This document shows positions 1-63,108 of a stretch of 63,108 nt of DNA, piece after piece. How positions within the stretch are numbered: the stretch's first letter is position 1; every line of letters starts with the position of its first letter. A model generated the notes under the pieces. It ran no database searches, was not told where the DNA came from, and worked only from the letters and a program-made list of their open reading frames with translations. Position numbers and translations under genes: made by a program. Origin of the DNA: an uncultured Bacteroidales bacterium (lineage in GTDB: Bacteria > Bacteroidota > Bacteroidia > Bacteroidales > Paludibacteraceae); the NCBI GenBank assembly GCA_949282265.1, contig CASDOZ010000012.1:1-63108 (forward strand). The letters are read 5' to 3'.

Positions 1-2
1 GA

Positions 3-410
3 AATAGTGTAAAAACCATTGAAGATAGGGCATTCTACGATTGCTCCGCACTTACGGAAATAACCGTATTGGCTATTGTACCTCCTACTGTAGAAGGAGT
101 TGCCTTTTATAACATCAGCCGCAACATACCCGTGTACGTGCCTGCCGAGGCTTTGGAAGACTACCAAAACGCCGAAGTCTGGAAAGAATTCGACCTGCAA
201 GCCATGCCAACTACCGTCCTGCAAACGCCGTCCATGCCGGAGAGCATAAGCGTATATGGTGGTCTGTTGCACAACCCGCAGCAGTTGCCCGTAAGTATCT
301 ATGACATGCAGGGACGCATGGTTTACAGCGGCACCGCCGCCACCGTAAGCCAGCCCGCAGGCGCATACGTGCTGCGTTGCGCAGGCGCAAGCGGCAAAGT
401 GCTGTTCTAA
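3..410 (+). CDS. BspA-type leucine-rich-repeat surface protein, C-terminal part (5' cut by window edge)
   Basis: Only the last ~135 codons are present, and the frame is open to the window edge. The first residues read as the end of a BspA-type (LRR_5) repeat, with the IEDRAFYDCSALTEI signature followed by a PVYVPAEALEDYQ capping strand. The last ~55 residues (IYDMQGRMVYSG, then AGAYVLR) look like a type IX secretion type A sorting domain. Such proteins are normally exported to the cell surface and bind host or matrix components. A strong hairpin terminator follows 27 bp after the stop. The substrate and the N-terminal part are unknown. A second BspA-like gene lies at 8647. Confidence 0.8.
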   Translation, partial: NSVKTIEDRAFYDCSALTEITVLAIVPPTVEGVAFYNISRNIPVYVPAEALEDYQNAEVWKEFDLQAMPTTVLQTPSMPESISVYGGLLHNPQQLPVSIYDMQGRMVYSGTAATVSQPAGAYVLRCAGASGKVLF

Positions 411-436
411 ACAGCCGCAAGCCAAGGGCTTTTATC

Positions 437-469
437 CCGCCGGAAATGGAAACGTTTCCGGCGGTTTTT
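437..469 (+). terminator. Rho-independent terminator after the BspA-like gene
   Basis: A 10-bp GC-rich stem (437-446 with 455-464, CCGCCGGAAA/TTTCCGGCGG) is followed by five T. Nearly the same hairpin recurs at 30863. Confidence 0.85.
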
Positions 470-580
470 GTGTAGATGCCATGCGGCCCACCATGCACCA
501 TATTCCGGCACTAATCCTTAAAGCGGAACTGGCAGAACTGAAACGCCCCTTGTCAGAACCTCACGGATACTCCCTATCAA

Positions 581-672
581 GGGTATCTGTTACCCTTGCC
601 CACGAGTATCTGTTACCCTTAACGACGAGTATCTGTTACCCTTAATGACGGGTATCTGTTACCCTCTCCACC
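581..672. repeat. 23-bp tandem repeat array, four units
   Basis: Four consecutive 23-bp units start at 581, 604, 627 and 650. Each carries the constant block GTATCTGTTACCCT, and only the ends of the unit vary. Units 1 and 4 begin GGGTA and so form an internal palindrome with TACCC; units 2 and 3 begin GAGTA. The array lies between the terminators of two convergent genes. The rest of 411-834 holds only the two terminator hairpins. Confidence 0.9.
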
Positions 673-772
673 GCCATCCCACACCCGCTGCGGACAATCG
701 GCACAAGGTAAGTGCAACTGGGCTTGCACAAACTGACGAGCTGTATCCCCTGCAAGACACCACAAAGCACAA

Positions 773-815
773 AAAAAGCGGATACAACCGGTTTATTCGG
801 TCGCATCCGCTTTTT
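773..815 (-). terminator. Terminator downstream of pgk
   Basis: An 11-bp inverted repeat (773-783 with 805-815, AAAAAGCGGAT/ATCCGCTTTTT) ends in a T run on either strand. It lies 19 bp beyond the pgk stop and could work in both directions. Confidence 0.8.
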
Positions 816-834
816 CAGATTTCAGACGGACTGT

Positions 835-2082
835 TTAGCCTTTGATGGCAGCTATGCCCGGCAGCACTTTGCCTTCGATGGCTTCCAGCAAGGCACCGCC
901 ACCGGTCGAAATGTAAGAGACCTTGTCGGCCATGCCGAACTTGTTGATACAAGCCACGGAATCACCGCCACCAATCAATGAGAATGCACCGTTGGCCGTA
1001 GCCTTGGCAATGGCCTCGGCAATGGCACGCGAACCAGCCGTAAAGTTGTCGAACTCGAACACGCCGGCAGGACCGTTCCACAGAATGGTTTTAGCGCCTT
1101 CAATGGCGGCAGCAAAAGCCTTGCGGGTTTCCGGGCCTGCATCCAAACCTTCCCAACCATCAGGAATGTCATTGGCTGGAACAATCTGTGTTTTCGCATC
1201 ATTCGAGAACGAATCAGCAGCCACACAGTCAGTGCCCAGAATCAGATTTACGCCTTTGGCCTTGGCTTTGGCTATGATATCCAATGCCAAATCCAGCTTG
1301 TCATCTTCGCAAATGGACTGGCCTACCTTGCCGCCTTGTGCTTTTGCAAAAGTGTAGGTCATTCCGCCGCACAAAATCAGGTTGTCCACCTTGTCCATCA
1401 GGTTTTCAATGATACCGATTTTCGTGGAAACCTTGGAACCGCCCATAATGGCCGTGAACGGACGCTTGATGTTGCTCAAAACATTATCTACGGCCTTGAC
1501 TTCCTTTTCCATCAGGTAGCCCAGCATTTTGTGGTCTGCATCGAAATAATCGGCGATAATGGCCGTCGAAGCGTGTTTGCGGTGTGCAGTACCGAACGCA
1601 TCGTTTACGTAGCAGTCTGCATAGGAAGCCAAATGTTTGGCAAATTCCTTTTGCGGAGCTTTCATGGCAGCCTTGGCAGCAGCTTTTTCTTCATCGGTGG
1701 CAAATTCGCCGCGGGGTTTGCCTTCCTCTTCGGCGTAGAAACGCAAGTTTTCCAACAGCAATGCTTCGCCGGGTTTCAGGGCTGCAACAGCATCATCGGC
1801 TTTCATGCAGTCGGGAGCAAACTGTACTTTTACACCCAATTGTTCAGAAACAGCATCCACAATCTGTCCCAATGAAAATTTCATGTCCGGGTTTTTCTTG
1901 GGTTTTCCCATATGCGACATGATAATCAGGCTTCCGCCATCGTTCAGAATTTTCTTCAGTGTCGGCATTGCACCGCGGATGCGGGTGTCATCCGTAATTT
2001 TTCCATTCTCGTCCAGTGGCACGTTGAAATCCACGCGGACAATTGCCTTCTTTCCGGCAAAATTAAATTGATCAATTGTCAT
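835..2082 (-). CDS. pgk: Phosphoglycerate kinase
   Basis: This cytosolic glycolytic enzyme makes ATP and 3-phosphoglycerate from 1,3-bisphosphoglycerate and ADP. The protein has 415 residues, normal for the bacterial family. It shows the N-terminal substrate motif RVDFNVPLD near residue 16, a TRIRGAMPT segment, a central GGSKVSTKI segment and the nucleotide-binding GGGDSVA motif about 45 residues from the end. The ATG start gives the standard N-terminus. It lies 34 bp downstream of purE on the same strand and is probably the last gene of a six-gene run that begins with the rhomboids. A terminator follows directly. The identification is secure. Confidence 0.97.
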
Positions 2083-2116
2083 AACTGTAATTTTTTTGAG
2101 GTTATTTGAAATGTTA

Positions 2117-2623
2117 TCAACATTTGAATTTATATTCCACTTTGGCCAGTTCCTGATTTGCCTTCACGATTTTCTGTTTCAGGTTTTCCTTGTAGGCGGC
2201 CAGTTTTTGCGCCAGTTCCGCATCGGCTGTGGCCATGATTTGCACGGCCAGCAACGCGGCATTGAGCGAGCCGTTGATGCCGACGGTGGCCACGGGTATT
2301 CCCGGAGGCATCTGTACAATAGACAACAAGGCATCCATGCCTTCCAGCGATGAATTGATTGGCACGCCAATAACCGGCAGGGCGGTCATGCTGGCAATCA
2401 CGCCGGGCAAGGCCGCTGCCATTCCGGCGGCAGCAATAATCACTTGTATGCCGCGCTGCTGGGCATTCACGGCAAAATCTTCCACTTCGTGCGGCGTCCG
2501 ATGGGCTGACAAAGCCAGCATTTCAAAAGGGATTTCAAACTCATCGAACAATTTGGCCGCCTTTTCCATAACGGGCAAATCGGATGTGCTGCCCATAATG
2601 ATACTTACTCTCGGCGTTTTCAT
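2117..2623 (-). CDS. purE: N5-carboxyaminoimidazole ribonucleotide mutase (class I PurE)
   Basis: PurE converts N5-CAIR to CAIR in purine biosynthesis, working with PurK in most bacteria. The 168-residue protein has the class I signature: [10 protein letters not shown] near the N-terminus and the SAHRTP loop with its catalytic histidine near residue 41, followed by a glycine- and alanine-rich [11 protein letters not shown] segment. The length fits the octameric class I family. No purK is adjacent. The gene lies 27 bp downstream of gcvH and 34 bp upstream of pgk, which suggests co-transcription without a shared pathway. Confidence 0.95.
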
Positions 2624-2650
2624 TTCCTTTTATCCATTTTCACGCATTCA

Positions 2651-3025
2651 TCAAATAATTGCCTTGTAGCCTTCGGCATCGAGCAGTGCATCCAGCTCGG
2701 CCGGATTAGGTACGGAAATCTTGATCATCCATCCTTCGCCGTAGGGATCCTGATTGACCACCTCCGGATGGTCGTTCAGGTTCTCGTTGAATTCGAGCAC
2801 TTCACCGGAAACCGGCATGTTCAGGTCCGATACGGTTTTTACGGCTTCCACCGTTCCGAAAACAGCACCTGCAGCCAATGTTTCGCCAACGGTTTCAACT
2901 TCGACAAACACGATTTCGCCCAGTTCATTCTGTGCAAAATCAGTAATGCCTACATAAGCGGTTTCGCCTTCCACACGAATCCATTCGTGTTCATTCGTGT
3001 ACTTCAGATTTTCAGGAATGTTCAT
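2651..3025 (-). CDS. gcvH: Glycine cleavage system H protein
   Basis: The H protein carries the lipoyl arm that shuttles the aminomethyl group between the P, T and L proteins of the glycine cleavage complex. The 124-residue protein has the NEHEWIRVE opening and the lipoylation hairpin [15 protein letters not shown] with the lysine near residue 63. The length is typical. No gcvP, gcvT or lipoate ligase gene is in the window. It follows the EEP-family gene by 18 bp, so it is probably translated from a long polycistronic message. Confidence 0.96.
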
Positions 3026-3043
3026 AACTCGTTTATTTAAAAT

Positions 3044-4186
3044 TTACAACGCCAATTCACAATGTACCGGATAATGGTCCGAATATTTCACTTTGTCCAC
3101 GGCAAAATGTGCCGATGACATGGACGAATCATACAATATATAGTCGATGCGCACACACAACCAACTTTCTTCAAACGAATTTCCCAGACTAAGGAAATGG
3201 TTGTTTACAAACGCATCTTCCAAGTTGCCCCTTATGGTTTTGTAAGTATAGGAAACCGGGACATCGTTGAAGTCGCCGCATACGACCACCTTGTAGGGCG
3301 ATGCGCTGATTTCCTGTGCAACCAACTCGGCTTGTTTGGCCCGCACGCGATATGCCACTGCCAGTTTTCCGCCCAGCCGGCCGGCATACGAGCTCAAAAA
3401 ATTCGGCCCGAGCGTGTTTTCGGTCGGCTCGATAATATCCCGCTCCGTCAGGCGGTTGGATTCCAAATGGTTATTGAAAAACCGGATCGTATCACCGTTT
3501 ATGACAATATCGGAATAATGCGCCATGTTGAATGTTGACTCAATATCCAACACCTTTTTGTTGATAATCGGATATTTGGAAAACGTAGCTATGCCTATCT
3601 GGCGCGCAGAATTATCAATTCGATAAGATACATGATGGTAGGGATATTTTTCTAAATGCGCCATCACATCCTGCCAAGTTAAATGCCGAGATTTTTTACT
3701 GACAGCAAATTCCTGTAAACAAACCACATCTGCATCTTGCGCCACAATGTAATCCAAAACATTGTTCACTGTTTTGTTCTTTTGGGGCTTAGCATATTTC
3801 CCCAAAGACATGGTGTTGTAGCTCAACACGCTTATCTTCCTGGTATCGCAGTCCTGCAAGTCCGCTTTCTTGATAGAGAAACCGAATGTGTTCCTTGCCG
3901 GGAAATAGGCCAACAGCAACACTGCCAAGGCAAACAGGAACCACCATTGGCGGACAACAATCCAAAACAGCAGGAAACAGAGGTTTATGGTAAAAAGAAC
4001 CGGAAAAACAAGCCCCATGTATGCCGGCAAAACCCACAAGCACGGATCAACATTCGTAGAAAAAGCCCCGAGCAACAGACATACCGCAACTATTGCATTC
4101 AAGACCAGCATCAGGCTGTACACCAAACGGAGGCCGACCGATTTTTTCCTTTTATTTTTCAAACAATTTCCTTTTTTCTTCCGCAC
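3044..4186 (-). CDS. Membrane-anchored endonuclease/exonuclease/phosphatase (EEP) family protein
   Basis: The 380-residue protein starts with a basic stretch and about three membrane helices (residues ~20-110), then a complete EEP (DNase I-like) fold. Visible motifs are VVCLQEF (metal-binding Glu), CGDFNDVPVS and the C-terminal SDHYPV catalytic His. The substrate cannot be read from sequence, since the fold covers nucleases and phosphatases or phosphodiesterases of lipids and nucleotides. The catalytic domain probably faces one side of the inner membrane. The chosen ATG overlaps the upstream rhomboid gene by 35 bp. In-frame TTG or ATG codons further in could be the true start, because the family usually begins close to the first helix. 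Confidence 0.85.
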   Translation of the reverse strand: MRKKKGNCLKNKRKKSVGLRLVYSLMLVLNAIVAVCLLLGAFSTNVDPCLWVLPAYMGLVFPVLFTINLCFLLFWIVVRQWWFLFALAVLLLAYFPARNTFGFSIKKADLQDCDTRKISVLSYNTMSLGKYAKPQKNKTVNNVLDYIVAQDADVVCLQEFAVSKKSRHLTWQDVMAHLEKYPYHHVSYRIDNSARQIGIATFSKYPIINKKVLDIESTFNMAHYSDIVINGDTIRFFNNHLESNRLTERDIIEPTENTLGPNFLSSYAGRLGGKLAVAYRVRAKQAELVAQEISASPYKVVVCGDFNDVPVSYTYKTIRGNLEDAFVNNHFLSLGNSFEESWLCVRIDYILYDSSMSSAHFAVDKVKYSDHYPVHCELAL

Positions 4187-5018
4187 TCAGGCTATCGTAA
4201 CCGGAGCGTTTGATTTTATCCAGAATAGCATCTATTTCAGCGTTCTTGCGCGCCTTGTACTGGTTGTATTCACCATCGTTCATCGGCTTGGAATAATGGA
4301 ACTTAGGCTGTTTTTTGCGCTTGGGACGCTTGAACAGATTCACTATTTTGTCAATAATCCGGCTCACATAGGTGGATACATCCGTTCCACGCCGCAAAAG
4401 TACAACAAAAATATAACCTGCCAAAGCCCCGCCAACATGTGCCAATTCTCCACCGCCATTACTTGATGTGATGCCGAACAAGCTGATAAGAACAGTTATC
4501 AGAGCCAGCCATTTCAATTTGATCCGCCCCAAGAACATTAACATGACTTCCATGTTGGGCGCAAGCATGGCTGTAGCCACGATAATGGCCATAATTGCAC
4601 CAGATGCACCGACCAGCAGGCTCGCATCTACCAATGGTTCATAATAAGGAAATAAATTGTAGGCCAACAGATAAAATAGTCCCGCAATTAATCCACCCAC
4701 CAAATATATACCAACAAACTGTTTTTCACTCAAATACATTAACGCAATTTTCCCAAACCAATAAAGGCACAACATATTGAAAAACAAATGAAATACCCCC
4801 TCATGCAGAAACATGTATGTCAGCAAGGTCCAAAAACGTAGGGGCAAGACATGCAAGGAAGCCGGCAATGCCAAATAGGTAATCAGGGAAATATGCGAGA
4901 CATTGAACAGTTGCAAGAAAATAGCAACCAATTTAACAACCAGAAACACTGCTACATTGATAAAAATCAAACGTGTTACAGCGTTTCCATTTTTGAAAAG
5001 AGATTTTAAATCAACCAT
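4152..5018 (-). CDS. Rhomboid family intramembrane serine protease (first of a tandem pair)
   Basis: Rhomboids cleave transmembrane substrates inside the lipid bilayer. This 288-residue protein has about six membrane helices. It shows the H-x-x-x-N region (FHLFFNMLCLYWFG), the catalytic serine motif GASGAIM and the catalytic histidine in AHVGGALAGY. The C-terminus is a basic cytosolic tail (KRPKRKKQPKF) followed by a charged helical segment. It lies 77 bp downstream of a second rhomboid gene, and its end overlaps the EEP gene by 35 bp. The substrate is unknown. Confidence 0.93.
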   Translation of the reverse strand: MVDLKSLFKNGNAVTRLIFINVAVFLVVKLVAIFLQLFNVSHISLITYLALPASLHVLPLRFWTLLTYMFLHEGVFHLFFNMLCLYWFGKIALMYLSEKQFVGIYLVGGLIAGLFYLLAYNLFPYYEPLVDASLLVGASGAIMAIIVATAMLAPNMEVMLMFLGRIKLKWLALITVLISLFGITSSNGGGELAHVGGALAGYIFVVLLRRGTDVSTYVSRIIDKIVNLFKRPKRKKQPKFHYSKPMNDGEYNQYKARKNAEIDAILDKIKRSGYDSLSAEEKRKLFEK

Positions 5019-5095
5019 TTTATTTATTTAAAGTCGGGATTTGCACAATGTATGCCAATCGGCAACAATTGCCAAAATGGCATATCCCCATGTTT

Positions 5096-5890
5096 TTACC
5101 AATACAATGTCCCTTTCTTTTTCCAATATAGAATAAGCAGCCAGCCAAACAGCATGCCGCCCAAATGAGCAAAATGCGCTATATTGTCAAACGAGAATCC
5201 AGCAACCCCGAGAAACAACTCCACAATGGCGTACAAAGCAACAAAAATCCGCGCAGGAATCGGTACAGGCAAAAATATCAACATCAGCCGTGCTTCCGGG
5301 AACAGCCAGCCGAATGCGAATAACAAACCGAATATGGCACCGGAAGCACCGACTGTAACCGGCGAATTTATAATCAACTGCTTCATAGACAAAGCTGTTA
5401 CAGAATTGACTGAAGACAAACTTCCAAAATGCAAGAACTTGCGCAATTTCTCTTCCACTCCGACCAAAGGTGTAGACGAGTTTTGCTGAATTGCATCATT
5501 CAGGGCGGAAATCATGGGTGCGAAATCAATAGTCCACATAAGCTGCTGTACGATTGCCGCACCGATACCGGAAACCAAATAGAACAATAAAAAACGCTTC
5601 GTTCCCCAACGTTGCTCAATCGCCGCACCGAACATAAACAATGCAAACATATTGAAAAACATATGGCTAAATCCACCATGTATAAACATATAAGTCAGTA
5701 TTTGGTAAATATGGAACTGCTCAGATGCCCAATAGTGCATACCCAAGATATTGGAAAGGCTGAAATCTTGGTATGCACCTCCCAACAAGCGAGGCAACGC
5801 AAGATCTGCCAACCAAAAAATAAAATTAATAATAAGTAAATTCTTTACAACCGGCGGGAGGTTGGACAAGAATGTAGAACGTTCATTCAT
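5096..5890 (-). CDS. Rhomboid family intramembrane serine protease (second of a tandem pair)
   Basis: I start the gene at the ATG at 5890 (MNERSTFLSNLPPVVKNLL), which gives 264 residues and the usual short cytosolic N-terminus; an in-frame start 42 bp upstream is less likely. Motifs are FSHMFFNMFALFMFG, the catalytic serine in GASGAIFGLL and the histidine in AHFAHLGGMLFGW. A loop of about 50 residues between helices 3 and 4 is longer than in the neighbouring paralog, so the two may differ in substrate. It is the first gene of the minus-strand run down to pgk. A -7-like box (TACTTTTG on the minus strand, 5993-6000) lies about 100 bp upstream. Confidence 0.92.
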   Translation of the reverse strand: MNERSTFLSNLPPVVKNLLIINFIFWLADLALPRLLGGAYQDFSLSNILGMHYWASEQFHIYQILTYMFIHGGFSHMFFNMFALFMFGAAIEQRWGTKRFLLFYLVSGIGAAIVQQLMWTIDFAPMISALNDAIQQNSSTPLVGVEEKLRKFLHFGSLSSVNSVTALSMKQLIINSPVTVGASGAIFGLLFAFGWLFPEARLMLIFLPVPIPARIFVALYAIVELFLGVAGFSFDNIAHFAHLGGMLFGWLLILYWKKKGTLYW

Positions 5891-5992
5891 AAAATAAAAA
5901 TCACAAAATTCATTTTTAAACCTATTGACCAATTAATCAAACACATAATCAATCAAAGCAAACAATCAGCCAAAAGCATATACAAAGAATTG

Positions 5993-6000
5993 CAAAAGTA
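5993..6000 (-). promoter_or_regulatory. Probable -7 box for the rhomboid-to-pgk run
   Basis: TACTTTTG on the minus strand matches the Bacteroidota TAnnTTTG -7 element. No clear TTTG lies 19-21 nt upstream, so confidence is moderate. Confidence 0.45.
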
Positions 6001-6182
6001 TACATTTTCCCGTTGTGACTTATGCTTTTCAGTATATTTTTAAAATGTCGCATCAAAAAAACGTTTTTTTACGCCATATGCTTGTTTCCGCGTGGCTAAA
6101 AACTCGTATTTGCAAATGTATGTATTTCTTTATTAAAATTCCCAATCAGACACCGTATATCTAACATTTAAATCCTTTTATT

Positions 6183-6447
6183 ATGAACAAGGCAGATTTA
6201 ATCTTGCTATAGCCAAAAGCCAACCTAAACAAAAATAAAGCAAAAAAAGCATTGGATGCCATTCTAAAAACCATATCAGAAACCCTTGCCAAAAGTGAAA
6301 AAATCAATTTGGTCGGATTGACTCTTTTTCTGTTGTTAAACGTTCTGCCCAAACCGGTATCAATCCTGCAACTCAAAAAAAGTATTAGAAGGCAAGAAAG
6401 TCGTAAAATTTAAAACCGGCTCTGAATTAGCCAATGCCATCCAGTAA
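6183..6447 (+). pseudogene. Decayed HU-family DNA-binding protein gene
   Basis: Reading begins MNKADLI as in HU proteins, then hits TAG at codon 10. The same frame goes on with KKALDAILKTISETLAK and INLVG. It then shifts: one frame gives SFSVVKRSAQTGINPATQKK and another gives VLEGKKVVKFKTG followed by SELANAIQ and TAA at 6445-6447. Together these fragments cover the whole ~90-residue HU/IHF fold, including the RTGINPAT-like DNA-binding arm. One nonsense codon and at least two frameshifts make this a pseudogene. An intact HU gene presumably exists elsewhere in the genome. Confidence 0.85.
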
Positions 6448-6521
6448 ATAAGTTCGACTAACCAGCAGATTGCCAATCTTTACAAGATTTATAACAGGAG
6501 CATTCTCCTAGTTTTATATGT

Positions 6522-6551
6522 TTTGTAAATAAAATATTATCGCTACCTTTG
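6522..6551 (+). promoter_or_regulatory. Promoter of psd-deoC
   Basis: TTTG (6522-6525) and TACCTTTG (6544-6551) match the Bacteroidota -33/-7 elements. The spacing is 18 nt, one below the usual 19-21. The psd start codon follows 25 bp downstream. Confidence 0.65.
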
Positions 6552-6576
6552 CACGCTATTGCTTTTAACACATGTC

Positions 6577-7245
6577 ATGAAACACATAAAAATACATAAG
6601 GAAGGACGGGTAATATTGTTAGGACTTATTTTGCTGATATTTGTCATTAATTTATGGGTGTATATAGGCTCAAGCAATGTTGTATTTGCAATCAACATAA
6701 TAATATCAGCAGGACTGCTCATCTTTTTCACCTACTTTTTTAGAAATCCAGCTCGCGTATTTGAAATAGATGACCCAAGCCTGGTCGTTGCCCCGGCGGA
6801 TGGAACCATTGTCGTAATCGAACCAACTGAAGAAAACGAATATTTCGGTGATAAACGAATACAAGTTTCTATTTTCATGTCCGTATTCAACGTACATGCA
6901 AATTGGTATCCGATTGCAGGGAAAGTCATTAAAACCGCCCATCACAATGGGAATCACATGGCTGCTTATTTACCAAAATCGAGTACAGAAAACGAGCGTT
7001 CGACCATCGTGATAGAAACACCCGCAAAAACACAAATACTTGTACGACAAATTGCTGGCGCATTAGCACGCCGCATCGTTACATACGCACAAGCCGGTAA
7101 ACAATGCCATTTGAACGAACAACTCGGGTTTATCAAGTTCGGATCGCGTGTCGATTTGTTTTTACCAATGGGCACAGAGATATTTGTAGAATATGGTGAT
7201 AAAACCACCGGAAATGAAACCATTATAGCTAGACTCAATGAATAA
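6577..7245 (+). CDS. psd: Phosphatidylserine decarboxylase proenzyme
   Basis: The enzyme makes phosphatidylethanolamine from phosphatidylserine at the inner membrane and matures by self-cleavage that creates a pyruvoyl group. From the ATG at 6577 the protein has 222 residues, with two membrane helices near the N-terminus (residues ~10-50). The body holds VAPADGTIV, SVFNVHANWYP with conserved histidines, and the C-terminal cleavage site FGSRVDLFLP, where the serine should become the pyruvoyl prosthetic group. The size matches the short Psd form. It overlaps deoC by 8 bp. No pssA is adjacent. Confidence 0.94.
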   Translation: MKHIKIHKEGRVILLGLILLIFVINLWVYIGSSNVVFAINIIISAGLLIFFTYFFRNPARVFEIDDPSLVVAPADGTIVVIEPTEENEYFGDKRIQVSIFMSVFNVHANWYPIAGKVIKTAHHNGNHMAAYLPKSSTENERSTIVIETPAKTQILVRQIAGALARRIVTYAQAGKQCHLNEQLGFIKFGSRVDLFLPMGTEIFVEYGDKTTGNETIIARLNE

Positions 7246-8119
7246 ATTTGAATCACTTTTTGCACAGTATGACTGCGATAAACTCAGTGACGAATCTGTT
7301 AAACAAGCAGTCGCAGAAATTCTTGAAAAGCATTTTGCTGAAAATGACAATCTTGATGTGTACAAACAATGCCTCCACCAGATTGATTTGACAACATTGA
7401 ATGGAGATGATACAAAATCCAAAGTCAAAGCAATGGTTGAGAAAGTCAACGCATTCAAAAACCAATTCCCACAATCGGGCAATGTCGCAGCCATTTGTGT
7501 TTATCCAGCCATGGTTTCAACCGTGAAATCAACTTTGACTGAACCTATAGGAATTGCTTCCGTTGCCGCTGGTTTTCCCGCCTCGCAAACATTTCTGGAA
7601 GTAAAAATTGCAGAAGTCGCAATGGCCGTACTGGAAGGAGCGACTGAAATAGATGTAGTCATTTCCATTGGCAAATTCCTGGAAGGCGATTATCAAACCG
7701 TATATGATGAACTGTGTGAGATTAAGGGAGCGTGCCGCAATGCACATTTGAAAGTCATTTTGGAAACAGGAGCGTTAAAATCAGCAACCAACATCAAAAA
7801 AGCATCCATCCTTGCCATGCAGGCCGGAGCAGACTTTATAAAAACATCAACAGGCAAAATCGCCGTATCAGCTACGCCGGAAGCCACCTACATCATGTGC
7901 AAAGCCATAAAAGAATGGCATGAAAAAACCGGCATGAAAGTTGGCTACAAACCGGCGGGCGGCATATCGACAACGGAGGAGGCGGTTGCCCACTACACAA
8001 TAGTCAAAGAAGTGCTGGGGCAGGAATGGCTCGACAACAAATACTTCCGCTTTGGCGCAAGCCGTTTGGCAAACAACCTGTTAAGCTCAATAGAGGGCAA
8101 AGAGGTAAAGTATTTTTAA
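7238..8119 (+). CDS. deoC: Deoxyribose-phosphate aldolase
   Basis: DeoC splits 2-deoxyribose-5-phosphate into acetaldehyde and glyceraldehyde-3-phosphate in nucleoside catabolism. The 293-residue protein belongs to the longer class of the family. The Schiff-base lysine is in ADFIKTSTGK, the second active-site lysine in GYKPAGGIST, and the N-terminal barrel strand carries CVYPAMV. The start ATG lies inside the end of psd (ATGAATAA), so the two are translationally coupled even though their pathways differ. A hairpin terminator follows 25 bp after the stop. Confidence 0.95.
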   Translation: MNKFESLFAQYDCDKLSDESVKQAVAEILEKHFAENDNLDVYKQCLHQIDLTTLNGDDTKSKVKAMVEKVNAFKNQFPQSGNVAAICVYPAMVSTVKSTLTEPIGIASVAAGFPASQTFLEVKIAEVAMAVLEGATEIDVVISIGKFLEGDYQTVYDELCEIKGACRNAHLKVILETGALKSATNIKKASILAMQAGADFIKTSTGKIAVSATPEATYIMCKAIKEWHEKTGMKVGYKPAGGISTTEEAVAHYTIVKEVLGQEWLDNKYFRFGASRLANNLLSSIEGKEVKYF

Positions 8120-8144
8120 AAACTTAACTGCTGAATTTTTCAAG

Positions 8145-8177
8145 AAGAGGGACAATAATTTTGTTCCTCTTTTTTTG
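8145..8177 (+). terminator. Terminator of psd-deoC
   Basis: AAGAGGGACAA (8145-8155) pairs with TTGTTCCTCTT (8161-8171) with one G-U pair, and a run of T follows. Confidence 0.8.
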
Positions 8178-8239
8178 CCACCATTTTACCTAAAACCTTA
8201 TTCCGGAAAACGAATTTCATATTACATAAAGGAATCTTG

Positions 8240-8271
8240 TTTGTACATTCAAAAACAATTCCCTACTTTTG
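8240..8271 (+). promoter_or_regulatory. Near-consensus promoter of the candidate structured RNA
   Basis: TTTG (8240-8243), 20 nt, then TACTTTTG (8264-8271) match the -33/-7 consensus with ideal spacing. Transcription should start near 8276. Confidence 0.85.
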
Positions 8272-8275
8272 TAGC

Positions 8276-8577
8276 CGAACCTGCGCCGAAAGCCTCATAG
8301 AGAGGTGGTTGGAGTGGGTAAACATATTGAGAAAGGCGTTTACTAACGTTTTGGTTTCGGCTTGTCAAAACTTCGCAACTTTTGGATACACAGTCAGACA
8401 CAAAGCAGCGGTAGATGTCTGCGGGATATGTCATACTTTGGCACAAACAATGTGTCAAAGCATTGTATATACATATCGGCGTGGGCTTCTGCGTTGCTCG
8501 TTCAGACTGTGTGGGCAATGCGAAGGCCTTGATGAGCGGGACGGGCGACAAGTACAGACTCCCGCGCTTTCTTTTTA
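8276..8577 (+). ncRNA. Candidate structured RNA (~300 nt) or very long leader
   Basis: The stretch has no convincing reading frame but dense complementarity. Pairs seen by eye are GCCGAAA 8285-8291 with TTTCGGC 8355-8361; CCTC/GAGG 8293-8305; GTAAAC 8318-8323 with GTTTAC 8338-8343; CACAGTC 8389-8395 with GACTGTG 8505-8511; TTTGGCACA 8437-8445 with TGTGTCAAA 8451-8459; and 8484-8497 with 8515-8528. GTTTTG 8348-8353 can instead pair with CAAAAC 8366-8371, which would exclude the first helix. A GCGGGA/TCCCGC hairpin (8536-8565) followed by a T-rich tail looks like a terminator. It lacks tmRNA and RNase P landmarks. It could be a stand-alone RNA (the Bacteroidales-1 motif is one to test) or a switch-like leader of the gene at 8647. 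Confidence 0.7.
8536..8576 (+). terminator. Terminator of the candidate structured RNA
   Basis: GCGGGA (8536-8541) pairs with TCCCGC (8560-8565), followed by GCTTTCTTTTT. The loop of 18 nt is longish. Confidence 0.55.
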
Positions 8578-8646
8578 TGTTTGAATCGCATGTGTTACCA
8601 AAAAGTATCCTGATGGAGTTTGCAGGAACAATCAACATTGTTTGGC

Positions 8647-9507
8647 ATGAAATCGGAATATGAACCGGACGCAAGCACCCAAACGCAACAAATAACCAGC
8701 GGTCAATGCGGGGACAATATCACATGGAAATTCCTGCATAAAGAAGGCTGGTTAACCGTTTCTGGCAAAGGCGGAATGGATGCATATCCGGCAATGGATT
8801 TTATTCCATGGTCAGGACTTCGTCCTTACATCCGGCAGGTCTTCATTGGGGAGGAGATAACGGGTTTATGCGACTATGCTTTTGCTGACTGCCATAATCT
8901 GGCAAGTGTACAGCTCGGTAAAAATCTTTCGGTAATTGGGAAACTCGCCTTTTACAATTGCGGCAACTTGGTTTCCATTTGCATACCAGCCATGACAAAA
9001 AATATCGGAATCAGCGCTTTCAGCATGTGCAAAAAGTTGGAATATATCCAAGTGGATGGGCAGAACACAAATTATTGTTCAGAAAATGGTGTCTTGTTCG
9101 ATAAAAAGCAAACAACATTGATCCAATTTCCGGCTGGGAAAACGAAACCTGTCTATGCGATTCCAAGCCGTGTCAAATATATAGGACATGAGGCTTTTAT
9201 CAATTGCATCCATCAAACAGCGATTATCCTGCCAGACGGATTAAAAGAAATCGGAAACTGCGCCTTTTTGACTTGCAAAAATCTGAGAAGTGTGGATATT
9301 CCCGAGAAAACGGCAAAATTAGGTGAGAATGTATTCTTGTTTTGCGAGCGGCTCAAATACATAACAGTCCGAAGCGCTATTCCGCCCATTATTACGGAAA
9401 TGACATTTGACCCGAAGCAAGTACCGATTTATGTGCCGGAAGATGTTCTTCCTGCCTATCTGTCCTCTCACATTTGGAGTAAAATGCAACTCTATGGAAT
9501 GGAATAA
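8647..9507 (+). CDS. BspA-type leucine-rich-repeat protein without a signal peptide
   Basis: The protein of 286 residues consists of LRR_5 (BspA-type) repeats of the form CxNLxSVxL...IGxxAFxxC, about six of them. They are preceded by the domain that often opens such proteins (CGDNITWKF, then LTVSGKGGM) and closed by a PIYVPEDVLPAYLSS cap. I start at the ATG at 8647; an in-frame TTG 27 bp upstream adds no hydrophobic stretch. Neither start gives a signal peptide, and there is no C-terminal sorting domain, so the product is either cytosolic or has lost its export signals. The repeats usually mediate protein binding. The gene follows the candidate RNA and may be its readthrough target. Confidence 0.8.
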   Translation: MKSEYEPDASTQTQQITSGQCGDNITWKFLHKEGWLTVSGKGGMDAYPAMDFIPWSGLRPYIRQVFIGEEITGLCDYAFADCHNLASVQLGKNLSVIGKLAFYNCGNLVSICIPAMTKNIGISAFSMCKKLEYIQVDGQNTNYCSENGVLFDKKQTTLIQFPAGKTKPVYAIPSRVKYIGHEAFINCIHQTAIILPDGLKEIGNCAFLTCKNLRSVDIPEKTAKLGENVFLFCERLKYITVRSAIPPIITEMTFDPKQVPIYVPEDVLPAYLSSHIWSKMQLYGME

Positions 9508-9511
9508 TGCC

Positions 9512-9709
9512 TTATTGATTTTGCTGTGCGATTTTTTGTAAATCGGCATCAAATGTGTGAAGCCTTTCTGTGCAATAGGCTATCAATTCTGTAGCACGTT
9601 TTGCTTTTTTGGCATATTCTTCCATGCTTACAGCCGTTTCATTTTCAAGTTCGGCAACAAGCTGTTCCAATTCCGCCATGGCGGAGTCATAATTCTGCTT
9701 TTTTGTCAT
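9512..9709 (-). CDS. xseB: Exodeoxyribonuclease VII small subunit
   Basis: XseB is the small helical subunit of exonuclease VII, a single-strand-specific DNA exonuclease; several copies bind the XseA tail. The 65-residue protein has the family pattern YDSAMAELEQLVAELENE, then SMEEYAKKAKRATELI and ERL near the end, all predicted coiled helix. No xseA lies beside it. It is convergent with the BspA-like gene (4 bp apart) and 47 bp downstream of the carboxyltransferase gene. Confidence 0.92.
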   Translation of the reverse strand: MTKKQNYDSAMAELEQLVAELENETAVSMEEYAKKAKRATELIAYCTERLHTFDADLQKIAQQNQ

Positions 9710-9756
9710 AATTCAATGGTGATGATTCAATTTTTGCAATAAATGAAAAACAGGAA

Positions 9757-11529
9757 TCATGATTCCTGTTTCTCCAACCACGCGATGGTTTCTCCTTTTT
9801 GCGCCAAATCTCCTTGCGCCTTTTCCACTTCAACGATTTTGCCCGTACAAAAACTGAAAATATTTTCCAAGCCGTTGCGCGTCTGCAAGGCACACAGCCA
9901 GTCATTCTCCTTGAACATCTTTCCTACTGGCGGTTCCATTGATTTTTCCTCAAAATCGAATTCCCAGAAAACGCGGCCATTCACGGGTGCGATGACAGGT
10001 TCTGCTTTGGGGTGCAGCAAGGCGCGTTTGTCTGCCGCCGTCATTGGTTTGCCTGTTCCGGAAGCATGTTTTTCCATCGCCTCCAACAATTCCGCATTGA
10101 AACGGCGTTTCGCCTCGCCCGATTTGTATTCGCGGTATTGCTTTTCGTGCATGGCAAATTCAAACAGCTCTTCATCATCTTGTCCGCGTTCCCAGCCCAA
10201 TTTTTCCATTTCGACAATGAAACGCGGCAATTCGTCAGGATAATTGTCTTGTGGGTTGCCGGTAAAAAATTCGTATTGGTTCTTTTCCGCCAAGGCGATG
10301 ATTTCCGGAGCCAACTTGCCTGGCAATTTACCTGCCTTGCCCAAAATCATGTCCCATGTGTTTTTGTCTATCATGGTGAAACGCTCCTGTCCTTTGCTCA
10401 TGGCAAAGATATTCATCAATGCGACATTCTTCACATATTGACTGAACGGTGTTACAAGCGGCGGATTGCCTAACTTCGGCCAAACATATTGCACTTCCTC
10501 AAAGAGTTGCACCAACAACTCATCTTCGGTCAATTCTGCTTTTCCGGCAGCTTTCAAGTTGGCATTTATGGCTGCGTGCATACCTTTCAGGTCGGCCATC
10601 AACGAACCCATCATGCCGCCTGGCAAACCGCAGCCAACCAGCAACGACGACATGAAACGGTTTCGCGGATCAATGAAATAGCCCAGAAAATCATCCATGA
10701 AACTCTGCGTCAGGCGTCGAGCTTCCATATAAGCCTTCATGTTGATTTCCGGTACTGCAAAACCGGCATCCTTCAGCATGGCTTGAATGGTAATGACGTC
10801 TGGATGTACCATTCCCCACGACAGCGGCTCCATGGCGACGTCGAAAATATCACCGCCGGCCTTGGCCACCTCCAGCATGGATGCAACCGAGAAGCCGGGC
10901 CCCGTATGGCCATGATACTGAATTATAATGTCAGGATGCGCTGATTTTATCGCTTTCACTATCTTGCCCAACGTATCGGGCCGGCCGATTCCGGCCATGT
11001 CTTTCAGGCACAACTCCTGTGCACCTCCGGCAATCAATTGTTCGGCCAGTTCAATATAATATTCCGCCGTATGTACGGACGAATATGTAATGCACATGGT
11101 CGCCTGCGCAATCATGCCGGCCTGTTTTGCCCAACCTATGGAAGGGATTATGTTGCGCGGGTCGTTCAAACCGCAGAAAATACGTGTAATATCGGTGCCT
11201 TGCGCCTTTTTCACCTTGTACATCAGTTGGCGTACATCGGCCGGCACCGGATTCATGCGAATGCCGTTCAGTCCGCGGTCAAGCATGTGCGTTTGTATAC
11301 CGGCCTCGTTAAAAGGTTTGGTAAATGTCCGGACTGCCAGGTTTGGATTTTCCCCATATAACAAATTCACCTGCTCCGAAGCTCCCCCGTTTGTTTCCAC
11401 ACGGGCAAAGCAGCCCATATCGATAATGACAGGTGCAATCTGCGCCAATTGGTCTTTGCGCGGAACGTACTTACCGGACGATTGCCACATATCACGGTAA
11501 ACCAAACTAAACTTAATTTCCTTTTTCAT
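9757..11529 (-). CDS. Carboxyltransferase of the pyruvate carboxylase B / oxaloacetate decarboxylase alpha family, with degenerate biotinyl domain
   Basis: The 590-residue protein has an HMGL-like TIM barrel (residues ~1-300), the conserved PYC/OADA region (~310-470) and a small C-terminal domain (~505-590). The barrel keeps the carboxyl-transfer lysine in LCLKDMAG and the metal-site histidines in YHGHTG. The opening reads RDMWQSSGKYV instead of the usual RDAHQS. The last domain has the biotinyl/lipoyl beta pattern (PVIAPVNGRV, GKIVEVEKAQGD), but the expected EAMKM hairpin reads LQTRNGLENIF with no lysine, so it cannot carry biotin on itself. It may work with a separate biotin carrier protein. 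No other carboxylase subunits are nearby. Confidence 0.82.
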   Translation of the reverse strand: MKKEIKFSLVYRDMWQSSGKYVPRKDQLAQIAPVIIDMGCFARVETNGGASEQVNLLYGENPNLAVRTFTKPFNEAGIQTHMLDRGLNGIRMNPVPADVRQLMYKVKKAQGTDITRIFCGLNDPRNIIPSIGWAKQAGMIAQATMCITYSSVHTAEYYIELAEQLIAGGAQELCLKDMAGIGRPDTLGKIVKAIKSAHPDIIIQYHGHTGPGFSVASMLEVAKAGGDIFDVAMEPLSWGMVHPDVITIQAMLKDAGFAVPEINMKAYMEARRLTQSFMDDFLGYFIDPRNRFMSSLLVGCGLPGGMMGSLMADLKGMHAAINANLKAAGKAELTEDELLVQLFEEVQYVWPKLGNPPLVTPFSQYVKNVALMNIFAMSKGQERFTMIDKNTWDMILGKAGKLPGKLAPEIIALAEKNQYEFFTGNPQDNYPDELPRFIVEMEKLGWERGQDDEELFEFAMHEKQYREYKSGEAKRRFNAELLEAMEKHASGTGKPMTAADKRALLHPKAEPVIAPVNGRVFWEFDFEEKSMEPPVGKMFKENDWLCALQTRNGLENIFSFCTGKIVEVEKAQGDLAQKGETIAWLEKQES

Positions 11530-11563
11530 GGTCGCATGTGAATTTTATTGTTATACTGTTATA

Positions 11564-12283
11564 TCATTTTATCTCAGCCAACCTTGCTTCCGCAATAGCC
11601 ACATAATCGGGATTTATTTCAAAACCTATATAATTACGTTTCAGCCGTTTGGCAGCTACGGCAGTGCTTCCGCTCCCCATGAACGGGTCGAGCACCAAAT
11701 CACCGGCATTGCTGCTGATTTCAATAAACGGAGTGCAGACCCGCAATGGTTTTTGTGTCTTGTGTGCCGTCCGCTCCTTGCCCATGCAAATCGGCGCTTC
11801 TATGAAATTATGCATCTCATTGACCGGCTTATGGTTCCAGGTTTTGGGAGTCCCCTTGCTGAAATGCACCATCATCTCCATACTGTTAGCAAACATCTTG
11901 CGCGTATATATAGCCGGAAACGGATTGGTCTTATGCCAATGGATCACCTTGCGGAATTGGAAACCAACACGCTCCACCAATCGATTCAGATACGAGACAA
12001 AATCATCACCACACCACATATATCCAACTGCACCTTCTTTAGAAATACGGTAACATTGTACCAAAACCTCCTCCAAAAAACTCAAATAGTCTGCTTCCGA
12101 ATGGAATGCATCGAATTCAAACTCTGTAACTAAATCTTTATGATTCTTCAACCCACTCACATTCTGAGCACGATACTGAAAATAAGGAGGATCCGTAAAA
12201 ATCATGTCAACACAAGCATCCGGCATCCCACGCATACCTTCCAAACATGAAAGTTGATATATCTTATTTATTTCCAACGTCAA
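11564..12283 (-). CDS. DNA methyltransferase (N6-adenine/N4-cytosine, beta-class order), no partner nuclease
   Basis: The 239-residue protein has the catalytic motif IV TDPPY near residue 31 and the SAM-binding motif DPFMGSGST near residue 200. The order IV then I is that of beta-class amino-methyltransferases. The target-recognition segment lies between them. No restriction endonuclease or specificity subunit is adjacent, so it appears to be a solitary methylase with a regulatory, maintenance or anti-restriction role. It overlaps meaB by 4 bp, which implies co-translation. Target sequence and modified base cannot be read from the sequence. Confidence 0.9.
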   Translation of the reverse strand: MTLEINKIYQLSCLEGMRGMPDACVDMIFTDPPYFQYRAQNVSGLKNHKDLVTEFEFDAFHSEADYLSFLEEVLVQCYRISKEGAVGYMWCGDDFVSYLNRLVERVGFQFRKVIHWHKTNPFPAIYTRKMFANSMEMMVHFSKGTPKTWNHKPVNEMHNFIEAPICMGKERTAHKTQKPLRVCTPFIEISSNAGDLVLDPFMGSGSTAVAAKRLKRNYIGFEINPDYVAIAEARLAEIK

Positions 12284-13368
12284 TGCCCAAAATACTCATT
12301 TAACAAAGTGTGAGCAGCTACAAACGAACTTAATTCATTGTTCAGAACCTTCTGCTCATTTATTTCCAAAAGACGCTGTATTTTCTCGTCCTGATAAAAA
12401 TGACGCTGCAATTGTTCATTTATACTTTCATACATCCAATACTTGGCTTGCCCTGTCCGCTTGTATTCAAAATATCCGTTGTTCTTCACAAACGTAATAT
12501 AACGTTCCACCATATCCCATACCTCCGGTATACCATTTCCCGCGACAGATGAACAAGTTACTACTTCAGGCGACCAACCACTTTCTGGTGCGGGGAACAA
12601 ATGCAATGCATTTTGGAACTGGCTACGTGCCACTTTGGCTTTTTCTACATTGGATCCATCGCACTTGTTAATGGCAATGCCATCTGCCATTTCCATAATG
12701 CCTCGTTTTATACCTTGCAACTCATCGCCTGTTCCTGCCAATTGGAGCAACAAGAAGAAATCAACCATGGAATGTACGGCTGTTTCAGATTGGCCAACGC
12801 CAACCGTTTCCACAAAAATGGTATCGAACCCGGCTGCTTCGCACAACACAATGCTTTCGCGGGTTTTACGCGCCACGCCTCCCAATGAACCTGCCGATGG
12901 CGAAGGGCGGATAAAAGCATTTTTCGCCGCTGACAACTCCACCATGCGGGTCTTGTCGCCCAAAATACTGCCTTTACTGCGTTCACTGCTCGGGTCAATG
13001 GCCAACACGGCCAATTTGTGGCCTTCGCGGATTAATTTCATTCCTAAAGCTTCGATGAATGTACTCTTTCCTGCCCCAGGAACGCCCGTTATACCCAAAC
13101 GGATGGCATTACCCGAATAGGGCAAACATGCCTCAATAATTTGCTGCGCCAGATCCTGATGTACCTGCAACGAACTTTCCACAAGCGTAACCGCTTGGCC
13201 AAGAACGGAAATATCCCCTTTACGGATGCCTTCTACGTATTCAGCAACAGAAAGCAAAGGTTTCTTGCGTTTCGGACGGAAATAAGGATTAACAGTAGGC
13301 ACATCGGAAACACCTTCATTTACAGACAGGCCGATATGTTGCGGGTCATTTTCAGGATGGTATTTCAT
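12280..13368 (-). CDS. meaB: Methylmalonyl-CoA mutase-associated GTPase
   Basis: MeaB is a G3E-family GTPase that protects and reloads the B12-dependent methylmalonyl-CoA mutase, an enzyme of propionate formation in Bacteroidales. The 362-residue protein has the Walker A GVPGAGKSTF near residue 97, a VLAIDPSSERSKGSILGDKTRM segment split around the Walker B region, IFVETVGVGQSE and the NKCDG base-recognition motif. The N-terminal extension of ~50 residues is somewhat long. The mutase genes are not here; the partner overlapping its 3' end is a DNA methyltransferase. Confidence 0.94.
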   Translation of the reverse strand: MKYHPENDPQHIGLSVNEGVSDVPTVNPYFRPKRKKPLLSVAEYVEGIRKGDISVLGQAVTLVESSLQVHQDLAQQIIEACLPYSGNAIRLGITGVPGAGKSTFIEALGMKLIREGHKLAVLAIDPSSERSKGSILGDKTRMVELSAAKNAFIRPSPSAGSLGGVARKTRESIVLCEAAGFDTIFVETVGVGQSETAVHSMVDFFLLLQLAGTGDELQGIKRGIMEMADGIAINKCDGSNVEKAKVARSQFQNALHLFPAPESGWSPEVVTCSSVAGNGIPEVWDMVERYITFVKNNGYFEYKRTGQAKYWMYESINEQLQRHFYQDEKIQRLLEINEQKVLNNELSSFVAAHTLLNEYFGH

Positions 13369-13372
13369 AATT

Positions 13373-14467
13373 TTATTCTACTTCCCAAACAAGATTTATG
13401 GTCGTATAACTGTTTTCAGGGTCATTGGTCTGAATGCTGAACGTACGACGATAAGGAGCTCCGGCTTTATTTCCTTTCGTGTTAATATCAAATTTGATAT
13501 CCGCTTTTTTCCCACTGCTGATACTTGTTTTTGAAGCCGTTACCTTCATGTCTGAATTATTGTTTACAATGCGACGTATAAGCAACGGCTTAATACCTTT
13601 ATTAGCAACAGATATTTTATAAGATTTGACCATATTGGCAGGAATCTTGCCTAAATCAATTGTCCTGGAAGCGTTCAAGTTTGCAATCTCCATGATAGGC
13701 GCCTCTCTTTTTTCTTCAAGAGTCATTTTTGCAAAATCCTCAACGATATTGGCACGGACACGCAAGCTATATGTATCGGAAATAATTTTTTGGTCATTCA
13801 AAATGACATAAATACGCTCAGCAACCGGCCCCCATTGGCTACAACGGTTTGTATTGAATTTCACATAGATATTACCGGTTTCATTCGGTTTCAATACTTC
13901 CGGAATAATACCAATTTCTAAATAAGGGAATGGGTTCTGGACTGAAATACGAATATCTTCCGTACCAAAATTTGCCACATTAATTGTACGCTGCCCTTCC
14001 GTGCCTTTTATGAGGGTATTGAATTGCAACAAATTGGTTTTCAATCCGAGTTCATCCATTTTTACTGGATATTGTACGGATTTATCAACCGGTTTCGGCG
14101 TAACTTCCCCACGAATAATCAAGCGCGTATCAGACTCCGTTGCATTGGAGCTTACTGTAATGGTTTTTGTAAATCTTCCAGGTCGACCTGCAGGATTGTA
14201 AGTAACAGAGATCGTTCCTTTTTGTCCTGGTTCTATGGGTGTTTTTGTCCAGTTGGGTGTTGTGCAGCCGCAACTCGCACGCACACGATTGACTACCAAA
14301 GGGGCCATGCCCGTATTTGTAAATTCGAATACTGTCGTTACCTTTCCATCCGCTTCGTTAATTGTACCGAAATCATAAGTCTTTTTTGAAAATTCGATGA
14401 CCGGTTTTTGCGCCGATACTGCCATAACAATAAAAAGCAAGCAGCACAATGAATTTATTCTTTTCAT
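13373..14467 (-). CDS. Exported DUF1573 (HYDIN/ASH-like) protein
   Basis: The start at 14467 (MKRINSLCCLLFIVMAVSA) gives a clear signal peptide and 364 residues. The mature part holds about three Ig-like DUF1573 repeats. The first shows YDFGTINEADGKVTTVFEFTN and the RASCGCTTPNW motif typical of the family. The function of DUF1573 is not known; these beta-sandwich repeats are common in Bacteroidota periplasmic or surface proteins. A -7-like box (TACTTTTG, 14516-14523 minus) lies about 50 bp upstream. It is followed 4 bp later by meaB on the same strand. Confidence 0.88.
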   Translation of the reverse strand: MKRINSLCCLLFIVMAVSAQKPVIEFSKKTYDFGTINEADGKVTTVFEFTNTGMAPLVVNRVRASCGCTTPNWTKTPIEPGQKGTISVTYNPAGRPGRFTKTITVSSNATESDTRLIIRGEVTPKPVDKSVQYPVKMDELGLKTNLLQFNTLIKGTEGQRTINVANFGTEDIRISVQNPFPYLEIGIIPEVLKPNETGNIYVKFNTNRCSQWGPVAERIYVILNDQKIISDTYSLRVRANIVEDFAKMTLEEKREAPIMEIANLNASRTIDLGKIPANMVKSYKISVANKGIKPLLIRRIVNNNSDMKVTASKTSISSGKKADIKFDINTKGNKAGAPYRRTFSIQTNDPENSYTTINLVWEVE

Positions 14468-14515
14468 AAATATCAATTTATTGTTGATTAAACATTGACG
14501 CACATATGACTCTTG

Positions 14516-14523
14516 CAAAAGTA
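14516..14523 (-). promoter_or_regulatory. -7 box upstream of the DUF1573 gene
   Basis: TACTTTTG on the minus strand matches TAnnTTTG. I see no good -33 element at the right distance. Confidence 0.45.
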
Positions 14524-14559
14524 TAAAAAAAAACGGTTCGGATTATACCGATTTTATTT

Positions 14560-15687
14560 TTATATTTTTTTCAAATATGCACGCCGGCGTTTATGTTGAA
14601 TTTTTTCAAAATACTCGAAGTTGGCCTGATTTTTTGCGTTTACTTCCAAAATAGCAGTCGTTTCTACACTCTTAATGCCATATTTAATAAAGTATGGTAT
14701 TTGGTCAATAAAAAACAATGAATTTATTCCTTTATTCTGATAATCAGGACGGACGGCTATCAACAACAAATCGAAAGATTCGATATGTTTTGTCTTCAGG
14801 GCTCTCAGGACATGAAACCAACCAAAAGGGAACAGGCGTCCACCACATTTTCGCAAAGCATGAGAAATGTTAGGCATTCCCACGCCGCAACCGACAATCT
14901 CGTCATCTTTGTTGGTAACCAACGTAACAAAATCATAGTTTAACAGAGGAAAATACATGTCGCAATAATATTTTTTCTGCTCCGGTGTCAACGGCTGGAA
15001 ATTGTATAACGGCTGATAAGCTGCGTCAATTACATCCAGATACGTATAGCCATAACGGCGTTTCAGTTCCTTGGCCGATTTCACTTTCACAATGTTTAAT
15101 CCATATTTCTCCCTAATGATGTTTCCAACCCGTGCCATACGCTCCGGTACTTCTGTTGGAGGAAAAATACGATATTCAATCCAATCCATTTCTTTCGACA
15201 AACCAAATTTTTCAAAATGTTCCGGATAATACGGATAATTGTATAAACTTGCCATAGGGGAATCATATTCAAAACCTTCCAACAACAATCCCTGATGGTC
15301 AAAATCTGTAAAACCAAGCGGCCCATTCATTTTCTCCATTCCTTTCGATTTACCCCATTGCTCAACCGCAGCCAACAAAACTTCCGACACCTCATACTCA
15401 TCCACAAAATCGAACCAGCCAAAACGCACGCGCTTCTGGTTCCATGCACGATTGGCCTCATGATTAATGATGCCGGCTATACGCCCAACAATGCGACCAT
15501 CGCGCCAAGCCAAAAAGCAAATACTCTCACTCACCGCATGTGCAGGATTTTTATCGGGACAAAACGTATTTATCTCATCAAAAATCAATGGAGGACAAAA
15601 ATTCTCCGCCCCTTTGTACAATTCTATACCAAACAAAACGAATTGTTTTAAATCCTTTCGGCTTTTCACCTGCCTTATCTCTATCAT
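14560..15687 (-). CDS. GNAT-like N-acyltransferase family protein
   Basis: The ATG at 15687 (MIEIRQVKSRKDLKQFV) gives 375 residues and the natural start of the domain; the longer frame upstream adds an unlikely 34 residues. The protein has a large Bacteroidota-type acetyltransferase-like architecture. The C-terminal third contains LLLIAVRPDYQNKGINSLFF, which resembles the acetyl-CoA-binding GNAT motif, and the middle holds MNGPLGFTDFDHQGLL. The substrate is unknown. It is next to a second GNAT gene on the same strand. Confidence 0.75.
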   Translation of the reverse strand: MIEIRQVKSRKDLKQFVLFGIELYKGAENFCPPLIFDEINTFCPDKNPAHAVSESICFLAWRDGRIVGRIAGIINHEANRAWNQKRVRFGWFDFVDEYEVSEVLLAAVEQWGKSKGMEKMNGPLGFTDFDHQGLLLEGFEYDSPMASLYNYPYYPEHFEKFGLSKEMDWIEYRIFPPTEVPERMARVGNIIREKYGLNIVKVKSAKELKRRYGYTYLDVIDAAYQPLYNFQPLTPEQKKYYCDMYFPLLNYDFVTLVTNKDDEIVGCGVGMPNISHALRKCGGRLFPFGWFHVLRALKTKHIESFDLLLIAVRPDYQNKGINSLFFIDQIPYFIKYGIKSVETTAILEVNAKNQANFEYFEKIQHKRRRAYLKKI

Positions 15688-15795
15688 ATCTTTTTCTGTC
15701 TTGATTTTATTATAATCGGTTACAAAAATAACTCTTTTTTTCAAAGAAGCAGCAACCCGACTGCTAACGCCTACAAAACCTGACAACATCTTGCG

Positions 15796-16320
15796 TTACT
15801 TAATGCCATAAACCGCCTGTTGCAATTCCCTAACTTGTCCGTCCGTAAAAATTTCCGCCGTACTCATTAAAAACATGGGAATCGAAGGATACCCCTCTAT
15901 ATATGGAGGTTGTACATAGTCGTTCCGAACAATCCTGAAACCATGACGCTCATAAAATGCAATACGACGTTTGGCTATGGGTGTATCAGGAGTTTCTACT
16001 TCCAAGACCACCGGCAACAAAGTTTTTTTTACAAATTGTGATAACACTTTGCCGCCCAAATTGTTCCCTCGTAACTTTTCACTTATGGCGAAATGCTCTA
16101 CATACAGGAAAGAACCAAACTGCCAATAGGTGAGAAAACCAGCAAAAATTGTATCATGGATAAATGCCGTGCAATGGAAACGTGGTTCATGTAGCATTTT
16201 TTCCATAAAACCGTTTTTGTCACGCCGTTCTGTCGTGGGGAAGGCTTCTTCATACAAGTCATACAACTCTGTAAATAACTTGTCATTTGTGTTTTTTACT
16301 TCTACAGGTTTCATAATCAT
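15796..16320 (-). CDS. GNAT family N-acetyltransferase
   Basis: The 174-residue protein shows the GNAT core: the FLYVEHFAISEKLRGNNLGGKVL segment spans beta-4 and the acetyl-CoA pyrophosphate loop (R/Q-x-x-G-x-G/A-like RGNNLG), followed by VVLEVETP and AFYERHGFRIV. A single-domain enzyme of normal size. The substrate is unknown. The start may be the first or third codon (both ATG). Confidence 0.88.
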   Translation of the reverse strand: MIMKPVEVKNTNDKLFTELYDLYEEAFPTTERRDKNGFMEKMLHEPRFHCTAFIHDTIFAGFLTYWQFGSFLYVEHFAISEKLRGNNLGGKVLSQFVKKTLLPVVLEVETPDTPIAKRRIAFYERHGFRIVRNDYVQPPYIEGYPSIPMFLMSTAEIFTDGQVRELQQAVYGIK

Positions 16321-16368
16321 TAGATATAGTTATAAATTGATATTCGGCATTATGCCGACAAATCCTAT

Positions 16369-17787
16369 TTATTCTTCTCTTCGCAGTAGCAAACGGTTGG
16401 TTATACATGCCGGTAATTCTTCTTGATAATGTGTTACCATAATCAGGGTTTTACCACTTTGCCGGCAAAAAGCATCAATGATCGTCCTTACGCGCAGACG
16501 ATTATTGTCGTCCAAGCCATGCATGGGCTCATCCAGAATCAGTAAACCGGGATTCTTCACAAACGCACGCGCAAGCAGCACGAGGCGTTGTTCGCCATCT
16601 GAAAGCCGGAGAAAACTGCGCTCCTGCAAGTGCGTTATGCCGAACATATCCATCCACCAGGAACATACATGTTGTTGTTCCGGCCGCGGCTTGACATACA
16701 AACCGACACTGTCGTGCAAACCGCTGGCCACAATGTCGGCAGCCGGCAAATCGGCAGAATATGCCCTATGCATTTCCGGACTTACGTAACCAATATGTTT
16801 TTTTATTTCCCAAATGCTTTCTCCTGTGCCGCGCTTGTGGCCGAACAAGCTCATGTTGCACGCATAAGCCTGCGGATTATCGGCACAAATCAGGCTTAAT
16901 AAAGTTGATTTGCCGGCACCGTTTTGTCCGAGTACAGCCCATTTTTCTCCACATTTGACATGCCAGTCCAGATTCTTTAAAATGGTACGCTCTCCATAAC
17001 GTATGGTTACCTGCTCCATGTCAATTACCCTGTCCGGCATAGTTTCCTTGATGGGACAAATGGAAGGCGGACAGAAGGGTGGCAACTGCGGCTTGACGGG
17101 TTGCGGCCTCTGGTATTCTTTGACAGGAATCTTGACACCGCAGCAACGGCCGTTTACCGGGACTATATGCGTAATGAAGCCGGGAATTTCATCTGTTTTG
17201 GACAACAGCAAAATCAGTTGCAATTGATGCAAATTCACCAGTTTTGCCAATAGAGCGGATAGCTGGGAACGGGTTTCTGCATCCAGACCGATAAAGGGTT
17301 TGTCGATTATCAGCAGACTCGGATTGGAGAGTAAAGCGCGCACGAGCTGTACTTTGCGCAATTCTCCGCTGGACAGCAGCACCATGGGTTTGTCAAGCAT
17401 TTCATCGATACCAAACAGTTCGAAAAGCACGCGATGCAATGCCGATTTTGCATAATCGCCAAGTTTCTCACGCACGACAGGCGATGATTCGCAATCTTGC
17501 GAATGCCAACGTTGTTGCAGATAATACGATGCATCCGCAGGACCATAACTGTCACGAAAAGTAATTATTTTTACATGGTCATATACTGGCGAGAAAGCAT
17601 ATTCTATTGTTCCTGAAAGCAAAGGATAAGAACCAATTATCAGATTGGCCAGAATACTTTTCCCCCCGCCATTTTCTCCTACAATAGCCAATTGTTCGCC
17701 GTATTCTAACGTCAATGAGACGGGACCTGAGAAACAAAGCTGCGGATCGCGGAGTACTGCATCCCGAACTGAAAATAAAGGTATCAT
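16369..17787 (-). CDS. ModF-like tandem ABC ATPase
   Basis: The 472-residue soluble protein carries two ATP-binding cassettes in the ModF arrangement. Cassette 1 has GENGGGKS (Walker A), LSSGELRKVQL (signature) and LLIIDKPF, where the usual Walker-B glutamate is lysine. Cassette 2 has GQNGAGKS, LSDGEQRLVLL and a normal LLILDEPMHGLD. ModF proteins are named for an association with molybdate, but their role is unclear and no permease or binding protein is adjacent. It overlaps the LptF/G-type permease gene by 4 bp. Confidence 0.85.
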   Translation of the reverse strand: MIPLFSVRDAVLRDPQLCFSGPVSLTLEYGEQLAIVGENGGGKSILANLIIGSYPLLSGTIEYAFSPVYDHVKIITFRDSYGPADASYYLQQRWHSQDCESSPVVREKLGDYAKSALHRVLFELFGIDEMLDKPMVLLSSGELRKVQLVRALLSNPSLLIIDKPFIGLDAETRSQLSALLAKLVNLHQLQLILLLSKTDEIPGFITHIVPVNGRCCGVKIPVKEYQRPQPVKPQLPPFCPPSICPIKETMPDRVIDMEQVTIRYGERTILKNLDWHVKCGEKWAVLGQNGAGKSTLLSLICADNPQAYACNMSLFGHKRGTGESIWEIKKHIGYVSPEMHRAYSADLPAADIVASGLHDSVGLYVKPRPEQQHVCSWWMDMFGITHLQERSFLRLSDGEQRLVLLARAFVKNPGLLILDEPMHGLDDNNRLRVRTIIDAFCRQSGKTLIMVTHYQEELPACITNRLLLRREE

Positions 17788-18857
17788 TTTGGCATCCTAA
17801 AATAAAGTACAATACCAATTAGCAAAAAGATAAAGTTCGGCAACCATACGGCTAGGAAAGGCGTCATTGTCCCATTCACAGAAAATGATGTGGAAACTGT
17901 GGAGAAAAGGATATACAATGCACTCAACGCAATTCCTACTCCTAAATTCAGGCCCATTCCACCGCGTACTTTCTTGGCGGAAAGAGAAACGCCTATCAAC
18001 GTCATGATAAATGCAGCCAGGGGCGTCGCCGAACGTTTGTAGTATTCGTTTTTGAATGCCTGGATATTTCCAATGCCACGTTGCTGCTGTTTTTGCAGAT
18101 ATTCACGCAATTCACGGTTGGTCATTTGTGCGCTTTCTTCGGATGTTATGTAAAACTCGGCCGGTTGCACCATGATGACCGTGTCCATTTTGTTTCCCCG
18201 TGATACGGTTTCGCGCATACCATCAAATTCACGTAAAAGATAATCCTCTATGTGCCATTGATATACGGAATCCCAGACAATGCGTTCCGCCGTCAGGCGC
18301 GACACAAGCGTTTTCCCATCGAATTTTTCCAACGAAAAACGGTAACCCTTATTCGTCCGGGCTTGAAAACTTTCTATATACATGATAACGCCCGGTTCAA
18401 TTTCCATTTGTACGTTGCGGGCGTTGTCAGACTTGAACTTTTTGATATAGGTGTTTTCAAATTCCAGCATTTTTTGGGTGGAACGCGGAATCACATAACC
18501 GCCTAAACCGTATGAAATGGCAAAAATGACGAATGCCGATATGGCGTAAGGCAACATCAGGCGTTTGAAGCTGATACCACTTGCCAACATAGCAATGATT
18601 TCGCTGTTGCCCGCCAGTTTGGAGGTGAAGAAAATCACGGATATGAATACGAACAGCGAGCTGAACATATTCATGTAGTAAGGGATGAAATTGAAATAAT
18701 AATCTACAACAATGGCACGAAGCGGCGCGTTCGAATCGAAGAAATTATCCATTTTTTCAGTCAAGTCAAACACGACGGCAATGCTCAAAATAAGCACAAT
18801 AGAGAAAAAATAAGTTCCCAAGAACTTTTTTATGATATATGTGTCTATTTTTTTCAC
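17784..18857 (-). CDS. LptF/LptG family permease (YjgP/YjgQ)
   Basis: The 357-residue inner-membrane protein has the family layout: two N-terminal helices starting MKKIDTYIIKKFLGTYFFSI, a third and fourth pair near residue 60-120 containing the SGISFKRLMLPY motif, a periplasmic beta-jellyroll and two C-terminal helices. LptF and LptG drive lipopolysaccharide extraction together with LptB. Which of the two this is cannot be told from the sequence. It overlaps the ModF-like ATPase gene and lies 28 bp from tgt. Confidence 0.9.
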   Translation of the reverse strand: MKKIDTYIIKKFLGTYFFSIVLILSIAVVFDLTEKMDNFFDSNAPLRAIVVDYYFNFIPYYMNMFSSLFVFISVIFFTSKLAGNSEIIAMLASGISFKRLMLPYAISAFVIFAISYGLGGYVIPRSTQKMLEFENTYIKKFKSDNARNVQMEIEPGVIMYIESFQARTNKGYRFSLEKFDGKTLVSRLTAERIVWDSVYQWHIEDYLLREFDGMRETVSRGNKMDTVIMVQPAEFYITSEESAQMTNRELREYLQKQQQRGIGNIQAFKNEYYKRSATPLAAFIMTLIGVSLSAKKVRGGMGLNLGVGIALSALYILFSTVSTSFSVNGTMTPFLAVWLPNFIFLLIGIVLYFRMPK

Positions 18858-18885
18858 TGTACTTCGTTTTGTTTGGACAAATCAA

Positions 18886-20016
18886 TCAGAGCCGGCGGCC
18901 GACCCGTTCTGTCATTTCATTTTTCCAAGCGGCAAAAGTGCCGTCCAAGATATGTTTGCGTGCTTCCTTCACAAGCCACAAATAAAACGCCAAATTATGC
19001 AGCGAAGCTATCTGCATGGCCAACAATTCCTTGCTGTGGAACAAATGGCGCAAATAAGCCTTGCTGTACAAATGGTCAACATAAGAAGTCCCTTCTTCAT
19101 CGAGCGGCGAAAAATCATTTTTCCACTTTTCGTTCCGCATGTTCATGATTCCCCTGCTGGTGAACAACATGCCGTTGCGCCCGTTGCGTGTGGGCATCAC
19201 GCAATCGAACAAGTCCACCCCGCGTGCAATGCCTTCCAACAAATTTTGTGGCGTTCCGACCCCCATCAGGTAACGCGGCTTGTCTTTGGGTAATATGTCA
19301 TTGACAATCTCAATCATTTCATACATTTTCTCGGTCGGTTCGCCGACAGCCAAGCCTCCGATGGCGTTGCCTTCGCGGCCTTGGTCGGCAATGAATTTGG
19401 CCGACTCGCGCCGCAAATCAGGGTAAACGCATCCCTGCACAATCGGGAAAAAAGTCTGTTTGTAACCGTATTTTGGTTCTGTTTCATCGAAATGTGCCAA
19501 ACCACGCTTCAGCCACCGGTGTGTCATTTCCATGGATTTTTTAGCATAACCGTAATCGGCCGTTCCCGGCGTGCACTCATCAAAAGCCATCATTATGTCT
19601 GCACCGATTGTGCGCTGGATTTCCACAACACGCTCAGGTGTGAACAAATGCTTACTGCCATCGATATGCGAATAAAAAACGACACCTTCTTCGCTCATTT
19701 TGCGCGTGCCGGACAAGGAAAATACCTGGAATCCACCGCTGTCGGTCAATATCGGATGGTTCCAAGCATTGAATTTATGCAAGCCGCCCGCTTGTTCAAG
19801 CACCGATAAACCTGGACGCAAATACAAATGATAAGTATTGCCAAGAATAATCTGTGCTTTCACATCATTTTCCAAATCGGGTATCTGCACGGCCTTTACA
19901 GAAGCTGCCGTCCCGACAGGCATGAAAATCGGCGTTTCTATCTGGCCATGGTCAGTCGTGATAAGACCGGCACGCGCCGCATTGTTCACATCAGTATGTT
20001 GTAATTCAAACGTCAT
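18886..20016 (-). CDS. tgt: tRNA-guanine transglycosylase (queuosine pathway)
   Basis: Tgt exchanges guanine 34 for the queuine precursor in tRNAs with GUN anticodons. The 376-residue protein has the substrate-binding DSGGFQVFSL near residue 92, FDECTPG, GGLAVGE and the catalytic segment LFDCVMPTRNGRNG. The zinc site usually formed by three cysteines and a histidine is missing its cysteines: the segment reads PLDEEGTSYVDHLYSKAY, although the LHNL histidine remains. This may be a Bacteroidota trait. It overlaps hisH by 4 bp. Confidence 0.94.
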   Translation of the reverse strand: MTFELQHTDVNNAARAGLITTDHGQIETPIFMPVGTAASVKAVQIPDLENDVKAQIILGNTYHLYLRPGLSVLEQAGGLHKFNAWNHPILTDSGGFQVFSLSGTRKMSEEGVVFYSHIDGSKHLFTPERVVEIQRTIGADIMMAFDECTPGTADYGYAKKSMEMTHRWLKRGLAHFDETEPKYGYKQTFFPIVQGCVYPDLRRESAKFIADQGREGNAIGGLAVGEPTEKMYEMIEIVNDILPKDKPRYLMGVGTPQNLLEGIARGVDLFDCVMPTRNGRNGMLFTSRGIMNMRNEKWKNDFSPLDEEGTSYVDHLYSKAYLRHLFHSKELLAMQIASLHNLAFYLWLVKEARKHILDGTFAAWKNEMTERVGRRL

Positions 20017-20630
20017 TCCTGTCCAAAAATAAAGTTACGCAATAACAACGCGCCGATGTTTCCCGATTTTTCAGGATGGAACTGCATGCCGTAAAAATTG
20101 TTTTTATGCAATGCTGCGCTATATGGCTTTATGTAGTCGGCGGTCGCCACCGTATGTTCCGACAATTCTACATAATAGCTATGTACAAAATAAACAAAAC
20201 TGTGTTCGGCAACTCCATCAAAAGCCGGGGTTTCCAGATTATAAATATCGTTCCAGCCTATTTGCGGCACTTTTACGCCTGCCCTCGCCTCGAACATTCT
20301 GACATTACCGCCAAAAATACCTAAGCAGGACGTGTCATTCTCTTCCGAATGGGCACACATCAACTGCATACCCAAACAAATCCCCAAAACAGGCTGGGTC
20401 AAAGATTTGATTAGGACATCCAACTTCTTCTGTTTCAAATAGTCCATGGCGGAACGTGCCTCACCTACCCCCGGAAAAATGACACGGTCTGCATTCCGGA
20501 GAACATCCGGTTCATCCGTAACAAAAGCCTCTACACCCAAACGTTCCAACGCAAAAAGTACGGAACGGACATTGCCGGCATTGTATTTCACAACCGCGAC
20601 TGTGGGTTTGGTGTTTGAGGTCTTCAACAT
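20013..20630 (-). CDS. hisH: Imidazole glycerol phosphate synthase, glutaminase subunit
   Basis: HisH hydrolyses glutamine and passes ammonia to HisF in histidine and AICAR synthesis. The 205-residue class I glutamine amidotransferase shows YNAGNVRSV at the start, the oxyanion region FPGVGEA, the nucleophile Cys in GICLGMQLM and the FHPEKSG His-Glu pair. The length is normal. No other his gene is near; the downstream partner, overlapping by 4 bp, is tgt. Confidence 0.94.
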   Translation of the reverse strand: MLKTSNTKPTVAVVKYNAGNVRSVLFALERLGVEAFVTDEPDVLRNADRVIFPGVGEARSAMDYLKQKKLDVLIKSLTQPVLGICLGMQLMCAHSEENDTSCLGIFGGNVRMFEARAGVKVPQIGWNDIYNLETPAFDGVAEHSFVYFVHSYYVELSEHTVATADYIKPYSAALHKNNFYGMQFHPEKSGNIGALLLRNFIFGQE

Positions 20631-20682
20631 TTTCTCCGCTGGTTTTATCCTCCAAAAATTTGGGGAGAGGAATTGACTGGAA

Positions 20683-21033
20683 TCAAATCAATTTGTTTGT
20701 TTTGGTGTCCGGGAAAATTACTGCCGGTTTGAACGTTTTCGCTTCTTCGGCATCCATCATGGCGTATGCCATAATAATGACAATATCTCCGGGTTGTACT
20801 AAGCGGGCTGCTGCACCGTTCAGGCAGATTTGTCCGGAACCGCGTTTGCCAGGAATAACATACGTTTCCAGACGGGCACCGTTGTTATTGTCTACAATAC
20901 TTACTTTCTCGTTGGCAATAATGTTTGCTGCATCCATCAAATCCTCATCTATGGTTATGCTGCCGATGTAGTTCAAGTTGGCTTCGGTAACGGTAACCCG
21001 ATGAATCTTCGATTTAACTACGTGAATAAACAT
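20683..21033 (-). CDS. panD: Aspartate 1-decarboxylase proenzyme
   Basis: PanD makes beta-alanine for pantothenate. The 116-residue proenzyme has the self-processing site YIGSITID, where the Gly-Ser bond near residue 24-25 is cut to give the pyruvoyl group, and the conserved [20 protein letters not shown] region. It follows panC by 10 bp on the same strand, so beta-alanine synthesis and pantoate ligation are transcribed together. Confidence 0.96.
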
Positions 21034-21043
21034 AATTCCGAAT

Positions 21044-21901
21044 TTATTGATTCTGCGTTGTCGTATATTTAATATTGTCTATCAGACGTGCTGGACCGCA
21101 ATAGACCGTTACACAACCAACAGCGTTTTCCCATACGGAAGTCGGTTGCAAAGTCGTTCCATCAACGATTTCGTAATACTCAACCTGCAAGCCTGCTACA
21201 TTGTTAATCTGTTCCCCAACCCAATTCTGCACATATTGTACGGAGTGCGTACTTGCCAGATTGCGGCTTTCAAAAAGAACCTGAGAGATATGTACGGCAC
21301 GCTGTTTCTCTTCCGCTGACAAACGTTCGTTACGGCTGCTCAGTGCCAAGCCGCTTTCTTCGCGCACAATGGGACATCCAACAATTTCCACATCAAAACC
21401 CATCACCTTCACCATACGGCGGATAATGGCCAACTGCTGGTAATCCTTTTCGCCGAAATAGGCCTTCCGGGGCTGTACCAGACGGAACAACTTGCTCACC
21501 ACCTGCACGACACCATTGAAATGTCCGGGACGATATTTACCTTCCATAACCTGGTCCAAGCCTCCGAAATCAAAGTCGAATGTATGGCTCATTTCTTCTG
21601 GAGTATACATTTCTTCTGGTGTTGGGGCAAAAACAAGTGTAGCTCCTTGTTGTTCAAGCAAGGCAGCATCACGCTCCAAGGAACGTGGATATTTGGCCAG
21701 ATCCTCGGCATTGTTGAATTGCGTCGGATTTACAAAAACACTAACAACGCACACGTCGTTCTCTGCAACACAACGTTTTACCAATGAACAATGTCCGGCG
21801 TGCAAAGCTCCCATGGTAGGAACAAAACCGACCGTTTTCCCAGCTGCTTTCAATTGCTCCAATTCGTTACGCAGCAACGCTTGCGTGGATAAAATTTTCA
21901 T
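21044..21901 (-). CDS. panC: Pantoate--beta-alanine ligase
   Basis: PanC joins pantoate and beta-alanine with ATP. From the ATG at 21901 ([10 protein letters not shown]) it has 285 residues, the family size. Motifs are [11 protein letters not shown] (adenylate-forming HxGH site), FVNPTQFN, the GRFR-like region [17 protein letters not shown] and SSRNERLS. A near-perfect promoter lies 26 bp upstream, and a longer in-frame start 57 bp upstream would lie across it, which supports the chosen start. panD follows in the same operon. Confidence 0.96.
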
Positions 21902-21926
21902 TTCCAAATGGTTTTTAAAAGGGCTG

Positions 21927-21959
21927 CAAAGGTACAAAAATATATTGGAAACCAACAAA
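21927..21959 (-). promoter_or_regulatory. Promoter of panC-panD
   Basis: On the minus strand TTTG (21956-21959), 21 nt, then TACCTTTG (21927-21934) match the -33/-7 consensus. Confidence 0.8.
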
Positions 21960-22020
21960 TGATTGAATAAAAGCGGCTAAACCGACAGAAAAACAAGTTT
22001 TACAAAGCAAGCTGACATAA

Positions 22021-22048
22021 AAAAGTGCGTCCCGGAAAACGCACTTTT
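22021..22048 (-). terminator. Terminator downstream of the membrane protein gene
   Basis: AAAAGTGCGT (22021-22030) pairs with ACGCACTTTT (22039-22048), and the minus-strand copy runs into TTTTTTATG. Confidence 0.8.
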
Positions 22049-22070
22049 AGCCCCATTATATTTATTGATA

Positions 22071-22721
22071 TTATTCGCCCGCAACCGGCTCTGCTATTTC
22101 TGTGGCATTGCCAGACAAATTTGCAACAGGTGGTTCTTCTGCTGTCAAGTTGCGATAAATAACAGCATAGCAAGCAAATATAAAAGGCATTGCCACTATC
22201 ATAAGGATAATATTGACAATACTTCCGAACACGTCGTTAATTGCATTGGCAATTCCAGCAACCACACCAACCGCAACATAAACCGCAATTGTACATATGA
22301 ATATTGTCCATTTGTAGCCATAAGTCGCCTCATTACTTTTTACAACAGCTTCACCCGGTGCCATTTTTTTGTCAAGTAACAAATAAAAAGCCAGTGACCA
22401 TGCATACGAAATCACTATGCCTGGAATCAGCAAAAACAAATAAGCAGGAATCAGAGCCATAACCATCAAACCAATCAACATAAAATATTCACCCATGTAA
22501 CGGCGATATTTTGCATCGAAAATAAATAAAGGTGAAATCACATGGCCTTTGCTTAATTCAATCGGAATTGTTGTCATGGCAATCGTTGTTCCCACATTCA
22601 GATAAGGAATCCAAATGGTCAATACATAAAGAACCACCGCTCCTAATATAGACAACAAGTTTTTCATAGTGATCTCCCAACCTTCTTTCCAGACGCCTAA
22701 AATTGTAATTTTCTTATCCAT
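22071..22721 (-). CDS. Multi-pass membrane protein of unknown function
   Basis: The 216-residue protein opens with KITILGVWKEGWEITMKNL and has about five or six hydrophobic helices with a cytosolic segment FDAKYRRYMGEY in between. It ends in an acidic hydrophilic tail. Similar Bacteroidota proteins resemble the membrane region of DUF975-type or glycerophosphodiesterase-associated proteins, but I do not recognise a specific family. It is monocistronic, with its own terminator, and divergent from ychF. Confidence 0.7.
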   Translation of the reverse strand: MDKKITILGVWKEGWEITMKNLLSILGAVVLYVLTIWIPYLNVGTTIAMTTIPIELSKGHVISPLFIFDAKYRRYMGEYFMLIGLMVMALIPAYLFLLIPGIVISYAWSLAFYLLLDKKMAPGEAVVKSNEATYGYKWTIFICTIAVYVAVGVVAGIANAINDVFGSIVNIILMIVAMPFIFACYAVIYRNLTAEEPPVANLSGNATEIAEPVAGE

Positions 22722-22896
22722 AATAATTAATTTAAAAATTTCAATGCAAAGCTACTACATTTTACAAACATTTGCAATACAATTTATACAAATACTGATA
22801 ATTTTAATCTATGCTTTAGCATATTATCCGGTTATGCCAGAAAACCAAATTGCAAAAAAACATTCTCTGCCATTTCCCCACCTTACCGATTATGAT

Positions 22897-22904
22897 TATC
22901 TTTG
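22897..22904 (+). promoter_or_regulatory. -7 box upstream of ychF
   Basis: TATCTTTG matches TAnnTTTG and lies 54 bp before the start codon. The leader contains two small hairpins (AAATCC/GGATTT and ATTAG/CTAAT). No good -33 element is visible. Confidence 0.55.
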
Positions 22905-22957
22905 CAGCCCAAATCCGAAAAGGGATTTAGGATTAGAATCTAATAAAAGAAACGATC

Positions 22958-24061
22958 ATGTCTTTACAATGCGGAATAGTAGGATTACCGAACGTCGGTA
23001 AATCCACCTTATTCAACTGCCTGTCGAATGCAAAGGCGCAGGCTGCCAATTTCCCTTTTTGCACAATAGAACCCAATGTGGGAGTCATTACCGTGCCTGA
23101 TGAGCGGCTGAATCGCCTGGCTGAAATCTGCAAACCGCAACGTGTCATCCCGACAACGGTAGAAATCGTTGATATTGCCGGCCTGGTCAAAGGCGCAAGC
23201 AAAGGCGAAGGCTTGGGCAACAAGTTTTTGGCCAATATACGTGAAACGGATGCCATCCTGCATGTGCTCCGGTGTTTCGACGATCCGAATGTCGTGCATG
23301 TGGATGGTTCGGTAAATCCGGTGCGTGACAAGGAAATCATCGATGCGGAACTGCAGCTGCGCGACTTGGAAACCATTGACAGCCGCATACAAAAAGTACA
23401 GAAACAGGCACAAACCGGCGGCGACAAACAAGCAAAAGCCGTTTATGAAGTTTTGTTGAAATATAAAACCGCGCTGGAACAAGGGAAGTCGGCGCGCACG
23501 GTACAACTCGAAACCAAAGATGAACAGGCCATTGCACACGATTTGTTCCTGCTCACCAACAAACCAGTGTTGTACGTTTGCAATGTTGATGAAGCATCTG
23601 CCGTGAACGGCAACCATTATGTAGAAGATGTGCGGAAAGCCGTAAGCGACGAGAATGCCGACGTGCTTGTAGTAGCAGCCAAAATCGAATCAGAAATTGC
23701 CGAACTGGAAACATACGAGGAACGGCAACTTTTCCTGGAAGAAATCGGCTTGCAGGAATCGGGCGTCAGCCGGCTGATAAAAGCGGCATACAGCCTGCTG
23801 AAACTGAAAACATTCCTGACCGCAGGCAGCGATGAAGTTCGTGCATGGACATTTATCGACGGATATAAAGCTCCGCAATGTGCAGGCATTATCCACACGG
23901 ATTTTGAAAAAGGATTTATCCGCGCAGAAGTCATCAAATACGAGGATTACATTAAATACGGTTCGGAAGCTGCTGTCAAGGAAGCTGGAAAAATGGGCGT
24001 CGAGGGCAAAGAATACCTTGTGCAGGACGGTGATATCATGCATTTCAGGTTCAATGTATAA
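22958..24061 (+). CDS. ychF: Ribosome-binding ATPase YchF
   Basis: YchF is an Obg-family P-loop protein that prefers ATP and binds the ribosome, with links to stress regulation. The 367-residue protein begins [19 protein letters not shown] (Walker A), followed by [32 protein letters not shown] and a C-terminal TGS domain ending MHFRFNV. NVDEA stands in place of the GTP-specific NKxD, as in ATP-type YchF. Length and motifs are standard. Confidence 0.97.
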
Positions 24062-24151
24062 AATAAAGCCAACTCGCAGACATAAAAAAAATCAAACAAG
24101 TAGAAGGTTTTAGAAATACTGCTTACCTGTTTATTTTTTTCATTACCTTAA

Positions 24152-24760
24152 TTACCGTATAATCTGCGACGGCGTGTAAACAAAAGAAACTTTTTTGTCC
24201 ATGATTGATGTTGGCAACACACTTACGAGCTGGAAGTCATAAGCCACTCCAATGGTTGGCACATGCCTTGCTCGCTGGAGTAACCTGTCATAAAAGCCCC
24301 TGCCGCGTCCCAAACGGTTGCGTTGCCGGTCAAAAGCGACCCCCGGTAGAATAATCAGATCTGGCTTTCCTTTAAAGCATTTAGAGTCAGGCTCTTGTAT
24401 ACCAAATTTCCCTGTTTTCAAATTATTCTCATCCACATAATAATGCAGTTCCATTTTGTTTCCACTTTTGACTACCGGCAACAAGAATTGTTTCTTATCA
24501 TGCCATTTCTCCAGTAAAATCCGCGTGTCCACTTCGTTATGTATAGGATGATAAATCAAAATCGTGCGGGCATTGATGAATTCCCTACTCTGCTCTATTT
24601 TGGACATGATTTTTTCCGATAACGCATGCACCTTGTCTGTGGACAAGGAACGCCGGCGTGCAGAAAAATCCATGCGTATGATTTCCTTATTTTCTTTCGT
24701 ACGCAAATACCTTTCGGGAAACAGTTTTTTTTCCAATGCTCCCCACAACCTCTCAATCAT
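24152..24760 (-). CDS. 5-formyltetrahydrofolate cyclo-ligase
   Basis: The enzyme converts 5-formyl-THF to 5,10-methenyl-THF using ATP. The 202-residue protein has the N-terminal basic helix FSARRRSLS, the central EVDTRILL and the diagnostic C-terminal ILPGVAFDRQRNRLGRGRGFYDR loop that binds ATP phosphate, then the VAYDFQ strand. It lies 12 bp from the DUF4294 gene on the same strand. Confidence 0.93.
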   Translation of the reverse strand: MIERLWGALEKKLFPERYLRTKENKEIIRMDFSARRRSLSTDKVHALSEKIMSKIEQSREFINARTILIYHPIHNEVDTRILLEKWHDKKQFLLPVVKSGNKMELHYYVDENNLKTGKFGIQEPDSKCFKGKPDLIILPGVAFDRQRNRLGRGRGFYDRLLQRARHVPTIGVAYDFQLVSVLPTSIMDKKVSFVYTPSQIIR

Positions 24761-24772
24761 CTATTCATTATT

Positions 24773-25372
24773 TTATAATTGTCCTGCTTCTACCAGCAGG
24801 ATAATCCGTTCCGTTATACGATCCTGATCCAACGCGTCATATTCCGCTTTCAGGTTATTCCCGAAAATACGTGCAAACCCTTGCCAGAAAAAAGCTGTTA
24901 CAGAACCTTTGTACAGTTTTATCAATTCATACGAAGTCTTATTGCATTCTCGATCCACCAACTTCATCAATAATTGCCCTTGGCGAGCAGTCATTTTCCG
25001 GAATGCCGGTTCATACTTCTTAAACAAACCTTTTTCATATGTACGTATATATTCCCGCTGTTCCTTTTGCGTTGAAAATTGTGCCAAGGCCGTATTGGTA
25101 CGCTGCATTTCAAGTGCAATCAGTTTAGCATAAGGTAAAGTTTTCTTGACATCACGTACCGTGCGCCAATAAAACTGCTCCTGCCTTTTGTTTTTGAACT
25201 TTATAGGCGGAAAAACGTAAATATCATGTAATGTAGCCAAATACAACGTATCATCCCCTCTAATTTGCAACATCAATTCTGTTCCGGATACATTACCTGT
25301 CTGTGCGTCGGCATAAACTCTGACTATGCTTATTAACAGCAAACAGAAACATATATAACGTCGTTTGCACAT
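24773..25372 (-). CDS. DUF4294 exported protein
   Basis: I start at the ATG at 25372 (MCKRRYICFCLLLISIV), which gives a signal peptide and 199 residues. The mature part has the DUF4294 hallmarks: a DTLYLATLHDIYVFPP strand region, KRQEQFYWRTVRDVKKTLPYAK, and a helical GQLLMKLVDRECNKTSYELI segment followed by FFWQGFARIFGNNLK. It is a Bacteroidota-specific family of unknown function. It sits next to the cyclo-ligase gene and is divergent from the outer-membrane protein gene at 25502. Confidence 0.85.
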   Translation of the reverse strand: MCKRRYICFCLLLISIVRVYADAQTGNVSGTELMLQIRGDDTLYLATLHDIYVFPPIKFKNKRQEQFYWRTVRDVKKTLPYAKLIALEMQRTNTALAQFSTQKEQREYIRTYEKGLFKKYEPAFRKMTARQGQLLMKLVDRECNKTSYELIKLYKGSVTAFFWQGFARIFGNNLKAEYDALDQDRITERIILLVEAGQL

Positions 25373-25444
25373 ATCTGTGCAAAAATACAGAATATAATTG
25401 AAACACAAAGGAAAAAGCGGATAAAGTTACATAATTGAAAAATG

Positions 25445-25475
25445 CTTGGGTTTATTTATTTTTTTTGTATATTTG
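25445..25475 (+). promoter_or_regulatory. Promoter upstream of the outer-membrane protein gene
   Basis: CTTG (25445-25448), 19 nt, then TATATTTG (25468-25475) fit the -33/-7 pattern with one mismatch in the -33 box. It lies 26 bp before the start codon. Confidence 0.65.
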
Positions 25476-25501
25476 GCTCATAATTTTCAAGAACGACAGT
25501 T

Positions 25502-26317
25502 ATGAAATCCAAAACACTTTTCATACTTCTTGTCGGAATCTTTTTCCGGGCTGCCGCTCAAGTTACAGACATTATTCCTTCCGGAACACCAATAGCCAAT
25601 ACGACTGTGGCACGAACGGATGTGTGGTCATGCTTCAGCAATCCGGCTACGTTGATACAACCCGAAACATGGCAGGCTGCCATGCAATTTGAAAACAAAT
25701 ACCTGATTCCGGAACTGTCCACCAAGTTAATCCAAGCCGCCTATACAAACAACATCGTGAACATAGGCATCGGATTCTCACACTTCGGATACAGCAAATA
25801 CAACGAAATGCTGGCCGGCATTGCACTGTCTCGCAATTTCGGCGACAAATTTTCGATAGGTGTGCAAGGAAACCTGTATGCCAGTTATTTTTCCGATGAA
25901 GTCGGCTATCAATACGCATTCATTCCACAAGTGGGCATGACGGCGCATCTGGCAACCAATTTCACACTCGGTTTCCATGCTTTCAACCCATTCCAACAGA
26001 ATTTGCACACAGACCATATTGAAAAACGGCTGCCATCGCTGTTTTCGCTCGGTACAGACCTGCGTTTTGCCGAAGATTTCTGCTGGACAACACAAATAGA
26101 CAAGGAAGTGAGCAGCAGTTTCCGTTTCGCAACGGGATTTGAATGGGACATGGTCGAACAGTTCACGTTAAAAATAGGCGGCTACGGGTCGGAATATTTC
26201 GTGGGCTGCCTAGGAGTCGGGCTGCATTTCGGCGGATTCGGTTTCGACCTGAACAGCGAACTGCATCCGGTCTTGGGAGTCAACCTGCTCGGAAACCTCA
26301 GTTACAAACTCAAATAA
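25502..26317 (+). CDS. Outer-membrane beta-barrel protein (PorV/PorQ-like)
   Basis: The 271-residue protein has a signal peptide (MKSKTLFILLVGIFFRAAAQ) followed by alternating amphipathic strands with aromatic ends (IGIGFSHFGYSKYNEML, FSIGVQGNLYASYF), typical of a FadL/PorV-type barrel. The NPATL motif near the mature N-terminus is common in PorV/PorQ-like proteins. The function is not known. It precedes the HhH/barrel gene at 26325 by 7 bp, so the two are probably one unit. Confidence 0.75.
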   Translation: MKSKTLFILLVGIFFRAAAQVTDIIPSGTPIANTTVARTDVWSCFSNPATLIQPETWQAAMQFENKYLIPELSTKLIQAAYTNNIVNIGIGFSHFGYSKYNEMLAGIALSRNFGDKFSIGVQGNLYASYFSDEVGYQYAFIPQVGMTAHLATNFTLGFHAFNPFQQNLHTDHIEKRLPSLFSLGTDLRFAEDFCWTTQIDKEVSSSFRFATGFEWDMVEQFTLKIGGYGSEYFVGCLGVGLHFGGFGFDLNSELHPVLGVNLLGNLSYKLK

Positions 26318-26324
26318 GCGGAAC

Positions 26325-28421
26325 GTGAAAAGCAAATATTACATATTGCTCCTCGTTCTGATACCGCTACGTATTATTGCCCAACCGGATCCAGATGCGC
26401 AAATAGAACAAATCATTGCCGACATATACGAACAGTTGTCCGAAGAGAGCGAAGAGGAATTGGATTTCACCACTTTTTTCGAGGATTTGTACGCGCTTTC
26501 GCAATCCCCCATCAATCTCAATACAGCCACCAAAAGCGATTTGGAAAAACTGCAATTCCTGTCGGACATGCAAATTGACAACATACTTTACTATGTTTAC
26601 AGCACGGGCAACATGCAGACCATATATGAACTGCAACTGATTGACGGACTTACGACATTGGAAATACGAAATCTGCTTCCTTTTGTGCAAGCCAGCGGAC
26701 AAACCGCCCGAAAACCGCCACCGACAAACCTGCGGAACATTTTCTATTACGGCAAAAACGAACTGCTTTTACGCCTTGACCGCATCATAGAACAAAAAAA
26801 GGGCTACAAAACAACTATCGAGGAAGACGAAGCCGGCAACCAGACCACCAAAAGGACATATGCCGGCGACCCGTTCTACACATCACTACGCTACCGTTTC
26901 AACTACGCGAACCGCGTACAATTCGGCTTTTCGGCCGAAAAAGATGCCGGCGAACAATTTTGGGGAGATTACAACAAAGGCTACGACTTCTACTCCGCCT
27001 TCCTGCAACTGGACGACATCTGGAAATTCAAAACCATTGTGGCAGGCGACTACCGCGCCAACTTCGGTCTCGGGCTGGTTGTGCGCCCCGAATTCGGGTT
27101 CGGGAAATCAGCCTACGTACTCAACGTGACGCCTCGCAACAGCGGCTTGAAAAAGTTCAGTTCGACCGACGAATACAACTTTTTCCGCGGGGCAGGCGCC
27201 ACACTCCGTCTCGGCCCTGCCGACATAAGCGTATTCTATTCCAACAAAAACATTGATGCTGACGTAACCGACGGCAAATTCAGCAGCATTTACAAAACCG
27301 GACTACACCGCACTGAAACCGAACGGGCTAAAAAACGCAACGTGAACCAACAAGTGATCGGCTGCAATGCCAGCGTGGACTACAAACGCTTCCACATTGG
27401 CCTGACCGCGGCATACACGCTGTTTAGCGACACGCTCGTGCCCGAGCCGAACACCTACAACGCGCCCTATTTCAGCGGGAAAAGACTGCTTGTAGCCGGA
27501 ACAGACTACCGCTTCCGCATTAACCGGCTCACCGTTTTCGGCGAAACAGCCCTGAGCAGTACCCGAGGCATCGCCACCCTGAACGGGCTATCCTACACGC
27601 CGGTTTCCACCGTAGGATTAGTCATGCTACACCGTTATTATTCGCCGAAATTCGACAACCTGTTCGCCACCGCCTTCGGCGAAAACTCACGCAACAACAA
27701 CGAACAAGGCTTGTATCTCGGCACGGAAATATACCCGTTCCGGCGATGGAAAATTTCCGCCTACGCCGACGGCTTTCGTTTCATGTTCCCGAAATACGGC
27801 ACGGATGCGCCAAGCGACGGGTTCGACTATCTGTTGCAAGCCGATTTCTCCGCCACACGCACCACCAGCATGTATTGGCGGCTGAAATGGGAACGCAAAA
27901 GCAGCAACTTGAGCGATGCTAACACGAACCTGGCAACCATTGTTCCTGTCAACAAAGCCTCCATACGTTATTATCTCACATACGGCGACAACCGCCTGAC
28001 ATTCAAAAATATTATGGAAGCCAATCTGGCTGCCAACAATATAGGCAAACCGACTTTCGGCATTATGGCCTTGCAGGATATCAGCTACCGATTTGCCAAT
28101 GTGCCACTCACCATCGACCTGCGCTTCCAAGTGTTCGATGCACCTGTTTACGACAACCGTTTTTACAGCTACGAGAAAGACATTTTGTACGCTTTTTCCA
28201 TTCCCATGTACTATGGCCGCGGCGCACGCTACTACTTGAACATGAAATATGAACTGAACGACCAACTGTGCTTCTGGTTCAAAGTCGGCCAAACCGTATA
28301 TGCCGACGGACGAGAATCCATCGGCACCTCCTATGAAACCATAGAGGGCAACCGCACGACCAACATGCGTTTTCTTGTGCGCTGGAAATTCGGCGGCGGA
28401 AAATGGAAAAAGGGGAAATGA
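26325..28421 (+). CDS. Exported helix-hairpin-helix plus beta-barrel protein
   Basis: The 698-residue protein starts at GTG with a signal peptide (VKSKYYILLLVLIPLRIIAQ). Residues ~55-125 hold ComEA-like helix-hairpin-helix repeats (INLNTATKSDLEKLQFLS). The remaining ~550 residues are alternating beta-strands rich in aromatic residues, consistent with an outer-membrane barrel. The family is Bacteroidota-typical and without known function. HhH repeats usually bind DNA, so a surface DNA-binding or uptake role is possible but unproven. It is co-transcribed with the PorV-like gene 7 bp upstream. Confidence 0.8.
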   Translation: MKSKYYILLLVLIPLRIIAQPDPDAQIEQIIADIYEQLSEESEEELDFTTFFEDLYALSQSPINLNTATKSDLEKLQFLSDMQIDNILYYVYSTGNMQTIYELQLIDGLTTLEIRNLLPFVQASGQTARKPPPTNLRNIFYYGKNELLLRLDRIIEQKKGYKTTIEEDEAGNQTTKRTYAGDPFYTSLRYRFNYANRVQFGFSAEKDAGEQFWGDYNKGYDFYSAFLQLDDIWKFKTIVAGDYRANFGLGLVVRPEFGFGKSAYVLNVTPRNSGLKKFSSTDEYNFFRGAGATLRLGPADISVFYSNKNIDADVTDGKFSSIYKTGLHRTETERAKKRNVNQQVIGCNASVDYKRFHIGLTAAYTLFSDTLVPEPNTYNAPYFSGKRLLVAGTDYRFRINRLTVFGETALSSTRGIATLNGLSYTPVSTVGLVMLHRYYSPKFDNLFATAFGENSRNNNEQGLYLGTEIYPFRRWKISAYADGFRFMFPKYGTDAPSDGFDYLLQADFSATRTTSMYWRLKWERKSSNLSDANTNLATIVPVNKASIRYYLTYGDNRLTFKNIMEANLAANNIGKPTFGIMALQDISYRFANVPLTIDLRFQVFDAPVYDNRFYSYEKDILYAFSIPMYYGRGARYYLNMKYELNDQLCFWFKVGQTVYADGRESIGTSYETIEGNRTTNMRFLVRWKFGGGKWKKGK

Positions 28422-28487
28422 GAAAATCTTCTATATATTTCTCTTTATCAATTAAGTAGAAAATCTAAAGTCTGGTTACAAAAAAAA

Positions 28488-28757
28488 TTAGACAATATCA
28501 CCATCACTGATTTCTTCGGAAGCAAAATCCGAAAAGAATGTTTCCAATGATATTCCATGTATATCTAAAATACGTAACAGCGAGACAAGTGTCAAATTAC
28601 AACCTTTTTCCATACGCCAATAACTCACACGATTCAACCCATGCTCATACGCAAATATCTCCGCACTTGTATAACCTTTTTCTATACGCAACTTTTTTAT
28701 ACGCTTACCTATTTTCTCTAACCGCGGATCTTGACCAGGCTGTATAGCTTTTGTCAT
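28488..28757 (-). CDS. XRE-family helix-turn-helix regulator
   Basis: The 89-residue protein is essentially one HTH_3 domain: IGKRIKKLRIEKGYTSAEIFAYEHGLNRVSYWRMEKG, then a fourth helix ending LDIHGISLETFF. It resembles small chromosomal or mobile-element repressors. A -7-like TACTTTTG (28780-28787, minus) lies close upstream. It is flanked by intergenic sequence with no obvious phage or toxin gene; the next genes are the lipoproteins at 29166. Confidence 0.85.
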   Translation of the reverse strand: MTKAIQPGQDPRLEKIGKRIKKLRIEKGYTSAEIFAYEHGLNRVSYWRMEKGCNLTLVSLLRILDIHGISLETFFSDFASEEISDGDIV

Positions 28758-28779
28758 GAAAATAAAGATATTTAATCAA

Positions 28780-28787
28780 CAAAAGTA
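28780..28787 (-). promoter_or_regulatory. -7 box of the XRE regulator
   Basis: TACTTTTG on the minus strand, 22 bp before the start codon. The -33 element is poor. Confidence 0.45.
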
Positions 28788-28887
28788 GGAGTTTTTCCAA
28801 ATAGCAGAAACCGCACACAAAATCCATACTATATTAAGACATAAAATAAAAAACTGCATATATTATGGTTTTTCAGAAAAAATATAA

Positions 28888-28895
28888 TATCTTTG
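28888..28895 (+). promoter_or_regulatory. Likely -7 box for the two lipoprotein genes
   Basis: TATCTTTG is followed by TAGCCGAA as at the candidate RNA at 8276. Transcription from here would give a leader of about 265 nt. The rest of 28796-29165 is AT-rich with no other signal I can support. Confidence 0.45.
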
Positions 28896-29165
28896 TAGCC
28901 GAAAACAATGGGGAAAAACCGAAAACCCTTAAATAGAGTAGGTTTTAACAATAAAATACTTTAATCAAGAAACTGCATCTATTTACAATTTTAGGTACAA
29001 TGCTATGACAAATATGAGTTACTATAGCAAATGGACAATAAGTCAAATAAGCAATCAACATTCTATATAATTTTAAAATAATTCAATCTACAGTTCCATA
29101 AAACCAAAAATAAAACAGCAAAAATAAACACGGCTAAAACACAATAACAATAAATATTTTAAAAC

Positions 29166-29927
29166 ATGAAAACTTACAACACTTTCTTAATTTTCTGCTT
29201 CACCTCAATGTTAGCGTCTTGCGGTACACTTCTCAATGGAAGCAAAGTGACGCTTCATGATGACAAAGTCAAAGAACCTGTAGATATTACAGTAGGGAAA
29301 AGATATTACAATAATGTAAATTTACCCTACAAGATAAAAGTAACATCTGGTTATAAACCTGTAACAGTTTCTGTAACATCGGAATTATATGAACCATATG
29401 AGTTTTCTATACAGAAAAAATTTAATGCCGCTTCATTGGGAAACCTATTACTTTTCGGATTGCCTGGATATGTCGTAGATCTTGCTACTGGTTGCGTTAT
29501 GAAACCCGACCAAAAGGACTATTACATCAACATGCAGCGAAAAACAAATGATACATCCAATCAACAAATATATATCCTTAACAACACAAATACCTATGAA
29601 CAAGAAAATCAAATAGGATTAGATGAAATAATCATTAGATGGCAAATAGATTCTGAACCACGAGGGGCAAGAGTATTCTGGAGGGTTGTTTCAAATGTCC
29701 CCAACGAAGTACATAATACCAACGAGAATTACTTAATGTCAACTCCATATGAAGAAACAAAGTCTTTTTCAATCAAAGGTTTAACCTATGAAAACTCAGC
29801 AAATGTACAAATAGAGATAAAAGTAACAAAAGTAGGCTATGAAGACCAAATCAAACGATTTAATGTAAGGCAAGCTATAGATCAACAAGAAATCAGTGCC
29901 TTCTTCCAATTAGTACCCAAAAATTAA
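29166..29927 (+). CDS. Lipoprotein with PEGA-like C-terminal domain (paralog A)
   Basis: The 253-residue protein has a lipoprotein signal (FTSMLASCG), so it is anchored in a membrane, probably facing the periplasm. Residues ~20-130 include VTLHDDKVKEPVDITVGKRYY, FNAASLGNLLLFGLPGYVVDLATG and PDQKDYYINM, resembling Bacteroidota lipoproteins with a small hydrophobic segment. The last ~100 residues form a domain shared with the genes at 29956, 61550 and 62563. Its shared elements are IIRW.IDS.P.GA..FWRV, TPYE, YENS, GYEDQIKRFNVRQAIDQQEIS. The pattern resembles a PEGA domain with an insertion. It lies 28 bp upstream of paralog B. Confidence 0.78.
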   Translation: MKTYNTFLIFCFTSMLASCGTLLNGSKVTLHDDKVKEPVDITVGKRYYNNVNLPYKIKVTSGYKPVTVSVTSELYEPYEFSIQKKFNAASLGNLLLFGLPGYVVDLATGCVMKPDQKDYYINMQRKTNDTSNQQIYILNNTNTYEQENQIGLDEIIIRWQIDSEPRGARVFWRVVSNVPNEVHNTNENYLMSTPYEETKSFSIKGLTYENSANVQIEIKVTKVGYEDQIKRFNVRQAIDQQEISAFFQLVPKN

Positions 29928-29955
29928 TGTGGAACCAATTTAAAATACATATATT

Positions 29956-30717
29956 ATGAAAAAAAGTTTTTTATTACTTAGTGTTTTTGCGTTCATAACA
30001 TCTTGCGCAACTTTCAACACAACAACCTCCAGTACACAAAATGTACGAGTTGAAATTGAAACACCTCAAAAAGGAGAGTTAGTCTTTTATAATAACCAAT
30101 TCATGGGACAAACTCCTTGTGCCATAACCCTCCCATTAGTTGCTAATTATCAAGTAAACTCAGTTTCGAGGGGGTTTAAGGTTAATGCCACGACAGTGAC
30201 TACTTATAAAAATTGGACTCTAAAATTCGTAAATCAATATGGGTCATCAAGAGAAGTCACATATAATCCCGGAGATTTGGCAGTTATAAATGGCGTTTAT
30301 CAAATAAAAGACAAAATACAGACAAAAGTAACAGATCCAACTATCATGGCAGGTGAAGAAAATAATATGGTTAGCAGAGATAATCCTGGACAGACAGGAT
30401 TGGAAAAAACAATAATTAGGTGGAAAGTTGATTCAGACCCGCAAGGTGCAAGAATATTTTGGAGAGTAATATCAAATATTCCTCAGATTGTTAAAAACAC
30501 AAATGAAACTTATTTGATGACCACCCCTTATGAAGAAACACGTGCGTTTAATATTCTCGGATTAAGCTATGAAAATTCTCGTGATGTACAAATAGAATTT
30601 AGGGTTTCAAAATCTGGCTACGAAGATCAAATCAAGCGATTTAATGTAAGACAAGCCATAGACCAACAAGAAATAAGCACTTTTTTCGAGTTGGTGCCAA
30701 AAGAAACTAATGAATAA
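29956..30717 (+). CDS. Lipoprotein with PEGA-like C-terminal domain (paralog B)
   Basis: The 253-residue protein has a lipoprotein signal (FAFITSCAT). Its N-terminal ~110 residues (VRVEIETPQKGELVFYNNQFMGQTPCAITLPL) look like a PEGA repeat: 'NQFMGQTP' matches the usual G.TP turn. The last ~100 residues are the same shared domain as in the gene before it and end KRFNVRQAIDQQEISTFFELVPK. The N-terminal halves of the two neighbours differ, so the C-terminal domain is the conserved module. The function is unknown; PEGA domains usually bind at the cell surface. Confidence 0.78.
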   Translation: MKKSFLLLSVFAFITSCATFNTTTSSTQNVRVEIETPQKGELVFYNNQFMGQTPCAITLPLVANYQVNSVSRGFKVNATTVTTYKNWTLKFVNQYGSSREVTYNPGDLAVINGVYQIKDKIQTKVTDPTIMAGEENNMVSRDNPGQTGLEKTIIRWKVDSDPQGARIFWRVISNIPQIVKNTNETYLMTTPYEETRAFNILGLSYENSRDVQIEFRVSKSGYEDQIKRFNVRQAIDQQEISTFFELVPKETNE

Positions 30718-30862
30718 ACCATGCATCTAATCTATTAATAAACAGTCACTAATAATCAACTAACTGGAAATATTTTATTACAGTTTTCATACTGTTATAC
30801 GACAGAAAAGCATAAACTATTTGAGAAAGTAATATAGCTACCAGTACGTATAGTCTTTTATC

Positions 30863-30895
30863 CCGCCGGAAACGTTTCCGTTTCCGGCGGTTTTT
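30863..30895 (+). terminator. Terminator downstream of the lipoprotein pair
   Basis: A perfect 12-bp stem (30863-30874 with 30879-30890), loop TTTC and five T. It lies ~145 bp after the last stop and nearly repeats the hairpin at 437. Confidence 0.85.
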
Positions 30896-30964
30896 GTGTT
30901 ATGGAGTACATGCAACACGCACAGCGTTGCGCCGCAAAACCCCACATAAGACCACGCTTACTGG

Positions 30965-31196
30965 ATGCCGCATCAAGTGCGGCATGACACAGTGAAAAGA
31001 CCAAGCGGCGGTGCAGAAGAACACAGCAACACAGCGGCGCAAACAGCACCGTCACCCCGTGCTCCGACACGGGGCCTTGGGTGATGAAAGCGAGAATGAA
31101 CAATGGCACGGCGGTAGTGTAACGTAATACCACGCATAAGGCCACCGGAATTCCCGCTCGGAGGCGGGAATGACAAAAAAGGCCAGTTCAACTGGC
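30965..31196. repeat. Cluster of four small palindromes, three of them REP-like
   Basis: Within 230 bp lie: a plus-strand 8-bp stem with loop TCAAG (30965-30985) whose last T begins TGAC (30985-30988); a minus-strand CCCCGTG-TCGGAG-CACGGGG then TGAC (31051-31074); a plus-strand TTCCCGC-TCGGAG-GCGGGAA then TGAC (31151-31174); and GCCAGTT-C-AACTGGC (31182-31196). Three different stems keep the TGAC tail and two share the loop. No gene is visible in 30718-31265 apart from these and the terminator. Confidence 0.8.
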
Positions 31197-31265
31197 GTCT
31201 AACGAATGACAGAAAAAAGCACGGCATAACAGAGCGGAGTATAAACATACTCCCGCCAAGGCCTG

Positions 31266-31715
31266 TCACTTCAACGTTATGTACAGGATATTGCGTGAAT
31301 TGCGCACTTTGTAGGATTTAAGCGGGTAGCGGGATATGCCATTTTTAGGCAATCCAAAGCCATAGGAAACATCGTAAACCTCGCCGCAACTTTCGCATAC
31401 GGCCTCGCCGACATCGTTGGGCACGACACGCACATTGCGGTCGCATTCCTTGGGACAAGCCAAGTCAAAAGCATAATACTCACTGTCGAAGCCGATATAA
31501 ACCAATATGCCGCCATAACCGATACGGTCGGTTTCCAAATGCCGCTCGGTAAAGGTCAGGTATTGGCAAGGAGCTGTGAAAGTAGCGTATTCCGTATTAA
31601 GGTTCAGTTGCAGGTTGACCGTATAATCCGGAATGGGCGACAAATTATTTTGGTTGCAAGACGACAGCAGCAAGATAGCAACCCACATCATCCCTTTTTT
31701 CAGACAGGCAATCAT
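31266..31715 (-). CDS. Lipoprotein with Rieske-like fold, cysteines only
   Basis: The 149-residue protein has a lipoprotein signal (AILLLSSCNQ). The mature domain (residues ~35-149) has the strand pattern and CPKEC ... CESCG spacing of a Rieske-type domain, followed by GLPKNGISRYPLKSYKV, where Rieske proteins have the second cluster loop. The histidines that would hold a 2Fe-2S cluster are absent, so four cysteines remain and zinc is more likely. It overlaps the aldo/keto reductase gene by 4 bp and is probably translated from the same message. The function is unknown. Confidence 0.72.
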   Translation of the reverse strand: MIACLKKGMMWVAILLLSSCNQNNLSPIPDYTVNLQLNLNTEYATFTAPCQYLTFTERHLETDRIGYGGILVYIGFDSEYYAFDLACPKECDRNVRVVPNDVGEAVCESCGEVYDVSYGFGLPKNGISRYPLKSYKVRNSRNILYITLK

Positions 31716-32683
31716 AGTCCGGCTTGTTTTATGGCATTCAGCTCTTCGGCTGAAAATTCCGTATTGCGAAGGCTTTGCAAATTATCCTGCAATTGTTGCA
31801 GCGAACTTGCGCCGATAATGACCGAGGTCAATTCCGGCCGGCGCAAACACCAGGCAAGCGCCATTTGCGCCAAACTTTGGCCGCGCAAAGCGGCTATGCC
31901 GTTCAATTGCGCAATACGTGCCAACATATCAGGCGTAATGGTTTCACGTTTCAGGAATCCGTATGAGTGCGCCGCCCGCGAGTTTTCCGGGATGCCATGC
32001 AAATACTTATCGGACAGCAGGCCTTGCGCCAACGGTGAGAACGCCACAAAACCGCAGCGGTTTTCCCGAACCACCGGCAATACGGTTTCTTCCGCCTGTG
32101 GGGCGAAAATATTATACCTGTCCTGATAAACGAGGCACGGCGTACCGGCTTGTTTCAGCAAATCGATAGCCTGCTGCAATTTGTCGGCCGGATATTTCGA
32201 CAAGCCCACATAAAGTGCCTTGCCGCTCCTGACAATATCCGACAACGCACCCATGGTTTCTTCAAGCGGCGTTCCGGGGTCATAGCGATGTGAATAGAAA
32301 ATATCGACGTATTCCAGCCCCATACGCCGGAGGCTCTGGTCAATACCAGCCATCAAATGCTTGCGGCTACCCCATGTGCCGTAAGGGCCTTCCCACATGT
32401 CATGACCGGCTTTGGTGGAAATCAGCATTTCGTCGCGATGACCAGCAAACTGGGTTGTCAACAATTTGCCAAAATTACGCTCCGCGCTACCGGCCGGCGT
32501 ACCATAATTGTCAGCCAGATCGAAATGGGTAATTCCATAATCAAAGGCATACGATAGCATTTTCAAAGCCTCTTCGGAATCGTCCACATCTCCGAAGTTG
32601 TGCCATAATCCAAGCGCAATCTTCGGAAAAAAAAGCCCGCTGTTTCCACAACGGGTAAAGGCCATATTTTTATACAGTTCCAT
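31712..32683 (-). CDS. Aldo/keto reductase (YghZ-like)
   Basis: The 323-residue TIM-barrel oxidoreductase shows the AKR catalytic set: DLADNYG (Asp, Tyr), the conserved Lys in ISTKAGHD and the catalytic His in YSHRYDP, with an NADPH-binding C-terminal SVIIGASSLQQLQDNL. YGTWGSRKHLMAGIDQSLRRMGLEYVDIF is characteristic of YghZ-type enzymes, which reduce L-glyceraldehyde 3-phosphate or methylglyoxal. The actual substrate is not certain. It lies 6 bp downstream of the FKBP gene. Confidence 0.9.
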   Translation of the reverse strand: MELYKNMAFTRCGNSGLFFPKIALGLWHNFGDVDDSEEALKMLSYAFDYGITHFDLADNYGTPAGSAERNFGKLLTTQFAGHRDEMLISTKAGHDMWEGPYGTWGSRKHLMAGIDQSLRRMGLEYVDIFYSHRYDPGTPLEETMGALSDIVRSGKALYVGLSKYPADKLQQAIDLLKQAGTPCLVYQDRYNIFAPQAEETVLPVVRENRCGFVAFSPLAQGLLSDKYLHGIPENSRAAHSYGFLKRETITPDMLARIAQLNGIAALRGQSLAQMALAWCLRRPELTSVIIGASSLQQLQDNLQSLRNTEFSAEELNAIKQAGL

Positions 32684-32689
32684 ACGCTA

Positions 32690-33184
32690 TCAATTATTCG
32701 CCCCTGTCAAGGTCACTTCAAAAATCAATGTCGAATACGGCGGGATAAAACTGCTGGAGCCTTCCGTACCGCTACCATCCTCCCCATAAGCCAGATTATA
32801 AGGGATATAGAAAATATATGTGTCATGCACATGCATTTTCTGTATGCCTTCCTGCCAACCGGCTATTGCAGAAGACAGATAGTTGTAATAGGTAGAAGTT
32901 CCTTCACCCGTGGAGGGGTCAAAGGGCGTACCATCTATCAATGTCCCCTTGTAGGATGCGCTGATAAGACTGGTTGAATTGGGTCGGCGTTCCGCCTGCG
33001 ACGGGCTGGCCACAACCTTATATTGCAAACCGGTATGGGTTACCTGTACGCCTTCTTTCGTTTTGTTCTGTTCCAGCCAGAGCTGGTTCTGCACGCGCCA
33101 ATCAGCCCACTCATCCTGCTCACAGGCAGTCAGCACAAGGCAACACACACATGAAAAAAGAAATACGGAAAATTTAGACTTCAT
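32690..33184 (-). CDS. FKBP-type peptidyl-prolyl isomerase, lipoprotein
   Basis: The 164-residue protein has a lipoprotein signal (CLVLTACEQ) and a C-terminal FKBP domain: VSASYKGTLIDGTPFDP-type opening (here ISASYKGTLIDGTPFD), a WQEGIQKMHVHDTYIFYIP core, a Y-GEDG loop, and IPPYSTLIFEVTL at the end. It is predicted to assist folding of periplasmic or outer-membrane proteins. It is upstream of, and probably co-transcribed with, the aldo/keto reductase. Confidence 0.92.
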   Translation of the reverse strand: MKSKFSVFLFSCVCCLVLTACEQDEWADWRVQNQLWLEQNKTKEGVQVTHTGLQYKVVASPSQAERRPNSTSLISASYKGTLIDGTPFDPSTGEGTSTYYNYLSSAIAGWQEGIQKMHVHDTYIFYIPYNLAYGEDGSGTEGSSSFIPPYSTLIFEVTLTGANN

Positions 33185-33277
33185 GTTACTAATTGACGTA
33201 TTAACCGGACAAAAATAATCGTTTTTCAGTGCCGGCTCAAATTTGTTATAGATATTTAGGAGTTTGACACAAGGGTT

Positions 33278-34156
33278 TTATTTCGTTTTCATCACATCAA
33301 AACCCTCCCCATATACGCCAATGGCGGAACTTTGCGACACGAAAGCATTGGGGTCAATGTCTTTCACAATCCGGAAAATTTTCACGGACTCATTCTTGCG
33401 TGCCAGCACGGTAATCACTTTGACCGGGTGCTTGGAATACCAGCCCATGCCGTCCAAAATGGTTACGCCACGATGCACCTCCTTGTTAATGGCATCCGCA
33501 ATCTGTTCGTAATGTTGGGAAAAAATGAAAAACTGCACCGACTGCCGCACACCGTTGACCACCATATCGACCGAAAACGTGGCTATCACCATGGCACAAA
33601 GTCCATATACGGTTTTTTCAATGCTACCGCCTTCCAGAAAATAGGATGAACTGATGATGACCACATCGCAATAAAGCAACATGCGCCCCAACGTAATGTT
33701 GCGGTGCTTGTTCACAATCTTGGCGATAATATCCGTCCCGCCGGAACTGCCGTTATTGATAAACACGATACCAATGCCGATGCCCCACATGATTCCGCCG
33801 ATTACACACGCCATGAAGTTATCGTTTTCACCGACAAAGGTACCTATGGTTGCCTCTGGCAACACAGCCAGATAAAAAGTCAGCACGGCAACACCATAAA
33901 TGGTGCGTATGCAAAAACTCAGACCAATGGACTTGATGGCAATAATCAGCAAGACCAGATTAATCAAGAAATACGTTACCGAAATAGGCACGCCTATGGC
34001 AAAATATACCAAAGCCCCGATACCGGTAGCTCCACCGCCTACAATCTGATGCGGCAACAATAATCCTTTCCAGGCTGCCGCATAAAGCAACAAGCCCAAT
34101 GCTATCATGATATACTCACGAATAACAAGCCAATGTTTTGACAAATTACCGGACAT
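33278..34156 (-). CDS. YitT family membrane protein
   Basis: The 292-residue protein has about five to six helices with the YitT (DUF161) signature GGATGIGALVY and NNGSSGGTDIIAKI, followed by a C-terminal soluble DUF2179 domain (GVTILDGMGWYSKHPVKVITVLARKNE). The function of the family is not established. The gene starts 1 bp past the leuS stop. Confidence 0.93.
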   Translation of the reverse strand: MSGNLSKHWLVIREYIMIALGLLLYAAAWKGLLLPHQIVGGGATGIGALVYFAIGVPISVTYFLINLVLLIIAIKSIGLSFCIRTIYGVAVLTFYLAVLPEATIGTFVGENDNFMACVIGGIMWGIGIGIVFINNGSSGGTDIIAKIVNKHRNITLGRMLLYCDVVIISSSYFLEGGSIEKTVYGLCAMVIATFSVDMVVNGVRQSVQFFIFSQHYEQIADAINKEVHRGVTILDGMGWYSKHPVKVITVLARKNESVKIFRIVKDIDPNAFVSQSSAIGVYGEGFDVMKTK

Positions 34157-34157
34157 G

Positions 34158-36959
34158 TCAAAGAACTATATTTATGATTTTACCAGGAACGACAATAATC
34201 TTCTTTGGCGTATTCCCGTTCATATATTTGGCGGTTTGCTCACATGCCAACGCCGCTTTTTCTACTTCATCTTTCGCCAGGCCCGCCGGCAGATCCAAGG
34301 TAAAACGCACCTTGCCGTTGAACGAAACCGGGTATTTCACCGTCGATTCCGCCAGATATTGCTCATCGCACACAGGGAAATGTGCGTCGCAAACGGTGGT
34401 TTCATGACCCAGCAGGTGCCACAATTCCTCGGCAACATGCGGAGCAAAGGGCGCCAGCAAGACAACCAACGGTTCCAGAATATCCTTTTTGTTGCATTTC
34501 TGCGCGGCCAATTCGTTCACGCAAATCATAAACGCCGAAACTGACGTGTTAAACGAAAAATGTTCTATGTCAAACGTAATTTTCTTGATTGTTTTATGCA
34601 AGGTCTTCAACTCCTCTGCAACAGGAGCCTCTGTGGAAACAGCCAATTCATCGTCCTTAAAGAAAAGCCCCCATAACTTTTTCAGGAAACGGTGCACACC
34701 ATCAATGCCGTTCGTGTCCCACGGTTTGGACTGTTCCAGCGGGCCCAGAAACATTTCATACAACCGCAACGTATCTGCTCCATAGCGCTCCACAATATCG
34801 TCCGGATTGACCACATTGAACATGGATTTGGACATTTTTTCCACACCCCAGCCGCAAATATATTTGCCATCCTCCAGGATGAACTCGGCATCTTTGTACT
34901 CCGGCATCCAGTTCCGGAAGGCCTCTATGTCCAACACATCGTTGCTGACCTTGTTCACATCCACATGGATTTGCTGTGTTTCATACTGGTCTTTCAGATT
35001 GTAGGACACGAATTTGTTCGTACCGACAATCCGATACACAAAATTGGAGCGTCCCTGAATCATTCCTTGATTTATCAGCTTCTGGAACGGTTCATCCTTG
35101 CAAACCACGCCAAGATCGAACAGGAACTTGTTCCAGAAACGGCTGTAAATCAGATGACCGGTAGCATGTTCCGAACCGCCAAGGTACAAATCGACATTCT
35201 GCCAATATTCATCAGCTTCCTTGCTGACCAACGCATCCTGGTTTTTCGGGTCCATATAGCGCAGATAATAAGCGCTCGAACCGGCAAATCCGGGCATTGT
35301 GCACAATTCCAACGGGAACACTGTCTTGTGGTCAATGGCAGCCGTGTCGGCCAAACACTGGTTTGCCTCGTCCCACGCCCAATGTCTGGCATGGCCGAGC
35401 GGAGGCTCGCCGCTTTCCGTCGGCAGGAACTTGTCTATGTTGGGTAATTCCAGCGGCAACTTGTCAAACGGAATCATATACGGCATGTCGTTCTTGTAAT
35501 AAACAGGGAACGGCTCGCCCCAGTAGCGCTGGCGACTGAAAATGGCATCCCGCAGGCGGTAATTGACTTTCACACGTCCGATTCCCTTTTCCCTAATGTA
35601 TTTTTTTGCTGCCGCTATGGCATCCTTGACAGTCAGGCCGTTCAGGAATCCGGAGTTCATCATTATGCCTTCCTTGGCATCATAACTTTCCGTGCTCACA
35701 TCGCAACCTTCAATCAGCGGGACAATCGGCAGACCGAAATGTTTGGCAAAAGCATAGTCGCGGCTGTCGTGCGCCGGAACCGCCATGATAGCGCCTGTTC
35801 CATATCCGGCCAGCACATAATCAGAAATCCAGATAGGAATTTCATCCCCGTTGAACGGATTGATGGCATATGAGCCCGTAAACACACCCGTAACCTTACG
35901 GTCGGAAATACGTTCGCGTTCGGTACGCCTTTTCACGGTATCCAGATAGGCATCCACTTGGGCACGCTGTTCCGGTTTGGTAACCTTGTCCACATATTCG
36001 CTTTCCGGTGCCAACACCATGAATGTTACGCCGAATGTCGTGTCGGCACGTGTTGTAAAAATAAGCAGGCTTGCATCAGAATCCTTGACACGGAACGTCA
36101 TCTCGGCTCCTTCGCTGCGTCCTATCCAGTTTTTCTGTGTTTCCTTCAGCGATTCTGTCCAGTCAATCTTTTCCAGCCCGTCCAGCAAGCGCTGTGCATA
36201 AGCCGACACACGCAAGTTCCACTGGCGCATCACACGCTGCTCTACCGGATGGCCGCCCCTGACGGAAAGCCCGTCGCTGACCTCATCGTTGGCCAGCACA
36301 CAGCCCAACGCCGGACAGAAGTTCACTTTCGTGTCTGCCAGGTAGGCAATCCGGTAATTCATCAAAATTTCCTGCTGTTTTTTCTCATCCCAGCTTTTCC
36401 ACTCTTCGGCAGTGAACACCGGCACTTCCGATGCGACGGCACGTACTTTTGCATTGCCTTGCTCGTTAAAAATATCGATTAACAGAGAAATAGGACGGGC
36501 AGCATTGGCATAAAGGCAATACCAATGATTAAACATTTGCTGGAATGCCCATTGCGTCCATTTGTAGTAAACCGGATCGCAAGTGCGTATTTCACGGCTC
36601 CAATCATAACAGAAGCCTATTTTGTCCAGCTGCTCCCGATAACGGTTTATATTTTTCTCGGTTGTAATGGCCGGATGCTGTCCCGTTTGAATGGCATATT
36701 GCTCTGCAGGCAAACCATAAGCATCATATCCCATGGGATGTAACACATTGAAACCCTGCAAACGCTTGTAACGGCTGAAAATATCAGAAGCAATATAGCC
36801 GAGCGGATGTCCTACATGCAAACCCGCTCCTGACGGATAAGGGAACATGTCCAAAACATAATATTTCGGCTTTTGCGCATCCACCGACACTTTATAAGTA
36901 GCATGGTCCTGCCAATAGCGCTGCCACTTCTGTTCAATTTCTCTAAAATTATATTCCAT
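34158..36959 (-). CDS. leuS: Leucyl-tRNA synthetase
   Basis: LeuS charges tRNA-Leu with leucine. The start at 36959 ([13 protein letters not shown]) gives 933 residues, normal for the bacterial enzyme; a start 9 bp further upstream (MTIMEYN) is also possible, and a longer frame would run into the promoter. Motifs: HIGH-type [13 protein letters not shown], the CP1 editing domain with [17 protein letters not shown], and KMSKS in [10 protein letters not shown]. The anticodon-binding and C-terminal domains are present. A TAnnTTTG box lies about 70 bp upstream on the minus strand. Confidence 0.97.
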
Positions 36960-37025
36960 AATTGTCATGTAATAAGCCCACAACCGTTTTCTCGAGCAGA
37001 CCTCAACTAAAGTAAAAAAGACCTG

Positions 37026-37056
37026 CAAAGGTACATAAAAATGCGAAACAAACAAT
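37026..37056 (-). promoter_or_regulatory. Promoter of leuS
   Basis: TACCTTTG (37026-37033, minus) is preceded at 19 nt by ATTG (37053-37056), a partial -33 match. Confidence 0.6.
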
Positions 37057-37146
37057 GTACATAAATCCAGAGGTAGTAAAAATCTCCCAAAACTCTTGTT
37101 CACACATTTTGTAAACTCTCATAAATCCTTTTTGCATTTTTCTTTT

Positions 37147-37154
37147 TATCTTTG
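37147..37154 (+). promoter_or_regulatory. -7 box of the TPR-HTH regulator
   Basis: TATCTTTG lies 41 bp before the start codon. No TTTG at the expected distance is visible. Confidence 0.5.
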
Positions 37155-37194
37155 GGCGATTAAAACATGTAATCAATAAATCTCCAGACGCAAC

Positions 37195-38913
37195 ATGACC
37201 GATTCCAGAAGCCCCCAAAAAGCACGACCTGTAACAATACTAGCCAAAATCATTGGAATTGCTATTTTTGCAATTTTTATTATTTCTGCAGGAAAAACCG
37301 GGCCAACAATTGACACACATGCCGAAAAAATGATTGCTGATTATCAGCAATCAAAAAATCTTGCGCACAGACAAGCCATACGTGACTCTTTAATCATTCT
37401 GGTTGATTACATCCAAAATAAAAAAATTCAAGCGGACATTTATCATCTTTATGCTGCCAGCACTATACGAAAAGGCAGTGTCGAACTTACACACTCTTAC
37501 CTGCACAAAGCAATAGAATTATACAGAAGTTTGCCCGGGCAGGAAGAAATCATATCAGACTGTTATTATTTGTTGGCAGTCGACTATGTAGCCATGTGCG
37601 ATGTTGTCGGTTCGCAGGCAATCAGTAAAGCGGCGTTGCAATTATACAAACAATACCCTAATAATACATTTATCGCTTATAATTATTACTCCATTCTTTC
37701 TGCCTATTACCAACACAAAATAGATTCCAAGCCAGATTTTTCCATAACAGAACGGGATAGCGCAGAACTATTGTCTAAAAAAGCAGCCTTCTATCAAGAA
37801 AAATTGTCAGCCGAAATCCAGAGCAAATATAACATAAATCCCGTTTGGACCTATTACAACATTGCACTGTTATACGACTTATATTGGAATCCACCATTGC
37901 AAGATAGTATAAAAGTATATCTGGAAAAAGCCGAGACCGTCAATAAAAACAGGTATCCGGATTCCAATGACACCATGTTCAAGGAATGTAAAATCAGCAT
38001 AGATGACCTATGGGCATGGCAACTCTACTATCAAGGTAAATACAAAGAAGCAGAAGAAAAAATGCTATATGTGCTGAAATTAATTGACGAAGTAGCACAA
38101 GAAGCTCCGAATGTCATTACATCGGAACGGGAAGAAGCATACATTTTTTTAGAAATGCTCATGGAAGAATCCGGACAATTAGCTAAAGCATTAGAATATC
38201 AGAAAAAGGTAACTGAAGCTAGCCACATACGCTTCAATACCGAAAAAAACACTGCATTGCACGACCTAAGGATACAATACGAAGTAGAACATAAAAAACA
38301 ACGTATTGCCGCTCTGGAAATGGAAAACAAACAGACCCACAAGATTCTAATCGGAATGACAATTATCATAATAATAAGTATAATTGCCGTATCTTTACTA
38401 TTAATTTCCCTACATTTACATAGGAAAAACACAAAAATGAAGTTATACGAGACTGCAATGCTCGCCGACAACTCACGTGAGGAGTTATTAATACATAAAC
38501 AGGAAATGGAAACATTGCGTAAAGAATACGAGCACTTACAACAACTGGCAGAACAAAACCAGGCCAATGCAGACCAATACGCCAAAGACCTGGAAGCTAT
38601 ACACAAACAACTTACCGAACTTCCATCACAAAAAATAGCCAACAAGCTCAACGATGAATTGAATGTTTTAGGAAAAGATTCAGCCATATTCTCCTCAAAA
38701 CTACAACAATTACCATTTGAAAAAATAGAAATAATGTTTACCGACGCATTGGAAAAACTATCCACAATGGATAAAAAATACATTCTCTGTTTTATGGTCG
38801 GCATGGAAGTGCCAACAATCGCCTTGCTGTTCAATGTAACAACGGCCAGCGTGTACACCGTACGTTATCGCATAAAAAAGAAGTATCCAAAAGACTATGA
38901 ATTCCTCTTCTGA
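37195..38913 (+). CDS. TPR sensor-regulator with membrane anchor and C-terminal HTH
   Basis: The 572-residue protein has an N-terminal membrane helix (~18-36), a TPR-type helical repeat region (~45-375) predicted outside the cytosol, a second helix (~380-405), a coiled coil (~415-480) and a C-terminal ~55-residue HTH: TMDKKYILCFMVGMEVPTIALLF, then SVYTVRYRIKKKYP. The layout resembles Bacteroidota regulators in which a periplasmic TPR sensor is joined to a cytosolic LuxR-like DNA-binding domain. The ligand and targets are unknown. A small gene with the same HTH follows. Confidence 0.85.
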   Translation: MTDSRSPQKARPVTILAKIIGIAIFAIFIISAGKTGPTIDTHAEKMIADYQQSKNLAHRQAIRDSLIILVDYIQNKKIQADIYHLYAASTIRKGSVELTHSYLHKAIELYRSLPGQEEIISDCYYLLAVDYVAMCDVVGSQAISKAALQLYKQYPNNTFIAYNYYSILSAYYQHKIDSKPDFSITERDSAELLSKKAAFYQEKLSAEIQSKYNINPVWTYYNIALLYDLYWNPPLQDSIKVYLEKAETVNKNRYPDSNDTMFKECKISIDDLWAWQLYYQGKYKEAEEKMLYVLKLIDEVAQEAPNVITSEREEAYIFLEMLMEESGQLAKALEYQKKVTEASHIRFNTEKNTALHDLRIQYEVEHKKQRIAALEMENKQTHKILIGMTIIIIISIIAVSLLLISLHLHRKNTKMKLYETAMLADNSREELLIHKQEMETLRKEYEHLQQLAEQNQANADQYAKDLEAIHKQLTELPSQKIANKLNDELNVLGKDSAIFSSKLQQLPFEKIEIMFTDALEKLSTMDKKYILCFMVGMEVPTIALLFNVTTASVYTVRYRIKKKYPKDYEFLF

Positions 38914-39016
38914 AAAAGACCAAGAATTTACAGAAATTACAGAAAAATGTACATTAACATAAATGTTATGTATAAAAATCTATATTTGTCTATATGTTTA
39001 TATGCCTTTGTGAACT

Positions 39017-39024
39017 ACCTTTGC
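39017..39024 (+). promoter_or_regulatory. -7 box of the small HTH gene
   Basis: TACCTTTG lies 42 bp upstream of the ATG at 39067. It argues for that start over the more upstream one at 38947. Confidence 0.5.
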
Positions 39025-39066
39025 CAAACAGAAGCGAAGACAACACAAACAGACACAGACATTAAT

Positions 39067-39423
39067 ATGATACCAGAGGAAAATAAGACGGAAGTCACGG
39101 AACAAACACATAGGTTTGCAACATTATCACGGACATTAGTCAATTATTTAAAAACCCAACTGGATATCTCCAATTTGAATGAACAATCCAAAGCAATCTA
39201 CGCTAAATCATTCGACCAGCTGGAATGGAATAGCATTGCCGTAATTATTCAAAATGCAGAAAGCAAATTATCCATACTTAACATGCAATACATTATTTGC
39301 TTCATCATCGGGATGTATCCCAACGATATAGCCAGATTGTTCAAAGTCGATGTCAACAGTGTTTACAGCACGCGCTATAGAATCAAGAAAAAAATAGGAA
39401 GGCAAGAGTGGCTTCCGTTCTAA
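39067..39423 (+). CDS. Small HTH protein, companion of the TPR regulator
   Basis: The 118-residue protein is helical throughout and ends in SILNMQYIICFIIGMYPNDIARLF, then SVYSTRYRIKKKIG, which closely matches the C-terminal HTH of the gene upstream. It has no TPR or clear membrane anchor with this start. A start 120 bp upstream would add a hydrophobic stretch but would contain the -7 box. It may dimerise with or compete against the membrane-bound regulator at shared DNA sites; this is inference. Confidence 0.75.
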   Translation: MIPEENKTEVTEQTHRFATLSRTLVNYLKTQLDISNLNEQSKAIYAKSFDQLEWNSIAVIIQNAESKLSILNMQYIICFIIGMYPNDIARLFKVDVNSVYSTRYRIKKKIGRQEWLPF

Positions 39424-39480
39424 ACAGAAAAAAAGCCGAAAGGCACTATTCACTATTTACTAACTAATAATTTTTATTGT

Positions 39481-39870
39481 ATGAAAAAACTGATTTCATT
39501 CCTGTCGATTGCTGTAATAGCAATTGCAATGGTCGGATGCGGTGGCTCGACAGCAACACCATCCGGAACTGTAGATGCCTACTACACCGCGTTGGAAAAA
39601 GGCGACTTTGAGAAAGCTGTTTCCTATATAAAGGTCAGCGATGAAGGAGACATTCCTGTTTTAGTTGGCAAATTAGAAGGTATGTCCCAAAAAGGTTATG
39701 TTGTTAAAAGCCACAAAATCCTAAGCGAAACCATTGCCGAAGATGGTGAAAATGCTACTGTTGAAGTAGAAGAAGTAATTATCGAAGAAGCAGGAGCAGA
39801 AGCCACTACTCAAACATCAACAACAAAAGTAACAAAAGTCGATGGCAAATGGCTTGTCTTATTGTTTTAA
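39481..39870 (+). CDS. DUF4878 lipoprotein
   Basis: The 129-residue protein has a lipoprotein signal (IAIAMVGCGG) and one cystatin-like DUF4878 domain: TVDAYYTALEKGDFEKAVSYI, then a VEVEEVII strand and VDGKWLVLLF at the end. Proteins of this kind are common in Bacteroidota and of unknown role. A strong hairpin terminator begins 10 bp after the stop, inside the next reading frame. Confidence 0.88.
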   Translation: MKKLISFLSIAVIAIAMVGCGGSTATPSGTVDAYYTALEKGDFEKAVSYIKVSDEGDIPVLVGKLEGMSQKGYVVKSHKILSETIAEDGENATVEVEEVIIEEAGAEATTQTSTTKVTKVDGKWLVLLF

Positions 39871-40492
39871 GTTACTGAATAAAAACCGGCATATATTGAT
39901 GCCGGTTTTTTATTTTATATTATTATCTACAATAGTGGCATGCAGACCGCAACCTACCTATCGGCAACTTCCACAAAACATCCAATTACGCAACGGTGAT
40001 TTGGCTTTCCGTATGGGTAACAGCATCGAAAGTGCCGCGGTGATTACGGCCGACCGTTCTACCACATTTTCGCACGTCGGTATCATTGTTTTTACCAATG
40101 ATAATTGGCACATTGTGCACGCCGTACCCGGAGAAGCCGAGAAAGGAGCACAAGACACCATGAAAATGGACACCATCCCTTTATTCTTCCGTAGCGACAG
40201 AGCCAGAAAATGCGCCATCTATCGCCTACCTGTTCCTGACAGCATAGCCGGCAAAGCTGCCAAATCCGCATTAGACTTTTATCGACGACGCCTGCTGTTC
40301 GACACGGCTTTCAACTTGGAAGACACAACACAAATGTATTGTACAGAACTGATTTACCACGCTTACAAACAAGTTGGTATAGATGTTTCCGGCGGGAGAC
40401 GACACACAATTCCTGGATTTCCATATCCAATGGTATGGCCATCGGACCTGTTAAAAAGCAACCAACTAGAATTAATCTGGTATTTAGAATAA
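39842..40492 (+). CDS. YiiX/YebB-like NlpC/P60-type cysteine hydrolase, lipoprotein
   Basis: The mature part (from about residue 35) contains LRNGDLAFRMG, FSHVGIIVF (His) and MYCTELIYHAY (nucleophile Cys), the YiiX set of catalytic residues of a permuted NlpC/P60 fold. These enzymes probably act on peptidoglycan peptides or amide bonds. The start at 39842 overlaps the DUF4878 gene by 29 bp and gives a lipoprotein signal (HILMPVFYFILLSTIVAC) with a basic n-region; a second ATG at 39899 lies inside a terminator hairpin and lacks charge. The start is uncertain, the family is fairly safe. Confidence 0.8.
   Translation: MANGLSYCFKLLNKNRHILMPVFYFILLSTIVACRPQPTYRQLPQNIQLRNGDLAFRMGNSIESAAVITADRSTTFSHVGIIVFTNDNWHIVHAVPGEAEKGAQDTMKMDTIPLFFRSDRARKCAIYRLPVPDSIAGKAAKSALDFYRRRLLFDTAFNLEDTTQMYCTELIYHAYKQVGIDVSGGRRHTIPGFPYPMVWPSDLLKSNQLELIWYLE
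39881..39910 (+). terminator. Terminator after DUF4878, inside the next gene
   Basis: AAAAACCGGCAT (39881-39892) pairs with ATGCCGGTTTTT (39899-39910) and T-rich sequence follows. It overlaps the signal-peptide codons of the YiiX-like gene. Confidence 0.8.
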
Positions 40493-40505
40493 ATAAACTG
40501 GAATA

Positions 40506-40817
40506 TCAAGATTTCACTTTTTCTTCATCATACTTCCGTTTAGGATTTTTCGGAAACCAACCCTTACGGACACGTTCCCTTTGCTCGAACAATTCAAAAA
40601 TACTCCAAAACGAAGAAAATGCAAAAACACCGGATAAAGTGGAAAATGTATCATTTTCAAGCAATAAAGAAACTGCTACGCCAATACACCCTAGTAATAA
40701 GAAAATCCACCAACATGCTACACCAAAATAATACTCCGCTTTTATGACAATAGGATGAAAAATACCTATAATCATAAAAGTAGCGACTCCGATAATCAAA
40801 CCAAAATAATTCAGCAT
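40506..40817 (-). CDS. DUF4491 membrane protein
   Basis: The 103-residue protein has three hydrophobic helices (LNYFGLIIGVATFMIIGIF, WWIFLLLGCIGVAVSLLL, FSTLSGVFAFSSFWSIF) and a basic C-terminal tail (RKGWFPKNPKRKY), matching the DUF4491 family. The function is unknown. It follows the patatin gene by 15 bp on the same strand and may be co-transcribed. Confidence 0.82.
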   Translation of the reverse strand: MLNYFGLIIGVATFMIIGIFHPIVIKAEYYFGVACWWIFLLLGCIGVAVSLLLENDTFSTLSGVFAFSSFWSIFELFEQRERVRKGWFPKNPKRKYDEEKVKS

Positions 40818-40832
40818 ACAATCATTTTTTCC

Positions 40833-43130
40833 CTATTCGATAAATTTCTTGTTGAATAAAAGGAATCCTATGTTGAACCCTACATTCCATTCATTTCCAT
40901 AAGAATAGTAATTCGCATAAGCACTGGCTGTTACCAAACGCAAATCATACGAAACACTGACTTCACTTATAAAACGCACTGTCGGGAACAAGCCCGAATA
41001 ATAAGGCGTATTATCTGCCTTGCGGTTAATGGTCTGGTACGGCACAAAAACATAGTTTTCCCACCGGACGCTAAGGCGGTCATTAATCGGACATATCGGT
41101 TTTATGCCGACCGCCGCATAATTGTTCGCGCAAAAGCCCTCGTTAAAATACAACTGGCTATGCGGTGTAGGCGTAAAACGTGGCGCCTGAATAATGGTAG
41201 CCGTATAATTTTGAAGCAACTTACGGGTCGATATGGCTATATCAAAACTGGCGCCCAAACGGAAATACCTGGCAATTTTGAAATACTCCTCATAATGCCC
41301 TTTGGCTTGGAACCATAAACTCGGGGCATATAATTCGCTTTCAGAAGGATAAGCACTTGAATAATACTTGTTGTTTCCATACAAGAGTTGCGCGACAGCA
41401 CTCCAACCCCTGCCCTCCGTCGGATACATCCGATTGTTCAACATATTACTTTCCATTTTAGCAAAACCGCTAAAAACAGAATACAAACTTTTGTCATATT
41501 CGCGGTATTCAGTTGCCAACTGAATATCTTGAATATAATTGTCCTTCAAATAGCCATAACCCACTCCATATTCCTGCTGAGCTTTCTGGGTCAACGGGAA
41601 ACCGACAGATAACTTTGCATACAGTTCATCTTGCTGGACAAAAGCTGTACTATTGTTATCTTTCAAAAACATATTATCATTATCCTCATAATAATTGATC
41701 CGGTGCACTACAAATTGTGGTTTCAAAAAAACATCCCTACCGACATCCATACGCGTGCCCAAGCTCAAACCATTATATGTCCTGCCGAAATGAATATCCA
41801 ACCACGCTGATTGCGCAAAATCCGTAAGATTCTGATATGTCAGCCCCAAATAAGTTTGATTGGGTAATGGTGTCGATATATTTCCTCCTATGGATATTTT
41901 TAATTGATCTTCTGTTGTAACATCAAGCATCAATGTAAACATTCCCGTCTGATCATTATAAACTGCATGCGGCACAATTTCAGAAACAACTTTGTCCGAT
42001 ATCAATTTATAATAACCATCATGAAATGTCGCTTCATCAAAAACCTCATTGCCTTTTTGAAAATTTTGCTTGATATAATTTTCTTGCGATGGCTTCAATC
42101 CATTAAAAACAATCGTGTCGAATGTCAGCACCGGCTTCCGGGCATTGAATTCCTCACGTTTGCGTGTAAGTTGTTCTTTGGTTACCCGTCGTGTGGTAGC
42201 AGCCATTATTTCATCCATGTGAGCCATAGTTGAGTCATAACCAAGCTTAACTAACTTGTCCACTACGGAAAAATTCCACAAATTTTGGTCTTCTAAATTA
42301 AATTGTAGCAAGATGCCGTTTTTTATAGGATAATCCTCACGCTGAACAATCATGGTTTCTATCTGCTCCAAGATGTTATCCGGGTCAGGCCTTGCGGAAT
42401 GAACCAACGAAACCGTACTGCCGATTATATAATCCGGATTAAAATCTTTTTCCATGACATCCACCGGAAAATTGTTGTAAATTCCTCCATCAAAGAGCAA
42501 CATGCTGTCTATTACTACCGGCCTGAACACAAACGGGAAGGACATGGAGGCACGCACGGCATCGCCCAAATCACCAGAACGGAAAACAACAGCTTTCTTT
42601 TTATAAATATCGGAAGCCACGCAACGGAAAGGAATCATCAGACGGTCAAAATCGCCCTGACATGCTGCCGTCGAAGGTGCATACAACGGTACAAAAGCAT
42701 AATTCATTTGCCGCGGCGGCATAATGCTTGTCGGCAAAAAGTTGGTTTGGACATTGATTTTTGCAGAATCTTTCCGGGAAAAACGTAAATTTAAAGTCAG
42801 GAAATCGGGCTTTGGGTCTGGATGACGGAAATAATAACGATTGGTCATTTCAATTTCTCCCGTCTGCCAATAACGGAAATCCTCCGATTTGATTAATTGA
42901 ATCATTTCATCCGTTGTCAAACCCATAGCGTAAAAACTACCGATTATAGCCCCCATGGATGTCCCCGTGATATAATCAATCGGGATGCCGTTTTCTTCCA
43001 GTGCCTTAATCACCCCCAAATGAGCCAATCCCCGGGCGGCGCCACCGCTGAGGACCAAGCCAATATCTTGCGCTAACATGTTGAGTGCGGCAAAAAGACA
43101 AATCAATATGGCTGTGAATTTCCGGAACAT
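40833..43130 (-). CDS. Patatin-like phospholipase fused to a POTRA/beta-barrel domain
   Basis: The 765-residue protein has a signal peptide, then a patatin domain (residues ~22-240) with the oxyanion hole SGGAARG, the nucleophile serine in GTSMG and the catalytic DGG. A linker with a POTRA-like stretch (~330-415) precedes ~350 residues of alternating strands typical of a BamA-like surface-antigen barrel. This order matches the PlpD/RssA-like type Vd autotransporter architecture. The predicted role is a lipase exposed at the outer membrane. It is convergent with nothing and is followed by DUF4491. Confidence 0.9.
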   Translation of the reverse strand: MFRKFTAILICLFAALNMLAQDIGLVLSGGAARGLAHLGVIKALEENGIPIDYITGTSMGAIIGSFYAMGLTTDEMIQLIKSEDFRYWQTGEIEMTNRYYFRHPDPKPDFLTLNLRFSRKDSAKINVQTNFLPTSIMPPRQMNYAFVPLYAPSTAACQGDFDRLMIPFRCVASDIYKKKAVVFRSGDLGDAVRASMSFPFVFRPVVIDSMLLFDGGIYNNFPVDVMEKDFNPDYIIGSTVSLVHSARPDPDNILEQIETMIVQREDYPIKNGILLQFNLEDQNLWNFSVVDKLVKLGYDSTMAHMDEIMAATTRRVTKEQLTRKREEFNARKPVLTFDTIVFNGLKPSQENYIKQNFQKGNEVFDEATFHDGYYKLISDKVVSEIVPHAVYNDQTGMFTLMLDVTTEDQLKISIGGNISTPLPNQTYLGLTYQNLTDFAQSAWLDIHFGRTYNGLSLGTRMDVGRDVFLKPQFVVHRINYYEDNDNMFLKDNNSTAFVQQDELYAKLSVGFPLTQKAQQEYGVGYGYLKDNYIQDIQLATEYREYDKSLYSVFSGFAKMESNMLNNRMYPTEGRGWSAVAQLLYGNNKYYSSAYPSESELYAPSLWFQAKGHYEEYFKIARYFRLGASFDIAISTRKLLQNYTATIIQAPRFTPTPHSQLYFNEGFCANNYAAVGIKPICPINDRLSVRWENYVFVPYQTINRKADNTPYYSGLFPTVRFISEVSVSYDLRLVTASAYANYYSYGNEWNVGFNIGFLLFNKKFIE

Positions 43131-43240
43131 ATCAAATTACCTGTCCAAATGTTTCTTTTATGGGAAATAATTTGCCCAAAACAAATTGGGAATAACCGAT
43201 TTGTATTTATCTAACATAACATCCAGACAAATACGTTTTT

Positions 43241-44638
43241 TCATTTTCTTTTTTTCCTGTTACGCACCATTTGCGAAAAATCCGTTTTCGCAAATTTAGG
43301 CATGGCCCGTCGTGGCCCCCACCCGACATGATTAAAAGGTGACACGGCCAAATTCTTGCACCACGACGGGAACAAGTCAAAGCCGATACGACGGGAAGCA
43401 ATGGTTTTGAAACCTCGCATTGCAGCCTTTTCCGCCGCAGGCCGGAGATGTCCACGCACCGCCTTCTGCCGGTTGGCAAGCATGATTTCCGTCAAAGGAA
43501 TCCTGACTGGACAGCCTTCGGCACATTTGCCGCACAGCGAACAGGCAAAGCTCAAATGCACATATTGCCCGAAATCACGCAAATGAGGCGTAATGGCCGA
43601 ACCAATCGGGCCTGAATAAGTCGTGTCATACGTATAGCCGCCGACAGTTTTATAGACAGGGCAACCGTTCAGGCACGCACCGCAACGGATACATGACAAC
43701 GCCTCCCATGCCACCGGATCGGCATACAAATTTGTACGTCCATTGTCTATCAGGACAACCACCATTTCTTCCGGCCCATCACATTCGTCGCCCTTTTTAG
43801 GGCCGGAAATTATGGTATTGTAAGCCGTTATCTGTTGTCCTGTTCCATGAACGGCCAACAACGGATAAAACAGGCCGAGCTGGTCCATTTTCGGAATCAG
43901 TTTTTCTATACCAGCAACAACAATATGCAATTTGGGGAATGATGTGGACATCACACCATTGCCTTCATTTTCCGTAACGGAAATTGCACCGGCATCGGCA
44001 ATCAGGAAGTTTGCACCCGTAACCCCGACATCGGCAGTCGTATATTTTTTCCGTAGGACTCCACGCACATAATTGGCCATTTCAGTCGGCGTGCTGTCGG
44101 GCGGCGTACCGAATTTTTCGTTGAACAAGCGCGCAATGTCCCCTTTGCTTTTGTGCATGGCCGGTGTCACGATATGATAAGGACGTTCACCCGCCACCTG
44201 CACGATAAACTCGCCCAAATCCGTCTCCACCGACTCGCAACCGATACTTCCGGCCATCTCATTCAAGCCGATTTCTTCCGTTGTCATCGATTTGCTCTTG
44301 ACCAGCAGCTTGGCTTCATGCTCCAACAACAGTTTCTTTATGTGCCCGAGCGCTTCTTCCACATTCTCAGCCCACAACACACGCGCACCATGCGCCGTGA
44401 TGTTTTTCTCAAACTGGAGCAGGTATTCATCCCAATGGCGCAACACATCGCGCTTGATCCGGGCGGCTTCCGCTTTTGCACGCGACAAATTATTATAGCG
44501 CGTGAAACCCTTCGCCACAGCATTGTCGTAGCGCGAAATATTGAATTTTATGGTTTGCCGGTGCTTTTCATCAAACGCAATGGCGGCAGAATCCTTCTTA
44601 AATTTGGTTGATGCAGAAATCATGTCCTCACCCTTCAA
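43241..44638 (-). CDS. lutB: LutB/YkgF-type iron-sulfur protein (LUD domain)
   Basis: The 465-residue protein has an N-terminal LUD domain (residues ~60-290) with NYVRGVLRKKYTTADVGVTGANFLIADAGAISVTENEGNG, then two ferredoxin motifs, CIRCGACLNGCP and CSLCGKCAEGCP, for [4Fe-4S] clusters. LutB works with LutA and LutC in lactate oxidation. Neither partner is next to it here, so the locus is atypical. The start is either of two close ATGs. A TAnnTTTG box (TACCTTTG, 44661-44668 minus) lies just upstream. Confidence 0.9.
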   Translation of the reverse strand: MKGEDMISASTKFKKDSAAIAFDEKHRQTIKFNISRYDNAVAKGFTRYNNLSRAKAEAARIKRDVLRHWDEYLLQFEKNITAHGARVLWAENVEEALGHIKKLLLEHEAKLLVKSKSMTTEEIGLNEMAGSIGCESVETDLGEFIVQVAGERPYHIVTPAMHKSKGDIARLFNEKFGTPPDSTPTEMANYVRGVLRKKYTTADVGVTGANFLIADAGAISVTENEGNGVMSTSFPKLHIVVAGIEKLIPKMDQLGLFYPLLAVHGTGQQITAYNTIISGPKKGDECDGPEEMVVVLIDNGRTNLYADPVAWEALSCIRCGACLNGCPVYKTVGGYTYDTTYSGPIGSAITPHLRDFGQYVHLSFACSLCGKCAEGCPVRIPLTEIMLANRQKAVRGHLRPAAEKAAMRGFKTIASRRIGFDLFPSWCKNLAVSPFNHVGWGPRRAMPKFAKTDFSQMVRNRKKRK

Positions 44639-44660
44639 AAATCAATCTTATAAGACTTTA

Positions 44661-44668
44661 CAAAGGTA
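44661..44668 (-). promoter_or_regulatory. -7 box of lutB
   Basis: TACCTTTG on the minus strand, 22 bp upstream of the lutB start. No convincing -33 box. Confidence 0.5.
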
Positions 44669-44850
44669 AGCATTTTCAGCGTTTATTTTGAAATAAAGTC
44701 GGGAATTTATTTGGAAAAAGAACGTTAAAAACTTTTTTGTTGCAAGATATGCAAAATATTAGGCTTTTTTGGAAGATTGTTTTTGCCCGATTGACAAAAA
44801 TGTTGTAATTTAGTCCGACGAAACTAAGTTTTTTCATACATATCAATATT

Positions 44851-45939
44851 ATGGACACAAAAGATATGAACAACAATTATTGCGTTATTATGGCAGGAGG
44901 AATCGGAAGCCGTTTTTGGCCTTTCAGCCGGAACAACCGCCCTAAACAGTTCCTGGATTTTTTAGGCACAGGACGCTCCCTGCTTCAAATGACATTTGAC
45001 CGCTTCAAACAGATTGTACCTACTGAGAACATACTGATTGTCAGCAATGTAATGTACAAAAATTTGATTCTCAACCAATTGCCAGGAATCACTGAAAACC
45101 AGATTTTGCTCGAACCGGCGAGGCGCAACACCGCGCCATGCATTGCGTATGCCATACATCGGATAAAAGCCATGACTGACAAGGCCAATATCGTCGTGAC
45201 TCCCTCGGACCATCTGATATTGAACAACGACATTTTCGCCCAAAACATCCGCACCGGAATCGACTTTATCTCCAAACACAACGCCTTGCTGACATTAGGC
45301 ATAAAACCGACACGGCCGGAAACCGGTTACGGCTACATTCAGATTGAAGACGGCAACACCGCCCTGCGAAAAGTGAAAACATTCACGGAAAAGCCAAACG
45401 CGGAATTGGCAAAGGTTTTTGTGGAAAGCGGTGAATTTTTCTGGAATTCAGGCATGTTCCTATGGAATTTGCAAGCCATTACGGAGGCGTTTGAAAAACA
45501 ACTTCCGGAAATAGAAGCCAAATTCAATGCGGGAGCCGAATATTTCAACACGCCGAAAGAAGAAGAATACATCGACCAGATTTTTGCGGCGTGCCCGAAT
45601 ATTTCCATCGATTACGGCATCATGGAAAAAGCGGACAACGTTTATGTGCTCTGCGCCGATTTCGACTGGTCGGATCTGGGCACATGGGGAGCTTTATACG
45701 ACCTGTCGGACAAAGACGAACACGCCAACGTAACATTGAAGTGCCAAACGGCATTTTACGAAAGCCAGAACAACATCGTGGCATTGCCGCAAGGCAAACT
45801 GGCCGTCATCAACGACTTGGATGGTTACATAGTTGCGGAAGCCGACAACGTATTGCTTATCTGTAAAAAAGAAAACGAACACGCCATCAGGCAATATGTC
45901 AACGATGCACAAGTCAAATTTAACGGAAAATACAACTGA
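44851..45939 (+). CDS. manC: Mannose-1-phosphate guanylyltransferase
   Basis: The enzyme makes GDP-mannose, the donor for fucose, mannose and glycan synthesis. The 362-residue protein has the nucleotidyltransferase signature MAGGIGSRFWPFSR, KQFLDFLG, the sugar-binding FTEKPNAE, and FFWNSGMFLW. It has no second phosphomannose isomerase domain, so it is the single-function form. The start may be 44851 or the ATG 15 bp later. The two downstream genes follow at 2 bp and 7 bp. Confidence 0.93.
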   Translation: MDTKDMNNNYCVIMAGGIGSRFWPFSRNNRPKQFLDFLGTGRSLLQMTFDRFKQIVPTENILIVSNVMYKNLILNQLPGITENQILLEPARRNTAPCIAYAIHRIKAMTDKANIVVTPSDHLILNNDIFAQNIRTGIDFISKHNALLTLGIKPTRPETGYGYIQIEDGNTALRKVKTFTEKPNAELAKVFVESGEFFWNSGMFLWNLQAITEAFEKQLPEIEAKFNAGAEYFNTPKEEEYIDQIFAACPNISIDYGIMEKADNVYVLCADFDWSDLGTWGALYDLSDKDEHANVTLKCQTAFYESQNNIVALPQGKLAVINDLDGYIVAEADNVLLICKKENEHAIRQYVNDAQVKFNGKYN

Positions 45940-45941
45940 TC

Positions 45942-46247
45942 ATGTCTATTTTTTTCCCAAAATTACCGAAACCGCGGCAATGGGACTACCGCCCCATTTA
46001 TTATGATGAAGAAAAGGAACGCCGCAAAGAACGTTTGCACCAATTGCAGGAAGAACGCGAAGCAACCGAAAAAAAGCAAAGCGAACCTGCACAAGAAGGC
46101 CAGCAACATAATTTGCATCGCGGTTCGTTCCGCGAAGCAGCCGAACGGAACCAAAGCACGCGCGTAAAACAAAACAAGCAGGCCAACATACGCGTATTTA
46201 TCATCTTATTTATGTTGTTGCTGCTTTTGTGGTGGCTATTATCGTAA
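45942..46247 (+). CDS. Small tail-anchored protein between manC and mutL
   Basis: The 101-residue protein begins with a proline- and aromatic-rich stretch (FFPKLPKPRQWDYRPIYYDEE), continues with a highly charged helix (ERRKERLHQLQEEREATEKKQ) and ends in a single membrane helix (FIILFMLLLLLWWLLS). It looks tail-anchored in the inner membrane, with the charged part in the cytosol. Similar small proteins occur upstream of mutL in Bacteroidota; their role is unknown. Confidence 0.72.
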   Translation: MSIFFPKLPKPRQWDYRPIYYDEEKERRKERLHQLQEEREATEKKQSEPAQEGQQHNLHRGSFREAAERNQSTRVKQNKQANIRVFIILFMLLLLLWWLLS

Positions 46248-46254
46248 TTTTTGA

Positions 46255-48093
46255 ATGGACATAATTCATCTCTTACCAGATGCCGTTGCCAACCAAATAG
46301 CGGCAGGCGAAGTTATTCAGCGTCCTGCATCAGTTCTGAAAGAACTTGTGGAAAATGCAATTGACGCGAAGGCGACTTACATCCAAATCATTATCAAAGA
46401 TGCTGGACGGACGCTGATCAGAATCATCGACAACGGGACAGGCATGAGCGAAACCGACGCGCGTCTGGCGTTCGAGCGGCACGCAACATCCAAAATCAAA
46501 GAAGCCGCCGACCTGTTCTCTTTGCACACCATGGGATTCCGGGGCGAAGCCTTGGCATCCATCGCCGCCGTGGCGCACGTCGATTTGCAAACCCGGCGTG
46601 CAGAAGATGAATTAGGCACAAAAGTGGAAATAGCTGGTTCACGCGTTACCAAACAAGAACCAATCATGTGTCCTGTGGGTTCAGTCTTTTCCATAAAAAA
46701 CCTGTTTTTCAACGTACCGGCACGACGCCGTTTTCTGAAAAAGAACTCAACGGAAATGGCACACCTGCTAACCGAATTTTACCGTATCGCTTTGGTAAAT
46801 CCACACATTGCATTCAAATTTACTGCTGACGATGAAGAACTTTTCGACCTACCGGAAAGCAACACCAAACAGCGCATTGATGCGATTTTCGGGAAAATCA
46901 GCAAAAAATCGTTCTCACAACAACTGCTGGACATCGAAACCGCCACCAATCTAGTCAAAATAAAAGGATATATCGGTCGCCCTGAAGCCGCACAGAAAAA
47001 CGCCCACCAATATTTCTTCGTTAACGGGCGATACATGCGGCATCCTTATTTCCACAAAGCTGTCATGACAGCCTATTCCGGCCTGCTGCAAGGTGAAAAC
47101 ACCCCGAACTACTTCATCTATTTCGAACTGGAGCCGGACATGATTGACGTGAACATACACCCCACCAAAACGGAAATCAAATTTGCGGAAGAACAATTGA
47201 TATGGCCTATATTAATGGCAGCTGTCAAAGAAACGTTAGGAAAATTCACTGTCGCGCCGACCATTGATTTTGACCAAGACAACGCACTAGAAATGCCAGT
47301 ACCGAGCAAAAGCGAGTTGAGCAACATACGTCCGCCGCAAACCTCGTTCAATCCGAACTACAACCCATTTGGCAACACATCGTCGGGCAGCTACAAACGC
47401 CAACCCTTGGATTGGGAAAAACTATATGCGGGTTTTGAGAAGAAAGAAACAACAACGCAGGACATATTGCCGCAAACTGCCGCCGACATGGAAAAAACAA
47501 CTGAACCAAGTACCTTGCATATCGATGACACCATATCCAAAGTGTTCCAGTTCAAAGACAAATACATTCTGACACCGGTAAAATCGGGCTTGATGCTTAT
47601 AGACCAGCAACGGGCGCATATCCGCATTCTGTACGAACAGTATTTGCAGCAGCTGGAGCAACGTAAAGGTATCTCCCAACAATTGCTTTTTCCTGAAACA
47701 ATAGAAATTGGCATGGAAGACACACCAATCCTGGAAGATTTATTACCAGACCTGCATGCACTCGGATTCGACATGGAAAAGAACGGAAAAAATACATTTT
47801 CCATAAACGGTATTCCATCCGACTTGAACGCTGCAGAAATAACCGGGACGATTCATGACATACTCGATGCTTCCAAAAATACAGCCATCGATATCCGGCA
47901 AAACAAACAGGAAACCGTCGCACTCTCGTTGGCCAGAGCCACCAGCATACATCACGGCAAAGAACTGGGAACCGAAGAAATGAACGATTTGATAAACAGG
48001 TTGTTCGCGTGCTCCGCCCACGCCATTACACCCGATGGCAAACCCATCGTCACAATTATAACACACGATGAGCTGGACAAAAGGTTTCAATGA
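46255..48093 (+). CDS. mutL: DNA mismatch repair protein MutL
   Basis: The 612-residue protein has a full GHKL ATPase: LPDAVANQIAAGEVIQRPASVLKELVENAIDA, DNGTGM, RHATSKI and GFRGEALASIA. The C-terminal dimerisation region aligns but lacks the metal-binding endonuclease motif DQHA-x2-E-x4-E, reading IDQQRAHIRILYEQY, and the CPHGRP motif, reading TPDGKP. It should therefore act as an ATP-driven mismatch-repair matchmaker without its own nicking activity. It is last in the manC-small protein-mutL run. Confidence 0.95.
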   Translation: MDIIHLLPDAVANQIAAGEVIQRPASVLKELVENAIDAKATYIQIIIKDAGRTLIRIIDNGTGMSETDARLAFERHATSKIKEAADLFSLHTMGFRGEALASIAAVAHVDLQTRRAEDELGTKVEIAGSRVTKQEPIMCPVGSVFSIKNLFFNVPARRRFLKKNSTEMAHLLTEFYRIALVNPHIAFKFTADDEELFDLPESNTKQRIDAIFGKISKKSFSQQLLDIETATNLVKIKGYIGRPEAAQKNAHQYFFVNGRYMRHPYFHKAVMTAYSGLLQGENTPNYFIYFELEPDMIDVNIHPTKTEIKFAEEQLIWPILMAAVKETLGKFTVAPTIDFDQDNALEMPVPSKSELSNIRPPQTSFNPNYNPFGNTSSGSYKRQPLDWEKLYAGFEKKETTTQDILPQTAADMEKTTEPSTLHIDDTISKVFQFKDKYILTPVKSGLMLIDQQRAHIRILYEQYLQQLEQRKGISQQLLFPETIEIGMEDTPILEDLLPDLHALGFDMEKNGKNTFSINGIPSDLNAAEITGTIHDILDASKNTAIDIRQNKQETVALSLARATSIHHGKELGTEEMNDLINRLFACSAHAITPDGKPIVTIITHDELDKRFQ

Positions 48094-48104
48094 AATCCCA
48101 AAAT

Positions 48105-48139
48105 AAATTCAGGCGGACAAAAAATGTCCGCCTGAATTT
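48105..48139. terminator. Bidirectional terminator between mutL and the GH2 gene
   Basis: A perfect 15-bp stem (48105-48119 with 48125-48139) with a five-base A loop and A/T runs at both ends serves the two convergent genes. Confidence 0.9.
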
Positions 48140-48168
48140 ATAACAATTATCTTGAACTGGTTTTTCGC

Positions 48169-50667
48169 TTATTTTTTCGTTTCTATCTCCACACTTGCTG
48201 TTTTTAGTCCCTGGCCGGAAACCACCAACTTACCTTTGCCGGCAAGTTCCTTTGCCTGCACGACAACAACCAGCATACCGCTAAACGTCGTCATTTCCGG
48301 CAAGTGGAACAATTCCAAAGAAGTGGGATCTCCGCTACAAGCTGCCCGATAACCAATTGCACCGGAAACCTTGAATTTCAGTTTTTTAGCTTCACCCGGG
48401 CACAAATTCCCGTCCTTATCCACAATTTTAGCCGTAACAAAAGCCAAATCCTCACCGTCGGCCGACAAAACCGTCCGGTCTGCCGACAACTCAATCCGGG
48501 CTGGCTTGCCCGCCGTATGGATTTCCTTTTCTGCCACCGGCTCACCGGCTTCATTGTAAGCAACCACTTTCACCGTACCAGGTTCATATTTCGTGTCCAT
48601 CCACATCAAACGGTAACGTTTCTGGCGTTTGAAATCGGCCGTAGAGGCCGAATCGGCACTATTCTCGGCCGTTACGGTCAAATCTTTGGTACGTTTACCT
48701 TGACTCTTGCCGTTTATGAACAACTCCGCCGACGGATAATTGGTATAAACAAAAACCGGCGTTACCTCGCCTTCACGTCCCGGCCAGGTCCAATGCGGCA
48801 AAATATGCAAAGTCTCCACATCTTTGTTCCAATGGCTACGATACAAATAATAACGGTCTTTGGGCAATCCTGCCAAGTCCACTATGCCGAACAACGAAGA
48901 ATGGCTGGGCCAATCTGTATAATACGGTGTAGGTTCACCAAGGTAATCAAAACCCGTCCACACAAACTCCCCGATGCACCAAGGCTTGTCTTCGTGCCAA
49001 ATCCAATCATCCTCTGGCAGGTTGGACCAACCGCAATGCTCAACATCATAAGAAGAAGACTGGTGGTCATCATATTTTTTCATCGACTGACGGACAACCG
49101 GGAACTTGTAAACGCCACGCGAACTCACGGTCGAAGCCGTTTCGCTTCCCAAAATAATCTGTTGCGGTAATTTGCTGTAATTTTCAGAATATTTATGCGG
49201 GCGATAATTGAATCCGGCTACATCCATCACAGCCGCCATATTGTTATTGACCACAGCATCAGGAGCATCCATCCCTTGCGTAACAGGACGTGTCGGGTCT
49301 TCACGGTGGCAAATATCCTGCAACATGCGCGAAAGTTTCGGGCCATCCCCGCCATTCCATTGGTCAGGTACTTCGTTGCCAATGCACCACATGACCACAC
49401 TCGGATTATTGCGGTAATGACGCACCAAATTTGTCAAATCACGCTCAGCCCATTCATCAAATACCTTATGGTAGCCATTGGCCATCTTGGCAGCTTTCCA
49501 TTCATCAAAGGATTCCAACATCAGCATCATGCCCATTTCATCGCAAGCCTCGACCAATTCGGGCGCAGGCATGTTGTGGGATGTACGGATCGCATTGCAA
49601 CCCATATCTTTCAAAATGCGTATCTGCCGGCGGATAGCAGCCGAATTGACCGCACCACCCAACGGCCCTAAATCATGATGATTGCAAACTCCCCGGAATT
49701 TTACCATTTCCCCGTTCAAGAAAAAGCCCTTGTCAGGAATTATTTCCAAAGTACGAATGCCAAAACGGGTCGTGTATGTATCTTTTTGGACATTGCCATC
49801 AAAAATTTTCGACTCTGCGGTATAAAGCACCGGTGATTCGGGACTCCACAGTTCAGGATCTGCAACTGCAAATTCCTGCTCGAACAGCGAATCATCAAAA
49901 AGGCTCAAGCCGCTCTCTCCGGTTGCGACAACCTTGCCGTTCCTGTCCTTTATTTCAGTAACAATGCGATAATTATCTTTGTCCGCGCCTTCCGGACTAA
50001 TCCATGATGTCTTTAAAGATACTTTAGCGTATTTATCCGTAACAACCGGCGTTGTAACGTATGTGCCCCATACGGGAACATAAGCATCTTCCTGGATAAT
50101 CAAATGCACATTGCGATACAGTCCCGCCCCCGGATACCAACGCGAAGATTCCCTGTCGTTTTCCAAACGTACCGCCAACTCGTTTTTCTGTCCCGGCTTC
50201 AAGAAAGATGTTACGTCAAAATAAAATGAATTATAACCATACGGCCAATATCCGGCTTCCTGACCGTTCACATACACACGTGCATGGCTCATTGCTCCAT
50301 CAAAAACCAAGGTAGCTGTCTTTCCTTCTTCAAAACCAGGTGCATCAAAAGTCAATCGATACCAACCGACACCCACAAACGGCAAGCCGCCCGTACGTCC
50401 GGCATGTTCCAGCGCTTCCTGCTGCCCATCTTGGACAATGGCCATTTCCTGCTTGTCATTGTCAATGCTGAACGGTCCATAAATCGCCCAATCATGCGGG
50501 ACAACGACATCCTGCCAACCACTCACATCCAAATCCGGCCTCCAGCCTTCCTGGACTTCACCTTTGGTAAACTTCCAACCTTTTTTAAAGGTATATTCTT
50601 GCCTACCCGATGCGCTCAACGAAGCGAAACACATACAAACCAATAACAAACTGATGACTTTCCGCAT
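48169..50667 (-). CDS. Glycoside hydrolase family 2 beta-galactosidase-type enzyme
   Basis: The 832-residue exported protein has a signal peptide (MRKVISLLLVCMCFASLSASG), the N-terminal sugar-binding domain (GRTGGLPFVGVGWYRL, DGAMSHARVYVNG), an Ig-like domain, the TIM barrel and C-terminal beta domains (DUF4982-like, LPHWTWPGREGEVTPVFVYTNYPSAELFING). The acid/base glutamate is in CIGNEVPDQW (near residue 432) and the nucleophile in LGSETAST (near 509). Which beta-glycoside it cuts is not readable. It acts in the periplasm. A small-RNA element and its terminator lie directly upstream. Confidence 0.93.
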   Translation of the reverse strand: MRKVISLLLVCMCFASLSASGRQEYTFKKGWKFTKGEVQEGWRPDLDVSGWQDVVVPHDWAIYGPFSIDNDKQEMAIVQDGQQEALEHAGRTGGLPFVGVGWYRLTFDAPGFEEGKTATLVFDGAMSHARVYVNGQEAGYWPYGYNSFYFDVTSFLKPGQKNELAVRLENDRESSRWYPGAGLYRNVHLIIQEDAYVPVWGTYVTTPVVTDKYAKVSLKTSWISPEGADKDNYRIVTEIKDRNGKVVATGESGLSLFDDSLFEQEFAVADPELWSPESPVLYTAESKIFDGNVQKDTYTTRFGIRTLEIIPDKGFFLNGEMVKFRGVCNHHDLGPLGGAVNSAAIRRQIRILKDMGCNAIRTSHNMPAPELVEACDEMGMMLMLESFDEWKAAKMANGYHKVFDEWAERDLTNLVRHYRNNPSVVMWCIGNEVPDQWNGGDGPKLSRMLQDICHREDPTRPVTQGMDAPDAVVNNNMAAVMDVAGFNYRPHKYSENYSKLPQQIILGSETASTVSSRGVYKFPVVRQSMKKYDDHQSSSYDVEHCGWSNLPEDDWIWHEDKPWCIGEFVWTGFDYLGEPTPYYTDWPSHSSLFGIVDLAGLPKDRYYLYRSHWNKDVETLHILPHWTWPGREGEVTPVFVYTNYPSAELFINGKSQGKRTKDLTVTAENSADSASTADFKRQKRYRLMWMDTKYEPGTVKVVAYNEAGEPVAEKEIHTAGKPARIELSADRTVLSADGEDLAFVTAKIVDKDGNLCPGEAKKLKFKVSGAIGYRAACSGDPTSLELFHLPEMTTFSGMLVVVVQAKELAGKGKLVVSGQGLKTASVEIETKK

Positions 50668-50736
50668 ATTCTTAGTGTATTAAAACCTGATTATTTTAAG
50701 TTGCAAACTATGGCAATAAAATATCCCTGCTGGCAC

Positions 50737-50806
50737 AAAAAAAGAAAGGTTGTCTCACGACAACCCAATCTTTACTTAACCTTAAATCTAATACCATGAA
50801 AAACAC
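50737..50806 (-). ncRNA. Small RNA element, copy 1
   Basis: On the minus strand the element has TACTTTTG (50811-50818) with CTTG 20 nt further upstream, a start near 50806, a conserved core (CATGGTATTAGATTTAAGG with short flanks, 50777-50797) and a terminator with stem GGTTGTC/GACAACC (50748-50765) capped by GTGA, a GNRA loop, then a T-rich tail. Expected size is ~70 nt. Upstream at 50860-50873 is the palindrome ATGTTTTATAACAT found at the other copies. The GH2 gene starts 70 bp beyond the terminator, so this copy may double as a leader. Confidence 0.75.
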
Positions 50807-50810
50807 GATG

Positions 50811-50842
50811 CAAAAGTAATGCTTTCTACAATACCATGCAAG
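50811..50842 (-). promoter_or_regulatory. Promoter of small RNA copy 1
   Basis: CTTG (50839-50842), 20 nt, TACTTTTG (50811-50818) on the minus strand. The -33 box has one mismatch to TTTG. Confidence 0.7.
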
Positions 50843-50859
50843 AAATATGAGCAAAAAAC

Positions 50860-50873
50860 ATGTTTTATAACAT
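50860..50873. promoter_or_regulatory. Conserved palindrome upstream of small RNA copy 1
   Basis: ATGTTTTATAACAT is a near-perfect inverted repeat (ATGTT/AACAT arms) kept in all four elements, 17-21 bp upstream of the -33 box, so it may be an operator or activator site. Confidence 0.55.
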
Positions 50874-51131
50874 ATTTTTAACATTTCCTGCAAGTTGAAA
50901 ACATTATACCAAAAAGAACAAACTTGAACAGCATACAAAAAACGAATGAAAAATAGGGATATAAACGGTTAAAACAACCTTGACACATTAATCATATTCG
51001 TTGGTAATATCACAATTCCACCTATGAATTTAAAAAGGACAATCTTACCTATTCCACTTGACAAAACAAACATTCCCAACACTTCAAAAATCATGTTCAA
51101 TAGCTTTGATATACCAGACACTTAACCGTTG

Positions 51132-51155
51132 AAACTTATTTTACGAAATAAGTTT
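51132..51155. repeat. 10-bp inverted repeat in the intergenic region
   Basis: AAACTTATTT and AAATAAGTTT flank TACG. No T run follows, so an operator or stable hairpin is possible. The rest of 50880-51220 shows nothing else I can support. Confidence 0.4.
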
Positions 51156-51224
51156 ACCCTCAAAAAATCAAGCCATTATTACAATTGCAATACGTTAAAT
51201 ATACATAAAACCGCAAATCCTTTA

Positions 51225-51255
51225 TTGTAGGAAGCCCCTAAAACACATATCTTTG
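51225..51255 (+). promoter_or_regulatory. Promoter of the large secreted protein gene
   Basis: TTG (51225-51227), 20 nt, TATCTTTG (51248-51255) match the -33/-7 pattern. The leader would be about 95 nt. Confidence 0.65.
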
Positions 51256-51352
51256 TGATAATTAGTTTTATTCATATTAACAAAATCAAAAATCATCTTT
51301 TCAAAAGAACAAAAGTATTCCTATTTATTAACTTTAAAAACAATCAGTGTTT

Positions 51353-53404
51353 ATGAAAAAAATATTTTTACCTTTTATGATTATGTGCGCTGCGTTGTTC
51401 ATGTCGCAATCCGTGTCGGCAGAGAATTATACGATAGCAAACATTACATCCAACATGTCTACTAACGAAAATTACAATCTGAACAATCTTACAGATGGTG
51501 ATTTCAAAACCAAGTTCTGGTCGGGTGGCCCACAAGCTGCAAATCAGTACATTTTGGTTGATTTGGGAACCATACAGCCATTGCAGGAAATCAATCTCTA
51601 TTTCGCATCCGGCGACCAACCTACCGCTGCAAAAATCGAAATTTCGAATGATGGTTCACAGTATGAGGAGTTGGTTAGCTTTACTCAAAGTGAGATAGGC
51701 GGAGCAGGAACCAACTATCTTTATTCCTGCAGCGCGTTGAACAAAGAGGCTCAATATATCCGTTTCAGCTTGACTGCAGCAACTTCCAGCTGGTTCCAGA
51801 TGACGGAAATCCAGATTCCCATACCAGATGCGAAAGCTCCGAGCAGAACGATAACCGTAAGCGTAAATGATGCCTCAATGGGTACAGCATATATAGGAAC
51901 AGAAGGGACTGTTTCTCAAACCGCAGAAGGTCCCATCGTGCTTAAAGCTGTGTCGAACCCCGGATATGCGTTCACCAGTTGGACGATTAACGGTGCCGTT
52001 GTTGCCAGAACCGCCGATTTGATTGACAACACCGAAGGAGACAAAAACTATGTGGCAAACTTTACTCCCGCGCCTTATGACGAATTTTGTACTCCGGCAG
52101 CTACTACCGGTGGAAACAAACGTGCGCAGTCGAAGGGTGAAATACTGAATGCCACGGGTGTCATAGCTGGTTCTACTATGGAATTTTATCCGAGCGGCAG
52201 CACGGCAAATCAGGCATGGAGCAACAGAAGCGACATGGTAAAAGTAGAATCCGGTGCAACTTTTGACCTTAAAGTTACCTACGGAACGGAAGGCTGGGGA
52301 AGTCTCAGTGTATATCAGATGACTTCTTCCGACGATTACACAATGATATATGGCCCGTACGAAGGAGCATGGGCGACAGATGCAGCTACAACAACACTGT
52401 TTTCAAACATCAATGCTGCAGATGATTTGGCTACGGCAAATGAATCGGATGGAACAATAACTTTCCCAATAACCATACCTATAGAATCATACATGGGCAA
52501 TGCTGTAGTGATAAGATTTATCGTGCACAAAACCACATTAAACGACAATCCGTGTGCAACAGGTATAGAAGAGTTGAACTATTGCGATTATGTGTTCTAT
52601 GTTGACAAGGGGAAACCGGTTATCACTGCAAAAGCAGATCCTTCAAATGGAGGCACGGTTGCCATAAACGATGGTACATTCGGTGCAACAGCTTCGTTGG
52701 GAGTAGAAGAAAACGGTTCTTGTGTTTTGAAAGCTCAACCTGCCGAAAGCTACCAATTTATCGGCTGGTACGATGCCAATGGCACACAAGTAAGTACAGA
52801 TTCGGAATATACCGTATCCAACATAACCAGTTCTGCAACATATACTGCCAAATTTGAGTTTGTTGAGCCCAAATATATATTAACTTATGAAGTTAAGGGT
52901 AGCGGTTATGTTGAAGTCTGGTCTGGTGACACATGGACAGAATCTACGCCAGCAGGACAGTTTGTTAAACCTGCCGGAGAACAATATAGTTTGAATGCAG
53001 AACTTCCTTATAAAGGCAATGTGTACATTTTTGCTTTCCCAGTAGGGGAAAATACATTGGAAAGCATTGTTGTCAACGGTAAAGATATGACTCAAGATGA
53101 GTTGTTCAGGAATTATGGAGACATAGAACATACCGTTGAATCAAATCTCCACATTAAAGCCGTATTTACTGGCGAGGATCTTGTCAGTGGCGTAGAACCC
53201 ACAATATATGATAATGCAAAGATTTACAGCGTCAAAGGAGGCATAAAAATAATTGCAGAATCTACAACTGCTAAAATCTACAACATGAACGGAGCTTGCA
53301 TCAGTTCGGTTAATGTTAATGGCACCGAATCTGTTTCCGTACCGGCTGGAATATATGCAGTTGTCATAAATGGAGGTAAAACTTACAAAGTTCTTGTTAA
53401 GTAA
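51353..53404 (+). CDS. Secreted discoidin/InlB-repeat protein with T9SS-type sorting domain
   Basis: From the ATG at 51353 the protein has 683 residues and a signal peptide (MKKIFLPFMIMCAALFM...SVSA). Residues ~25-160 form a discoidin (F5/8 type C-like) domain (DGDFKTKFWSG, QYILVDLGT, YIRFSLTAA). About three InlB-type B repeats follow (~165-240, ~420-500, ~505-590), recognisable as GYAFTSWTINGAVV and YQFIGWYDANG. The last ~70 residues (IYSVKGGIKII, AKIYNMNGACI, VPAGIYAVVINGGKTYKVLVK) match a type A sorting domain. It is likely a surface or secreted carbohydrate-binding adhesin. It is divergent from the GH2 gene. Confidence 0.83.
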   Translation: MKKIFLPFMIMCAALFMSQSVSAENYTIANITSNMSTNENYNLNNLTDGDFKTKFWSGGPQAANQYILVDLGTIQPLQEINLYFASGDQPTAAKIEISNDGSQYEELVSFTQSEIGGAGTNYLYSCSALNKEAQYIRFSLTAATSSWFQMTEIQIPIPDAKAPSRTITVSVNDASMGTAYIGTEGTVSQTAEGPIVLKAVSNPGYAFTSWTINGAVVARTADLIDNTEGDKNYVANFTPAPYDEFCTPAATTGGNKRAQSKGEILNATGVIAGSTMEFYPSGSTANQAWSNRSDMVKVESGATFDLKVTYGTEGWGSLSVYQMTSSDDYTMIYGPYEGAWATDAATTTLFSNINAADDLATANESDGTITFPITIPIESYMGNAVVIRFIVHKTTLNDNPCATGIEELNYCDYVFYVDKGKPVITAKADPSNGGTVAINDGTFGATASLGVEENGSCVLKAQPAESYQFIGWYDANGTQVSTDSEYTVSNITSSATYTAKFEFVEPKYILTYEVKGSGYVEVWSGDTWTESTPAGQFVKPAGEQYSLNAELPYKGNVYIFAFPVGENTLESIVVNGKDMTQDELFRNYGDIEHTVESNLHIKAVFTGEDLVSGVEPTIYDNAKIYSVKGGIKIIAESTTAKIYNMNGACISSVNVNGTESVSVPAGIYAVVINGGKTYKVLVK

Positions 53405-53426
53405 TTAGAGCATCATGTTTTATTTA

Positions 53427-53458
53427 AAAAGGAGATTGCCGCCTGGCAATCTCCTTTT
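53427..53458 (+). terminator. Terminator of the large secreted protein gene
   Basis: A perfect 14-bp stem (53427-53440 with 53445-53458, AAAAGGAGATTGCC/GGCAATCTCCTTTT) with loop GCCT. Confidence 0.9.
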
Positions 53459-53485
53459 ATTTTTACATCAAGGTATTAAATGCAC

Positions 53486-53557
53486 AAAAAAAGAAAGGTT
53501 GTCTCACGACAACCCAATCTCAATTTTTAACCTTAAATCTAATACCATGAAAAACAC
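53486..53557 (-). ncRNA. Small RNA element, copy 2
   Basis: Same architecture on the minus strand: TTTG at 53590-53593, exactly 20 nt, TACTTTTG at 53562-53569, the conserved core, and the stem at 53497-53514 with GTGA loop and T tail. The palindrome ATGTTTTATAACAT lies at 53611-53624. It stands alone between two plus-strand genes, so it is not the leader of any gene. Confidence 0.78.
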
Positions 53558-53561
53558 GGTG

Positions 53562-53593
53562 CAAAAGTAACGTTTCCTTATGTAACCACCAAA
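53562..53593 (-). promoter_or_regulatory. Promoter of small RNA copy 2
   Basis: Perfect TTTG and TACTTTTG, 20 nt apart, on the minus strand. The conserved palindrome follows at 53611-53624. Confidence 0.82.
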
Positions 53594-53693
53594 TAAAATG
53601 TTCAAAAACTATGTTTTATAACATATTTTATCCATTCGGGAGCAAAACGGCAAATAAGCACAAACCGCATACAATACTTTCCTGCTATTTTCG

Positions 53694-53701
53694 TACTTTT
53701 G
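53694..53701 (+). promoter_or_regulatory. -7 box of the HAD phosphatase gene
   Basis: TACTTTTG lies 17 bp before the start codon. No good -33 element is visible. Confidence 0.5.
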
Positions 53702-53717
53702 CCACAAAAAGCAGATT

Positions 53718-54368
53718 ATGCATTATACGACCTATCTTTTTGACTTTGATTATACACTTGCAGATTCTTCCAAAGGCATCGTAACTTGTTTTCGCAACGT
53801 GCTCACACAGCATGGATACATACAAGTAACAGACGATGCCATCAAACGGACTATTGGGAAAACACTTGAAGAATCATTTTCGATACTCACCGGCATCAAA
53901 GATGAGAACACATTACTTGGTTTCAAAAAGGAATACACAAAAGAGGCAGACACCTATATGACCATAAACACAGTGCTATTTCCCGAAACAAAATTCATAT
54001 TGACTGAACTGAAAAAGCAAGGGGCACAATTGGGAATTATTTCAACCAAATACCGCTTCCGGATCCAAGAGTTGCTGGACATACATTTCCCCACTGGATT
54101 TATGGATATTATCGTTGGAGGTGAAGATGTGCAATTACCCAAACCATCACCAGAGGGTTTGCTATACGCTATCCAATGCTTAGGTGCCAAGCCCCTAGAA
54201 ACCCTATACATAGGCGACAGCACAGTAGATGCGGAAACTGCACAAGCCGGGCAAATAGATTTTGCCGGTATCCTACACGGCGTTACCCCCGCATACGAAC
54301 TGAACAAGTACCCTCATGTACAAATTATGGCTAACTTAAACGAATTGCTGAATCTTGACAAGAGATAG
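53718..54368 (+). CDS. HAD-family phosphatase (phosphoglycolate phosphatase-like)
   Basis: The 216-residue protein has the HAD set: motif I DFDYTLADSS (nucleophile and acid Asp), a cap domain, motif II ISTKYR, Lys in LPKPSPEGL and motif IV YIGDSTVDAETAQAG. Size and cap fit the Gph/PpaX-like class, which dephosphorylates phosphoglycolate or similar small phosphates. The actual substrate is unknown. It is transcribed alone and is flanked by the small-RNA copies 2 and 3. Confidence 0.9.
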   Translation: MHYTTYLFDFDYTLADSSKGIVTCFRNVLTQHGYIQVTDDAIKRTIGKTLEESFSILTGIKDENTLLGFKKEYTKEADTYMTINTVLFPETKFILTELKKQGAQLGIISTKYRFRIQELLDIHFPTGFMDIIVGGEDVQLPKPSPEGLLYAIQCLGAKPLETLYIGDSTVDAETAQAGQIDFAGILHGVTPAYELNKYPHVQIMANLNELLNLDKR

Positions 54369-54395
54369 CGTTACAAAAAAGGTGAAGTACAAAAA

Positions 54396-54468
54396 CAAAA
54401 AAGAAAGGTTGTCTCACGACAACCCAACCTTAATTATTAACCTTAAATCTAAATACCATGAAAAACAC
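54396..54468 (-). ncRNA. Small RNA element, copy 3
   Basis: On the minus strand: CTTG at 54501-54504, 20 nt, TATCTTTG at 54473-54480, a core with one extra T, and the terminator stem at 54407-54424 with GTGA loop. The upstream palindrome is partly degenerate (ATTTTATAACAT, 54525-54536). It is the most diverged of the four in its promoter. Confidence 0.72.
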
Positions 54469-54472
54469 GATG

Positions 54473-54504
54473 CAAAGATAAGACATCACATATCATTATA
54501 CAAG
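54473..54504 (-). promoter_or_regulatory. Promoter of small RNA copy 3
   Basis: CTTG and TATCTTTG separated by 20 nt on the minus strand. Confidence 0.68.
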
Positions 54505-54620
54505 ATATTCCCTCCAAAAACCCCATTTTATAACATCTTTTACACAAGATGGAATCGAACAAGCACTAATTAACAAATCAACCCAAACGTTATTAATAGT
54601 AAGTGCATCGACATTTCCAT

Positions 54621-54691
54621 AAAAAGAAAGGTTGTCTCACGACAACCCAACCCTAATTATTAACCTTAAATCTAATACCATGAAAAAACAC
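54621..54691 (-). ncRNA. Small RNA element, copy 4
   Basis: On the minus strand: TTTG at 54724-54727, 20 nt, TACTTTTG at 54696-54703, the conserved core with one extra T in the T run, and the terminator stem at 54630-54647. The palindrome ATGTTTTATAACAT lies at 54746-54759. It starts about 100 bp past the mnmA stop. It stands alone about 225 bp upstream of copy 3, in the same direction. Confidence 0.77.
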
Positions 54692-54695
54692 GGTG

Positions 54696-54727
54696 CAAAA
54701 GTACATGTTTTCCAGTCTTCACGCAAA
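54696..54727 (-). promoter_or_regulatory. Promoter of small RNA copy 4
   Basis: Perfect TTTG and TACTTTTG, 20 nt apart, on the minus strand. Confidence 0.8.
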
Positions 54728-54792
54728 CATAAATACCCAAAAACCATGTTTTATAACATAGTTTTAACAATACTTGCCGGGTATTATTTTTC

Positions 54793-55860
54793 TTAACAAA
54801 TTATGCCACCACCAAGCACTCTTTCATTCCGATATATTACAGCAGATTGTCCTGGTGTTACAGCTTCCACTGGTGTTACAAACTTCACAATAGCACTACC
54901 TCTATCTATTTTTTCCACGTATGCCGAAATAGGACGACTTTTATAACGAATACGTACCATAAGAATTTCATTGGAAGAAACTAAATGCGGTGCGGGGAAA
55001 TTACAATTGCGCAACCTCATTTCGGAAACTTGCAGATTGTCTTTTGTCCCTATCATGATTTCATTTGATTCTGCATTAATTTTCAAAACATACATAGGCT
55101 CCCCCATAGCTATGCCCAAGCCTTTGCGCTGACCGATTGTATAATATGGGAAACCGTTATGCCGCCCCACTACCTTGCCTGAAATATCCACGAAATTCCC
55201 CGTTCCGACACGCTCATCCATGTCCGGCACCTGCAATTTAAGAAAATCTCGATAATCGTCGTCGATAAAGCAAATATCCTGGCTTTCGGTTTTTTCCGCT
55301 ATGTATTTGAAACCTGCTTCACAAGCCTTCGCCCGGATTTCCTGCTTGCTATAACCGCCCAATGGGAAAATCATACGTTGCAACACTGTCTGCGGAAGCC
55401 CCCATAAAAAATAAGACTGGTCCTTTTTAATATCCTTACCTTTTTCTATAAAGAAAACACCACCATCCTCTGCTATGTTGGCATAATGTCCTGTAGCAAT
55501 AAAATCACAACCCAATTCATTCGCCTTTTGCAACAAAAACTTCGTTTTGATATGTATATTGCATTGAACACAAGGATTTGGAGTTCGACCAGCAAGATAT
55601 TCATCAACAAAATCCCCGATAACACATCGGCGGAAAACCTGCCGCATGTCTATGACATGATGCGGGAAATTCATCTCCGCAGCCAGGCGACGTGCTTCCA
55701 GAATGTAATCCGGTTCTTCCTGCTCCGGCTGACTGAACTTTGCAGGTGTATCCCACATGCGCATTGTAACACCTTGTATGTCATAACCTTGCTCACGTAA
55801 TAACATGCAAGCAACCGAACTGTCTGTACCGCCACTCATAGCAACCAATACCTTTTTCAT
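54793..55860 (-). CDS. mnmA: tRNA 2-thiouridylase MnmA
   Basis: MnmA adds sulfur to U34 of tRNA-Lys, -Glu and -Gln, using ATP and a persulfide relay. The 355-residue protein has the PP-loop MSGGTDSSVACM, the catalytic cysteine in NPCVQCN and the second in SQDICFIDDDYRDFL, plus the GRHNGFPYYTIGQRKGLGI central domain. Length and motifs are standard. A TATATTTG box (55890-55897, minus) lies 30 bp upstream. Confidence 0.95.
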   Translation of the reverse strand: MKKVLVAMSGGTDSSVACMLLREQGYDIQGVTMRMWDTPAKFSQPEQEEPDYILEARRLAAEMNFPHHVIDMRQVFRRCVIGDFVDEYLAGRTPNPCVQCNIHIKTKFLLQKANELGCDFIATGHYANIAEDGGVFFIEKGKDIKKDQSYFLWGLPQTVLQRMIFPLGGYSKQEIRAKACEAGFKYIAEKTESQDICFIDDDYRDFLKLQVPDMDERVGTGNFVDISGKVVGRHNGFPYYTIGQRKGLGIAMGEPMYVLKINAESNEIMIGTKDNLQVSEMRLRNCNFPAPHLVSSNEILMVRIRYKSRPISAYVEKIDRGSAIVKFVTPVEAVTPGQSAVIYRNERVLGGGIIC

Positions 55861-56034
55861 AGCAACTGACTTTTCTATAGATTTCTCTGCAAATATATTA
55901 TATTTTGTAGATTATTTATAGTATTTTCTTATTATTCTTTCAAATAGCCCTGCTAATATGACAGATTTAGATATAAGTGCAAGAAAACGGATGCAGGTAA
56001 AAACACGAATTTTTCCACGTCATATTATTTTATG

Positions 56035-56042
56035 TATCTTTG
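56035..56042 (+). promoter_or_regulatory. -7 box of the CPBP protease gene
   Basis: TATCTTTG lies 23 bp before the start codon; the -33 box is weak. Confidence 0.5.
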
Positions 56043-56064
56043 TCCCTGAAGAATAATAAATTAT

Positions 56065-56952
56065 ATGAAAGCTAAATTCCAAAATGTGCATTTTCTACTA
56101 AAAGCACTTATTCTGGTCATCTGTATGCTGCTATGTTCAATAGCTGCAATGAGTTTATGGTTGTTGTTCACAGGTGGCAGCCAAACGACAAATTCGCTCA
56201 AAATCATGCAATTGCTACAATCGATCGGAGTTATGATACTTCCATGTCTATTGTGTATGTATTTATGGTATGCACAACCGTTAACAACGATGGGTCTCAA
56301 CAAAAAAATAACATGGTCGGCTGCTGTAAGTGTAATTGTCTTTATGTTGATTGCCTTGCCATTCATTAATCTGCTTAGCGAATGGAACCGCCACATGGAA
56401 TTACCAGCATTTTTGTCGGGAGTGGAGGTCTGGATGAAAGAATCGGAAGACGCTGCGAACCTTCTGACAGAAAGGTTTTTGGCTGCAAATACCATCTACG
56501 GATTATCTTTCAACATTTTACTTATGGCCATATTGCCAGCATTTTCAGAAGAACTGTTGTTCAGGGGCATATTATTGCATCTATTTTCAGAAAGAGGAAA
56601 GATGCATGTCGCCATCTGGGCATGTGCCATCCTTTTCAGCGCCATCCACCTGCAATTCTATGGATTTATCCCACGTATGCTGTTAGGCGCCTTATTTGGC
56701 TATCTGTACGTTTGGAGCGGAAGTTTATGGCTTCCTATACTGGCACATTTTGTCAACAACGCTTTTGCCGTCATCAGCTATTACATTGTGGAACAAAATA
56801 ACTGGAATGAGGAAATGTTGGATTCGTTCGGATTCGGCACTACACTGTGGGCCGGAATTCTGAGCGGCATATTGTGTTGTGCAGGGATTTACTTGTTGCG
56901 GCGTTCACTGACAATGAGCAACGCTTCTTCGCGTAAGTCGATTGGCAATTGA
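56065..56952 (+). CDS. CPBP family intramembrane metalloprotease
   Basis: The 295-residue protein has about seven to eight membrane helices and the CPBP (Rce1-like) motif set: EELLFRGIL with the two catalytic glutamates and arginine (near residue 170), the His in FSAIHLQFYGFIPRM and a third HFVNNAFA histidine. It may cut prenylated or other membrane proteins; the substrate is unknown. Its 3' end overlaps the gene at 56889 by 64 bp, tail to tail. Confidence 0.88.
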   Translation: MKAKFQNVHFLLKALILVICMLLCSIAAMSLWLLFTGGSQTTNSLKIMQLLQSIGVMILPCLLCMYLWYAQPLTTMGLNKKITWSAAVSVIVFMLIALPFINLLSEWNRHMELPAFLSGVEVWMKESEDAANLLTERFLAANTIYGLSFNILLMAILPAFSEELLFRGILLHLFSERGKMHVAIWACAILFSAIHLQFYGFIPRMLLGALFGYLYVWSGSLWLPILAHFVNNAFAVISYYIVEQNNWNEEMLDSFGFGTTLWAGILSGILCCAGIYLLRRSLTMSNASSRKSIGN

Positions 56953-57290
56953 ATATTACGGGCTTGAAGGCTACGCAGCCAACCGGCCACGTCTTTCTCC
57001 TGCAAGGTGTAAAACACGTATTCCAATTGCTGCAACTGTTCAGGCGTAAAATCGATAGGCGAGATACCGGCCAACGCATCCAGCTCTTCATCATCGTAGT
57101 AAATGATTTCCATGCCCTTGTTCAACAGACTATCGCGTTCGCAGACAGCATGTTGTCCGCAACAATCAGAGGGAACGTCCGGCTTAGGCTCCGGTTTCTC
57201 AACAGATTCCGGCTTATGCTTACGCAACGTATAAGCTAAAACACCCAATACAGTGACGGTCAAAAACAAAATAAGGACTAAAACCCACAT
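56889..57290 (-). CDS. Small membrane-anchored protein with a CCGxHxVC motif
   Basis: The start at 57290 (MWVLVLILFLTVTVLGVLAYTLRKHK) gives a 133-residue protein with one N-terminal membrane helix. The soluble part has DCCGQHAVCERDSLL and IIYYDDEELDALAGI, followed by a helical IDFTPEQLQQLEYVFYTLQ region. A similar Bacteroidota family with the CCG-C motif exists; its role is unknown and the cysteines could bind a metal. The coding region overlaps the CPBP gene on the opposite strand by 64 bp. Confidence 0.72.
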   Translation of the reverse strand: MWVLVLILFLTVTVLGVLAYTLRKHKPESVEKPEPKPDVPSDCCGQHAVCERDSLLNKGMEIIYYDDEELDALAGISPIDFTPEQLQQLEYVFYTLQEKDVAGWLRSLQARNIQLPIDLREEALLIVSERRNK

Positions 57291-57293
57291 GCA

Positions 57294-57310
57294 GCTCAAA
57301 TTAATTGAGC
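57294..57310. promoter_or_regulatory. Palindrome in the divergent promoter region
   Basis: GCTCAA-ATTAA-TTGAGC lies between the starts of the genes at 57290 and 57341, in a 50-bp divergent gap; it could be an operator. Confidence 0.4.
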
Positions 57311-57340
57311 GCAAAAATATAAAAAACATAGAAACATACC

Positions 57341-58288
57341 ATGAAAGATTTCTTCTTTTTTTCCAAATCGCAACGTATCGGCATCCTGATTCTAATTGCA
57401 TTGATCGTGCTTACCATAGCGGCCATTCATCTGCTGCCACTTTTTTTTCAAAATGACAACACTGACTATATAGCCACACAAGAATTCCAAAATGAATTAA
57501 AAGCCTTTGAAGATTCATTGGAAAAACAGCAAAAGAGCCGCTACAACAAGCCGGAATACACCCGGCGATATTCCGGCTACCAGCCAGGAAAGCAGGAAAA
57601 AGACATTCCATACAACCTTTTCCCATTCGACCCGAACACTGCCGATTCAGCCGATTTTGTCCGTTTGGGCCTGCGCCCGTACATTGCCGGAAACATCTTG
57701 AAATATCGCGCCAAAGGCGGAAATTTCCGCAAGCCCGAAGACTTCGCACGCATCTATGGCATATCGGAAGAAAAATACCAGGAATTGGCACCTTACATAC
57801 AAATCCAAAGCCCGGAAACGGAAACTGTTCTTGTGAAAACGGATACCACACCGCAAAAACCGCTTTTCCCACAGAAGAAAGACACCGTGTTGGAACTGAA
57901 CACGGCCGACACGGCCGGATTGATGATGATACGCGGCATCGGGCGATGGTATGCCCAAAATATCGTGCGGTACAGGGAACAATTAGGCGGATTTTACTGC
58001 GTGGAACAACTACGCGAAGTCCCGCGTATGAACGAAGAGAACTACCTACGCATAAAAGATTCCTTTACGGTAGATAGTTCCCTTATCACGCCATTGTATG
58101 TAAACCGCGCATCTGTCGAGAGGCTGAAACGGCATCCGTACCTTACGTTCACGCAAGCCCGGGCCATTTACGAATTGCGCAGGCTCAAAATCAAACTTTC
58201 CGACTTGGAACAATTACGGAAATTGGATGAACTGAACGATGACGACCTGCAACGGTTACGGCCTTATCTGTCGTTCGAAACGCCTTAA
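57341..58288 (+). CDS. Membrane-anchored ComEA-like helix-hairpin-helix protein
   Basis: The 315-residue protein has a single N-terminal helix (IGILILIALIVLTIAAIHLLPLFF) and three HhH segments: FDPNTADSADFVRLGLRPYIAGNILKYRAKGG, LNTADTAGLMMIRGIGRWYAQNIVRYREQLGG and VNRASVERLKRHPYLTFTQARAIYELRR. HhH repeats of this kind bind DNA in ComEA-like uptake proteins. A periplasmic DNA-binding role is possible but not shown. The stop overlaps the end of the acyl-CoA ligase gene by 4 bp. Confidence 0.85.
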   Translation: MKDFFFFSKSQRIGILILIALIVLTIAAIHLLPLFFQNDNTDYIATQEFQNELKAFEDSLEKQQKSRYNKPEYTRRYSGYQPGKQEKDIPYNLFPFDPNTADSADFVRLGLRPYIAGNILKYRAKGGNFRKPEDFARIYGISEEKYQELAPYIQIQSPETETVLVKTDTTPQKPLFPQKKDTVLELNTADTAGLMMIRGIGRWYAQNIVRYREQLGGFYCVEQLREVPRMNEENYLRIKDSFTVDSSLITPLYVNRASVERLKRHPYLTFTQARAIYELRRLKIKLSDLEQLRKLDELNDDDLQRLRPYLSFETP

Positions 58289-59943
58289 CGGGCATCCTTC
58301 TTGCGGATTTCCACGCGGCGGATTTTGCCGGAAATGGTTTTCGGCAACTCATCCACAAACTCCACGACCCGCGGATATTTGTAAGGCGCTGTAACGGCTT
58401 TCACATGGTCTTGTATTTCCTTGACCAGTTCGGGACCGGCCTTGGCTTTATAGTCCTTGGCCAACACGATAGTTGCCTTGACCACCTGCCCGCGAATTTC
58501 ATCCGGGACGCCTGTGATGGCACATTCAACCACTGCCGGATGCGTCATAAGCGCACTTTCCACCTCGAACGGGCCGATACGGTAACCAGAACTTTTGATG
58601 ACATCATCGGCACGGCCGACAAACCAGAAATATCCGTCCTCGTCCTTCCAAGCCAGGTCGCCGGTGTAATACACGCCATCGTGCCGAACCTCATCGGCCA
58701 GCTCCTGGCTGCGGTAATAGCCATCGAACAGGCCGGCCGGATATTGTTTATCTATGCGGATAACGATTTGCCCCTGCTCGCCGACCTCGGCACTGCGTCC
58801 GTCAGGCGTCAGCAAATCCACATCGTAATGCGGGCTCGGCCGTCCCATACTTCCCGGCTTGGGCTCTATCCAAGGCGGCGTCAGCACTGACAAGGTCGTT
58901 TCGCTCTGGCCGTAACCTTCGCGCAGTTTTATGCCCGTCAGTTGATGGAACTGTTCATACACAGCCGGATTCAATGCCTCGCCGGCTATCGTGCACCATT
59001 CCAAGCTCGACAAATCGTATTTCGTCAAGTCTTCCCGGATCAGGAAACGGAAAATGGTAGGAGGCGCACACAAGGATGTCAGTTTATACTTTTCAATCAT
59101 GGCCAGCATGTCGGCGGGCGTAAACTTCTCATGGTCGTACACAAAAACGGCCGCACCCACAATCCATTGCCCGTACAATTTTCCCCAAACGGCTTTGAGC
59201 CAGCCGGTGTCTGCAATAGTCAGATGCAAACTTTTTTCATGCAGGTTGTGCCAATATTTGGCCGTTACGATATGTGCCAACGGATATGCGAAATCATGCA
59301 TCACCAGTTTTGGATTCCCAGTCGTCCCTGACGTAAAACTGAACAGCATTGGATCCGTACTTTTGTTATGTTCCGCCGGACGCACAAACACGCCTGCGTG
59401 CTGGCGCTCCGCATGGAAATCGTGCCAGCCATCGGGCACAATGCTGCCCACGGAAATCAGGAACTGTATGGTCGGCGATTCCGGCATGGCATCGTTTATG
59501 TGCGTGATGATAGGCTCTTCGCCTACGGCGATAATCGCCTTGATACTGGCGGCATTATTGCGGTAAACAATGTCCTTTTTGGTGAGCAAATGGGTAGCCG
59601 GGATAATCACAGCACCGATTTTGTGCAAGGCAACAATTGTAAACCAAAATTCGTAACGCCGTTTAAGAATGGCCATGACCATATCGCCTTTTTTTATGCC
59701 CAACGACTGGAAATAAGCCGCCGTATTGTCCGTTTCACGCTTCATGTCGGCAAACGTAAAACGCTTGCAGTCACCGTGGTCGTTTGTCCACAAAAGCGCC
59801 AGTTTGTCCGGTTCCTGAGCCGCCCATTCATCCACAATATCGTAACCGAAATTAAAATCGTCGGGAACGGTCAGCCGGTAATTTTGGCAAAAGTCTTCGT
59901 AGGAACTGAATTCCGTCTGTGCCAGATATTTTTGCAATAACAT
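58285..59943 (-). CDS. Acyl-CoA synthetase (AMP-forming)
   Basis: The 552-residue adenylate-forming enzyme has the P-loop SFTSGTTGNPK (near residue 205), the GYGQSET motif, YTGDLAWKDEDGYFWFVGRADD and a C-terminal KTISGKIRRVEIRKK catalytic lysine. The overall form fits the medium-chain acyl-CoA ligase group (AcsA-like) rather than acetyl-CoA synthetase. The substrate is unclear. It is downstream of an XRE-cupin regulator and proC. Confidence 0.88.
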   Translation of the reverse strand: MLLQKYLAQTEFSSYEDFCQNYRLTVPDDFNFGYDIVDEWAAQEPDKLALLWTNDHGDCKRFTFADMKRETDNTAAYFQSLGIKKGDMVMAILKRRYEFWFTIVALHKIGAVIIPATHLLTKKDIVYRNNAASIKAIIAVGEEPIITHINDAMPESPTIQFLISVGSIVPDGWHDFHAERQHAGVFVRPAEHNKSTDPMLFSFTSGTTGNPKLVMHDFAYPLAHIVTAKYWHNLHEKSLHLTIADTGWLKAVWGKLYGQWIVGAAVFVYDHEKFTPADMLAMIEKYKLTSLCAPPTIFRFLIREDLTKYDLSSLEWCTIAGEALNPAVYEQFHQLTGIKLREGYGQSETTLSVLTPPWIEPKPGSMGRPSPHYDVDLLTPDGRSAEVGEQGQIVIRIDKQYPAGLFDGYYRSQELADEVRHDGVYYTGDLAWKDEDGYFWFVGRADDVIKSSGYRIGPFEVESALMTHPAVVECAITGVPDEIRGQVVKATIVLAKDYKAKAGPELVKEIQDHVKAVTAPYKYPRVVEFVDELPKTISGKIRRVEIRKKDAR

Positions 59944-59964
59944 ATGTTTCCTTTCTGTTTACGA

Positions 59965-60513
59965 TTAAATGATTATGGCCAAGAAACGTACTTTAGCGTT
60001 ATTCATGGCTTTCATTCCGTGCGGTTTGGTCGCATCAAAATAGATGCTGTCCCCTTCGGTCAGAATCAGGTTCGTGCCGGCAATCTGCAGCATCAACGTG
60101 CCTTCCAACACCAAGTTGAATTCCTGCCCGGCATGGGTGTTCAGGTGCATCGGCTTGTCGTTCGGCTCCACTGTAACCTCAAACGGCGTGGATTTCGCAT
60201 TTTTGAAACCGCTGGCCAAATCGTTGTACTTGTATGCCGCCACACGCTCCACGGAAGGCCCCGTGCCTTTGCGTGTCAGGTAAAAACTTTGGGAATGAGG
60301 TTCCGCGCCACTCACCAACGTGCTGGTTTCCACACCGCAAGCCTGCGCCACACTGCACAGGAAACTCATCGGGATATCAGAAGTACCCGATTCATACAGC
60401 CTGATATCATCAGCCGAGACACCGGCTTTGGCTGCCATTTCTTCCACCGACAAGTCCAGCGCATCACGCAAACCGGCCAGCCGCATGGCTATCTGTCTGA
60501 TTTGTTCGTTCAT
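59965..60513 (-). CDS. XRE-cupin transcriptional regulator
   Basis: The 182-residue protein has an N-terminal HTH_3 (LAGLRDALDLSVEEMAAKAGVSADDIRLYESG, residues ~10-60) and a C-terminal cupin_2 domain (MHLNTHAGQEFNLVLEGTLMLQIAG, ~115-182). Such fusions often sense a small molecule and control the next genes. It lies 21 bp upstream of the acyl-CoA synthetase and 18 bp downstream of proC, so either is a candidate target. Confidence 0.9.
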   Translation of the reverse strand: MNEQIRQIAMRLAGLRDALDLSVEEMAAKAGVSADDIRLYESGTSDIPMSFLCSVAQACGVETSTLVSGAEPHSQSFYLTRKGTGPSVERVAAYKYNDLASGFKNAKSTPFEVTVEPNDKPMHLNTHAGQEFNLVLEGTLMLQIAGTNLILTEGDSIYFDATKPHGMKAMNNAKVRFLAIII

Positions 60514-60531
60514 ATCGTAATCTCTTTCAAA

Positions 60532-61320
60532 TTAATGTTTTATCAATGATGCCCGCAAGCCTTTGATAACGGCCGTCGTAAAACCGGCCGCTTCCATTTC
60601 GTTCAACCCCTTGATGGTTATGCCGCCGGGCGTTGTTACCTTGTCTATCTCCGCTTCGGGGTGGTTTCCCGTATGTTCCAGCAACTCGACAGCCCCGCGC
60701 AAGGTCTGCAACACGACTTCTTTGGCCACGTTGGGGTATATGCCCATTTCAACGCCGCCTTCCATCGCTGCGCGGATATAGCGGAACGCATAAGCAATGC
60801 CGCAACTCGACAAGGCCATCAAGGCATCCAACTGTTTTTCTGGCACAAGGTAGGAATGGCCGAGTTCGTTGAAAATGTCGCATACGAGCTGTTCCTGTTC
60901 CGGCGTAGCATTGAGCGACGAAATCGTATTCACGCTCTGGCGCACATCAATAGCCGTGTTCGGGATAATACGGAACAAAGCCTGTTTGAAACCGAAGAGC
61001 ATTTGCAGTTTTTGCAATTCCACGCCGGCAGCAATTGAAATAAGTATCTGCCGCTGCGAATCCAACGAGTCCGCAATTTCTTCGGCCACCGTTTCCACCA
61101 ACCACGGTTTTACGGCCAACAACACAATGTCCGCATCGATGACAGCAGCCTTGTTGTCAGAAAAAGTCTGAACAGCAGGATTGAAATGTTTCATCGCTTC
61201 CAAATGCGATTGGTCAGGGTCGGACACACGGATATTACCGGGAGCAACCAACGTGCCGGCACACAAACCGCGGGCAATGGCACCGCCCATATTCCCGATA
61301 CCAATAATAGTGATAGTCAT
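60532..61320 (-). CDS. proC: Pyrroline-5-carboxylate reductase
   Basis: ProC makes proline by NAD(P)H reduction of pyrroline-5-carboxylate. The 262-residue protein has the Rossmann motif TIIGIGNMGGAIARGL, ADIVLLAVKPW, RIIPNTAIDV and the C-terminal VTTPGGITIKGLNEME substrate loop. Length and motifs are standard. It is first in a three-gene run with the XRE-cupin and ligase genes. Confidence 0.95.
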   Translation of the reverse strand: MTITIIGIGNMGGAIARGLCAGTLVAPGNIRVSDPDQSHLEAMKHFNPAVQTFSDNKAAVIDADIVLLAVKPWLVETVAEEIADSLDSQRQILISIAAGVELQKLQMLFGFKQALFRIIPNTAIDVRQSVNTISSLNATPEQEQLVCDIFNELGHSYLVPEKQLDALMALSSCGIAYAFRYIRAAMEGGVEMGIYPNVAKEVVLQTLRGAVELLEHTGNHPEAEIDKVTTPGGITIKGLNEMEAAGFTTAVIKGLRASLIKH

Positions 61321-61487
61321 TTTGATATGTTGTTATTGAATAATGGTTTACAAACTAAAAGCCACATGCAATCCGCACTATAAAAATACAGCAAAAACCG
61401 CATTTCCGCTTTCAGTTTGCAAAAATACGATTTTTTGGGCAATTATGTAAAGAAAGGGAGAGGGTGAAACGAAAAGTTTAACAATAA

Positions 61488-61519
61488 GAACGGTTGCCTC
61501 ATGTACAAGACAACCGTTC
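61488..61519 (-). terminator. Probable terminator of the lipoprotein gene at 61550
   Basis: GAACGGTTG (61488-61496) pairs with CAACCGTTC (61511-61519). The T-rich tail is weak, so it is only probable. Confidence 0.55.
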
Positions 61520-61549
61520 CTATTCATTTATTCAAGAAAAGAAACAAGG

Positions 61550-62527
61550 TTATTCCTCTATCAAATTAAACTTAGTAGAAATTTCTTTCTGATCTATGGC
61601 TTGCCGGACATTGAACCTTTTACGCTGGGTTGAATATCCAATTTTCTCACATGAAATTTCAATCTGGACATCTCCCGAATTATTAAATGTCAAACCTTTA
61701 ATGTCAAAAGATTCAGTGCTTTCATACGGAGTCGTTCCCAAATATAACTGGTTGGTGTTTTTTACATCTGGCGTCGATGAAACGACCCTCCAAAAAACAT
61801 CTGCTCCTTTTGGCGCAGAATCAATATACCAACGTATAATGGTATGCTCCAAAGCCGTATCGCCTTCTCCTGTGACTTGTTTGTTCTTTTCGCCAATAGG
61901 AGTTTCGGCTCTTTTAAGAAAAGAAGCAATCCTGCTCCAGTCCATATTTTCCATAGTGTTAGCATACGCTTCATTTAATGCCTTTTGTGCACTACATCCC
62001 CTATCGCCACCTCTTCCCGTAACAATCTGTCTATATACTACATTGTTGTTATTATCCGACAATTGTATATTAAAACTAATCATACCAGTCCATGTAAGAG
62101 AAACTAGATTAAGCTCATATTGTGTTATTTCTACTTGAAGCATATAATCCGTATTAAAGTCATCATTCAGACCAAATCCCAATAATCGCATATATTGCAT
62201 CATACTTCCAGAAACGAATGATTGAATATCAGGAATGGTAAACACATTCGATTTGGGTACATTAGGGTTTATAGTAAGGAATTGGTTTATAATTGGCTTA
62301 TCCGTTCTTTTGTCAATGACATTAAGCCTAACACCATAATCCAGATTCGTGAAAACGTTTATTGGCTGTTGTTGCTCAAACTTTAACCGAATAGCTACTG
62401 TTGCTGCAGGCTTTACATTCTGGTTTGTCACGCATCCATATTGCATAAAAGCCCAGACACATATGAAGAATAAGGAAAAAATTCTTATAGTCCTTATTTT
62501 ATGTCGTTTGAATAACATATACATCAT
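61550..62527 (-). CDS. Lipoprotein with YajG-like N-terminus and PEGA-like C-terminal domain (paralog C)
   Basis: The 325-residue protein has a lipoprotein signal (FFICVWAFMQYGC) with a long, basic n-region. The middle (residues ~40-210) resembles the YajG/LptE-type lipoproteins, with FNTDYMLQVEITQYELNL and NEAYANTMENMDWSRIASFLKRAE. The last ~100 residues are the domain also found at 29166 and 29956: TIIRWYIDSAPKGADVFWRV, TTPYEST, NSGDVQIEIS, RKRFNVRQAIDQKEIST. The function is unknown. The start may be the first, second or fourth codon (all ATG). Confidence 0.75.
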   Translation of the reverse strand: MMYMLFKRHKIRTIRIFSLFFICVWAFMQYGCVTNQNVKPAATVAIRLKFEQQQPINVFTNLDYGVRLNVIDKRTDKPIINQFLTINPNVPKSNVFTIPDIQSFVSGSMMQYMRLLGFGLNDDFNTDYMLQVEITQYELNLVSLTWTGMISFNIQLSDNNNNVVYRQIVTGRGGDRGCSAQKALNEAYANTMENMDWSRIASFLKRAETPIGEKNKQVTGEGDTALEHTIIRWYIDSAPKGADVFWRVVSSTPDVKNTNQLYLGTTPYESTESFDIKGLTFNNSGDVQIEISCEKIGYSTQRKRFNVRQAIDQKEISTKFNLIEE

Positions 62528-62562
62528 TTTTATTAATTGTTACAACTAAATTCATTCGGATC

Positions 62563-62943
62563 TTACTCCTCTATTAGATTAAACTTAGTAGAAATTTCTT
62601 TCTGCTCTATAGCCTGCCGGACATTGAACCTTTTACGCTGAGGTGAATATCCACTTTTCTCACATGAAATTTCAATCTGGACATCTCCCGAATTATTAAA
62701 TGTCAAACCTTTAATGTCAAAAGATTCAGTGCTTTCATAAGGCGTCGTTCCTAAATACAGTTGGTTGGTGTTTTTGACATCAGGTGTTGATGAAACTACC
62801 CTCCAATATACATCTGCTCCTTTGGGTGCAGAATCAATATACCAACGTATAATGGTATGTTCCAAAGCCGTATCGCCACTTCCCGTAACTTGTTTGTTTT
62901 TCTCACCGGCAGGAGAATCCGCCCTTTTGAGGAAATAGGCTAT
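62563..62943 (-). pseudogene. Interrupted further copy of the PEGA-like lipoprotein domain (paralog D)
   Basis: From the stop at 62563 the frame encodes a ~100-residue domain that differs from the 61550 gene at only four residues. The similarity runs on through EKNKQVTG to IAYFLKRAD and ends at about 62943. An in-frame TAA sits at 62959-62961. Beyond it the same frame is open to the window edge (49 codons), but without clear similarity to the 61550 protein. No start codon of a complete protein is present here, so this is either a 5'-truncated duplicate or a gene disrupted by one stop. Confidence 0.65.
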
Positions 62944-63108
62944 TATATCAGTTAGTAATTATATATCATTAGTTATCAATAATATAAATGCATTTTTGAG
63001 AGTTGTAGGTAACAAAATAGCACCAAATCTATTCGCTGTTAAATTACCGGACGAATGCTGTCCACTCAAGGTGCAACAAAGGAATGGATAGGTACAAAAT
63101 GGCATTCC
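62944..63108. other. Unresolved window edge
   Basis: Reading on the minus strand continues the frame of the domain at 62563 for 49 codons, ending in NAFILLITNDI and TAA at 62959-62961. The plus strand also has a 33-codon open stretch. I recognise neither as a known protein, and the window ends before any element boundary. Confidence 0.4.

Follow-up and report, generated by a model that had tools for sequence, protein, structure and literature searches.

In enterobacteria, a Crp-type factor turns on CRP-controlled small RNAs (sRNAs), such as CyaR, that repress an outer membrane protein. In Bacteroides thetaiotaomicron, Ruttiger et al. described in 2025 the FopS sRNAs, which are encoded in 14 copies, carry sigma-ABfr promoters and give rise to RNAs of ∼65 and ∼70 nt (PMC11697453). 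The sigma-ABfr consensus consists of TTTG at −33 and TAnnTTTG at −7 (PMC7366714). The FopS target is the mRNA of a SusC-like glycan transporter: the R1' seed pairs with susC start regions and blocks translation in vitro, and RbpB, an RRM protein that binds FopS sequence specifically, relieves this block (PMC11697453). The same paper reported 12 to 15 copies in the other Bacteroides species that it names, a BLAST survey with matches in the Bacteroidaceae, one phage, and induction of FopS by bile salts; a transcriptional regulator was proposed there, but not named. A second open-access paper on FopS cites this work (PMC12119571). GibS, another sRNA, has its R1 seed in common with FopS (PMC11697453), but differs by a second seed and a PM2 promoter.

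A regulator known to act on an sRNA of B. thetaiotaomicron is the Crp-like carbon limitation regulator BT4338 (Cur), for which the consensus wwwTATGTTnTAnAACATAwww was proposed (PMC3878776) and supported at fusA2 by chromatin immunoprecipitation (ChIP) and deletion (PMC6989115). Cur activates the sRNA MasB (PMC10994844), and some sRNAs that rise in carbon limitation sit near BT4338 sites; the study in question names BTnc140, 195, and 364 but does not use the word FopS (PMC10294740). The main text of the FopS paper mentions neither Cur nor Crp nor BT_4338 (PMC11697453). As far as searches of the open-access literature show, no link between Cur and FopS is in print.

Four FopS genes within 4 kb

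We analyzed a stretch of 63,108 nucleotides (the window) from an uncultured member of the Paludibacteraceae (Bacteroidales), in which a sequence-only reading had pointed out a minus-strand element in four copies and taken it for a trans-acting sRNA. All four were matched by the covariance model of the Rfam family RF04319, FopS, with bit scores of 65.8 to 78.1 against a gathering cutoff of 56 (full model) and cmscan E values of 8.9e-10 to 2.2e-7. The 5' ends that had been predicted for the four transcripts coincided with the first position of the model (Table 1). Judged by this model, the four repeats are genes of an already known sRNA family ("family of paralogous sRNAs"). The trans-acting reading was therefore right and the family known, since transcripts, pairing, and susC repression have been published for FopS of B. 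thetaiotaomicron (PMC11697453). These 4 matches were the only ones in this genome (2.47-Mb assembly, 89% complete; 150 of 186 candidate places scored), so that FopS is multicopy here as well, but with 4 copies within 4 kb compared to 14 in B. thetaiotaomicron and below the other published copy numbers. Apart from this, the copies resemble those of B. thetaiotaomicron in sequence and structure model, promoter, length, R1' seed, and terminator. An identity with GibS was rejected because the copies match the FopS model and carry the canonical promoter instead of PM2.

TABLE 1 Positions of the FopS genes and their elements in the window
Feature	Position	Strand	Remark
FopS copy 1	50734..50806	-	RF04319, 78.1 bits; 5' end 50806
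FopS copy 2	53483..53557	-	RF04319, 74.8 bits; 5' end 53557
FopS copy 3	54397..54468	-	RF04319, 65.8 bits; 5' end 54468
FopS copy 4	54620..54691	-	RF04319, 71.2 bits; 5' end 54691
-7 box TACTTTTG, copy 1	50811..50818	-	-33 TTG at 50839-50841
-7 box TACTTTTG, copy 2	53562..53569	-	-33 TTTG at 53589-53592
-7 box TATCTTTG, copy 3	54473..54480	-	-33 TTG at 54501-54503
-7 box TACTTTTG, copy 4	54696..54703	-	-33 TTTG at 54724-54727
5' part with R1' seed, copy 1	50777..50806	-	nearly all unpaired in fold
5' part with R1' seed, copy 2	53528..53557	-	equivalent of copy 1 part
5' part with R1' seed, copy 3	54438..54468	-	equivalent of copy 1 part
5' part with R1' seed, copy 4	54661..54691	-	equivalent of copy 1 part
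Terminator hairpin, copy 1	50747..50766	-	
Terminator hairpin, copy 2	53496..53515	-	
Terminator hairpin, copy 3	54406..54425	-	
Terminator hairpin, copy 4	54629..54648	-	
Cur/Crp-like palindrome ATGTTATAAAACAT, copy 1	50860..50873	.	center -60.5
Cur/Crp-like palindrome, copy 2	53611..53624	.	center -60.5; 14/14 fixed consensus letters
Degenerate palindrome, copy 3 (ATGTTATAAAATGG, minus strand)	54523..54536	.	>2 mismatches
Cur/Crp-like palindrome, copy 4	54746..54759	.	center -61.5

Promoters, RNA bodies, and terminators

Along the minus strand, each copy consisted of a palindrome, TTG or TTTG, 20 nt, TAnnTTTG, 4 nt, and an RNA of ∼72 to 75 nt. Counting on the printed sequences confirmed that the spacer is exactly 20 nt in all four copies, and the −7 box, likewise present in all four, is that of the published sigma-ABfr promoters. 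The −33 box ascribed to every copy was complete (TTTG) in copies 2 and 4 but reduced to TTG in copies 1 and 3. A scan for sigma-70 promoters gave no excess (14 found versus 11.9 expected).

In the predicted folds (z-scores of −1.9 to −2.7), each copy had a largely unpaired 5' part with a hairpin below it; copies 1 to 3 showed hardly any pairing in this part, and copy 4 showed weak alternative pairing there. The ∼30 nt of the 5' part were almost invariant among 41 aligned copies. The stem GGGTTGTC-GTGA-GACAACCT, followed by a T-rich tail, was identical in all four copies, as the sequence-only reading had it. This is the architecture of FopS, i.e., a single-stranded 5' part with the R1' seed followed by a Rho-independent terminator.

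For a wider comparison, we read 65 FopS loci (4 from this genome, 5 from a congener, G001, 28 from a family search, and 28 from a class search); they are those returned by the searches and thus biased to high scores, with 3 loci below the cutoff in family f5 or outside the order and a few others below it. Hairpins, read sequence by sequence, were readable in 61 of them. The GNRA cap noted earlier held for the four copies in the window but was not general (GTGA in 17 and GTGAT in 12 of the 61 hairpins). The stem varied and yet still paired, with 18 different readings, some of which differ only in that the same stem is extended by one pair; GGTTGTC/GACAACC accounted for 35 of the 61. RNAalifold predicted only 4 pairs (−0.42 kcal/mol; 2 pairs changed on both sides) from a MAFFT alignment of 41 copies, perhaps because loops of unequal length were misaligned.

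Since an open frame of 76 amino acids spans copy 1, with an ATG within TTTTTCATGG, the repeats might instead encode a small peptide. We give this next to no weight: the frame is shifted by length differences between the copies, several copies have CATAG for CATGG, and small open reading frames were ruled out by the FopS authors in their own copies (PMC11697453).

A Cur-like palindrome at a fixed distance upstream

Of the palindromes said to precede the copies, those of copies 1, 2, and 4 read ATGTTATAAAACAT exactly, but that of copy 3 was degenerate. These three exact sites were the best fits to the Cur consensus in the window (13, 14, and 13 of the 14 fixed letters, respectively); no fit of at least 13 letters occurred in 30 shuffles. 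When seven copies from the two species were aligned, the palindrome and the −33 and −7 elements stood out from diverged flanks. A literature search with the palindrome as a string matched no paper with Bacteroides in its title.

Within 110 bp upstream of the 65 loci, ATGTTN4AACAT was present without mismatch in 18 loci (0.03 in shuffles) and with at most one mismatch in 39 (1.1 in shuffles), although this comparison overstates independence because the loci are related and were picked by a high family score. The 39 sites clustered at two positions, with 14 near −61, 21 near −30, and 4 elsewhere. When up to two mismatches were allowed, 18 loci had a site at about −61 (class A), 22 had one at about −30, over the −33 box (class B), 1 had both, and 24 had neither. 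The overlap with the −33 box suggests repression rather than activation in class B. Among named records, again with up to two mismatches, a site at −60.5 was found in the single Bacteroides ovatus copy and in 6 of 8 copies of B. finegoldii, and class A also in 2 of 3 copies of Phocaeicola massiliensis, and class B was found in one B. finegoldii copy and in Parabacteroides distasonis. FopS of Prevotella sp. oral taxon 299 had no palindrome, and P. nigrescens had a two-mismatch site only. An association of promoter class with the seed letter (CATGG/CATAG) in f2, Bacteroides, and Phocaeicola (Fisher P = 0.02 to 0.03; 23 loci, 14 of class A or B) was found post hoc and is not relied on.

Besides FopS, this genome contained two further exact 14-mers, both at carbohydrate and cell wall sugar genes and both the same in the congener: one between the gene for N-acetylmuramic acid 6-phosphate etherase and susC (L072, 1501-1514; C9), the other upstream of a 4-alpha-glucanotransferase gene (L076, 1501-1514; C19). 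Of the five exact sites of the congener, one was located where an aminotransferase gene ends. One HTH_Crp_2 protein and two cNMP-binding proteins were found in this genome, of which the HTH_Crp_2 protein is a candidate Cur only. No autoregulatory palindrome was found directly before its gene; the closest one, with 12 of 14 letters matched, lies inside the next gene at a distance of ∼500 bp.

From the distribution and fit of these sites we infer regulation of FopS by Cur, including the direction of control. In our view, the window holds four FopS genes with sigma-ABfr promoters of their own, the transcription of which is probably raised by a Cur-type Crp regulator at the palindrome. The proposed regulator appears well supported by sequence, even though copy 3 has no good palindrome, 24 of the 65 loci lack a site near −61 or −30 at up to two mismatches, and induction by bile salts (PMC11697453) is a signal not tied to Cur. 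The latter, together with the unnamed regulator proposed in that paper, would also fit FopS sRNAs with a palindrome that belongs to some other regulator, responding, e.g., to bile salts or envelope stress. A second conserved element could point the same way: 18 of the 65 loci (shuffles: mean 0.6, maximum 5) contained the direct repeat GTTAA-N5-GTTAA with its start between −77 and −75. These 18 are all among L038-L065 and L166-L193, and 15 of them had the palindrome at about −30, which makes 15 of the 22 class B loci. With a spacer of 6 nt, it was found in 3 of 65 loci (shuffles: 0.5, maximum 3), and with 4, 7, and 8 nt in 1, 1, and 2; having been found post hoc, the repeat is a lead. That the Cur orthologue of this genome is a candidate only leaves further room for another regulator. 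Nonetheless, we regard such a regulator as rather unlikely, given that half-site and spacing fit the published Cur consensus and that the other two exact sites of the genome lie at carbohydrate and cell wall sugar genes.

Each FopS gene would be transcribed from its own sigma-ABfr promoter into an RNA of ∼72 to 75 nt, the 5' seed of which is free and which ends in an intrinsic terminator. A Cur-type regulator of the Crp family would bind the palindrome ∼61 bp upstream of the start and probably raise transcription, and FopS would therefore be made when preferred carbon is scarce. The same arrangement has a precedent in MasB, an sRNA in the Cur regulon, which is a different RNA with another target and for which control by Cur was tested by mutation (PMC10994844).

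Complementarity of the seed to SusC-like start regions

The FopS seed is antisense to AACCTTAAATCTAATACCATGAAAAA, which resembles a start region. We compared it with start regions from loci of the two genomes and from the window, with the start codon crudely set to the first ATG of every frame; SusC-like genes were defined by frame length and by location in loci retrieved with TIGR04056, some of which, in both genomes, scored below the cutoff of that model. Against 52 SusC/TonB-like start regions of the two genomes, the mean energy was −15.1 kcal/mol, compared to −11.6 ± 0.6 kcal/mol for shuffled seeds, none of which reached the observed value (0 of 200). The difference between SusC-like genes and 136 other genes was −1.8 (shuffled seeds, +0.2 ± 0.45; 0 of 200). 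Taken by genome, this difference was significant here (P = 0.004) but not in the congener (P = 0.17). The best single target was the susC gene in L103, with an exact complement of 13 nt; the gene of the congener that appears to correspond to it (L136) retains CTAATACC. When each start region was paired with a shuffled seed of its own, 6 of 200 rounds also gave runs of at least 13 nt. Much of the seed match is to an ATG with A-rich codons after it, a trait of secreted proteins generally. Overall, seed complementarity to SusC-like start regions appears to be in excess. Family membership, promoter, terminator, the palindrome at its fixed distance, and this excess can be read from the DNA; pairing and translational repression of susC by these copies would follow by analogy with the work in B. 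thetaiotaomicron.

Genomic surroundings and probable exchange between copies

The neighbors of the FopS copies are genes for a GH2 beta-galactosidase-like protein, an F5/8 type C domain protein, a HAD hydrolase, and mnmA. Copy 1 lies 66 bp upstream of the GH2 gene and yet has its own terminator at its end, copy 2 sits between the genes for the F5/8C-domain protein and the HAD hydrolase, both on the plus strand, and copy 4 is located directly downstream of mnmA on the same strand. The congener has three copies near mnmA and the HAD gene and two copies below the cutoff elsewhere. Two of the three clearly correspond to copies 3 and 4, and the third combines an upstream region like that of copy 2 with a body and tail like those of copy 1. 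Between copies 1 and 2, a 2.75-kb stretch (50734-53557) carries the F5/8C-domain gene (51347-53404, plus strand), which is missing there in the congener. Because the copy in the congener joins the upstream region of copy 2 to the body of copy 1 where the intervening gene is missing, the FopS copies seem to have recombined with each other. A simple exchange would not account for this, as the GH2 gene and FopS are farther apart in the congener (∼500 bp versus 66 bp).

Such a pattern is also what a dispersed repeat or recombination element devoid of RNA function might leave behind. This explanation is exceedingly unlikely in view of the nearly invariant 5' part, the terminator stems that still pair, the conserved promoter spacing, and the expression of FopS RNAs in B. 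thetaiotaomicron (PMC11697453).

Two other RNA structures were observed in the window. A strong hairpin of 14 pairs with a T-rich tail (53427-53458) is situated 3' of the plus-strand gene at 51347-53404, and 28908-28944 matched the Rfam DUF805b RNA (RF02914; 36.4 bits versus a cutoff of 35.6).

Distribution in bacteria and phages

The sequence-only reading had suggested, with reservation, that similar sequences exist in other Bacteroidales and proposed a covariance model search of this and other genomes. Run with RF04319, this search bore out the suggestion. FopS was matched in 185 of 200 sampled genomes of the family (own genome included) at an E value of 0.001, 168 of them above the cutoff. 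In a class sample of 395 genomes (own genome included), 16 matched, and the 13 above the cutoff, again including our own, all belonged to the same order. Among the other same-order genomes listed, 13 of 14 matched (359 nonmatching genomes of the class stand outside this list). Matches above the cutoff came from five other families of the order (f2, f3, f4, f6, and f8), and two weak ones were found outside it. Named records with a match included Prevotella, Parabacteroides, Bacteroides, and Phocaeicola. In a plasmid collection, 19 records matched, of which 13 were read. Records of B. finegoldii TSDC17.2-1.1 labeled as plasmids (e.g., NZ_OY725927.1) carry genes such as mutS and are probably chromosome contigs.

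The 28-letter FopS core (one degenerate position) occurred exactly in 24 IMG/VR contigs. By eye, a FopS promoter was present in 12 of them and absent in the other 12 (L194, L198, L199, L204, L206-L210, L212, L213, and L217). In 11 of these promoterless contigs, a same-strand frame ends no more than ∼130 nt upstream of the core, and hairpin-like sequence follows it; the promoterless cores are possibly 3'-untranslated-region-derived, FopS-like RNAs. An Rfam scan of 11 phage contigs gave three matches above the cutoff, two without a promoter (L194 and L207) and one with a promoter (L205). Terminase, endolysin, and other phage families were found near the core in several contigs; of 10 proteins compared, 9 matched a PHROG. 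Beside the phage copies in L194 and L213, tRNA-like ends had been seen by eye, but ARAGORN found no tRNA.

FopS in genomes without an RRM_1 match

In contrast to the published circuit, in which an RRM protein takes part, Pfam RRM_1 had no match at an E value of 0.001 in this genome (89% complete) or in the congener (99% complete). Among 61 genomes of the family that were searched, 29 had an RRM_1 match: 25 had both FopS and RRM_1, 29 FopS only, 4 RRM_1 only, and 3 neither. For the 44 genomes with at least 90% completeness and at most 5% contamination, the respective numbers were 21, 20, 1, and 2. We infer that FopS works here without RbpB, the place of which may be taken by another RNA-binding protein. 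As about half of the sampled FopS-bearing genomes of the family lack an RRM_1 match, the published RbpB circuit is perhaps not general. The sequence-specific binding of FopS by RbpB in B. thetaiotaomicron (PMC11697453) could also mean that the main role of the RNAs is to serve as a ligand or sink for RbpB rather than to pair with mRNAs. This is very unlikely for the copies described here, with no RRM_1 match in either genome and FopS present without RRM_1 in 20 of the 44 more complete genomes of the family.

Two aspects look new compared to the described FopS system: its occurrence in genomes without an RRM_1 match and the candidate Cur site before FopS, a palindrome at −61 that is absent from the main text of the FopS paper (PMC11697453).

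Implications for the FopS family

FopS would work like the CyaR-type sRNAs of enterobacteria; homology is not claimed, and RNA-binding proteins and promoters differ. Tentatively, and with less than even confidence, we propose that FopS is the RNA arm of a Crp-like carbon starvation regulon across the Bacteroidales. Its promoters would come in two builds, one with an activator site at −61 and one in which a site at about −30 overlaps the promoter core, often together with GTTAA-N5-GTTAA at −76. Starvation would turn some paralogues on and others off, and the copies would hence be divided by control and not redundant. In roughly half of the family genomes sampled, the RNAs would act without RbpB, and phages may carry the RNA core to steer the surface transporters of their hosts.

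Beyond the known family, the palindrome makes Cur a concrete candidate for the unnamed regulator of the FopS paper. If Cur drives FopS, one starvation signal would activate genes for sugar use and at the same time restrain SusC importers that lack their substrate, and promoter class could serve to test why the family is multicopy.
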